Position numbers and translations under genes: made by a program | Origin: a virus | Strand: one strand, 5' to 3' | Length of the DNA stretch: 37,338 nt | IMG/VR virus record: IMGVR_UViG_3300044675_000089 | Coordinates: 1-37,338 of that record | Notes under the pieces: model-generated | The model's database searches: none | The model's input: the letters and a program-made list of their open reading frames with translations, nothing else | What the model was told of the DNA's origin: nothing | In this document: positions 1 to 37,338 of the stretch, in pieces | Layout of the letters: each line of letters opens with the position of its first letter | How positions within the stretch are numbered: the stretch's first letter is position 1

Positions 1-949
1 AAATAGGATCATTAGACTTTTGAGATCTTATTCTCATAATTGCATTTCTTTTTGATGTAGCCCATGAGTACCCTGAATCTCCACCCCAAAGAAGCCAAGC
101 AATTTTTCCATTAGATGGTCTTTCTGCGTTGTTCCAATCTTTTCCTTGTTTGTCTACTTCATGACGAGAAAAGAAAGAATACATTCTTAACACTGTGTCT
201 GGACTTAATTCTGTTCTGTTAGATAAATCTCTTGCACGAGCAACACCAACTGCTGTTCCGCCTCTTCCAAATTTACGTCTTAATTCTAATCCTCTTTTAG
301 CATTATTTGCCATTGATTCTGTAGGTTTTAAATCTAAATCATCTAAACTTGCCTTTTCTAAATTAATATCTTCTATAAATTTTTTAACAGTTAAAGTTTT
401 CATCTTGTGTCCAACTGTAATATCCGTAGGTTTTCCATCACGATATAGTCTAATTGCTACTGCTGGATTGTTTGGTGTTCCTGTAATTTCAAATGAACTA
501 TCTGGAACTTTTATTTTTCCATTTCTAACAACTCTAATTACTTTTCCTTCTGCTCTTCCACCACTTGAATTCCAAGATACCATTTGTCCAACACGAACTG
601 AATCTGCTTTTGACATGTCGTCATTCATCATGTTTTCTTCCCCATCATTTGGGGCATTAACATATCCATCTGGAATTACTGCAAATCTGCAAGCACCTGC
701 TTCTTCAATTGGCATATCTAGTATTGCACAAGCAACTGATGATTTGTGTAATGCACAATTTCCACAGTTTACTCCTATAGAATTATTTTCATTATTTGCA
801 CCATCTACATATCCAACCCAAACTCCTCTTGCTTTATCTAATGGTCCAACTTTTTCTGACAGGGCTAATAAAGAATCTGCTAATGCTCTTTCTTCGTTTG
901 ACAATTCATCGTATAGTGGCTTTCCTTCCCACATTTCTTCTTTAATCAT
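1..949 (-). CDS. Partial head-module protein: Cys-rich, TUDOR-like (DUF2945-type) and C-terminal RARDLSNR domain
   Basis: This is an open minus-strand frame of 316 codons that runs off the left edge, so its C-terminus is missing. The ATG at 949 follows directly after the stop of the preceding gene, with AAGGA as ribosome site. Three parts are visible. Residues about 45-80 form a cysteine cluster (CGNC, then two single Cys and an IPDGY end). Residues about 115-175 resemble the hypervirulence-associated TUDOR (DUF2945) domain (RVGQMVSWNSSGG, GKVIRVVRNGKIKV). Residues about 225 onward hold a conserved block with GRGGTAVGVARARDLSNR, FFSRHEVD and AWLLWGGDSGYSW, which I know from phage proteins encoded near portal and protease genes. 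Its place after terminase suggests head assembly. The function is not established. It could be part of a portal or protease fusion completed outside the window. Confidence 0.8.
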   Translation of the reverse strand, partial: MIKEEMWEGKPLYDELSNEERALADSLLALSEKVGPLDKARGVWVGYVDGANNENNSIGVNCGNCALHKSSVACAILDMPIEEAGACRFAVIPDGYVNAPNDGEENMMNDDMSKADSVRVGQMVSWNSSGGRAEGKVIRVVRNGKIKVPDSSFEITGTPNNPAVAIRLYRDGKPTDITVGHKMKTLTVKKFIEDINLEKASLDDLDLKPTESMANNAKRGLELRRKFGRGGTAVGVARARDLSNRTELSPDTVLRMYSFFSRHEVDKQGKDWNNAERPSNGKIAWLLWGGDSGYSWATSKRNAIMRIRSQKSNDPI

Positions 950-1372
950 TTAAAATCCTTTCACAAATGGAAATAACATATCTGGACAACACTTTGCAAC
1001 TGGAACACAGTTTGGAACTGGTTGACCATTTGCTCCTGGTTTCATGCCTCTTTGAACGTATCCATCCCAACAAGGGGCTTGCTTGTCCATGTGATCTGGA
1101 CAATTTTCTTTATCATCACACTCTTCAATTGAATGTGGTTGTCTATTTGGAACATTTTCATTAGTCATTGTTCCATGATTGTCTTTGTAAAAATCGGTTA
1201 GTAATGCTTTCCCTAATGCTTTTTTAGCATTTGATTCTGCAGCATAAAGTGCACGTTGTTGATTAACTGCTTCTTCTCTAGTTGAATGGCATCCACGAAC
1301 AGTTCCATCTGGTCCGACAACGGCAAAGCCGCTTTTACAATCAGACTTTCCTCTTACAATATCATAGGGCAT
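950..1372 (-). CDS. Cys-rich head-module protein of unknown function
   Basis: The predicted protein has 140 residues. The N-terminal 45 residues carry a small module (CKSGFAVVGPDGTVRGCHST, then EEAVNQQRALYAAE) seen in phage head-region proteins. The C-terminal half has six cysteines, and a segment (CWDGYVQRGMKPG, PVPNCVPV) resembles the GMK/PNCVPK tails of phage structural proteins. A KALGKALL stretch links the halves. The ATG at 1372 has no Shine-Dalgarno sequence and lies only 6 bases after a TGATATAAT promoter motif, so a leaderless mRNA is likely. The stop is directly adjacent to the next ATG. A role in head assembly is inferred from position only. Confidence 0.8.
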   Translation of the reverse strand: MPYDIVRGKSDCKSGFAVVGPDGTVRGCHSTREEAVNQQRALYAAESNAKKALGKALLTDFYKDNHGTMTNENVPNRQPHSIEECDDKENCPDHMDKQAPCWDGYVQRGMKPGANGQPVPNCVPVAKCCPDMLFPFVKGF

Positions 1373-1378
1373 AGGATA

Positions 1379-1387
1379 ATTATATCA
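1379..1387 (-). promoter_or_regulatory. Extended -10 promoter TGATATAAT, leaderless type
   Basis: On the minus strand TGATATAAT matches the extended -10 consensus TGnTATAAT. Six bases separate it from the ATG at 1372, so transcription would begin about at the start codon. The same nine bases occur upstream of the genes starting at 13081, 15536 and 37279. No TTGACA-like -35 is visible. Confidence 0.55.
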
Positions 1388-1732
1388 CTATCTATTACGC
1401 CTAGTAAGCATATTTTGAATAAAGTTTATTTCTTCATAACCAATAGATGGGAATACATCCTTTTCATAGTCTATATCTTTCAACATAACCATAGGGGTTC
1501 CTTCTTTATCAAAGGTCATTTCTATATACCCTTTTTCCCACAAGTTAAAAGCCAACTGATTAATATGATTCATATGCTCTTGAAACAGTTCTGGCATAAG
1601 TTCTTGACATTTTTCTGTCATAGTATAGGTTATATCCTCGGTAATAGGATCTATTCCATATATTTCTATTAGGCCATGTTCAAGCAACATGTCCATAAAA
1701 AAGTCTGCTTCTTCTTTACTAAACTCTTCCAT
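1388..1732 (-). CDS. Conserved phage protein of unknown function downstream of terminase
   Basis: The predicted protein has 114 residues and is acidic and mostly helical, with EEADFFMDMLLEHGLIEI near the N-terminus and LTRRNR at the C-terminus. Its TMTEKCQELMPELF motif is typical of small proteins encoded between terminase and portal in related phages, as far as I can recall. I cannot name a biochemical role. The start ATG overlaps the terminase stop (TAATG), so translation is probably coupled to the large subunit. The gene ends 15 bases before the next start, and that gap contains the promoter at 1379-1387. Confidence 0.78.
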   Translation of the reverse strand: MEEFSKEEADFFMDMLLEHGLIEIYGIDPITEDITYTMTEKCQELMPELFQEHMNHINQLAFNLWEKGYIEMTFDKEGTPMVMLKDIDYEKDVFPSIGYEEINFIQNMLTRRNR

Positions 1733-3507
1733 TATATTAGCCTATATGTTTCTAGATAGTCTTTAATATCGGGAGTAATTTCTGGCTTTATCTTTTTACC
1801 CTCTGGTTCATGTCTATCAGCCTTGGTAGTTTTCCAGGTATGAATTTCTATTTCCTGTACCTTTTCTCTTCTTGTGTTAGCGATAGCATTATATACTGAA
1901 CCACACATAGCGTCAGCCAAATCTTTAGATTTCTTTCTAGGATGATCTACTCTATTACCAACAATTCTTAACTCTAAAAGTTCATCTTTTAATATGTCAA
2001 TATGTGGGGCTATAAGTCTTTCTTCGTATACTAACATAGCAAGATCTTCATAATGTTTTTTAGCAACAGATAATGTTTCAGTTCTTATTCCTACCTGCTT
2101 TAATTCTTGTTGAATATCAAACGATTGCCACCTATCAAAAGAAACTAAACCAAGGTTAAATCCTAGTCTTCTTAAATTAATAATCCAATTCTTAACTTCA
2201 CTTAGATCTACAGGACCTTCACGATGTGGTTCCCACCACACTATAGCATCTACTACTACAAGAGGAACAACTTGTTCGTAATCATTAAAAGATTTAACGC
2301 TTACCCATTTATCTACGTGAGCAATTGATACAGCACACTTGTCATGCTTTTGTGCTAAGTCAGCGTGAACATAATAAACGATATTAGGATCTGGAACAAA
2401 AGTCTCATCTATTCTTTTAGCAGAATCTATTGGGTTTCTTCTTGACAAACTTGATTCTATCTTTTCTCTTGATTTAAAGAATGCATCTGATGAAACAGTA
2501 GCCATACAAGCAAAACGCATCAATGCATCTTGTGGATCATCAAAGAATGCTTTTTTAAAGTCTTCTATTTTTCTAGTTGGATTCATTTCCCAAGTTGGTC
2601 TTCTTAGTGCAAAGATTCCTGGAAGTTTATAAGACTCAATATGATCTTCTTCCCACTCAATAGAAAACTTATTCTTAGGATCATCTTCTGATAATTCTGG
2701 ATTAACTACAAACTCATGATGTCTTGTTACTGTTTCTTTATCTGCTATAACTGCATCATATCTTTGAGAAATAAAATCACCTTTAAATCTTGGAAAAGAA
2801 AGAAGAATTACTTTACCAAAATCTGGAAAACGAGAATCTACAGAACCTCTAAATGCTTTATACATATTATCAGCAGTCTTACCTTGCTCATTACCACCAG
2901 AACCTTCCATTGCAAACGCTGAAATTTCATCAAGAACTGCAAGCATTAAGTTTAAACCTTCTGCTGATTCTCTTTCAGAATGTCCAGAGTAAACAGTAAT
3001 TGCTTTATTAAATTCTATGTTGTTTACTTTTGCTTCATACTTACCAGCAAACCAAGGAGAGTTTTCAATCTTAGACTTAAAGCCTTTAAAAAAAACGTTC
3101 TTTGCTTGTTCTGCGTTAACAGCAACATTGATAAGGTCTATTGCATCATTCGATGGTTTCCCAAAATACCTCGATGGATCTTTGAGGCACAAAAGTTTAT
3201 AGACAATATAAGCACAGCCAATGGTAGAAGTATGATCTTTACCACTACCCTTTCCACACATAAGAATAACTTCTTGTTTAGTGTATCTTTTATAATGACT
3301 TTCTCCTTCTTCTTTACCCATTAATTTTACTAAATCTTCTTTTCTATATATCTGACTCATGCACTCAACAAGAGTATACTGATACTCAGATAGTTCTGGC
3401 ATATTAAGATAATCTTTACTCTTAACAAATGTTCTTACATCTACTGGCTTTTCTTCAAATTGATTTTCATCTAGTGCTTCTAAAAAATCACTCAGGTCTA
3501 GAGTCAA
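1732..3507 (-). CDS. terL: Terminase large subunit
   Basis: This 591-residue protein is the DNA-packaging motor: an ATPase that pumps DNA into the prohead and a nuclease that cuts concatemers. Walker A is at residues 84-91 (CGKGSGKD). The Walker B hydrophobic strand ends in DE at 193-194 (LAVLDE). The C-terminal RNase H-like nuclease shows candidate metal-binding Asp at 383 (HADLAQKHDK), 458 (SFDRWQS) and 532 (KDLADAMCG). The length is normal for the family. The start is TTG at 3507, chosen because GGAGG lies 8-9 bases upstream and because the frame overlaps the small-subunit gene by 20 bases. It sits between the small subunit and the head module, the usual order. The packaging type (cos or headful) cannot be told from this alone. 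Confidence 0.95.
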   Translation of the reverse strand: MTLDLSDFLEALDENQFEEKPVDVRTFVKSKDYLNMPELSEYQYTLVECMSQIYRKEDLVKLMGKEEGESHYKRYTKQEVILMCGKGSGKDHTSTIGCAYIVYKLLCLKDPSRYFGKPSNDAIDLINVAVNAEQAKNVFFKGFKSKIENSPWFAGKYEAKVNNIEFNKAITVYSGHSERESAEGLNLMLAVLDEISAFAMEGSGGNEQGKTADNMYKAFRGSVDSRFPDFGKVILLSFPRFKGDFISQRYDAVIADKETVTRHHEFVVNPELSEDDPKNKFSIEWEEDHIESYKLPGIFALRRPTWEMNPTRKIEDFKKAFFDDPQDALMRFACMATVSSDAFFKSREKIESSLSRRNPIDSAKRIDETFVPDPNIVYYVHADLAQKHDKCAVSIAHVDKWVSVKSFNDYEQVVPLVVVDAIVWWEPHREGPVDLSEVKNWIINLRRLGFNLGLVSFDRWQSFDIQQELKQVGIRTETLSVAKKHYEDLAMLVYEERLIAPHIDILKDELLELRIVGNRVDHPRKKSKDLADAMCGSVYNAIANTRREKVQEIEIHTWKTTKADRHEPEGKKIKPEITPDIKDYLETYRLI

Positions 3508-4015
3508 TTACAACTACCTCCGTTTGAATCTCAGACAACTTTTCCATAATTTCTTGTCTAATTTCTGGATGGTTAGAAGCAACTTCTTTTAAGATACCAA
3601 TTAAAACTCCTTGTTTTCTTTCCATTTCAATAATCTGTTCTGCTATTTCTTTATTATCTAACAACCCTGCTTTTTGTAGCATTTCAAGTCTTTTACTTTC
3701 AATATCTGCAATAAGTTTAATAGCCTGAGTCTTGGCACCAAGATTTGCATTCTGATCTGCAACATCAATTACTTCATAAGATTTTTTAATTAAAGATGAA
3801 AAGTGTTGATCTGCTCCAGCAAGTGCTTCCTTAGCACGAGCATGGATAGCCTGATTGTTGGCCGCCATGGCTCTCCAATCGTTAAGCAACGACATAACCT
3901 TTGGTCTAGGTATATCTAACTGCTTTGATATCTGAGAGGCGTCTAAGCCCTTTAAATACTCTGTGGCAACACTATTGACTAGGTCAAGGTGTTTAACTAA
4001 ATCATTCTCGCTCAT
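3488..4015 (-). CDS. terS: Terminase small subunit
   Basis: The predicted protein has 175 residues. Residues about 15-48 form a helix-turn-helix of the type that recognises the packaging site (SVATEYLKGLDASQISKQLD, then PRPKVMSLL). The rest is predicted to be long helices suited to ring oligomerisation (residues 55-165), ending in a short acidic tail. It lies directly upstream of the large subunit and overlaps it by 20 bases, and it overlaps the gene before it by 14 bases. The assignment rests on the HTH, length and adjacency. I see no catalytic motif, as expected for this family. Confidence 0.85.
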   Translation of the reverse strand: MSENDLVKHLDLVNSVATEYLKGLDASQISKQLDIPRPKVMSLLNDWRAMAANNQAIHARAKEALAGADQHFSSLIKKSYEVIDVADQNANLGAKTQAIKLIADIESKRLEMLQKAGLLDNKEIAEQIIEMERKQGVLIGILKEVASNHPEIRQEIMEKLSEIQTEVVVIDSRPE

Positions 4016-4337
4016 CTAATGTCCTTAATAATACAAGGTATCCAATAAGATCTAAAACAGTATCTTCAGATGCATACTCTTTACCTTTGTGTATTCTATT
4101 AAGTTTATCATCAATACGGATATAAATTTGTTCTTTTGGGGTAGATTTACTGAATATGTTAATAGGATGACTATATGAACTACCATAAGAGTTATTCTTT
4201 TTAATAAGTAGTTCTGCTATATCTAGGCATTCATCTAATATCTTTCTACCCGCAGGTGCTTGGGTTGAGATATCACGAATAAACTTCATGCGATCTTCAA
4301 GTTGTTTTTCAAAATCTGGATACTTATAGTCAGCCAT
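4002..4337 (-). CDS. DUF1599-like (nucleotide-modification-associated) protein
   Basis: The predicted protein has 111 residues and is all-helical. It has the layout I associate with DUF1599 / nucleotide modification associated domain proteins: AELLIKKNNSYGSSY, then PINIFSK, then YIRIDDKLNRI and a C-terminal EDTVLDLIGYLVLL. The family is related in style to MazG-like nucleotide pyrophosphohydrolases, but I cannot point to a proven EExxD metal site here. It might act on a modified or host-derived nucleotide. That is inference from the family name and from its place in the replication block. The start overlaps the stop of the HTH gene (TAATG). Confidence 0.68.
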   Translation of the reverse strand: MADYKYPDFEKQLEDRMKFIRDISTQAPAGRKILDECLDIAELLIKKNNSYGSSYSHPINIFSKSTPKEQIYIRIDDKLNRIHKGKEYASEDTVLDLIGYLVLLRTLDERE

Positions 4338-4489
4338 TATTTTCTCTTTGACTTTTTGATTTGGAACTTGGCCATATAGACATAGATAGTTTCGAGGCTA
4401 ACTCCGCATTCTTTAGCAACTTCCAAAGGAGTTTTCTTATCAACATTAATCCTTTTCTTTAGCCATACTTCATTTGTGTATAGTTTCAT
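4337..4489 (-). CDS. Small helix-turn-helix protein
   Basis: The predicted protein has 50 residues, starting at the ATG at 4489 (MKLYTNEVWLKK). A longer reading from 4531 would overlap the RuvC-like gene by 35 bases and adds a segment unlike the rest, so the shorter start is preferred. AGGGG lies about 10 bases upstream. Residues 18-45 are a homeodomain-like or resolvase-type HTH (TPLEVAKECGVSLETIYVYM) followed by a basic tail (KKSKRK). It is probably a small DNA-binding regulator. Its target is unknown. Confidence 0.72.
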   Translation of the reverse strand: MKLYTNEVWLKKRINVDKKTPLEVAKECGVSLETIYVYMAKFQIKKSKRK

Positions 4490-4496
4490 TTTATCA

Positions 4497-5105
4497 CTAC
4501 CCCTGTTTCTTGTCAATATTATGAGGTTCATCTACTAGCCTATTCCAGTTTTTAAATGAATACCATCCTATTGCAACTGCATCTGCTACATCGTCATCGT
4601 CTAATTCTAAACCAAATTCAATATTAACTATTCTTATAGTTCTTTGTTTTCTTTTTTCTCTTTCTTTTTGCTTATACCAAGAAAATGAATGATTAGGATC
4701 TGCTAGTTTTATTTCTTCTTTCTCTTGCTTTGTAAGTTTTTTATTACCAATCCAGTTTTGCCAAGCAACTGGAGAACAAGACACTACAGTTCTATTTCCA
4801 GCAACCTGAGACGATCCTATAATAGCACCTTGAACTATAGCCAAGTTAATAGCAGTTTTTTGTGAATTGGTATATATTGCAGATTCAATAACTACAGCAT
4901 CTATATTAAAATCTTTAAGAAATGGAATTAACTTTTTACAAGCATCTCCTGCTCTTTCATATACATGCTTGCCGTAAAAATTAATCTTTCCAAACTTCTT
5001 TAGTTCTCCTTCAACATATACTGAAAATGCCATAGAGTTAGTTGAAGCATCTATAGCCAAAATACTTTTAGGATGTCCTATATATAATAATTTATTTTTC
5101 TTCAT
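4497..5105 (-). CDS. RuvC-like Holliday junction resolvase
   Basis: The predicted protein has 202 residues and an RNase H fold. It would cut four-way junctions in replicating or recombining phage DNA before packaging. Candidate catalytic acids are the Asp of ILAIDAST (about residue 19), the Glu of AVVIESA (about 74) and the Asp cluster in ELDDDDVADAVAIGW near the C-terminus. ATG at 5105 is used here. A TTG at 5111 in the same frame has closer spacing to AGGGA and is a real alternative. It overlaps the preceding zinc-finger gene by 14 bases. A second, unrelated resolvase candidate is encoded at 6462-6752. Confidence 0.88.
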   Translation of the reverse strand: MKKNKLLYIGHPKSILAIDASTNSMAFSVYVEGELKKFGKINFYGKHVYERAGDACKKLIPFLKDFNIDAVVIESAIYTNSQKTAINLAIVQGAIIGSSQVAGNRTVVSCSPVAWQNWIGNKKLTKQEKEEIKLADPNHSFSWYKQKEREKRKQRTIRIVNIEFGLELDDDDVADAVAIGWYSFKNWNRLVDEPHNIDKKQG

Positions 5106-5388
5106 AGTCAAAATAATCCCTTAGGTCTTTAATAAACTTATCTACTTTTTTCTGATTAACAAGACATGCGTTGCAAAAACCAGCATCGTTGTAAACACTT
5201 ATCAAAGTATCACAGCCTCCAGCACATCTTCTTTCCTTGCCAACTCTTGATTTGAATTTAGAAATTTGATATCTTTCAACAATTTTTTTCTTTGTTGATT
5301 CGGCACGACATTTTGGTGAACAATAAATTTGATTCTTGCTAACTGTTTTAAATTCATCATCACACCATTGACATACCTTATTGCTCAA
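5092..5388 (-). CDS. Double zinc-finger protein
   Basis: The predicted protein has about 98 residues and no ATG start. TTG at 5388 gives a natural MSNKVCQWC N-terminus. TTG at 5406, with GAGGG 9 bases upstream, would add six residues. Two metal-binding units are visible. The first is CQWC followed about 16 residues later by CSPKC. The second is CAGGC followed by CNAC. The N-terminal unit resembles FCS/MYM-like fingers that often carry YCSPKCR. Binding to DNA or protein is likely, but the role is unknown. It sits between two nuclease genes with short overlaps on both sides, so it may assist one of them. Confidence 0.75.
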   Translation of the reverse strand: MSNKVCQWCDDEFKTVSKNQIYCSPKCRAESTKKKIVERYQISKFKSRVGKERRCAGGCDTLISVYNDAGFCNACLVNQKKVDKFIKDLRDYFDYEEK

Positions 5389-6151
5389 TTTCTTTTCTTC
5401 TCTCAATTTTTATGACACCCTCTTCTCTTGAGTTACATACTTTTTCAAGTGGGCAAGACATACAAACCTTAGATCCAACACGATACGCTCTTTCTGGAAG
5501 TTGTTTATCTTGAAAGGCTTTATAAGTTTTTTGCATCCAATCAAAAAGATAATCAATAAACTCTACATGCTTTTCATTTGCTACAACAGGAATAACACAT
5601 ATCTCATGAGTGTTTTTTGATTCGTAAACAATAGCACCCACTTTTTGTTTTAAAATCTTCATATAAATTAGAAGTTGTTCTACATGGTAAGCACTTGCAT
5701 GACCATTATTTTTATGATAATCAAATGCTTCACTTTTAGTTGTCTTGATTTCAAGAAGAACTAGTTGATCATCTAAACTAACCATTGCATCTGCATACCC
5801 AAAAATTGGAGGATCGGCATTAACAATTTGTTTTTCACTCCATTCAAGAATACCTTGTGCCTCTAAAGCCTTTTGTATTCTTTCATGACCACTTGTTCCA
5901 GCATTCATATTGGCATAGTTGATGCCTGTATTCTTTTCTTCCCATTCATTACCCTCAAATGCTAAATACCAATATCTTGCACAGTGACCTTGACCAAATA
6001 CAATTGTAGATGGGCTAAAAGTTTTCTTTTGAGTAAAACCAGATCTTGTATTAACCTTAAACTGACCTTGTTCAATATGATCTGCAATCTTAGATAAATC
6101 AATTTGACTTTCTTTCTTTTTAATAATTTTATTAACTAATGATTTAGCCAC
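5378..6151 (-). CDS. Cas4-like PD-(D/E)XK nuclease with Fe-S cysteines
   Basis: The predicted protein has 257 residues. Nuclease motifs in order are H89 (GTSGHERI), D121 (PIFGYADAMVS), E134-x-K136 (LLEIKTTK) and Q159 with Y163 (HVEQLLIYM), the RecB/Cas4 pattern. Four cysteines are placed as in Cas4 and AddB: C57 (GHCARYW), then C230, C233 and C239 (CMSCPLEKVC). They should hold an iron-sulfur cluster that staples the domain. It probably resects DNA ends for RecA. There is no cas1 or CRISPR array, so a replication or recombination role is far more likely than adaptation. GTG at 6151 overlaps the previous stop (TAGTG). Confidence 0.88.
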   Translation of the reverse strand: MAKSLVNKIIKKKESQIDLSKIADHIEQGQFKVNTRSGFTQKKTFSPSTIVFGQGHCARYWYLAFEGNEWEEKNTGINYANMNAGTSGHERIQKALEAQGILEWSEKQIVNADPPIFGYADAMVSLDDQLVLLEIKTTKSEAFDYHKNNGHASAYHVEQLLIYMKILKQKVGAIVYESKNTHEICVIPVVANEKHVEFIDYLFDWMQKTYKAFQDKQLPERAYRVGSKVCMSCPLEKVCNSREEGVIKIERRKEIEQ

Positions 6152-6462
6152 TAGAATGTCCTAACATTGTATTTAAGGGCATCAACTAATTTGTCGATTG
6201 CTTCTCTCATTGCATAGTACATATTCTTTTTTGCTCTATCATCTTTTTTAACGTGTGAATACCAAGCAGCCAGCATAGCAAACTTGGCAGCATAAGCCTG
6301 TAGTTGTGTGATTAGCAGTGTAGCCTTTGCTGGTGGCAGATCTGGATTAGATATTAACTTTGTAATGACAACTAAAGCCTTTGTTAACTCTTCGTCATGC
6401 ATATACTCTGATATTTCGTTAAACTCTGTTACTTTATTTAATAACTCTACTGTAGTTTCCAT
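6151..6462 (-). CDS. Small helical protein of unknown function in the recombination block
   Basis: The predicted protein has 103 residues from the ATG at 6462, which overlaps the previous stop as TGATG. An in-frame GTG one codon earlier is less likely. The sequence is predicted all-helical, with LPPAKATLLITQLQAYAAKF in the middle and MREAIDKLVDALKY near the end. I recognise the type as common beside Cas4-like nucleases and RecA in phages of this sort but know no activity. Tight coupling on both sides (1-base overlaps with the resolvase and the nuclease) suggests a partner or structural role with one of them. Confidence 0.75.
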   Translation of the reverse strand: METTVELLNKVTEFNEISEYMHDEELTKALVVITKLISNPDLPPAKATLLITQLQAYAAKFAMLAAWYSHVKKDDRAKKNMYYAMREAIDKLVDALKYNVRTF

Positions 6463-6752
6463 CACTTCTTCTCTCTTAGTTGTTCAAATACTTCCCACTC
6501 TATTATAGCAAGTCTTACTTTTTTGCTACCCTCGCCAAGAACAATCATTAATGCTGGATCTTTTGCTCTGTCTACTTTCATTGTGTCTGATACAATCTTA
6601 GCCCAAGAGTCTTGGCTAACAGAATATGACTTAGAATATTCTTTAACATCTATAACAAAATCTTCATTGCTACCGTCTGCCTTTACCATTCCTCTACCAG
6701 AATTTTTATGCTGTTTAGCACCAATTCTTTTCAACTCTCCACGCTCAGACAT
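6462..6752 (-). CDS. Probable PD-(D/E)XK resolvase/endonuclease (Hjc-like)
   Basis: The predicted protein has 96 residues. ATG at 6752 is chosen because it overlaps the stop of the hidden gene upstream (TAATG). An earlier start at 6809 would overlap that gene by 58 bases. Visible elements are an N-terminal Glu (SERGELKRIG), a basic SGRG stretch, an acidic pair (NEDF) and a strand ending in D-V-K-E (FVIDVKEYSKS), which together match the order of archaeal-type Holliday junction resolvases and related nucleases. The C-terminal half contains VRLAIIEWEVFEQL. Activity as a resolvase is inferred from the motif pattern and from the RecA neighbourhood. It could instead be a restriction-like nuclease. 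Confidence 0.62.
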   Translation of the reverse strand: MSERGELKRIGAKQHKNSGRGMVKADGSNEDFVIDVKEYSKSYSVSQDSWAKIVSDTMKVDRAKDPALMIVLGEGSKKVRLAIIEWEVFEQLREKK

Positions 6753-6910
6753 TAATACCCCTTTGAAGGAAAGACAACTTTTGATAAGTGCTTTTCTAAA
6801 CACATCCAAGTCAACTCCCTTTTTTCTTGATATAGCCTTGCTGTTCCAACTATCGCTTTACATTCATGGCATACAAACTTACCAGGGTAAACACTATAAT
6901 TATTGTTCAA
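6752..6910 (-). CDS. Small zinc-finger protein between recA and the resolvase
   Basis: This 52-codon gene starts at TTG 6910, inside the last codons of recA, and ends with a TAA that overlaps the ATG of the next gene (TAATG). Without it there would be a gap of nearly 150 bases in an otherwise packed operon. It encodes FVCHECKAIVGTARLYQ, then TWMCLEKHLSKVVF, so a CxxC unit and a C-x3-H unit form a likely zinc site at C14, C17, C37 and H41. Similar short CHEC/C-x3-H proteins occur in actinobacterial phages as I recall. The TTG start has only a weak ribosome site and is the least certain part. Confidence 0.65.
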   Translation of the reverse strand: MNNNYSVYPGKFVCHECKAIVGTARLYQEKRELTWMCLEKHLSKVVFPSKGY

Positions 6911-7904
6911 GTAATGCTTCTAACTCTTTTACTTTATTAGGGTTTTCTTTTAAGTATTCAACTACCTTTGCTCTACCCTGAAATCTTTCACCTAATACTG
7001 TGTACCATGCTCCACCTTTTTCAATAACTCCGTAGTTTTCTGCTGTATCAACTAGATCTGCTACTTTATCTACTCCTACAACTTCTGCATCAAAATAAAA
7101 ATCGTAAGATCCTCCAATAAATGCTGGACCTGTTTTATTAAAATCAATGTTCCAGTTAACTGCACGACCAATTTTTGATTCTATAAACTTATCTCCAACC
7201 GCTACTTTACCTTTGATTGCTTGGTTTTCTGATTCACTTGACCAAAGTTTAACAATGGTACTTGAAAAAAACTTAACAGCGTGTCCACCAGTTGGTTGAT
7301 GACTAGCATACATTGCACCAATATTGTTACGTTGTTGAGAAATTAAAATAAGAAGAGTTTGACTGTCTTGATTGTTAGCATAATTTAACATCTTTACAGC
7401 ATTAGTCATATCTCTTGCTTCTGCACCTATCTGTTTTGTATTTTCTAACTGTTTTAATTCTGTTGAATCTTTTTCAAAATATATTGCAGGAAGTAATGCT
7501 GATATTGAATCTACAACTAACACGTCTACTTTTGCTTTCATTAACTGAGTAGCAACGTCAACCATATCGTTTACCGTTCTTGCTTCTGAATAAATTAACT
7601 TATCTGTGTCAACACCTAATCGTCTAGCCCACTCTGGATCAAAAGATTGTTCTGCATCTATCCAAGCACACATCTTTCCATCTTTTTGTGCTTCGGCAAT
7701 CATTTGTAAACAAAAAGAAGATTTACCTGCTGATTTGTTTCCCCAAATTAAAACTTGTCTACCATAAGCAAAGCCACCTTTTAAAGCCTTTGTCAATCCA
7801 ATACTTGGAGTTTTTTGTTTTCTTACTTCTACGTCAGTTCCTATAGTTAATCTTTTTCTTAAACTAGGATCTAACTGTGATAATAGTTCATCTATTAGTA
7901 TCAT
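6900..7904 (-). CDS. recA: RecA-family recombinase
   Basis: The predicted protein has 334 residues. It would form filaments on single-stranded DNA and catalyse strand exchange. Walker A is at residues 55-62 (GNKSAGKS). The catalytic Glu that activates water corresponds to E85 in WIDAEQSFDPEWARRLGVD. Walker B ends at D132 (VDVLVVDS). A loop region with ISQQRNNIGAMYASHQPTGGHAVKF matches the L1/L2 DNA-binding part of RecA. It is slightly shorter than bacterial RecA and lacks the usual acidic C-terminal tail. ATG at 7904 overlaps the polymerase stop (ATGA). It should work with the nearby ssDNA-binding protein, Cas4-like nuclease and resolvases. Confidence 0.92.
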   Translation of the reverse strand: MILIDELLSQLDPSLRKRLTIGTDVEVRKQKTPSIGLTKALKGGFAYGRQVLIWGNKSAGKSSFCLQMIAEAQKDGKMCAWIDAEQSFDPEWARRLGVDTDKLIYSEARTVNDMVDVATQLMKAKVDVLVVDSISALLPAIYFEKDSTELKQLENTKQIGAEARDMTNAVKMLNYANNQDSQTLLILISQQRNNIGAMYASHQPTGGHAVKFFSSTIVKLWSSESENQAIKGKVAVGDKFIESKIGRAVNWNIDFNKTGPAFIGGSYDFYFDAEVVGVDKVADLVDTAENYGVIEKGGAWYTVLGERFQGRAKVVEYLKENPNKVKELEALLEQ

Positions 7905-10900
7905 TTACTTACCTCTTTCAGTGTTTTAGTTCCGTCTTTTGTTAGATCGAAAATCATTTTGTTTGCTTTACCAGGTTCGCACTTCATATATGCTTGAGAG
8001 AACATTGTTGGGAATACAACTATTGATTCCATATCTCTAGAAGCATCTGCAATTATCATGTTTGCCATTTTCTTTCCTGTTTTTGTTACTCTAGGCTTAA
8101 AGGATAGCACATATTTCTCATCATTGCTATATGGTAATGACTTATAATTTAAAAACTTAATTAGTGGATTGTTAAAATTTTGTTTAATCTCGTCTACAGG
8201 AACTGCTTCCATAATTCTGTTTGAAGCAACAGCAAGAATATAAGTTCTTCCTGGTTCTATTTTAGTTTCTTCATCATCGAATATGCCAATGAGTCCTGTG
8301 TTGTCCATTAGTTCTACTCTCGACCAACCTTTTCCTCTTTTAATTTTTTTAATTACACCCATCAAAACAAAAACATTTTCTTCATCAAAATCTTCTACGC
8401 TATTTAAGTATGCATAAAAGTGAGGAGGTACACTTGTTTTAAACTCTGGTAAGTTTAAATATTCGTACAAGTTTTCTTTTACCTTTACATCATCTCTAGG
8501 ATTATCGTCAAAAGTTAAAGCACCCAAAGCATCTAGTGCTTGTACTGCTCTTGAATTAATGCCACTACCTTTTTTAGACGCTATTTTAGTAAACTCTTCT
8601 TTAGAAGTATATGGTCTATGTGCAATAATCTTTTCAGATACTCCGTCTGAGATCCATTTAATTGCAGATAGTCCTATTCTAATTCCTTTACCCTCGATTT
8701 TAAAATCACTATTAGACTCATTAACGTGAGGAAGTTTAACCGAAATATTCATTCTTTTTGCTTCAATCAAGTATTCAGTTCTAGCATCTTTGTCTTGTTC
8801 ATTCTTTAATAATGAATACATAAATTCTGTTGGATAATAATACTTTAACCATGCCGTCCAATAAGACAGAGTTGAATAAGCAACGGCATGAGATTTGTTA
8901 AATGAGTATCCCGCATGAGCCTCAAAGTCGTGCCATAGTTGTTCTGCTTTAAATGGTGTAATATGTTTTGATGCTCCAACAACAAAGCGATCTTTAAATT
9001 CATCAAACTCTGCCGCATCTTTTTTCTTACCAATGATCTTACGAACCTTATCAGATTCTGCCATTGTCATTCCACCTAGGTAAACACATGCTTGCATAAC
9101 TTGTTCTTGATACAAAACACAACCATATGTATCTTTTGTAAACTCTTGCATAATAGGATGAATATACTCTGTGACCTGCTTACCGTGTTTTCTTAACAAG
9201 TAGTCTTTACCAATAGTGTTCATAGCACCTGGTCTTACTAAAGCATTGGAAGCGGCAAGTTCATTTAAATTAGAAACATTCATCTTTACCAACAAGTTTG
9301 TATATGGAGTTGCTTCACATTGAAACACACCCTTTGTCTTTCCTTCTGACAACATTTCATATACACCTTTGTCGTCTAATTTAATTTCATTCAATCTAAT
9401 ATTAATCTTATGTCTTTCTTTAATAGATTTTAATGTGTCGTCAATCACCGTTAAAGTTTTTAATCCAAGAATATCTAATTTAATTAAACCTATGTCTGCT
9501 GCTTCTTCCATGTCTACAGCAACCACTGGAATTCTATACTTTGTTCCTGGTGCAGTTCTAGTTTCCATTGGAGCATATTTAAAAATAGGTTCTTTAGCAG
9601 TTACAACACCTGCGGCATGAATACCTGTTCCACGAATACGACCACGCAACTGCTCTCCGTATGTTACTACTTCTGGATACTTTAATCTAAACCATTGTGC
9701 TGTTGTTGACTTTGTAAAGTCATCCCAATCATCTACTGTTTTTAAAACTTTATTAACATCTGCTAAAGGTATATCAAATGCTCTAGATACATCTCTTACA
9801 ATTCCTTTTCCTTTAAACATTAAGAATGTTGCAATTGAAGCAACATTTTCATATTCTTTTTCAAGATATGCTTTAACTTCGTCACGTCTTGAATCAGCAA
9901 TGTCTGAATCAATATCTGGAAAGTCGTTACGGTCTGGGTTTACGAATCTAAAAAACAATAAATCATATTCTAAAGGATCTATCTCAGTAATACCAAGTGC
10001 GTAACAAATTAAAGATCCTGCTGCAGAGCCACGACCTGGACCAACAAGAATTCCTTGCTCTTTAGCCCAATTAAGCATGTTACTTACAATTAAAAAATAT
10101 GGTGCAAAGTTTTTATCTTCAATAATTTCTAACTCTTCTAATGCTCTATCTAAGTATTCATCTTTATGAGCAAGACCTTTATTGACCAATCCTTTGATAA
10201 CTAAATCTTTTAAAGTATCTTGTGGGTTATCAACTTTTGTGGGTAGTAAATCTAAATGAGAAACAATATTATAATCTTCTACCTTATCAGCAATCTCAAC
10301 ACTATGATTATAAATATCATCTCTATCTATACCCTGCATATTCATAGCCTGCTTCATTTCTTCATATGAAAGCAAATGGATATCAAAAGATCTAAAAGAC
10401 ATCATTCTGTTTTCACCATATAAATAGTCAAGACGTTTCATAATGTTGTCAATCTTTTGAGATTTTTCAAACTTAATATCTTTTTCTAATTTAGCGTGAG
10501 TATTTAAAAGAAGCATAATTTCTTGAATAATCTTTTGATCCTTAGTAGCATGATGACAATCTGGGGTAACAACAGATTTAATATCCATACTATCTGCTAT
10601 TTCCAAAAGGTTTTTATTCATCTCTTTAGAATTATGAGGCATAACCTCTACATAAAAGTCATCACCAAACACATCTTTAAACCAAGACAAATGTTTCTTA
10701 GCAGCAGCATATTCACTATGTTCTAATGCCTTATTAATCAAACCAGACATACAGGCTGATAAAACAATCAAACCCTCTTTATACTTTTCTAATACTTCAA
10801 AATCTATTCTAGGCTTTTTATAAAAACCTTCTGTCCAACCTATTTCATTTAACCTATTTAAATTCTCTAAACCTTGTTGATTCTTAGCAAGAATAACAAT

Positions 10901-11179
10901 ATGATTGTAAACTAAATCTAAAGGATTACCTGCTCGTTCTGCTTTATCTCTTCTATCAAATCTATCATGAGTAATATAGCCTTCTATACCAAGGATTGGC
11001 TTTATACCCTCGGCTTTTGCTGCACGATACATCGGACGATGTCCAGATAGTGCACCATGATCAGTGATGGCTATGGCTTGCATTCCGTTAACTTTAGCAC
11101 GTTTGCAATACTCTTCTGGAGTTGCAACACCATCCATTAATGAATAGTGCGTGTGGACGTGCAGAGGTACGTAATTCAA
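7901..11179 (-). CDS. dnaE: DNA polymerase III alpha subunit (DnaE-type replicative polymerase)
   Basis: The predicted protein has 1092 residues. It begins with a PHP domain (1-215) whose candidate metal ligands H7, H9, D16, H41, E66, H93, C143, D207 and H209 all look present, so the domain may have proofreading activity. The C-family polymerase palm follows: GPGRGSAAGS at 380-389, catalytic Asp D424 and D426 in PDIDSD, and a third Asp at 569 (LIKLDILGL). The C-terminus carries an OB-fold-like segment (LMGVIKKIKRGKGWSRVELMD). No separate epsilon exonuclease is seen. The start is TTG at 11179, supported by GAAAGG about 7 bases upstream and by the HxH motif needing this N-terminus. The stop overlaps recA. 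Confidence 0.95.
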   Translation of the reverse strand: MNYVPLHVHTHYSLMDGVATPEEYCKRAKVNGMQAIAITDHGALSGHRPMYRAAKAEGIKPILGIEGYITHDRFDRRDKAERAGNPLDLVYNHIVILAKNQQGLENLNRLNEIGWTEGFYKKPRIDFEVLEKYKEGLIVLSACMSGLINKALEHSEYAAAKKHLSWFKDVFGDDFYVEVMPHNSKEMNKNLLEIADSMDIKSVVTPDCHHATKDQKIIQEIMLLLNTHAKLEKDIKFEKSQKIDNIMKRLDYLYGENRMMSFRSFDIHLLSYEEMKQAMNMQGIDRDDIYNHSVEIADKVEDYNIVSHLDLLPTKVDNPQDTLKDLVIKGLVNKGLAHKDEYLDRALEELEIIEDKNFAPYFLIVSNMLNWAKEQGILVGPGRGSAAGSLICYALGITEIDPLEYDLLFFRFVNPDRNDFPDIDSDIADSRRDEVKAYLEKEYENVASIATFLMFKGKGIVRDVSRAFDIPLADVNKVLKTVDDWDDFTKSTTAQWFRLKYPEVVTYGEQLRGRIRGTGIHAAGVVTAKEPIFKYAPMETRTAPGTKYRIPVVAVDMEEAADIGLIKLDILGLKTLTVIDDTLKSIKERHKINIRLNEIKLDDKGVYEMLSEGKTKGVFQCEATPYTNLLVKMNVSNLNELAASNALVRPGAMNTIGKDYLLRKHGKQVTEYIHPIMQEFTKDTYGCVLYQEQVMQACVYLGGMTMAESDKVRKIIGKKKDAAEFDEFKDRFVVGASKHITPFKAEQLWHDFEAHAGYSFNKSHAVAYSTLSYWTAWLKYYYPTEFMYSLLKNEQDKDARTEYLIEAKRMNISVKLPHVNESNSDFKIEGKGIRIGLSAIKWISDGVSEKIIAHRPYTSKEEFTKIASKKGSGINSRAVQALDALGALTFDDNPRDDVKVKENLYEYLNLPEFKTSVPPHFYAYLNSVEDFDEENVFVLMGVIKKIKRGKGWSRVELMDNTGLIGIFDDEETKIEPGRTYILAVASNRIMEAVPVDEIKQNFNNPLIKFLNYKSLPYSNDEKYVLSFKPRVTKTGKKMANMIIADASRDMESIVVFPTMFSQAYMKCEPGKANKMIFDLTKDGTKTLKEVSK

Positions 11180-11198
11180 ACCATAGCCTTTCGGTTAA

Positions 11199-11849
11199 TT
11201 ACCAGTCAACTGATGTTGAGGTAGTAGGATTATCAAATCCCAAATAAAACGCTTCTTGTTCTGCATATGGAACTTTTTTCAAAGCATTTTCAACATTTGG
11301 AAATTCGAACTTAGACCAATCAAATGGTTCAGTATCTTCTTTTAATGGAATAAGAGTATAAGTTGTTTCAGTACCCTTGCCATTTCTTTTTAATTTCCAA
11401 TTCATGTTTGAAATGCTTGATGACTCAGAAGCATATTCTCTAATTGTATTGAATGTTGCAGACTTTGAAACACCCATACTCCATACTGCAATGTATGGAT
11501 CGTTAATGCCATCATCTACCAATACGTTAGCATAGAAGCGAAGACGTGCTCCCCATCCTGCTTTAGTATCTTTGCGATGCATTTCTTCTGCCCAGTCTTT
11601 ACCTTCTTCATCCATAGTATCTACAGCCTTACGCTTGTAGTCTTTTGGATTTGTGTGTTCTTTTACAACGATAGCAAGTCCACGCTTTTCATCATAGTGT
11701 GGAGAGTCTGAATCCAATTCACTTACAAAGCGAATTTGAACACTTTGACCATCGTCTAGTTTTAGCCACTTTATCTTTGGGCTGTTTGAATCATATTTTG
11801 GCTTATCAATTGCAGCCTCAATATTTTTTAGTCCTTTTATAATTGACAT
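11199..11849 (-). CDS. Single-stranded DNA-binding protein (phage type)
   Basis: The predicted protein has 216 residues. The order DGQSVQIRFVSELD, then KEHTNPKDYKRKAV, KAGWGARLRFYANVLVDDG and WKLKRNGKG matches the gp32-like ssDNA-binding proteins encoded next to polymerase in many phages. It has no cysteine, so unlike T4 gp32 it cannot carry a zinc module. The C-terminus (TSTSVDW) ends in an aromatic residue. The ATG has a strong AAGGAG site. Several Arg codons are CGT or CGC, whereas AGA dominates in neighbouring genes, which together with a likely promoter of its own suggests high expression. It would coat ssDNA at the fork and help load RecA. Confidence 0.78.
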   Translation of the reverse strand: MSIIKGLKNIEAAIDKPKYDSNSPKIKWLKLDDGQSVQIRFVSELDSDSPHYDEKRGLAIVVKEHTNPKDYKRKAVDTMDEEGKDWAEEMHRKDTKAGWGARLRFYANVLVDDGINDPYIAVWSMGVSKSATFNTIREYASESSSISNMNWKLKRNGKGTETTYTLIPLKEDTEPFDWSKFEFPNVENALKKVPYAEQEAFYLGFDNPTTSTSVDW

Positions 11850-11891
11850 ATATTTCTCCTTAATGTTTTGCTCTGTATATGAGCAGTGGTT

Positions 11892-12845
11892 CTAGTTTAG
11901 CATAGAGTATAGTACATTGTCAAACTTATCTACAAATAACTTTAGATCATCATTAGACAAATCTGAAACATCTTTTATACCCTCTGGAAGTTCTGGTGCT
12001 ATACATCCTGATCCAAAAAACTCAATCATTTTCTTAGACATATTTCTTCCAGCCTCATCGTTATCTCCTAAAACTATAACTTGATTAAAGTATTGTTTTA
12101 GAAGTTTTCTTTGTTCTTTTGAAATAGTAGCACCAAGAGTAGCAACAGCATGAACACCAACTTGTTCTAACCTTATTGCATCAAATGATGACTCTACAAC
12201 AAAAACCTTATCATGCCTTTTGGCTCTTTGCAAATTAAACAACGTCTTACTCTTTTGTAATCCAGGGGTATTCTTAAAAACCTTTCCCTCTACAGATCTA
12301 CCAACAAATCCTAAACATATTCCATTAGGAGAATAAACTGGGATGGTAACCATATCCTGTTTATCTGAATATCCTAGTTTATATTTAATAACACTTTCTT
12401 TAGTTATCTTTCTTGACTTATAATAATCTGCTGCTCTTTCCATACTCAAAGCATTACTGTTTAACTTATCTATCATTTCAGAATCATACTCTTCAAACTC
12501 AATTTTCTTTTCAAGCATTTGTGTAACATTCTCTAAAATATTTTTACTATCAGATTTAGAATCAATTAATCTTGCTGCCTCAAAATATGATCTACCTGAA
12601 GCCTGCATTATAACTTCTACAAGTTCCTTAGTTTCCTGACAAGCGAAACAATAAAACATACCACTAGTCTTATGAACTTCTCCTGCTGGAGTTCTATTGT
12701 TATTATGAAACGGACAAAATATAATAAAGTCTATATCTACTTCTGATACTATGTCTATGCCAGAGGCTAGAAGACTTCTTCTGATTTGAGATTCTGAGTA
12801 GTAGTTGATGTTATAACTTGGTTCTTGTCGATTCCCTTTACGCAT
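11892..12845 (-). CDS. dnaG: DnaG-type primase
   Basis: The predicted protein has 317 residues, shorter than bacterial DnaG because it lacks the C-terminal helicase-binding domain. The N-terminal CHC2 zinc finger uses C44, H47, C66 and C69 (FCPFHNNN, then FYCFACQ). The TOPRIM catalytic core shows E218 (FVVESSFDAIRL) and D261-N-D263 (VLGDNDEAGR). A RNA polymerase-like basic region lies between (about 130-200). It would lay RNA primers for the DnaE polymerase at a fork opened by the neighbouring DnaB. The ATG at 12845 lies 79 bases inside the preceding gene, an unusually long overlap for this genome, with GGAAAG about 10 bases upstream. Confidence 0.93.
   Translation of the reverse strand: MRKGNRQEPSYNINYYSESQIRRSLLASGIDIVSEVDIDFIIFCPFHNNNRTPAGEVHKTSGMFYCFACQETKELVEVIMQASGRSYFEAARLIDSKSDSKNILENVTQMLEKKIEFEEYDSEMIDKLNSNALSMERAADYYKSRKITKESVIKYKLGYSDKQDMVTIPVYSPNGICLGFVGRSVEGKVFKNTPGLQKSKTLFNLQRAKRHDKVFVVESSFDAIRLEQVGVHAVATLGATISKEQRKLLKQYFNQVIVLGDNDEAGRNMSKKMIEFFGSGCIAPELPEGIKDVSDLSNDDLKLFVDKFDNVLYSMLN
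11894..11923 (-). promoter_or_regulatory. Candidate promoter for the ssDNA-binding protein gene
   Basis: On the minus strand a perfect -35 TTGACA (11923-11918) is followed after 18 bases by TAAACT (11899-11894), inside and just past the last codons of the primase gene. A 5-bp hairpin (TGCTC / GAGCA) lies between the predicted start site and the AAGGAG ribosome site. Confidence 0.4.
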
Positions 12846-13081
12846 TTTGCTCTTTTCTTTCCAACATAAACTCCGTAAACTGATAGTTTAAATTCAAATG
12901 TCTTACCATTGTAACTGATTGTAAAGTCTGGGTCAATGTCATATCTTGGAACATAACCTTTTTGTCTCATACCATTGCAGATCATATTGATGTATTGATC
13001 TTTTATTTTAGGAATCTTGGCGTCATCAAAGATCTCACCTTCTAAACCAAATTTAGTGATCTTTCTATGACTGTATGACAT
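12767..13081 (-). CDS. Conserved replication-block protein of unknown function
   Basis: The predicted protein has 104 residues and is basic. The N-terminus TKFGLEGEIFDDAKIPKI and the middle GYVPRYDIDPDFTI plus FEFKLSVYGVYVGKK look conserved in type, from memory of related phage replication modules, but I know of no assigned function. The D-x-D and E-x-K pattern (DPDFTI, FEFKLS) loosely recalls a PD-(D/E)XK core, which is only a suggestion. The ATG has no ribosome site and lies 6 bases after a TGATATAAT motif, so a leaderless mRNA is likely. The last 79 bases overlap the primase gene in another frame. Confidence 0.75.
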   Translation of the reverse strand: MSYSHRKITKFGLEGEIFDDAKIPKIKDQYINMICNGMRQKGYVPRYDIDPDFTISYNGKTFEFKLSVYGVYVGKKRAKCVKGIDKNQVITSTTTQNLKSEEVF

Positions 13082-13087
13082 ACCTAA

Positions 13088-13096
13088 ATTATATCA
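13088..13096 (-). promoter_or_regulatory. Extended -10 promoter TGATATAAT, leaderless type
   Basis: The minus strand reads TGATATAAT, then six bases (TTAGGT), then ATG at 13081. The spacing puts the transcription start at the start codon. It lies in the 22-base gap after the helicase gene and would restart expression of the unknown gene and primase within the replication operon. Confidence 0.55.
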
Positions 13097-13103
13097 ATAG
13101 TAT

Positions 13104-14330
13104 TTAAGATACCCCCTCATTATCCTTATACATAAACCTTCCAGAATCAAAGTCAATGTCAATCATAAATTCTCCAGAAAAACCATGACGATTCTTTCTA
13201 AAGATACACTCCAGAATACTACTTCCTGCAGCACGACCAAGTGCAAGTACCCAGTCAGCATCATAAGCCAACTGTCTAGACCAAGCAACTTGACCAAGAG
13301 ATGGGACACTATACATATCTGTAGCATCATCTGGTGTAGCAGAAGCAATAGCAACAATAGGAACTTGTTCTGATATAGCAAGTATCTTTAATTCTCTAGA
13401 TATGTTTTTAATTTTTACAACTTCATTATCTGTATAGTTGTTTGATTGCATCAATTGAATATAATCAACAAAAACTATATCTGGAGAGTATTGATCTACT
13501 TTACCCCTCAAAACTGATGGGCTAACTTCACCCAATCCATCATTAGAAACGATATGAAATGGTGGCATATTCTTTAAGTGTTGATCTCCCCATATTTTAA
13601 ATGCTTCTGGGTCAACAACTCCAGAACTTAACTTTCTATGAGAAAACATTCCTTGTCCCATAATTGTGTATACACGATTACGGACTTCTGTCTCTGTCAT
13701 TTCAAGAGATAAGACTAGTGGCTTTCTTCCGTTCTTCCATGCCTGAACAGCCATAAAGAGTGCAAGCCAAGACTTGCCAATAGCAGGATAAGCAAGAAGA
13801 ATACCAAACTGACCAGGAGCAATACCCGCTGGAAGATAGTTATCGAAACCCGCAAGACCTGTTTTAATACCGCCAATACCTTTTTCATTCATTTCCTTTA
13901 CATGTTTGTAGTAAGCAAGAGCATCTTCGATATCAACTGCATCAACATCTCTAATGTCTGCTGTTATTCTTTTTAATTCTGATGTCTTGGTTATAATACT
14001 ATTAAGTGCTTCATTAGGTTGATTATTTTTTAATTTACTAGCAGTGTCCATTAAAACATTACTTAGACTACTTTGTAAATGCTCTGTTCTTAATTCTTCT
14101 AAATGATGTTTAGTTCCACCTATTTCACCAACTGGACTAAAGTCTCTAAACTTTTCTACAACTAAATCAACTGAAGGAACTGTACTATTTTGTTCTTGAT
14201 AATTTCTAACAAAATCCCAAACATCTTTATGTGTTTTAAATAAAGCATCTGGATTTGCTTGTAACAATATATGTATTTGTTTATCTTTTAATACAGCAGA
14301 TAGGACTTTGCCTTCTAATTCTGCTGACAT
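13104..14330 (-). CDS. dnaB: Replicative DnaB-like helicase
   Basis: The predicted protein has 408 residues. The N-terminal helical domain (1-130) has the DnaB pattern (ELEGKVLSAVL). The RecA-like ATPase begins at GGIKTGLAGFDNYLPAG. Walker A is AYPAIGKSW with K186, a variant of the usual ARPGMGKT. The DnaB signature LSLEMTETEVRNR follows, then Walker B IVFVDYIQLM, and a late NRHG segment probably supplies the arginine finger. It should unwind the fork as a hexamer. It starts at an ATG overlapping the stop of the preceding gene (TAATG), which places it beside a possible loader. Confidence 0.92.
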   Translation of the reverse strand: MSAELEGKVLSAVLKDKQIHILLQANPDALFKTHKDVWDFVRNYQEQNSTVPSVDLVVEKFRDFSPVGEIGGTKHHLEELRTEHLQSSLSNVLMDTASKLKNNQPNEALNSIITKTSELKRITADIRDVDAVDIEDALAYYKHVKEMNEKGIGGIKTGLAGFDNYLPAGIAPGQFGILLAYPAIGKSWLALFMAVQAWKNGRKPLVLSLEMTETEVRNRVYTIMGQGMFSHRKLSSGVVDPEAFKIWGDQHLKNMPPFHIVSNDGLGEVSPSVLRGKVDQYSPDIVFVDYIQLMQSNNYTDNEVVKIKNISRELKILAISEQVPIVAIASATPDDATDMYSVPSLGQVAWSRQLAYDADWVLALGRAAGSSILECIFRKNRHGFSGEFMIDIDFDSGRFMYKDNEGVS

Positions 14331-14635
14331 TATTTACCTAGCCAATCTTTTGCTTGTTCACGAAGTACGGCTCTAATTCTAGCATCTTCTTTTCTTACAG
14401 TCAAGTTTTTAAATATCTTATCTGCATTGTTAACAAACCATTTCCAGTCTGGTGTCTCAGACACTTCAAAATAGTAATCAAGCATATCATAGCAAGTGTC
14501 TAATCCATATGAGTCAATAAGCGATTGTGAAGCCCATTGCTCAATATGAATATTGATATTTACTACCATATCTTTTTGAGATGCTAACTTTTTAAATCTA
14601 GTAATTAGTGCATACCTAATCTTACGATCAGCCAC
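14330..14635 (-). CDS. Small helical protein upstream of DnaB, possible helicase loader
   Basis: The predicted protein has 101 residues and is mostly helical. It begins with a basic stretch (ADRKIRYALITRFKKLA) and contains IEQWASQSLIDSYGLD, WKWFVNNADKIFKNL and a basic C-terminus (RIRAVLREQAKDWLGK). Helical proteins of this size placed directly before a phage DnaB are candidates for helicase loaders or replisome organisers, but no diagnostic motif proves it, and no AAA+ DnaC-type loader is present in the window. One-base overlaps on both sides couple it to the 66-residue gene and to dnaB. Confidence 0.72.
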   Translation of the reverse strand: MADRKIRYALITRFKKLASQKDMVVNINIHIEQWASQSLIDSYGLDTCYDMLDYYFEVSETPDWKWFVNNADKIFKNLTVRKEDARIRAVLREQAKDWLGK

Positions 14636-14835
14636 TATTCTAGTTCTTTCTTCGCATCCTCAATTTTTTCTACTACCTTTGTTTCTATGAACTTGTAAAC
14701 ACGTTCCATAGCCTCGTCATGATTTTCTCCATCACGAACAAAGTCAGTACAACCAAGATCTACCCTAAGGCTTTGAAAATTTCCTAAATTTAATGTGTAA
14801 CCAAGTGTTACATTTACTGTTGTTTTATCAATCAT
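14635..14835 (-). CDS. Short early protein of unknown function
   Basis: The predicted protein has 66 residues. It starts with beta-prone sequence (TTVNVTLGYTLNLGNFQSLRVDLG) and ends with a helix (VYKFIETKVVEKIEDAKKELE). The N-terminal part looks like a small sheet protein that often occurs in phage replication operons. I cannot name a function. It is separated by three bases from the MerR-like gene and overlaps the next by one base. Confidence 0.7.
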   Translation of the reverse strand: MIDKTTVNVTLGYTLNLGNFQSLRVDLGCTDFVRDGENHDEAMERVYKFIETKVVEKIEDAKKELE

Positions 14836-14838
14836 TTA

Positions 14839-15393
14839 CTACCACGTTTCTTCTTGCCATACAGGAATGAACCGCCCATCCTCTGTCTTTGTATATAACA
14901 TTATACTATCTCCTATCAAAGAACGCAACTCCTTCTCTGTAGGTAAATCTCTTCTTGGAGTTATTCTTCCATCTTTTCTAGGTCTTCCTTTATGTATTGT
15001 AGCAAGAACTGAACGAATTGTAAATAGGTCATCTTCTGAAAAATAGGACATCTGTTGAAACTTTCTTTCACCACCTGGGGTAGTTCCAACTGGTGGAGAT
15101 ATTAATCCTAAATCAATCCATCTTTCCATTTGCATTCTTGATCTTCTAAATATTTTTAAAGTGCTACCTACGTTGTAGGCTCTTCTTCTATGCTTTTTAA
15201 AATCACTATATAGCATAGTTTGTTCTTTATCTAGATTAAAATTATAAAGTTCACAGATATCGTTTGCTCTATTATAATGTAATAGTCTTACAAGATTCTT
15301 GTCTAAAAAAAATATAGCCTTACTTGGTTTTATCTTTTTTAGATCGTGCTGCCTAGTCTCTTCGCTCTTATCTTTTCTGAATTCATTATCCAT
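14839..15393 (-). CDS. MerR-like winged-helix DNA-binding protein
   Basis: The predicted protein has 184 residues. After an N-terminal segment (PSKAIFFLDKNLVRLLHYNRA) comes a MerR-type helix-turn-helix at about 68-130: a helix, then MQMERWIDLGLISPP, a wing with TPGGERKFQQ, and SYFSEDDLFTIRSVL. A basic stretch (GRPRKDGRITPRRD) follows. In place of an effector domain there is a short C-terminus with LYTKTEDGRFIPVW. As one of the first genes of the replication block it may act as an early regulator or an origin-binding protein. The first 55 bases overlap the zinc-ribbon gene in another frame. Confidence 0.8.
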   Translation of the reverse strand: MDNEFRKDKSEETRQHDLKKIKPSKAIFFLDKNLVRLLHYNRANDICELYNFNLDKEQTMLYSDFKKHRRRAYNVGSTLKIFRRSRMQMERWIDLGLISPPVGTTPGGERKFQQMSYFSEDDLFTIRSVLATIHKGRPRKDGRITPRRDLPTEKELRSLIGDSIMLYTKTEDGRFIPVWQEETW

Positions 15394-15536
15394 GCTGCTC
15401 TTTTACCATGTCTTTCTGGGTTTTGATACATTTCTCTTTTTCCACAAGCCAAGCAATATAATTCTAAATGGTTATATGATAGAAATACTCTGTCAACAAA
15501 CATTCTTCCTTTGTTGCACTTGAGACACTTGATCAT
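15339..15536 (-). CDS. Zinc-ribbon protein, first gene of the replication block
   Basis: The predicted protein has 65 residues. Cysteines C4, C7, C28 and C31 (IKCLKCNKGRMFVDR, then LELYCLACGKREMY) form a classic zinc ribbon, followed by a basic tail. Short proteins of this kind are frequent in phages of actinobacteria as I recall, and might bind DNA, RNA polymerase or the ribosome. The target here is unknown. The ATG has AAGGA 4 bases upstream and an extended -10 promoter 27 bases before the ATG, so it should be an early, independently transcribed gene. Its end overlaps the MerR-like gene by 55 bases. Confidence 0.82.
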   Translation of the reverse strand: MIKCLKCNKGRMFVDRVFLSYNHLELYCLACGKREMYQNPERHGKRAAWIMNSEKIRAKRLGSTI

Positions 15537-15562
15537 ATATTCCTTAATTTAAATGTTATAAG

Positions 15563-15571
15563 ATTATATCA
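15563..15571 (-). promoter_or_regulatory. Extended -10 promoter of the replication block
   Basis: TGATATAAT on the minus strand lies in the 39-base gap between the last tail gene and the zinc-ribbon gene. It leaves a leader of about 20 bases that contains AAGGA before the ATG at 15536. It is the natural candidate for the early promoter. No -35 match is seen. Confidence 0.55.
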
Positions 15572-15575
15572 CAAA

Positions 15576-16016
15576 TTAGTTAGGTACACCTATAGCAATT
15601 AAATTAATGCTTATATTTAAACCACCTGATAGTCCAAACTTTAATACACCTGTTGCTAAAGAGGTTCCTACTGAATCTAAAACTACTGTAGTACTGTTAC
15701 CAGCATCTACACCACTTACTCCACCATTGTTAACTACTGTCGCTACCACCACTGGGGTTTTACTAAATCCAGCAGTTGAATAATTAAAATCTGGCATATC
15801 TATAACTTCATTAGAGGATGCAGTTTTTGCTGATACTGGTAATGTTGCTGCAAAAAATCTAAGGTTGCCTGTGGTCTCAGTGACCTTGTTGACTTGTGAA
15901 CTACTTGATGATCTTACCGCAAGAGCATTTGTTAAACTATTGATTTGACTAGCCATCTCGTAGATGTAATTAACATCTATTGGCTGTCCTTTTTCGGGTA
16001 GGGATATTGATGCCAT
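15576..16016 (-). CDS. Small tail-end structural protein, possible receptor-contact protein
   Basis: The predicted protein has 146 residues. The N-terminus (PEKGQPIDVNYIYEMASQIN) is helical, which suits trimer docking. The rest is Ser/Thr/Val/Gly-rich beta sequence (TPVVVATVVNNGGVSG, GLNISINLIAIGVPN) of the kind found in H-type-lectin-like phage tail proteins. It lies at the end of the tail module, just after the spike, so an adhesin or tail-tip role is likely but unproven. The ATG has no ribosome site. A TGGTATACT promoter-like motif lies 8 bases upstream. Confidence 0.75.
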   Translation of the reverse strand: MASISLPEKGQPIDVNYIYEMASQINSLTNALAVRSSSSSQVNKVTETTGNLRFFAATLPVSAKTASSNEVIDMPDFNYSTAGFSKTPVVVATVVNNGGVSGVDAGNSTTVVLDSVGTSLATGVLKFGLSGGLNISINLIAIGVPN

Positions 16017-16024
16017 AATTATCT

Positions 16025-16033
16025 AGTATACCA
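16025..16033 (-). promoter_or_regulatory. Possible extended -10 (TGGTATACT) before the last tail gene
   Basis: TGGTATACT on the minus strand is a variant of TGnTATAAT, 8 bases before the ATG at 16016 and inside the 19-base gap after the spike gene. It may give a leaderless or very short-leader mRNA. It is weaker evidence than the TGATATAAT sites. Confidence 0.35.
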
Positions 16034-16035
16034 TG

Positions 16036-18315
16036 TTAGGTGTTGGTCACGGTTGTATTTGATCCAACTGAATTATTCAAGATTGCAGTAGTAGCCGAAG
16101 TCGTATATTGGTTTCCAAAAATTCTAAGATTGTTGGTAGTGCTTGTAAATTCCATTCCATGAGCAGCAATATTGGCGGCTGTTCTGTATCCCCTATTAGA
16201 TATAATTGAACAATCGTCAGCATCATCATTTAAATATATATGTCTAAATGTATTATTGGTAGTAAGTGAAACATTCATAGTAGTATTATTAGATATCATT
16301 ACGTTTCTTGAATTTTTTCTTAAATCTATGCCGTCATTTGCAATATTTTGTAAAACATTGTTAGAAATGTTACCATTGATAATTTTAACACCAAGAATTC
16401 CATCTGCAATATAATCACTTTGCCTTGTTATACCTCTGATAACGTTATTAACTATGTTTATATTTTCAGCATTTATTACCCAGATACCGCTTGCTCCTGA
16501 AGTTCCTGAGTTATCAATAAGGTTATTACTTATAATAGTATTATATGAAACTTGTGGAGCATACCCAAGAATAGATGTATTAGATACACTTGAAGAATGA
16601 TTTTTATTTCCATCTAAGCCAATGGCAATTCCACCATAAGAATTTCTAATAACATTACCATAAATCAATAAATTATCGTATACACAAAATGATCTAATAG
16701 CATACTCTGTCATACCTTCAAAAGTATTATTAATAAATTTTACATCTTTATGATATGAACCTGATGAATAAGAATGACTTCCAATTCCTGAAGGCCAAGA
16801 AGTTGTTCCTGCTGTACCAGATGATCCAAAATAACATTTATCAATAATTATGTCTTGACAATGTGTACCATCATAGGCACCAAACCATCCAAATAAACCT
16901 TCACCTGCATAGTCTATTTGAATTGCTTCAGAATATGCTCTATTTCCAGTATCTTTAAATCCAGTAAATCTACAATTTTCTACCTTAACATTTTTACTTG
17001 AATTAATTTCAATAGCATGATACCCACCAACGTTTGATATTGTTAAATCTTGAATAACAACATCTGTAGCGTGACCAATACTTATAGCCATTGCTGGTTG
17101 AATTGGATATGCTTGGCCTCTAGACTCCCAAATGCCTCCTATAATTCTAATATTACCCTGACCACTATATCCAGAATAACTAGCACCGTTAGCACCATTA
17201 GCAAGCAAAGGAGAGGTTGCAAATTGTCTAAATATAACTGTTTTAGGTGTCAAGTATAGTGTTGTTCCAGAAAATATTTGTAAAGTACTTTCTATATTGT
17301 ATGTTCCTGCTGGAATGTATACTATCCCACTACCCGCATCTCTTGCTGCATTCAATGCATTTTGAATTTTAGTTGCGGAGTTTGCTTCTCCAGCAACTAC
17401 AGCATAGTCTCTAACTACGTCATAAAAGTTTGTTTGATTTGATCCACCTGATGGACTTGCTACTGAAAGTAAAACTTGTCCTGTTCCGTCATTATAAGAT
17501 GCTGTAACATTTGTGTGATTAACATGTGCAAACATTGGCCCAACAATGTCTTGAACATCTTCTGTAGACATGCTTACTGATCCTGAAGAAGCAGATCCAG
17601 AAAGAATAATTCTATTATTAGCGTCATCGTAGGTTGCTGTTATGTTATTGTGGAATGCGTGATTGAGAAGAGGTGCTGCTGCATCTTGGATCTCTTCTGT
17701 TGTAACAGTTACTGAGGCAGATGAAGCAGAGGCTGAAAGCAATATTCTATTATTAGCGTCATCGTAGGTTGCTGTTATGTTATTGTGGAATGCGTGATTG
17801 AGAAGAGGTGCTGCTGCATCTTGGATCTCTTCTGTTGTAACGGTTACCGAAGCAGACGATGCTGATGCAGATAAAAGTATTCTATTATTGGCATCGTCAT
17901 AAGTTGCTGTTATGTTTGTGTGAAAAGCGTGATCAAATAGTGGTGCAGTTGAGTCTTGAATCTGTTCTGTAGTAACTGTTGCGGATGGAGACGATCCTGT
18001 AATCAAAACACCATTAACTGTTAAACTACTTCCAACAACAAGATTTCCATTAATATTTGCATTATTAATAACTGAAGCACTATTAAATGTAGATAGCCCA
18101 GAAGCATTAATTGTTATAGGTGTTATATTTTGGGTATTAATTATTGCCGTAATAGGTTCATTTATAAAATTAGCACAAGCAGAGTTATAAGTCAATATAT
18201 CATTATCTTGAGGATTAGTTAAATCTATACCCCCAACATTTTCTATAGATACAGCCTCTTCAAATAAACTAGTCCATTGGCCAGTCTGAGAACTATAAAC
18301 TTGTGGATAAGTCAT
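16036..18315 (-). CDS. Tail spike with tandem repeats and a pectate-lyase-like beta-helix
   Basis: The predicted protein has 759 residues. It probably binds and perhaps degrades surface glycans. Residues 1-110 are an attachment region with a QWTSLFEEAVSIENVGGID motif. Residues about 110-295 hold four tandem 45-residue units of the type TTEEIQDAAAPLLNHAFHNN followed by ITATYDDANNRILLSAS, the middle two nearly identical. From about 305 a pectate lyase superfamily domain begins (SATKIQNALNAARDAGSGIV, then YIPAGTYNI), and continues as a right-handed beta-helix with many NN-VI/ISNN rungs up to the C-terminus. No catalytic acids can be assigned by eye. ATG at 18315 overlaps the previous stop. Confidence 0.88.
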   Translation of the reverse strand: MTYPQVYSSQTGQWTSLFEEAVSIENVGGIDLTNPQDNDILTYNSACANFINEPITAIINTQNITPITINASGLSTFNSASVINNANINGNLVVGSSLTVNGVLITGSSPSATVTTEQIQDSTAPLFDHAFHTNITATYDDANNRILLSASASSASVTVTTEEIQDAAAPLLNHAFHNNITATYDDANNRILLSASASSASVTVTTEEIQDAAAPLLNHAFHNNITATYDDANNRIILSGSASSGSVSMSTEDVQDIVGPMFAHVNHTNVTASYNDGTGQVLLSVASPSGGSNQTNFYDVVRDYAVVAGEANSATKIQNALNAARDAGSGIVYIPAGTYNIESTLQIFSGTTLYLTPKTVIFRQFATSPLLANGANGASYSGYSGQGNIRIIGGIWESRGQAYPIQPAMAISIGHATDVVIQDLTISNVGGYHAIEINSSKNVKVENCRFTGFKDTGNRAYSEAIQIDYAGEGLFGWFGAYDGTHCQDIIIDKCYFGSSGTAGTTSWPSGIGSHSYSSGSYHKDVKFINNTFEGMTEYAIRSFCVYDNLLIYGNVIRNSYGGIAIGLDGNKNHSSSVSNTSILGYAPQVSYNTIISNNLIDNSGTSGASGIWVINAENINIVNNVIRGITRQSDYIADGILGVKIINGNISNNVLQNIANDGIDLRKNSRNVMISNNTTMNVSLTTNNTFRHIYLNDDADDCSIISNRGYRTAANIAAHGMEFTSTTNNLRIFGNQYTTSATTAILNNSVGSNTTVTNT
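17440..17985 (-). repeat. Four 135-bp tandem repeats in the spike gene
   Basis: Units are spaced exactly 135 bp (45 codons) at about 17476, 17611, 17746 and 17881. Bases 17609-17706 and 17744-17841 are identical over 98 bp. The outer units are diverged. The perfect pair points to a recent duplication or gene conversion inside the coding frame. Confidence 0.9.
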
Positions 18316-18782
18316 TAGAGTGGAACAACTCCTGTATCAAATATTTGAAATCTTACAATTGTCTCTGTTGGTATAGGGTGAGATGGTAGTTGACCAATAA
18401 CCCTTAAAGAAGTTGCAGGTAAAGGTTTATAAATAGTAACCTTGTTACCAGTTACCCTACCAAAATAATTAAAATCTGCATCATAATTCCATTTAATAAA
18501 AATATCATAAGCCTGTAATTCGTTATCAACAATGCCGTGACTATTTACAGAAGTAGAAACATTCTGATTCCAAACTACTTCAAATGGTCCATCAGAAGTT
18601 AAGGCTGTAATATTTGATTCTACTTGATCTGGATCAATTTGTCCAACACTTTCTACAGAAAATATTGTAGACCACTGAGATAAACTGTTTTTGTCATCTG
18701 TAGTTATTCTAAAACGTAAATTTTGTGTACCGTCTTGAGCGGGTGGGGGAAGTTTATTTATAGGTATAATAAATTTTGGCAC
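18315..18782 (-). CDS. Minor tail protein
   Basis: The predicted protein has 155 residues and is beta-rich, with a proline-rich start (INKLPPPAQDG). The motif SQWSTIFSVESVGQID resembles the start of the following spike (GQWTSLFEEAVSIENVGGID), which suggests a shared docking fold. I do not recognise a family. The start is GTG at 18782, overlapping the previous stop as TAGTG. It lies between a 384-residue tail protein and the spike, so it is probably an adaptor or a fibre component. Confidence 0.75.
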   Translation of the reverse strand: MPKFIIPINKLPPPAQDGTQNLRFRITTDDKNSLSQWSTIFSVESVGQIDPDQVESNITALTSDGPFEVVWNQNVSTSVNSHGIVDNELQAYDIFIKWNYDADFNYFGRVTGNKVTIYKPLPATSLRVIGQLPSHPIPTETIVRFQIFDTGVVPL

Positions 18783-19924
18783 TATCCATCAACGCCAATT
18801 CCAAATCTATACTCAATATAATTACTAGTATTTTCTTGTTTAAGAATTGGATAACCATCATCAGTTTTTAATAGATTATAAGCAAACAAAGAATATAAAG
18901 GATTCTCTGAAGTTAAATTATCTAAACGCATACCGTCAAAAACTATATAATAATTATCGCTAGGATTATTGCTAACAATAACTGTTGCATATATTCTAAT
19001 ATAGTTAACGTTTGACCAAGAAAAGTTATCATCTTTAACAAATTGAGACAAAGTCTTTTCTACAATAATATATCTTTTAACATTATCAAACTCGTCTGTA
19101 AAATCTGCATCAGTAAGTGATATTTTTAAAGTGGCTTTTGGAGCCGCAATAGCAACACCAGATAAATTATTAATAAACTCTACTTTAATTCTTACAGCAT
19201 CTGGATTAGCATTAGTCACACCAGTTTTGCTAACTAAAGATAAAGCAATTTTAAGTTTATCATCTGGAAGGTTTTGACCAAGATCAAAATTAATATTAGA
19301 GTTTTCAAGAGAAATTGAATTTACTGTTGGTATAAAAGTTTCTGATAAAAATGAAGCACTGCCATTTATCATTAAAGAGGTATTTAAGAATCTAGGACCT
19401 TCATTTCTATTCTTTCTATCTTGACCATTAAATATTGTAGAATCTGAGTTAATGAATAAAACATCTTCAATGTCATTATTTATATCATTTGCTGAATCAC
19501 TATCTATAGCCTCATTTGGATATGGCACTGCAGAAGCACTACCATTTAAAACATACTGCCATTGTTCTGTTGGAGAAAAGGTAACTAACAATTTACTATC
19601 ATATTTTCCTGCTACTGAATTACTTGCTGCTGGATATATTCCAAGTTCAGTTATTTGATATCTTTGTTCTGATGGCATTTCTGCTTTGAATACAATCTTT
19701 TCTACCCCATCTTCTTTGATAAAACCTTTAGAAGTAATGGGAACTCTAAACACCTCAAAATCAAGTGAATCTTTATTAGGAGGTATAAGTATTGTCTCTT
19801 CTTGTGAAAGGGCCTTAGATCCCACTCCAGCAGCCAAATAGGTGGCATAGGCAGGAGCCTGCCCAAGTAAATACTTTGCTACAAGTTGTTTTCCGCTATC
19901 AGTAATCAATTTCGTACCCCACAT
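18782..19924 (-). CDS. Tail fibre/baseplate-type protein
   Basis: The predicted protein has 380 residues from the ATG at 19924. A GTG four codons earlier (19936) is possible. The N-terminus (TKLITDSGKQLVAKYLLG, then YATYLAAGVGSKAL) and a segment ending in ITELGIYPA resemble the tail-collar-like modules that open many phage tail fibre proteins. The rest is beta-rich (YIRIYATVIVSNN, YYIVFDGMRLDNL), so probably a carbohydrate-binding-like sandwich. The N-terminus overlaps the previous gene by 26 bases. A structural role at the tail tip is likely. The exact part is not known. Confidence 0.78.
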   Translation of the reverse strand: MWGTKLITDSGKQLVAKYLLGQAPAYATYLAAGVGSKALSQEETILIPPNKDSLDFEVFRVPITSKGFIKEDGVEKIVFKAEMPSEQRYQITELGIYPAASNSVAGKYDSKLLVTFSPTEQWQYVLNGSASAVPYPNEAIDSDSANDINNDIEDVLFINSDSTIFNGQDRKNRNEGPRFLNTSLMINGSASFLSETFIPTVNSISLENSNINFDLGQNLPDDKLKIALSLVSKTGVTNANPDAVRIKVEFINNLSGVAIAAPKATLKISLTDADFTDEFDNVKRYIIVEKTLSQFVKDDNFSWSNVNYIRIYATVIVSNNPSDNYYIVFDGMRLDNLTSENPLYSLFAYNLLKTDDGYPILKQENTSNYIEYRFGIGVDG

Positions 19925-20675
19925 ATATTGTACCACTGGACTCTACTTCTACTTCTACCAACTCATCTGAATTCATATTAACTAATTCAATTACTAAATT
20001 ACCAACTGAATCTATGTATACATAGTCTGTAATATTTGTTTGACCTGTACCATCAATCTTTGGGTTGTTTTTTAAATACTTATCGCTAGGTATTTTATTT
20101 TCCAGTTTAATATTGAATATGTCAAAATATGATCTATCAGGTTTTTGCCTAGATATTAACCTAGAAGGATCAAATTCTTTTTGTATATCAGATAGATTAG
20201 AAATAATGTCATAGTTTGCATTAGTACCCTCGATAGTATCATGTCTTTCAAATTTAACTAATTCATTTGCCCCCAAATTTTCAAACAACAAATTAGTAAG
20301 AAGTTCTACACCTATACTAGAATCATCTGTAAAATTAACAACATCTCTAGTTGGAGTTTTAACTACAACATCTGGAGGTGTGTATGTGTAAGGAGTATTG
20401 TTGCTTGCTGTAGAAACTGTGGCTGAGAACGTGACTGCGTTATTTTTTCCAATAGTTCCACTTTTTCCATCTACGCCATAAAGTGTTGTATTAAATCTTT
20501 TATCAAAAGCAACTAGTTCATCTTTTGTTAATCCTCCTCCTTTTTTTGCTGCATCTTTAATTTTTTGAAGTTCTACTCCTTGTTGTGATTCAGGTAATAA
20601 CTTAACCTGCTGTTTTAAATATTCTACTCTTTCTTGAGTTTTTGCTTTACTTGGAGGTTTTTTACTTGATGCCAT
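19899..20675 (-). CDS. Tail-tip protein of unknown function
   Basis: The predicted protein has 258 residues. The first 60 residues are basic and helical (KKPPSKAKTQERVEYLKQQV, then QKIKDAAKKGGGL), like an interaction tail. The C-terminal half has beta character, with DYVYIDSVGNLVIELVNM and a final VYVGYEIDY-type strand (TIYVGYEIDY). No known domain is recognised. It follows the large tail-tip protein with a 1-base overlap (TAATG), so it probably joins the same complex. Confidence 0.72.
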   Translation of the reverse strand: MASSKKPPSKAKTQERVEYLKQQVKLLPESQQGVELQKIKDAAKKGGGLTKDELVAFDKRFNTTLYGVDGKSGTIGKNNAVTFSATVSTASNNTPYTYTPPDVVVKTPTRDVVNFTDDSSIGVELLTNLLFENLGANELVKFERHDTIEGTNANYDIISNLSDIQKEFDPSRLISRQKPDRSYFDIFNIKLENKIPSDKYLKNNPKIDGTGQTNITDYVYIDSVGNLVIELVNMNSDELVEVEVESSGTIYVGYEIDY

Positions 20676-23600
20676 TAGACTTCTACCACCCTAATTGTTG
20701 TATTTGGACCATTCTGATCTCTTCTATAAGATACTGAAGAAACAACAAACTGTGTTTCTGGATCAACAAACTTATAACCATCTGGAAGGGTATAATCTAT
20801 TGTAACAAGATCTCCAAGTTGAAGATGAGAAGTACCAAAAGTTTCTAACCCAATCTTCTTTCTCTGTCTCAAAGTCTTATTAACAATCCAAGACATCAAG
20901 CCATTAGCAGTATCATCATTTTGAATGTATGGAGAATCAAGAGAGAACTCTCTTTTACCATACTTAGATCTACTCAACTGAATATTTTGATAAGTTTTTT
21001 GTGCTACCTGAGGAGAGTACAAAGTATTATTGACATAAATAGGATCAGATTGATCTGAACGTTTTCTAAAGAAGTCATCTACAGTTAAAACATTAGAAGT
21101 ATTTTGAGTAAAGGTTACACCGAATATTCTTAAATAGTTACCTGTTGTTTCATCTAAGGCCATAAGTTTATCAGTGTTATTAAAAATTAAAAACTCTGCT
21201 CCATAACTACCTGCTTTAAAACCAGATATAGTAAAAGATTTTTCTCTACTTAAAGAGGGGGCTATTGCGGCAACTAAAGCAGGGTAGGCTTGATCGTATC
21301 TAATATTAAAATATGCACATTCTCTAAAGATAGTACCAAACTCTTCAAAGTATATCTTATATTTAGGTGCTGCACCAGAACTAATTCCAGACAAAAGTGT
21401 TGATTGAATTAATCCTGAAATAGAGTACTTTCTTAATGATTCAGAACTAGTTAACTCATCGTCACCAAATACTTGAGATATACTTGTTGTTGCTAATCTA
21501 CCAGATTCGTTTCTAACATTCTTAACAAGTGTTGCTCCAACATCCTGTTGTTGAATATTCTTTAAAGCGTAAATGTTTTCAAACATACACTTAGAGGACC
21601 CTCTAGTAAATAAGGCCATGCCGTTATACCAAGGTAGTGGACTTACGTCATCTACGGTTGCAACAATAGCATTATTAATATATAAATAAAATCTTCTAAC
21701 ACTTCCAATGTCTTCATACTCTACAGCCAAATCATATACTGTTGGATTACTTTGAGCAGTTAATCTATCTTGTCCTACTAAGGTTCCTTCATCAACTAAT
21801 ATTTTTCCTATTCCACCCCAAAGTTTTTTAGGTACTGCTACTGTAGTACCATCAACTATTCCTGGAACTACTTTATAAAAAACTATATTATGTATAACTG
21901 TAGTTTCTCCAGTTGTTTCGTTTTGTGTAGTAAACTGTTGCAAGTTATCTGTAGTTAAAGACATAATTTCAAAAAAGTATCCGTAGTTTTTATCTGGGTT
22001 AATCATAATACCAAGACCACCAGATCCACCAGACAAAGTTGATTGTTGATCAGTTGTAGAAGTAACAGTAAAATACTCAGTAGAGTTTAGTGGAGTTTGA
22101 GAACCAGTTGAGGCTCCTTTCTTTCCAATAATTCTTATTCTAGTTCCAAAGTGCGTATAGTCATTATCTATTTGCTTATATACATAAGAAACTAAATCTC
22201 TTGGCTTTATACCCTGTGGAATTGGAGTTGGTCCAGAAAAAACTAAAGCAGAAGATTGAACCACTGCAGAATCTGTTGACTTAGGAGTTTTTAACGCATC
22301 ATCTGTTGGAATATTTTGTCTATTAAAATTAGCAATAATTCCAGTTCTAGTTGATTGTTGTGCACTAGTATTGCTTACACCAACAGCATCTCCAAGTGCA
22401 GGAAAAGTTGGAAAAGATATTTTGTCTACTGGCTTTGTATTAAATAGATATTCAGATTTCATAACACACCCACGAACATTATTATTATCACTCCAGTATG
22501 TTGATAATCCAGAATAGTGTTCAGTTATCTGTGTACCAAATTGTCCACGACCATGTGCCTTGACTTCTCCATTTTGAAACACAACTTGCTCAGTAATTTC
22601 TCCAGGATTTAAAACTTGATAATGTGGTTCAGAATATATTCTAATATTGCCAGTAGGATACATTTTTCCATTAAAAGGCAAACTACCAAAATATTTTTGA
22701 TATTCTTGATTACTTGTTATCCATTGTTTTTGAGATCCAGATATAGCATACTCTACAGCATCATATCTAATAATTTCTCCATTTGCATATAGATACCCTT
22801 GAAATCTTGGAAGCCAATAAACATTTTCGCCTAAATCAATAACATTGTTTACAACAATTCTATTAACAACATTTGGTGGGGTAGAAGAAAGATTAGCATT
22901 AATAGGAACAGCACCCAAAGTATATCCTTGAGCGTTCTTTGCTTTTTCATTTATAGTCTTTTGTTGTTGATCAGATGCAACTTCCCAAAGTAAAACTGGT
23001 TTATAAATATAAGTTCTATCCTCATCAAAATATTGTCCTTGTTTAAAACTACTAGGAGATCTTTGAATGTATCTTGTTGTATAGTTTATGTTGCCAGAGT
23101 TAATAATAGTTACTTCTGCACTATCAATATTACTTAGATTTACAATACCCTTCTCAGATGTCTCACCAAGTATCTCAAGGTTAGTTGATCTTACACCAGA
23201 TTCAGGCAACAGATATTCTTTTGACATCAAAACAAAATTGTTGTACTCATCAAAGAACATTGCTGTTTGAGTTGACACGGCAAGTCTTTGTAATACTTCA
23301 GCCACACTAACATCAGGCTCAACAAAGAAGTATGGAATAACTGGATCTGTAGCGTTAGTAATTGTACTAAATACATAATTACTAAAACCTATATTATCTA
23401 ACAAGATGGCTATTGCTGAAGTCAACGTTGTGTTTTGCAAGAATAAATTTGGAGCCTTTGTTGTTTCTAGTCTAAAGAAAAAGTCTCTAAGAGTAATAGG
23501 AACATCGTTTACTCCGCCTGCAACTTTTGGAAAGTCTTCTGCATAAAAAGTTTTTAATGGAACAAATTTGTCATAACCATTTACATCTAAGATTGTTTCA

Positions 23601-25009
23601 TAAAAATCAAACTTAACATTTGGTTTTAAATATGGGGATACAATACTATTTTCATTTTGCTCACTAAAGGCTGAGTCATAGTTCATTAGGTTTAGGTTAC
23701 CGTTAGATGCTAGAAGGCCACCGACTGGCAGGCCTGTAGAATCATTACTCATAATCTTATTTATTTCAAAGTCTGAAACATAGTTAGATATATCTGCTTT
23801 TAATCTAGGAGATAGTTCAATTAAATCAAAAGTAGTTTCAGGACCATTTAATGTTTCCACTACTAGTCTTAATCCTTTTAGATAAACTATATCTCTATAT
23901 ACCCTTCGACCATCTAGGTCAAAATACTTAGGATTAGTTAATTCTCTTATAAGGCCAGTTCTTTTAACATCGTTATCTTCTAATAATGAAAAACCATAGT
24001 CTGGAGTGCTGACATCCCAATCGGATAAACCAGTATTCCAAGTATAAAGAGATCCTAGGTTGCTTTCGTTTCCTCCAACCAAGTATGATTCACCATTCAT
24101 AAATCCTAAAGGAAGTTGAGTACTTGCACTTAAATAATCTACCAAATTAAATTGTTCTTTATATTCTTCTGGGATTCTTATTCCATAATATAATTCAACA
24201 TACCCATCCCATGAAACTATATTTGATCCATCTATTCTTGTAGAGTTTTCATCAAATGCTGCTGCCTCTACCCAATTATCTTGTGAATCTAAATATTGAA
24301 TAGCCCATCTTTTAGGAATACTTGACTTGTCTCTATTGGCAAGTGGATCAGTAATTGTTTCACCATCTGGGGTTCTTATTTCTCCTCTAGATGTTTCAGC
24401 AAGATTTGTTTGCATCTTTACAACAACTCTATTTGCTGGAACTGGATTATTGTAAACAACAAACGGAACAGCATCCTCAATAGGATGACCAACATTGTTA
24501 GATTGAATTGTAGAAGATAAACCTAGTTCAGTATTTTCTTCTTTTCTATATGAACTCCAATATTTAAATTCATCATCTCTTGAAGCCATATAATATCTTG
24601 GTCTACGAGCAGATCTAATATTATCAATATATTTATTGTTAAACCACATTAATTTATTTATACCCGAACGTGGGCGAAACGGTTGAAAACATTCTTTAAG
24701 ACTAAATAATAATTCTCTATTCTTTTCTGGCTCTATAAATTTAATTAGGGCATCGTCCTTATCAGTCAAAAACTCTGAGGCTTTTGTTGAGTCTAACCCA
24801 CCAGTATAGTAGTTGCCAACATCATTAGGGTCAAATGAATTTGGTACTGTTCTAAATTGAACTGATGCACTAGTCGGACGATACCTATAGTTACCATAAT
24901 TAGCAACATTTTCTAAATCATTTAAGTTCCATTCAGCAACTACAAATGATTCAATACTAAGGGTGTTATTAGTTTTAATATAATTTTGAAGGTCTTCGTC
25001 TTGAAACAT
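20675..25009 (-). CDS. Large tail-tip / minor tail protein with a LamG-like domain
   Basis: The predicted protein has 1444 residues. The first half is a beta-rich baseplate-like scaffold, with a segment near 490-590 (LRDFFFRLETT, VAEVLQRLAVSTQTAMFFDE) that resembles tail-hub proteins. At about 945-1150 there is a concanavalin/laminin-G-like sandwich (NYGYFFEIMSL, YDLAVEYEDIGSVRRFYLYI, WYNGMALFTRGSSKCMFENI), which may bind surface sugars. The C-terminus ends in an OB-like hub piece (LQLGDLVTIDYTLPDGYKFV). ATG at 25009 has GGAGG 4-5 bases upstream and overlaps the previous stop. Probably this is the central hub between distal tail protein and fibres. Confidence 0.82.
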   Translation of the reverse strand: MFQDEDLQNYIKTNNTLSIESFVVAEWNLNDLENVANYGNYRYRPTSASVQFRTVPNSFDPNDVGNYYTGGLDSTKASEFLTDKDDALIKFIEPEKNRELLFSLKECFQPFRPRSGINKLMWFNNKYIDNIRSARRPRYYMASRDDEFKYWSSYRKEENTELGLSSTIQSNNVGHPIEDAVPFVVYNNPVPANRVVVKMQTNLAETSRGEIRTPDGETITDPLANRDKSSIPKRWAIQYLDSQDNWVEAAAFDENSTRIDGSNIVSWDGYVELYYGIRIPEEYKEQFNLVDYLSASTQLPLGFMNGESYLVGGNESNLGSLYTWNTGLSDWDVSTPDYGFSLLEDNDVKRTGLIRELTNPKYFDLDGRRVYRDIVYLKGLRLVVETLNGPETTFDLIELSPRLKADISNYVSDFEINKIMSNDSTGLPVGGLLASNGNLNLMNYDSAFSEQNENSIVSPYLKPNVKFDFYETILDVNGYDKFVPLKTFYAEDFPKVAGGVNDVPITLRDFFFRLETTKAPNLFLQNTTLTSAIAILLDNIGFSNYVFSTITNATDPVIPYFFVEPDVSVAEVLQRLAVSTQTAMFFDEYNNFVLMSKEYLLPESGVRSTNLEILGETSEKGIVNLSNIDSAEVTIINSGNINYTTRYIQRSPSSFKQGQYFDEDRTYIYKPVLLWEVASDQQQKTINEKAKNAQGYTLGAVPINANLSSTPPNVVNRIVVNNVIDLGENVYWLPRFQGYLYANGEIIRYDAVEYAISGSQKQWITSNQEYQKYFGSLPFNGKMYPTGNIRIYSEPHYQVLNPGEITEQVVFQNGEVKAHGRGQFGTQITEHYSGLSTYWSDNNNVRGCVMKSEYLFNTKPVDKISFPTFPALGDAVGVSNTSAQQSTRTGIIANFNRQNIPTDDALKTPKSTDSAVVQSSALVFSGPTPIPQGIKPRDLVSYVYKQIDNDYTHFGTRIRIIGKKGASTGSQTPLNSTEYFTVTSTTDQQSTLSGGSGGLGIMINPDKNYGYFFEIMSLTTDNLQQFTTQNETTGETTVIHNIVFYKVVPGIVDGTTVAVPKKLWGGIGKILVDEGTLVGQDRLTAQSNPTVYDLAVEYEDIGSVRRFYLYINNAIVATVDDVSPLPWYNGMALFTRGSSKCMFENIYALKNIQQQDVGATLVKNVRNESGRLATTSISQVFGDDELTSSESLRKYSISGLIQSTLLSGISSGAAPKYKIYFEEFGTIFRECAYFNIRYDQAYPALVAAIAPSLSREKSFTISGFKAGSYGAEFLIFNNTDKLMALDETTGNYLRIFGVTFTQNTSNVLTVDDFFRKRSDQSDPIYVNNTLYSPQVAQKTYQNIQLSRSKYGKREFSLDSPYIQNDDTANGLMSWIVNKTLRQRKKIGLETFGTSHLQLGDLVTIDYTLPDGYKFVDPETQFVVSSVSYRRDQNGPNTTIRVVEV

Positions 25010-25599
25010 TAGACCTCCTCAAGTGAAACATCCACATTAAAGAAATCGTGGGTATTGGTTGATCCTCTTTTTACAACGGTATAGTCAAAGGAAGAAAAAT
25101 ACACTTCTAATATTTCATTATACTTATCCATATTTGCATATGCAGAACTAGTAAATTTATCATATCTATCATATGCTAAGAACATATAAAATGAACCAGG
25201 ATTATCTTCATACCATTTAATTAAATCTACCCCGCCAGCACCACCGTCAGCAGTGTACTCTTCTGACAAAGAAGTTTGCTTACCTGTTGTATCACTAAAT
25301 ATAGGATCGTTACTAAATGCTCTTGAAGGAAGCATATCCCAAGACCAAGACGCCGTTACCTTATCAGCAACATGATATGAACGCATATTGCCATTAACCA
25401 TTCTCTTTCTATTTTCAATTCTTTGTTTATTAAAACCAATTTCTCCTCTACCATGATCTGATAGAACAATAAAATCTTCACCTTCAACGCCATCTGGAAC
25501 TAAAATTCCATTACTTAACACGCCAGAGTTATTTGACCAAATTACACCTTGAGGTCTACCAAATCTTTTTCTTCCTAATAAATATCCACTAGTGGCCAT
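25009..25599 (-). CDS. Distal tail-like protein
   Basis: The predicted protein has 196 residues. It follows the tape measure gene, the normal place of the distal tail (Dit) protein that caps the tube and anchors the tip. Features are GRGEIGFNKQRIENRKRMVN, an SWSWDMLPS strand and the C-terminal EILEVYFSSFDYTVVKRG, followed by a final strand ending in VSLEEV. I recognise the type from related phages, but the Dit label rests mainly on position and length. It has 1-base overlaps with both neighbours. Confidence 0.75.
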   Translation of the reverse strand: MATSGYLLGRKRFGRPQGVIWSNNSGVLSNGILVPDGVEGEDFIVLSDHGRGEIGFNKQRIENRKRMVNGNMRSYHVADKVTASWSWDMLPSRAFSNDPIFSDTTGKQTSLSEEYTADGGAGGVDLIKWYEDNPGSFYMFLAYDRYDKFTSSAYANMDKYNEILEVYFSSFDYTVVKRGSTNTHDFFNVDVSLEEV

Positions 25600-28500
25600 T
25601 AGTATCTACTACCTCTTATTCCTCTGTCGTTCATACCCTTAATCTTTCTAATTACAACATTTGCAACTTCATCTGCTGAAGAGTTTGTTCCTGCAACATT
25701 TACATTAACGCTATAACTATTATTATACAGTGTTGTGCTTCCTTCCATAACTGTATTTGTAATTGGTGCCATGATTGTGTTTGCACCTATGCCACCTTTC
25801 ATTCCTGGAAAAACGTCCCCATTCATTGCTTGTAGTAATCCTAAGTTTTCTTTTGCAACAGATTTACGAACAACAAATTCTCCTGGTGTTAATAATGCTG
25901 GAACCCTATCTGTATTTCCTAATCCTGGAACAAGGTTTCCAATTGCCATCCTTACTGGTGCTGGTTCAGTAGATCCTTTATAATTTACATTTCCACCCAT
26001 TGCCATTCTTTTTACGTTTCCACCAAAAGCGTAAGGTCTTCTTGCTGATCTTATTGATGCTAAAGCACTATCTACTGCATTTTGTATTTGAACTTTTCCA
26101 ATTCTAATTGCGTCTGCTGACTGAGATAAACTTGTAAGTATGTCTCTGCCTGTAGAAACCATACCACCCAATCCACTTTTCTTTGAATCTCCAGCCCATG
26201 CTGCACTTAAGTTTGTTAAGAATCCTAATGAATTCTTTCCTTCTACGCTTGCTTCTCCATAAAATCTTGATAAATCTCCTGCTTTCTTTTTTGCTTTTTC
26301 TGCTTCTAGTGCAAACTCTGTTGCTGTTAATGTAGCAATTTGTTGAGATTTTAAAATAGAATCAGAAAGGGCTTGAACATTTATTCCTAATGATTGACTC
26401 ATTGCAGCAACAGACTCAGGACTATTTGGATCTAAACCTATTGACTGACCAAGATATCCAAGTTGTGCACCCATTGCTTGACGTGCTGACTGATTTACAG
26501 TTGTTTGCATCTGAGTAGCAATCTGACTCATCTGTGTTAACACTTGAAGTTTACGTTGTTTTTCTTTCTCAGCAGTAATAGTCTTTTCAATATTAACAAT
26601 TTTTTCTTGTTCTGCTCTAACCAATAAAGTAGTTTGATATATTGACTCTTCAAGAGACTTAATATTAGTTTCAATTTGTTCACGAGTATATAGTTGACCA
26701 TTAATTTCTACCGTCAAAGCAGCAAGTTCTGCTTGTTGTTGTTGTTCAAGTGCTGCCCTAGTATCTTCTAATTGTGCTTGAGCCTCTGCGTTAGTAATCT
26801 CTGCTGCTGCACTTGCGGCTGCACCAAAATCACCAGAAGCAATTGCTGAAGCCAAATCAATTTGTCGTTGTTGTCTTTGTGCCGCTCTATCATTTGCTTG
26901 AGTTACTTTATCAATAGCAGAAATTCTTTCATCATAAATCTTATTAATGTTATCTTCTTTATCAGATAGTTGTTGCAACCCTTTACTATAAAGGTCTATT
27001 TGTTTTTGTTGAGCATTAGAGAGTTCATTATATTGATCTATTTGATCTTGAATTGGATTAATTCTTGTTTGTTCAAGCATATCTATGTATGCACCTATAG
27101 CATTAGTTGCAGAAGTCATAGTATCTTGTAACATTTCTTCATCAGTCTTTAATAGTTCTGCTTGAATAGATGCCTCTCTTAAGGAAGCATTTAATTCAGA
27201 AATTGCTTGTCTTTGTTGTTTAACTGTTCCAGTTAATATTTTTCCTGCTGAAGCAAAATCTAGACTTCCTGCTGCTGCTGGATCTAGCCCTTTCATTCTT
27301 AATTCTATTAACTGTGCTGTTTGTATTGGTACGATTCCTCCACCACCTCCACCAGCCTCTCCATCTTCTCCTATTACTGATGCATACAATGACCCTGGTC
27401 CAAAATATTTTTTAGTTAGTCTAACGGCCTCATCCGCTGATGCTCTTACAACTTCTTCATCAGTAACTGTAGTACTCATTCCTGGATTAAGTGAAGACGA
27501 TGCGGATGCTTTCTTTTGATTTTCTAATCTAGTTCTCATTTTATCTGCATCAATAGTTTCAAGGATTGTTCTATAAATTTGAATTGAATACTTTGTTTGC
27601 TCGTCTGGCAAACTATCAAACCAATCAACGTTCTGTTGAATGCCCACAAAATCTGAATCTGTTTCAGAAAATTTAATTAATGCTTCTTTAGTTATTTTAT
27701 CTGGAAGTTCTTTATTCATTTTAGCAATATCTTCGCTAGCAGATACCATATCATCTATACTTACAGTATCAATAACTGCATCCATATTTACATCTTTATC
27801 ACTTAAATTAGTTGCTGTTTCTAAGAATGAAGTAGCCTGAGCAAATTTTGTTGGATCTAAATCTCTAAATAGATTTATTGTTTCTCCTCTTTCAACTCTA
27901 TCTTGAACTTCTCTAGTAGCAACTAGTATTCTATCTAATCCTTCTACCCCGATACCCTTGGCTTCTGCATATAAAGTAATTTGTTTTTGAATTCCTTCTT
28001 CACTAAGTTTTCCATCTTTTCCAGTCATAACGCTCATCAAAGACATAGCCTGTTCTAGCCCAATATTTCCAGATGAAACTTGTGTATTAATTAAGAAAGT
28101 AACTTCTTTATTTTTAAACCCTTCTGTTTGAGTTGTAAATGCAGATGCTATTCCAGCAAGAGGTGTATCTTTATATTTAATAGATACCGCTTCGCTACTA
28201 CCCTTTAACATCTGATCTTGTATTTGTTTATTAGTAGTAAAAGTTTTCATAACAAAATCTAATGTTTGTTTTTGCTGATCAGTTATCTCTTTTCTACCAG
28301 CAACATAATCATTTTCAAGATTATTTCTATAAAGCAAAAGATCGTTTAATTTATTTTGTAGTTTTGTTTGCTCTTCTGAATTAGTTGTATTTTGAATAGC
28401 ATTTCTTAATACTTTTTCTTGCTCTATAAATTCTTGTCTTTTTGTTTGAACTTGAACTTCATATGTATCTAATGCTTTTCTAGAAGTTTCTAATGCAGAT

Positions 28501-31500
28501 TCATTATAACCAACTTGTTGTCCTGCTATTTTTGCAAATCCTTTATCTTTAAATGTATTTGTACCAAATATAAGATCTCCTAGTTTAGCAACATCAACTG
28601 TTCCAGTTTTCCAAGATTCAAAAAAACTTTTTCCTATTCCAGAAAAATCATAAAATCCACTATCTGTCCATATTTTATTTGAATCAATTTTAGATAATTG
28701 TGTTTGAATTGTATTTGCAAAATCTTGACTTTGTGATTTTGATTCTTCAATAAGTCTAATTCTTACTTCTAATGGATCTTTATATAGGTCATTTCCATTT
28801 ATACCAATAAGTTCTTCTAACTTACCATTAATACTCATAGATATATCTTGGCTACCCAAAGAAGTGCCTATTGCTTGTGCTATGCTTTGTGCTTGTGCTG
28901 GATCTATCAACCCTTCTACAACATAGTCAGCAAGTTTTGCACCAATTATTTTTCCACTTCCTGGACCCATATTATCTTTAGTTAATTGACTTGTTTGATT
29001 TAATAATTGTTTACCTAAATCTGATGTTATAAATGTATCACCAAAATCACTTCGTAATGGATTTATTGGGGAAGTTCTTGACTCTCTTTGTCTAGTTGCA
29101 ACTTCTGAAGCGGAAACGTTTCCAGTCATCTCTCCCATTGCTTTTAAATCATCTGAAGTGTTACTCATAGATGTTGCAAATTCATATCCTTTAACTCTTG
29201 CATTGTCTATTGATTTTTTCATTAGGTATAATGCTGTTGGCAATCCAACTGCTGCAGTTGCTGCTAAGACTAAAGGATTTGCAAGCATTGGTGCGGCCAT
29301 TGCTAAACTTCCAATTGTTCCTGCAGCCATAGACACATTATTTGCTAACTGTTGAGTTCTTGGATCTTTAGAAGTCATTCCTACTGCCATCGCAGCACCA
29401 CTTATTGCAAATCCACCCATACCAATTCCACTTGCAGCCCTACCAAGTCTTTGACTCTTTTGAATTTTATTTGATTGCTTTGTTGCATCATCTAAACTTT
29501 CTGTATTTTTATCAACTACTAATGTATTTTTTCCCATTGTTGTAATTAATTTTTCAACAATTTTTTTACCAGCACTACTTATTGTGCTAGTTGCAGAACC
29601 CAAAGATTGTTTCATTGAAGATCTAGCAACAGTTGATTGTGATGGAATAGTATTAATGTTTTGAGAAGATCTTTTATCTGTAACTTTAAAATCATACCCT
29701 GGTCCACTTGGCTCTGCTCTGTAAGCCATGCCACCTTTATTCATAGCCTGTAATTGTGGTCCAAATTTTTGTGCAGATTTTGAATTAACAACAAACTCTC
29801 CAGGAGTTAACATTGCTGGAGTTACACCTTGTTCTCCATATGAAGGAGTACCTGATTGACGATTTTGTACTGCTTGAGCAGCAGTTCCTGCAACAGCAGT
29901 ACCAAGAGCAGCAAGTGCTCCAAACTTTGCCGAAGGTCTTTGTGAAAAACTTTTTGCCCTTGCACCAACACTAGGTTTAGTAGTTGTTACTCCAGCAGTT
30001 TGTTTTGTCATTGGCATACCCATTACACTAACAAGATTTCCTGCATTATCATATTTAGGATCTAAAAATTTAGGAACAGTTAAACCAAAACCTCCTTGTG
30101 CTCTTACTAAGTTTGGATCATTTAACATACGAAGTAATTGAACAATAGGCATTTTTCTATATTCTTTATGAGGCGAGCCTTTTTTTACTTTTGATCTCAT
30201 ACCTTTATCGCCCAAAATACCTTTTGCCCATAGTTCATCAGCATTAGAATACAATCTACTTGTTAATTGATCAGAATTTTTAGAACCAGAAGAGGCATTC
30301 TTAAATGATTTTTGCATTTCATTTAATACATTTTTACCTTGTGGTGAATTAGGATCTAACCCTTCTGCAGCCAAAGCATTAAGTGCATATCGTCTTCCCA
30401 TTTCACCTTGCCAAGCACCATTAGTTGGAAATTGTTTTAATTCTGCTTGCAAAACTTTTAAGGCTACTTTTTCATTTATAGTTAAATCAGGTTTAGTTTT
30501 GATTAAATCTGCAATGTCTTGTGCTTCTTTTCTAAACAATGGATAGCCTTCTACATTTGCTCCACCCATAAGTGGTCTAATATCTGCTGCACGATTTTGT
30601 GTTAATTGATTAAAAGAATGATTTCCAAACATTGTATATCCAGAATATCTATAAGCACCATTATCTTTTTTAGTACCCTGCCTTAAGTGTAATCCAGAAG
30701 TTTGAAGATGTCCAACTAAGGATACAGAATCAGATTGAGGTAGTGAGCCTCCACCTCTGTAAGCCATCTTTCCAAATCCAGGAGTACCAGAAGACCTATA
30801 GGTTTGACCACCTTTATTCATTGCTTCAAGAGTTTGTGAATTAGCCTGTGCTGCTTTTTTAGTTACAACAAATTCTCCAGGCATCAATGTTGTAGGAACT
30901 GTATCTTTATTTCCTGATCCTGGAACCCAACCACCTTTAGCCATAGGTTTTCCAAATTTAGGATTTTTTATTTTACTTGCGGCTCCTGCTGCAAAAAATT
31001 GTGGATTAGTTTGTGCAAATGAAGATGCTGCTTGATTTGCTTGCTTATAAACACTAGTCAACCTCATTAAAGCACCTGCCTCTAATGCAAATTGATCAGT
31101 TAACATTTCGTGAGCATTATGTAAATTATTTGCTACAGACAATGCTTCTAATTGTTCAGAACTTAAATACTGTGTTGATAAACCTAATTCACCACCACCT
31201 ACTGTTAATGATTGATATCCTTTACGAAGTAAATTAATAAACTTACCAATATTAGCAATACCGTTAGCAATCAAACCAATAGACATCAAAAGTACTGGCC
31301 CAATACCACCAATTGCTGCTATAACTGCAACTATTGCTTTTTTAGTACCGTCTGAAAAATTGTTAAACTTATTTAAGGCTTTAGTTGCAAATTCTATAAT
31401 AGGTGTTAATGCTTCTGCAAATGCTTGACCAACAGGAACCAAAGATGCTTTTAATTTTTCTATAGCAGCCTGAAACTTTACTGCTGCAGATTCTGCTGTA

Positions 31501-32963
31501 ACACCTAATTCTCGTTCTGCCATAATTCCTAATTCTTCCGTTGAGGCTGCAGCCAAAGATAAAACTCTAGATGCTTGAGTTCCACTTTTATTTACGTTTT
31601 CAAAAAGAGTAGATAATCTTGCAAATTGATACTTACCAAAAATTGTTTCAATTAATCTTGATTTTGACAACTCATCAAGTGGCTCTAGTGCTGTAGCAAA
31701 AGTCATAACTGTTGCTTTTAGATCTCCTGCATTTTGTTCAACTATTCCATTTAAATTAATTCCTAATGCTTTAGCCTGTTCATTTGCTGCTTTTGATGGA
31801 TTAATTAAAGATGCAAGACCAGATTTTAAAGCGTTTGCTGCTTCTGATGCTTTTACTCCACCTTCTTGCATTGCGGCCATAAAAAATGCTAAGTCTTTAA
31901 TATCTCCACCAAGTGATTGAATTACAGGAGCAACCTTTGGAATAGCCTGAGTAATATCATCAAGTGCTACTACTGTTTGGTTTTCAACTGCGTTTAAAAA
32001 GTTAATTGTCTTGTCTAGTTCTTTTCCAGTTGCACCAAATGCGTTTTGAATTGCAATTGTTGCCTCTAATGCTTGATCTTGTGCTACCCCACCAAGTACT
32101 GAAAGTTTGGTTGCTTGAGCAACAACGCTTTCTAACTGTGCTCCAGAGTTACCTGCTGCTGCTGCATCTGCAGCCATTTTAATAGTATCTGTAATAGCAA
32201 CTCCATATTTTGTGTATTCGTTTGCTAGTTTTTTAATACTTTCTAAAGCAGCATCTGTTTCTACTGTAGATGTAAAGATATCTCCGTATACTTTTTTAAA
32301 CCTAATAGCCTGCATTTCCATGTCTCTAAAAGTTCTAATGGCTGTAGAACCAAGAATAGTAAGAGGAATGGTAAAACCAACCATCAACTGACGTCCAGCC
32401 CATTGGGTATTCTTACCAAAGTTTAAAAGTTTTGTTGTTCCAGCGTCTAAAAGTTTATTAAAAATTTGTTGTTTTTGAATAGCAAGTTGCATTTGGGTAA
32501 TAGGTTTTGAATAATCAAGAGAGTTAGGAACAATTTTAACTGCTCTCATAGCACCATCAGCGGCACGACCTAATTCAATATGTCTAGTTTGTAATAATTT
32601 TACTCTTTCTTCTGCTACCTTAGTAATAGTTCCAAATTCTTTACCAAAGAGTTTTCCAAATGATTTTGTGGAAGCCATAGAATATCTAAAGTATTCTCTA
32701 GCAGATAGTTTATTTTTTTCAAGAGCGTTAGTAAATCTTTCAGTTTCTGTATGTACCTTGCCCATTGAGGCAGTAAATTTACCTGTAGCATTTATGTTAT
32801 GAATTAAACTAGTAGAAAATTCTTTTTGAATCCTAGATGCTTCAGAGGATCCTTGAATAATGCTTTTGTTAAAAAATTGTATTTGTTTTTCTAAGGCTTT
32901 TAATTCTGCAAGGGCTTGAGCAGCATCGAGATTGACTCTAATATTGGCCTGTGCATCAACCAC
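25599..32963 (-). CDS. Tape measure protein
   Basis: The predicted protein has 2454 residues. It sets tail length and is ejected before the DNA. By the usual 0.15 nm per residue the tail would be up to about 370 nm. The N-terminal part is coiled-coil, and residues about 210-470 match the TP901-type tape measure domain (AIPKVAPVIQSLGGDIKDLA). Hydrophobic segments lie near 540-575 and 1200-1245. Three copies of a PGEFVV module (residues 695, 1054 and 2360) are present, with a non-repetitive insert between the first two. A coiled-coil rich in Gln lies around 1970-2130. GTG at 32963 overlaps the chaperone stop (TAGTG) and has GAGGTGA 8 bases upstream. Confidence 0.95.
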   Translation of the reverse strand: MVDAQANIRVNLDAAQALAELKALEKQIQFFNKSIIQGSSEASRIQKEFSTSLIHNINATGKFTASMGKVHTETERFTNALEKNKLSAREYFRYSMASTKSFGKLFGKEFGTITKVAEERVKLLQTRHIELGRAADGAMRAVKIVPNSLDYSKPITQMQLAIQKQQIFNKLLDAGTTKLLNFGKNTQWAGRQLMVGFTIPLTILGSTAIRTFRDMEMQAIRFKKVYGDIFTSTVETDAALESIKKLANEYTKYGVAITDTIKMAADAAAAGNSGAQLESVVAQATKLSVLGGVAQDQALEATIAIQNAFGATGKELDKTINFLNAVENQTVVALDDITQAIPKVAPVIQSLGGDIKDLAFFMAAMQEGGVKASEAANALKSGLASLINPSKAANEQAKALGINLNGIVEQNAGDLKATVMTFATALEPLDELSKSRLIETIFGKYQFARLSTLFENVNKSGTQASRVLSLAAASTEELGIMAERELGVTAESAAVKFQAAIEKLKASLVPVGQAFAEALTPIIEFATKALNKFNNFSDGTKKAIVAVIAAIGGIGPVLLMSIGLIANGIANIGKFINLLRKGYQSLTVGGGELGLSTQYLSSEQLEALSVANNLHNAHEMLTDQFALEAGALMRLTSVYKQANQAASSFAQTNPQFFAAGAASKIKNPKFGKPMAKGGWVPGSGNKDTVPTTLMPGEFVVTKKAAQANSQTLEAMNKGGQTYRSSGTPGFGKMAYRGGGSLPQSDSVSLVGHLQTSGLHLRQGTKKDNGAYRYSGYTMFGNHSFNQLTQNRAADIRPLMGGANVEGYPLFRKEAQDIADLIKTKPDLTINEKVALKVLQAELKQFPTNGAWQGEMGRRYALNALAAEGLDPNSPQGKNVLNEMQKSFKNASSGSKNSDQLTSRLYSNADELWAKGILGDKGMRSKVKKGSPHKEYRKMPIVQLLRMLNDPNLVRAQGGFGLTVPKFLDPKYDNAGNLVSVMGMPMTKQTAGVTTTKPSVGARAKSFSQRPSAKFGALAALGTAVAGTAAQAVQNRQSGTPSYGEQGVTPAMLTPGEFVVNSKSAQKFGPQLQAMNKGGMAYRAEPSGPGYDFKVTDKRSSQNINTIPSQSTVARSSMKQSLGSATSTISSAGKKIVEKLITTMGKNTLVVDKNTESLDDATKQSNKIQKSQRLGRAASGIGMGGFAISGAAMAVGMTSKDPRTQQLANNVSMAAGTIGSLAMAAPMLANPLVLAATAAVGLPTALYLMKKSIDNARVKGYEFATSMSNTSDDLKAMGEMTGNVSASEVATRQRESRTSPINPLRSDFGDTFITSDLGKQLLNQTSQLTKDNMGPGSGKIIGAKLADYVVEGLIDPAQAQSIAQAIGTSLGSQDISMSINGKLEELIGINGNDLYKDPLEVRIRLIEESKSQSQDFANTIQTQLSKIDSNKIWTDSGFYDFSGIGKSFFESWKTGTVDVAKLGDLIFGTNTFKDKGFAKIAGQQVGYNESALETSRKALDTYEVQVQTKRQEFIEQEKVLRNAIQNTTNSEEQTKLQNKLNDLLLYRNNLENDYVAGRKEITDQQKQTLDFVMKTFTTNKQIQDQMLKGSSEAVSIKYKDTPLAGIASAFTTQTEGFKNKEVTFLINTQVSSGNIGLEQAMSLMSVMTGKDGKLSEEGIQKQITLYAEAKGIGVEGLDRILVATREVQDRVERGETINLFRDLDPTKFAQATSFLETATNLSDKDVNMDAVIDTVSIDDMVSASEDIAKMNKELPDKITKEALIKFSETDSDFVGIQQNVDWFDSLPDEQTKYSIQIYRTILETIDADKMRTRLENQKKASASSSLNPGMSTTVTDEEVVRASADEAVRLTKKYFGPGSLYASVIGEDGEAGGGGGGIVPIQTAQLIELRMKGLDPAAAGSLDFASAGKILTGTVKQQRQAISELNASLREASIQAELLKTDEEMLQDTMTSATNAIGAYIDMLEQTRINPIQDQIDQYNELSNAQQKQIDLYSKGLQQLSDKEDNINKIYDERISAIDKVTQANDRAAQRQQRQIDLASAIASGDFGAAASAAAEITNAEAQAQLEDTRAALEQQQQAELAALTVEINGQLYTREQIETNIKSLEESIYQTTLLVRAEQEKIVNIEKTITAEKEKQRKLQVLTQMSQIATQMQTTVNQSARQAMGAQLGYLGQSIGLDPNSPESVAAMSQSLGINVQALSDSILKSQQIATLTATEFALEAEKAKKKAGDLSRFYGEASVEGKNSLGFLTNLSAAWAGDSKKSGLGGMVSTGRDILTSLSQSADAIRIGKVQIQNAVDSALASIRSARRPYAFGGNVKRMAMGGNVNYKGSTEPAPVRMAIGNLVPGLGNTDRVPALLTPGEFVVRKSVAKENLGLLQAMNGDVFPGMKGGIGANTIMAPITNTVMEGSTTLYNNSYSVNVNVAGTNSSADEVANVVIRKIKGMNDRGIRGSRY

Positions 32964-33636
32964 TATTGAATCACCTCGTAATCCAAACCATTACCTATAC
33001 CAAAACCAGCACGCTTAGCGGCTTGTCCTTGTAAGGCAACAATATCTCTTGGATTAGTTGTTTGACCTTTACTATATACTTTAGCCTTGAGACGTTCCCA
33101 TTCATCACCAGAGACTTTATTCTTATCGATGTCAACACCTTGTAGTGCTGCTGAAAACTTCCTGTTAATATGGTCTTGTTCTCTCTTTGCTTCGAGAATG
33201 GCCACTAGTTCAGGCATCGATAATCTGTCCTCCAATTCCTGGTAATCTTTCCAATTACCAAGAAGAAATACCTCAGATTCTATAGCAACGAGGTCTAGTT
33301 CTGACCACTTAGAGCCGCCGTTGCTGCTAGTAAATTTGGGTCGTTAAGTTTAACCCCCGAGGCAATTTCAATAATTTTATAAACTGTTGGAAGATCTACT
33401 AAATCTTCAAGTTTTTTCTTATCTGCTAATTCAGGATTGTACTGTTGCATTGCAATTGTGATGCAATCCATTAACAAATCCATTGACTTATCATTATCAG
33501 ATGCTACTTCTACATTATCTAAGCCTTGAAATTTTTTCATGAAATCTCTTAATAGAGAAATTCTTAAAGGTCTTAGGGTTAATTTTGTACCGTCAATTAG
33601 TTCAATTTCTACGACTTCATAGACACTTGTTGCCAT
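32963..33636 (-). CDS. Tail assembly chaperone G-T fusion made by -1 frameshift
   Basis: Reading the 33295-33636 frame to codon 102 and slipping back one base gives a 224-residue fusion. The T part (WSELDLVAIESEVFLLGNWK, then DRLSMPELVAILEAK and FSAALQGVDIDKNK) is the typical actinophage T domain, and it has no plausible start of its own. Its frame is open from 33337 to 32963, while stop codons close it just upstream of the slip site. So the T domain can only be made by frameshifting, as in lambda G/GT. The fusion should load the tape measure protein for tube assembly. It lies directly before the tape measure gene. Confidence 0.85.
33295..33636 (-). CDS. Tail assembly chaperone G
   Basis: The predicted protein has 113 residues. 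An N-terminal beta part (VYEVVEIELIDGTKLTLRPL) is followed by helices (LLRDFMKKFQGLD, DLPTVYKIIEIASGV). Size and position between the major tail and tape measure genes match the G component of tail chaperones. The zero-frame product ends in LLAATAALSGQN. The last 12 codons are replaced by the T domain when the ribosome slips. ATG at 33636 has AGGAGG 4 bases upstream and an extended -10 promoter just before. Confidence 0.85.
   Translation of the reverse strand: MATSVYEVVEIELIDGTKLTLRPLRISLLRDFMKKFQGLDNVEVASDNDKSMDLLMDCITIAMQQYNPELADKKKLEDLVDLPTVYKIIEIASGVKLNDPNLLAATAALSGQN
33331..33340 (-). other. Tandem -1 ribosomal slippery site
   Basis: The minus strand reads CCCAAATTTA with codons (ga)C CCA AAT TTA. 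It contains two overlapping X XXY YYZ heptamers, C CCA AAT and A AAT TTA, both giving the same -1 frame. The G frame stops 36 bases downstream of the site. The -1 frame has stop codons only a few codons upstream, so the slip window is about 50 bases. Confidence 0.82.
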
Positions 33637-33660
33637 TTATCCTCCTATGGATATATTAAA

Positions 33661-33669
33661 ATTATAGCA
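33661..33669 (-). promoter_or_regulatory. Extended -10 promoter TGCTATAAT for chaperone/tape measure genes
   Basis: TGCTATAAT on the minus strand matches TGnTATAAT. It lies directly after the terminator hairpin and leaves a leader of about 18 bases with AGGAGG before the chaperone ATG at 33636. No -35 match is visible. Confidence 0.5.
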
Positions 33670-33670
33670 C

Positions 33671-33696
33671 AAAACCCACCCCCAGAAGGGAGTGGG
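33671..33696 (-). terminator. Intrinsic terminator after the major tail protein gene
   Basis: On the minus strand CCCACTCCC, loop TTCT, then GGGGGTGGG form a 9-bp stem with one T-G wobble, followed directly by TTTT and an AT-rich tail. It is placed 22 bases after the major tail protein stop. It is the only strong intrinsic terminator I found in the window. Confidence 0.85.
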
Positions 33697-33718
33697 CTAA
33701 GTGTATATGAAGTTGTTA

Positions 33719-34396
33719 CTAGCCAACTACACGGTCTACGATTTTACCGTATGAACCATTTGCTGTTGGTAGTAAGCGGAATGAAACTTCAAACATTGAA
33801 GGTTCGTCACGCTTTGCAGAAACTGTTACGTTGTCGATTGACAATGCACGGTGTGCTACATAAACTCTTTCTACTGCTGTTGCTCCTGTTGCTTCTGGAT
33901 CTCCAGAACCTGGACCAACTGCGATAAGTGCACGTTCAACTGGAACTGCACCAAGTTCACCTGAGTTTAGAACTAAAGTGTCTTGTGTTGCTCCATTTGA
34001 AAGTTCTGTATCTTTGCCTGCAATAGATACAAGAAGATTTTCAAGTGTGGCTTCAGCGAATGCTGTAACCATGTTAACTTGCATACCTTGCTTGTAAAGT
34101 TTTGCTACGTCAAGTAGTTGATCTACTTGAACTTCACCAAAGTCTGGTTGGAATTGTAATTCCAAACCATTCATTGTGTAGCCTACGTTTCTGTAGTTTG
34201 CATTTGCTTCAAGTGTATCTGCGTAACGTGTTCCAGATACGAAATTTGGAATTCCTGTTACGGAACCTGAACCAAAGTTGTATACTGCTGCAGATCCTGA
34301 TCCTGAATTTGGTACATATTCAAGAGCACCTGCTGTAGATACGAATACCTGTGCTGCACCTACGATAATTTGATTGCTATTACCTAATGTTGCCAT
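33719..34396 (-). CDS. Major tail protein
   Basis: The predicted protein has 225 residues, neither very basic nor acidic. It is the tube subunit by size, by position before the chaperones, and by sequence style: a start VGAAQVFVSTAGALEYVP, a central LELQFQPDFGEVQVDQLLD and a C-terminal strand FEVSFRLLPTANGSYGKIVD. Codon use is unlike most neighbours, with CGT for Arg and many C-ending codons, and the gene has its own leader with AAGGAAGG and a terminator behind it. All this fits very high expression. ATG at 34396. Confidence 0.85.
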   Translation of the reverse strand: MATLGNSNQIIVGAAQVFVSTAGALEYVPNSGSGSAAVYNFGSGSVTGIPNFVSGTRYADTLEANANYRNVGYTMNGLELQFQPDFGEVQVDQLLDVAKLYKQGMQVNMVTAFAEATLENLLVSIAGKDTELSNGATQDTLVLNSGELGAVPVERALIAVGPGSGDPEATGATAVERVYVAHRALSIDNVTVSAKRDEPSMFEVSFRLLPTANGSYGKIVDRVVG

Positions 34397-34451
34397 ATAT
34401 TTTTTTCACCTTCCTTGTTTTTAGGAAAAGTGGGGCGATTTCCTCAATCTA

Positions 34452-34457
34452 ATTATA
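34452..34457 (-). promoter_or_regulatory. Candidate -10 (TATAAT) of the major tail protein gene
   Basis: TATAAT lies on the minus strand in CGATATAAT, which lacks the TG of the other sites. It gives a leader of about 50 bases that contains a possible pair of alternative hairpins and the AAGGAAGG ribosome site. There is no clear -35. Confidence 0.4.
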
Positions 34458-34465
34458 TCGTGCTT

Positions 34466-35065
34466 TTATGACTCATTATACTGTTTTGAATGATAATCAT
34501 ATTTAATAATAAGGTCCCTAGAAGGCTTATACTCCATAAGGTTAGATACATCTTGTTGAGTTTCTGCATACCCCGATTGGAAGACATTTATACATTGAAA
34601 CCTATATTTATAATAATCATATACAGAAGGACTTGCAGAAACAGGATAGTCATCATATAGTTCTTCTGCAAATTCATTTATATCATTTGCTGCAACATCT
34701 TCTCTATCTAATACAAGGGTAATTAAAGAAGTAAGATTAATTGTTACCCCATATCGATCTGAACCATTGGTTGCAGCCCCATATAAAGAACCACCATAAA
34801 TGGTATATCTCATTTGCTCACTTTTAATAGGGTAGAAATATTTGTATTTACCTGTTCTAACTTTAGTGAATTTATCGAATACTATGTAAGGTAAATCATT
34901 CTCTATAATTTCAGGAGGTATATTTCCTGTACCCGCTGGAAAGAATGGAATAAAGTCATCGGCACCAACAGTTGGTGGATAAAGATTATAGAAAGAAGGT
35001 GCTTGGGTTTTAAATTGTTCCCAAACATATCTATTAATTATATTTTCTGGTCTGTAAATTTTCAT
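34466..35065 (-). CDS. Probable tail terminator / neck protein
   Basis: The predicted protein has 199 residues. Features are YVWEQFKTQAPSFYNLYPPT near the start, an IVFDKFTKVRTGKYKYFYPI strand pair and YYKYRFQCINVFQSGYAE near the end. By order it is the last gene before the major tail protein, the usual place of the tail terminator. I do not recognise a specific family. ATG overlaps the previous stop (ATGA). The stop lies 69 bases before the next gene, a gap that holds the tail promoter candidate. Confidence 0.72.
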   Translation of the reverse strand: MKIYRPENIINRYVWEQFKTQAPSFYNLYPPTVGADDFIPFFPAGTGNIPPEIIENDLPYIVFDKFTKVRTGKYKYFYPIKSEQMRYTIYGGSLYGAATNGSDRYGVTINLTSLITLVLDREDVAANDINEFAEELYDDYPVSASPSVYDYYKYRFQCINVFQSGYAETQQDVSNLMEYKPSRDLIIKYDYHSKQYNES

Positions 35066-35748
35066 GCTACATCTCCTGGGGCTGATTCAATCCATGACAA
35101 AGCCATTTTGCGACCTGCGGCAGCAGCACCAGTCTTACTTTTAACTGCTGACTTGAAATTTCTAATAAATTCTTGTGGTGTATCAAAGTGTTCATAAAAT
35201 CTTATAGTCTTTAAATAAAAGTTAGTAAAGTAAAATTGGTAGAATTCATTATATGCATTAAGGAAAGATCCTCTTGTTGCACTACCCCCAGGATTTGCTA
35301 TATAAATAGGTCCATGTCTAAAGAACTCTTCTCCTTCTATTTCAAAGAATAGAACTGAAGCATCTTTTTCTTTAACAATAACTGGGCTTCCTTCTTCCAT
35401 TATTTGAGCCTTATCGTAAAATGGTTCTGTTCCGTTTGGAGATGTTGATTGAGATGCTAAAAAGTCTGCATCTATTCTTGCACTGTTTCTAGCCAAGATT
35501 CTATTTAATTCAAACAGTCTTCCAAATGGATCTCCTACTTGACCCCATTCATAAACGTGATGAAACATTCCTGGATGAGATCTTGCAATTCCATCCATGT
35601 ATTCATAGAAAGCAACAATAGAAGTATCGGCAATCTTTTGTGTTAGTTTTGGTTCGCTTGCTTTAAGTTGTTTTAAGAATGAATCCGAGTATTGAACTGT
35701 ATTTTTTAAAGTAGCCATAAGGTCGGTTGCATCTAATTTAACTCTCAT
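35062..35748 (-). CDS. HK97 gp10-like head-tail connector
   Basis: The predicted protein has 228 residues from the ATG at 35748, which overlaps the previous stop (TAATG) and has AAGGTGG upstream. A GTG three codons earlier is less likely. The style (LDATDLMATLKNTVQYS, helical, then an ARSHPGMFHHVYEWG segment, C-terminal FIRNFKSAVKSKTGAAAAGR) fits the neck proteins of the HK97 gp10 group, although it is longer than the usual 120-150 residues. The assignment depends on position in the neck cassette as well. Confidence 0.7.
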   Translation of the reverse strand: MRVKLDATDLMATLKNTVQYSDSFLKQLKASEPKLTQKIADTSIVAFYEYMDGIARSHPGMFHHVYEWGQVGDPFGRLFELNRILARNSARIDADFLASQSTSPNGTEPFYDKAQIMEEGSPVIVKEKDASVLFFEIEGEEFFRHGPIYIANPGGSATRGSFLNAYNEFYQFYFTNFYLKTIRFYEHFDTPQEFIRNFKSAVKSKTGAAAAGRKMALSWIESAPGDVA

Positions 35749-36218
35749 TATTCCCACCTTTGATTCTGAGACTTACTTATAAATACTCTTAGATATCTTA
35801 AAGTGTTGTCATAATTAAATGTTGGAACTATAGTCTTAATTTCATACTTGGTTGGAACTGGTTCTGCTGAGTTAGGCTTGTTTGATCCATTAATCCATAC
35901 AACAGTTCCTGAAGCATCTTTTATATTTGTTACAGATATAGAGGTTATTGGATAATACTTTCCATTAGACTTCTTTCTTAAATCTTCTGGTGTTCTAAAA
36001 AAATTACTTGAGTCATATACAAAGTCTGTTCCCTTTGTCTTTAGTTCACCAATGAGGTCACCAGACTGTTCTGTGATTACTGAACATTTTACAGTTCTAT
36101 CATATACCCAAGTCTTTGACACGTTGCCATAATCTAGTTGTTTTGTTTCTGCATAATATACGTCAGCAGTCATTGGAAACATAATGTCGTTAAGTCCTCC
36201 TGTTGCATTAGGAAGCAT
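35748..36218 (-). CDS. Head-tail adaptor protein
   Basis: The predicted protein has 156 residues and is beta-rich. It begins with GGLNDIMFPMTADVYYAETK and has a strand TWVYDRTVKCSVITEQSGD, then YYPITSISVTNIKD and KYEIKTIVPTFNYDN. It looks like the small beta-barrel stoppers that follow the first neck protein. No exact family is recognised. It starts directly after the previous stop (TAA, ATG) and ends with a TAATG overlap, so the neck genes form one coupled series. Confidence 0.7.
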   Translation of the reverse strand: MLPNATGGLNDIMFPMTADVYYAETKQLDYGNVSKTWVYDRTVKCSVITEQSGDLIGELKTKGTDFVYDSSNFFRTPEDLRKKSNGKYYPITSISVTNIKDASGTVVWINGSNKPNSAEPVPTKYEIKTIVPTFNYDNTLRYLRVFISKSQNQRWE

Positions 36219-37091
36219 TTACAACACCCCGAGACGGATTCTGTTTCTGTATTTCTCCAAGATCTTATCTACTGTTACGTTACCTGTATTTGATATAGCA
36301 CCTTTAGCAAACTTAATCTTATAGTCATCATTATCAAATGATTCAATATATCTGTTTACGTACTGTAAAGTATTATTCTTTAGATCTTGAATAAGTAGTT
36401 CTGAAGCCTCTTGTACATCTTGTGGAATTACCTTCCACCCAAAATCACCATCTATCACATATTCAGAGCCTTCATTAAAGTCTGCGTCTAGATATCTTTC
36501 TCTCCAAACTTGTTTATAATTAATCTTATTCTCTGGAACTTCTGGATCTACTGAGATTATAGATGTTCCATCCTTACTAATCAATAAAGAAACTTCATTA
36601 ACTGCAGATGTGGAATCAAATATTAAATGTCCGTTTTGATAAACTTTATAAATTTTGTATATCTTTTCATCTACTGGTAAGTAGTCAGATCCATTTCCTA
36701 CCACTTCTTTTTCTTTTCTTACAAATGAGAATCCTTGTGTTTGTGAGTCTATGATATATCTAGTAATTCTTTCATAGTCTAATTCACTACCGTCGGTAAT
36801 GTTCAATGCTGATGCAATATTATCTGTATTACAGTATGGTCTTACTACGTCTATGTTGGTTAACGCTACAACATCTCCAGAAACGTTTTTAACAGACGCT
36901 ACAAGGTTTCCTGTATAGGTTAGGTACTTGCTGTTCAATGTAAAGGAAACAGTGCCGTATAGTGGTGTTGCTGAGGCTGAGAAGGACTCTCCTGTTAATA
37001 GGTCGTCATATTCTAATGTGTGTCTTGCACTTGATGAAACTTGAAAAGATGCTACTAAACTAGTTGTATCTGTATGTCTTAATATTTCCAT
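36219..37091 (-). CDS. Head-tail connector (neck) protein with beta-sandwich N-terminus
   Basis: The predicted protein has 290 residues. Residues 1-90 form a small beta sandwich (VSSSARHTLEYDDLLTG, TVSFTLNSKYLTYTG). The rest contains YCNTDNIASALNITDGSELD and YERITRYIIDSQTQG, a helical arrangement seen in gp6-like neck proteins, with VQEASELLIQDLKNN and ILEKYRNRI near the end. So it may be the first neck protein, fused to an extra N-terminal domain. Its place is two bases after the small post-capsid gene. The adaptor label is moderately secure. Confidence 0.75.
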   Translation of the reverse strand: MEILRHTDTTSLVASFQVSSSARHTLEYDDLLTGESFSASATPLYGTVSFTLNSKYLTYTGNLVASVKNVSGDVVALTNIDVVRPYCNTDNIASALNITDGSELDYERITRYIIDSQTQGFSFVRKEKEVVGNGSDYLPVDEKIYKIYKVYQNGHLIFDSTSAVNEVSLLISKDGTSIISVDPEVPENKINYKQVWRERYLDADFNEGSEYVIDGDFGWKVIPQDVQEASELLIQDLKNNTLQYVNRYIESFDNDDYKIKFAKGAISNTGNVTVDKILEKYRNRIRLGVL

Positions 37092-37093
37092 AA

Positions 37094-37279
37094 TTATAAG
37101 CCGTAAGCGGCTGCTACCTCCTGTGGGGTAGCAATTCTAACTTTACTATTTTTCTCTACCCATTGATTTGCAATTTCTTCTGAAACGATATTATATCCAC
37201 GAACTAATTTACCTAATTCTTTATCAGTAACGCTTGCATTTTCTATATATAAAGCAATTTTATTATTAGATTCGTACAC
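37094..37279 (-). CDS. Small protein between capsid and neck genes
   Basis: The predicted protein has 61 residues from GTG at 37279, chosen because GGAGG lies exactly 5 bases upstream. A TTG at 37291 would lie before that site. The C-terminal motif VRGYNIVSEEIANQWVEKNS, then VRIATPQEVAAAYGL, is one I recall from short proteins after phage major capsid genes. Its function is unknown to me. It precedes the neck genes by two bases. The upstream 53 bases hold a promoter motif and a hairpin that can hide the ribosome site. Confidence 0.75.
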   Translation of the reverse strand: MYESNNKIALYIENASVTDKELGKLVRGYNIVSEEIANQWVEKNSKVRIATPQEVAAAYGL

Positions 37280-37332
37280 AATATCCTCCAAGTTTATTAT
37301 ATCATTTATAAAATAGTTGAAGGGAGGACATT
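37280..37332 (-). promoter_or_regulatory. Hairpin that can mask the ribosome site of the 37279 gene
   Basis: On the minus strand AATGTCCTCC (37332-37323) pairs with GGAGGATATT (37289-37280) over ten base pairs, including one G-T wobble, around a 33-base loop. The second arm contains the whole GGAGG site. The hairpin forms only on transcripts that read in from upstream. Confidence 0.6.
37296..37304 (-). promoter_or_regulatory. Extended -10 promoter TGATATAAT inside the hairpin loop
   Basis: TGATATAAT on the minus strand would start transcription near 37289, directly before the GGAGG. A transcript from this site would lack the left arm of the hairpin, so the ribosome site would be free. Confidence 0.5.
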
Positions 37333-37338
37333 TTTACG

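Follow-up and report, generated by a model that had tools for sequence, protein, structure and literature searches.

Background

Programmed frameshifting in tail genes is thought to fix the ratio between the short and the long form of the tail assembly chaperone. The -1 frameshift of these genes is reportedly widespread, as Xu, Hendrix and Duda are said to have found in 2004, and the slippery heptamer of phage lambda is GGGAAAG. In the passages drawn on here, the -1 frameshift that yields G and GT is the standard case for tail assembly chaperones (Atkins et al. 2016, PMC5009743; PMC10885494), and the G:GT ratio of lambda, about 30:1, is described as important for assembly (PMC5009743). Neither lambda product is retained in the virion (PMC5009743). 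Arrangements of other kinds have also been described. According to a passage in PMC10885494, which cites Vladimirov et al. 2022, some T4-like phages carry a separate short chaperone gene and a long fusion gene; and the relevant passage on Microbacterium phages states that in some EA subclusters two chaperone ORFs seem to be separately expressed, with no evident frameshift (PMC7302621).

The locus described here comes from a freshwater phage and lies in a stretch of 37,338 nucleotides (positions 1 to 37,338 of IMG/VR record IMGVR_UViG_3300044675_000089), referred to below as the window. An earlier note, made from the letters of the window alone, had pointed to a G/T chaperone pair with two overlapping slippery heptamers. 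Our analysis suggests, with a probability that we put at about 85%, that this phage makes a chaperone of the lambda G/GT kind by a -1 slip at C_CCA_AAT, that the second heptamer is a synonymous change, and that many relatives use GT and G genes instead.

The G/T locus of the window

The locus and its neighbours are on the minus strand. G, the short tail assembly chaperone recognized as an ORF and by homology, has 113 codons (33298-33636) and ends at the TAG at 33297-33295. In the -1 frame relative to G the last upstream stop is a TAA at 33346-33344, which agrees with the earlier note in that this frame is blocked just upstream of the slip site; from there it is open as far as the TAG at 32965-32963, and this reading frame holds the T domain (32966-33340). 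The string CCCAAATTTA is present once in the window, from 33340 down to 33331, where the zero-frame codons of G read AAC GAC CCA AAT TTA CTA. It contains C_CCA_AAT (33334-33340) and, overlapping it, A_AAT_TTA (33331-33337), both of which are, as had been claimed, in slip phase with the codons of G and lead into the same -1 frame. A slip at C_CCA_AAT would join NDPN to FTSSNGG (101 + 123 = 224 residues), and a slip at A_AAT_TTA would join DPNL to TSSNGG (102 + 122 = 224 residues), so that the two products would differ at residue 102, Phe for the first heptamer and Leu for the second.

The surroundings of the locus are those of a tail region. It sits between a probable major tail gene and the tape measure gene, just before the latter. 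The upstream product (33719-34396) matches phrog_2175, 'protein with Ig domain', and its probable identity follows the Streptomyces relatives, where a gene annotated as major tail protein stands directly before G; the tape measure protein (25599-32963, 2454 residues) matches phrog_10030 (E 1.7e-78) and PF10145 (E 1.1e-25). Between the upstream tail gene and G, a hairpin scan finds a terminator-like hairpin (33673-33698), which is followed by the start signals of G: TGCTATAAT, an extended -10 promoter-like element (33661-33669), and the Shine-Dalgarno sequence AGGAGG (33641-33646). These elements are consistent with a mechanism in which one promoter would yield a leader with a Shine-Dalgarno sequence; most ribosomes would make G and stop, and a minority would slip back one base at C_CCA_AAT and read on into T, giving a GT of 224 residues.

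G and T match phrog_10504 (E 1e-29) and phrog_10474 (E 1.9e-13), both of which are PHROGs without an assigned function, and a Pfam search returned no family for either. G also matches the tail assembly chaperones, so annotated by the depositors, of 127 Streptomyces phage records, with 48.7-51.3% identity among the 20 listed. Four of these were compared in detail (Mildred21, Angela, Coruscant and Lululemon; L158-L161). They share the gene order of the window and have T in the -1 frame, and all four annotate T as a separate, unjoined gene. As these annotations show, GT of the frameshift type would escape gene callers.

The fold of G is not firmly established. In a Foldseek search against the PDB, the predicted model (pLDDT 66.8) had no match at E 0.001 or better. 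HK97 gp13 (2ob9) was reached at E 3.4 and, on re-alignment, ranked second of 50 rows with a Z of 4.8, below the caution level of 8; in BFVD a protein named tail assembly chaperone matched the model at E 1.9e-7. Taken from the sequences, the reading of G and T as a -1 frameshift pair of the tail assembly chaperone is well supported, and we infer from it both the role in tail assembly and the actual slipping.

Conservation of the first heptamer

Relatives were collected in five scans of viral contigs, from which 80 of 103, 76 of 76, 80 of 423, 21 of 21 and 80 of 130 loci were taken, and the loci were sorted by profiles of G and T. The 341 classified loci comprise 176 of the frameshift type, in which a -1 T ORF overlaps the end of G, 158 with a GT+G layout described below, and seven partial loci (L035, L080, L114, L116, L147, L164 and L339) that were left out of the counts; L162, from Rhodococcus, stands outside the script classification. 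The loci are not independent, because different scans can return the same contig. We therefore use counts of distinct sequences where possible, although distinct sequences are still related by descent.

An in-frame heptamer is found where the -1 frame opens in 99 of the 103 distinct frameshift-type G/T overlaps in the pooled relatives (172 of 176 when counted per locus). It always has the form X_XXA_AAY: 71 of the 99 are CCCAAAC, 17 are GGGAAAC and 11 are CCCAAAT. The four distinct overlaps without an X_XXY_YYZ heptamer are those of the four named Streptomyces phages, whose -1 frame opens at CCCGGAA. The first two scans gave 43 distinct overlaps with a heptamer, which are related sequences; 35 of them read GAC CCA AAY and eight read NNG GGA AAC; in the same G ORFs overall, GAC accounts for 39% of aspartate codons and CCA for 76% of proline codons. 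Where CCC and GGG replace each other the amino acids differ, yet the X_XX rule still holds, and downstream of the heptamer the T reading is conserved as well. The first heptamer, which 99 of the 103 distinct overlaps retain, is more than a product of chance, and C_CCA_AAT is probably the selected site.

The kind of heptamer is a point against the frameshift reading. In the part of PMC4066793 drawn on here, the most efficient -1 motifs in E. coli are V_VVA_AAR and H_HHU_UUY. CCCAAAT, CCCAAAC and AAATTTA are not among the top E. coli motifs in that part of the paper, and E. coli may not match the host of this phage.

The second heptamer

The earlier note had given the doubled site most weight, as a feature that may set an unusual G to GT ratio, and had named an alignment of relatives as one test of it. 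Among the relatives one heptamer alone is conserved, the outcome that the note had given as a refutation. The double occurs in four of the 99 distinct heptamer-bearing overlaps, and these come from five contigs (L002, L003, L005, L006 and L038) that are the nearest kin of the window; counted per locus it occurs in 10 of 176, which are the same five contigs, each fetched twice. None of the 61 distinct overlaps added by the later three scans has it. On these 99 distinct overlaps, we reject the doubled heptamer as a conserved device, and a role of it in setting the ratio is not supported.

The codon preferences of the genome can account for the double. The CCCAAATTTA string is by itself not rare, since it turns up one or more times in 14 of 100 shuffled windows. 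AAT makes up 72% of asparagine codons and TTA plus TTG 58% of leucine codons in the window, AAT and TTA being the commonest codons for the two residues, and the probability that an Asn-Leu pair yields the double by window codon use alone is 0.42. The 35 ORFs of the window that were counted contain 85 in-frame heptamers and six overlapping in-frame doubles. The double thus needs no special explanation, given the preference of the window for AAT and TTA and the six doubles within its ORFs. The near relative L004 has C CCA AAC CTA at this point, which leaves the G peptide DPNLL unchanged but gives only one heptamer, and A_AAT_TTA probably arose in the small clade by a synonymous change from AAC CTA to AAT TTA, adding at most some slipping.

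As a side observation, 59 distinct overlaps have leucine directly after the heptamer; its codon is CTN in 55 of them, and TTA (33331-33333 in the window, minus strand) is confined to the four doubled ones. This points the other way from the codon usage, and descent may explain it. In the same G ORFs, which are related sequences, TTA and TTG together account for 516 of 1539 leucine codons.

It is conceivable, at rather long odds, that the double is nevertheless a real device of the clade of the window, in which two successive slips raise or fix the G:GT ratio, for example by offsetting the presence of AAT for AAC. The two heptamers are in phase, the downstream hairpin lies at a usable distance from either of them, and AAT and TTA occur together in all four doubled distinct overlaps, with TTA or TTG after the heptamer in none of the other 95. 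Against such a device, the double is confined to one small clade, seven distinct overlaps with CCCAAAT (the 11 minus the four) lack the second heptamer, and, as noted, its two codons are the commonest of their kind in the window. From the sequences compared, the double seems to be a local accident in which two heptamers happen to overlap. In the openly licensed literature, as far as its accessible text goes, we found no report of tandem slippery heptamers in tail genes.

The downstream hairpin

The AGCAAC/GTTGCT stem that had been noticed, as a weak one, downstream of the slip site forms the base of a longer hairpin (33325-33284, recognized by folding), which is separated from the first heptamer by 8 nt and from the second by 5 nt. 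The folding energy is -16.7 kcal/mol for 53 nt (z -2.0), and seven of 200 shuffles fold equally well; with the length of the folded segment the z value changes from -2.0 for 53 nt to -0.94 for 83 nt and -2.77 for 123 nt. At the same place in relatives the mean z is -1.2, and 18 of 47 distinct sequences fall below -1.65, with differing shapes. No consensus structure emerges across 28 relatives, for which RNAalifold gives -0.09 kcal/mol with six pairs, and accordingly a conserved consensus hairpin is not claimed. In the window itself, the hairpin may stimulate slipping.

Two gene layouts in the same slot

In the GT+G layout, a fused in-frame GT ORF is directly followed by a stand-alone G ORF, and GT comes first in all 158 loci. 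Examples are L034:2163-3327 and L113:2593-3738, together with 156 further loci. Counted by contig, the first two scans returned 74 with GT+G, 57 of the frameshift type and five partial. Synteny was followed in the loci of these two scans and in the four Streptomyces loci: a tail gene upstream and a tape measure gene downstream were found in 74 of the 80 frameshift-type and 72 of the 75 GT+G loci tested, and since the neighbouring genes are the same, both layouts can be said to occupy one slot. All 80 frameshift-type loci of these scans have one G and one T and all 75 GT+G loci have two G and one T, ORF contents by which the classes are themselves defined. None of the named phages among the 30 of 130 records listed has the GT+G layout. 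One scan of genome contigs with G, aimed at the host, found no relative.

The GT+G group bears directly on which product matters. A free T ORF was never seen in this group, which supports the fusion as the form that functions in the window too; the group offers strong comparative support for fused GT, and not free T, as the working product. The earlier interpretation of G and T as a -1 frameshift chaperone pair whose fusion is meaningful holds up well in this light, with the adjacent tape measure gene, the homology to Streptomyces phages and the occurrence of T only in fusion with G in the GT+G relatives all in its favor.

One part of that interpretation was not strictly right, namely that T has no start of its own. 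Internal candidates are a TTG at 33235 and an ATG at 33217-33215, the latter with a GGAGG (33233-33229) 11 nt before it. T could in principle be made separately from one of these starts, frameshifting being incidental, and 35 of 41 frameshift-type T sequences retain the methionine of this in-frame ATG (33215-33233 including GGAGG, minus strand), which stands before P-E/D. The same methionine persists in 29 of the 45 T domains with an in-frame fusion to G, so its conservation is explained by the protein. Moreover, past the heptamer the -1 frame is both open and conserved, the heptamer itself is kept, and T is seen solely as a fusion in the GT+G group. Separate production of T from an internal start is accordingly very unlikely, and we retain the fusion by a -1 slip.

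Start signals and promoters

The two genes of the GT+G layout differ sharply in their start signals. Stand-alone G has a TGNTATAAT-type promoter and a leader: in all 98 distinct starts the extended -10 TGNTANNNT is at least 15 nt away from the ATG, its hexamer is TATAAT in 97 of them, and a Shine-Dalgarno sequence is present in 97. Before GT, a Shine-Dalgarno sequence is found in none of 97 distinct starts; in 85 of these, 5-7 nt separate the end of an extended -10 from the ATG, a plain TANNNT being so placed in 90. Twelve of the 97 GT starts thus miss the 5-7 nt extended -10 rule, seven of them without even a plain TANNNT. The GT hexamer is TATACT in 54 and TATAAT in 20 of the 97. Starts with less than 40 nt of upstream sequence were left out. 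In the set of the first two scans, so were five loci (L072 and L076-L079) in which the start of stand-alone G was not found within the allowed distance. When the set is thinned to upstream regions less than 70% identical, the GT rule holds in 30 of 35 starts and G has a Shine-Dalgarno sequence in 30 of 31. Among the first 47 GT starts, 35 have the element, as compared with a mean of 0.37 and a largest value of 2 in shuffles.

Transcription would begin about 6 nt after a -10 element. Because the ATG of GT is placed about where transcription would begin, GT is predicted to be translated from a leaderless mRNA in the GT+G relatives, as far as spacing can indicate.

The same kind of extended -10 precedes frameshift-type G in 43 of 44 distinct starts in the first two scans and in 57 of 108 in the pooled set. 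In the loci of the first two scans, which include overlapping ones, extended -10 elements number 218 on the coding strand and eight on the opposite strand in 901,600 bases. Terminator-like hairpins were found before GT in 73 of 77 distinct sequences, before frameshift-type G in 82 of 91 and in the GT-G gap in none of 81, counts that have no shuffle control and in which the gaps are shorter.

In the window, the number of TGNTATAAT elements is not above chance (six against 4.1 expected), but every one of the six lies on the minus strand, the strand that encodes the genes listed there. Two of them (1379-1387 and 13088-13096, minus strand) end 6 nt before the ATG of the ORFs at 950-1372 and 12767-13081, which are probable leaderless genes; with two extended -10 elements so placed, leaderless genes are plausible in the genome of the window. 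Besides the one before G, the other elements lie at 6502-6510, 15563-15571 and 37296-37304 (minus strand), the first of these three inside the ORF at 6462-6809. Between 25000 and 37338 of the window, neither a promoter scan (40 against 47.8 in shuffles) nor a terminator scan (five against 5.6) exceeded the shuffles.

These signals suggest how the relatives could arrive at a surplus of G. GT would come from a leaderless and usually weaker promoter, mostly TATACT, and G from a strong, leadered TATAAT promoter with a strong Shine-Dalgarno sequence and, in addition, from read-through from GT; with a strong leadered promoter and read-through together, G would exceed GT. In the part of PMC7148126 drawn on here, reporters in M. 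smegmatis show lower predicted transcript production for leaderless mRNAs and a translation efficiency similar to that of one leadered control. That leaderless and leadered mRNAs were not clearly set apart by translation efficiency in these mycobacterial reporters (PMC7148126) counts against the explanation. In view of the M. smegmatis data, a lower output of GT would have at least as much to do with transcription as with translation. We propose that start signals control the G:GT ratio in these relatives. It seems somewhat more likely than not that one phage family has, in the same gene slot, two solutions to the stoichiometry of its chaperone: a -1 slip, or a leaderless GT with a leadered G that sets G:GT by initiation.

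History of the two layouts

In the G tree, the stand-alone G sequences group in a single clade (100/98), placed beside or among the frameshift rows, and the G domain of GT forms one long-branched clade (100/99). A constraint that holds stand-alone G and the G domain of GT together is not rejected (p-AU 0.357), nor is the opposite constraint, which holds the frameshift rows together (p-AU 0.399). The T tree is poorly resolved; the fused T domains are not one group in it, and the bootstrap is not settled. Because the outer rows (Streptomyces, L081 and L157) are of the frameshift type, that type is likely to be ancestral, and only likely, since neither of the two opposite constraints is rejected and the T tree is poorly resolved. 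The simplest path from a frameshift ancestor would be a duplication of the G-T unit, in which one copy was fused by an indel and the other lost T.

Sequence divergence bears on the purpose of the two genes. The G domain of GT is 41.7% identical (median of 73) to the G of the same genome, which is itself 64.7% identical to the G of the window. This divergence, together with the long branch of the GT clade, would fit GT+G relatives that have no ratio device at all, GT and G having diverged to separate tasks and their start signals reflecting gene order only. The contrast between the starts (Shine-Dalgarno sequence in 0 of 97 for GT, 97 of 98 for G) is sharper than gene order alone would give, however, and T was kept on one copy only. 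We regard a division into separate tasks as rather unlikely and prefer the reading in which the two start signals set the G:GT ratio.

Comparison with known systems

Compared with gpG/gpGT of lambda, the locus of the window is alike in its place before the tape measure gene, the short G, the T in the -1 frame and an X_XXY_YYZ heptamer near the end of G. It differs in that its heptamer is of the form X_XXA_AAY and in that the clade of the window has an overlapping second heptamer. The Streptomyces phages (Stanwilliamsviridae; Mildred21, Angela, Coruscant and Lululemon) share with the window a G that is about 49-51% identical, a T in the -1 frame and the gene order; unlike the window, they have no X_XXY_YYZ heptamer, with CCCGGAA instead, and two unjoined genes are annotated.

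The GT+G relatives seem to reach the same pair of proteins through gene duplication and two types of start signal, with no need of recoding, and can be viewed as a natural experiment on the purpose of the frameshift. Neither a leaderless GT paired with a leadered G nor both layouts in one family turned up in the accessible text of the openly licensed literature. The Microbacterium EA phages, as described in the passage available, resemble the GT+G relatives in having no evident frameshift and differ from them in that two ORFs, and not a G with a GT fusion, are described. The T4-like phages, compared by description only, are like the GT+G relatives in that both forms come from two genes without a frameshift; they are unlike them in family and control elements, and the description drawn on here does not mention a leaderless GT. 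Split genes for the short and the long form are thus already known from T4-like phages, and the novelty lies in the family in which they occur, not in the slip site.
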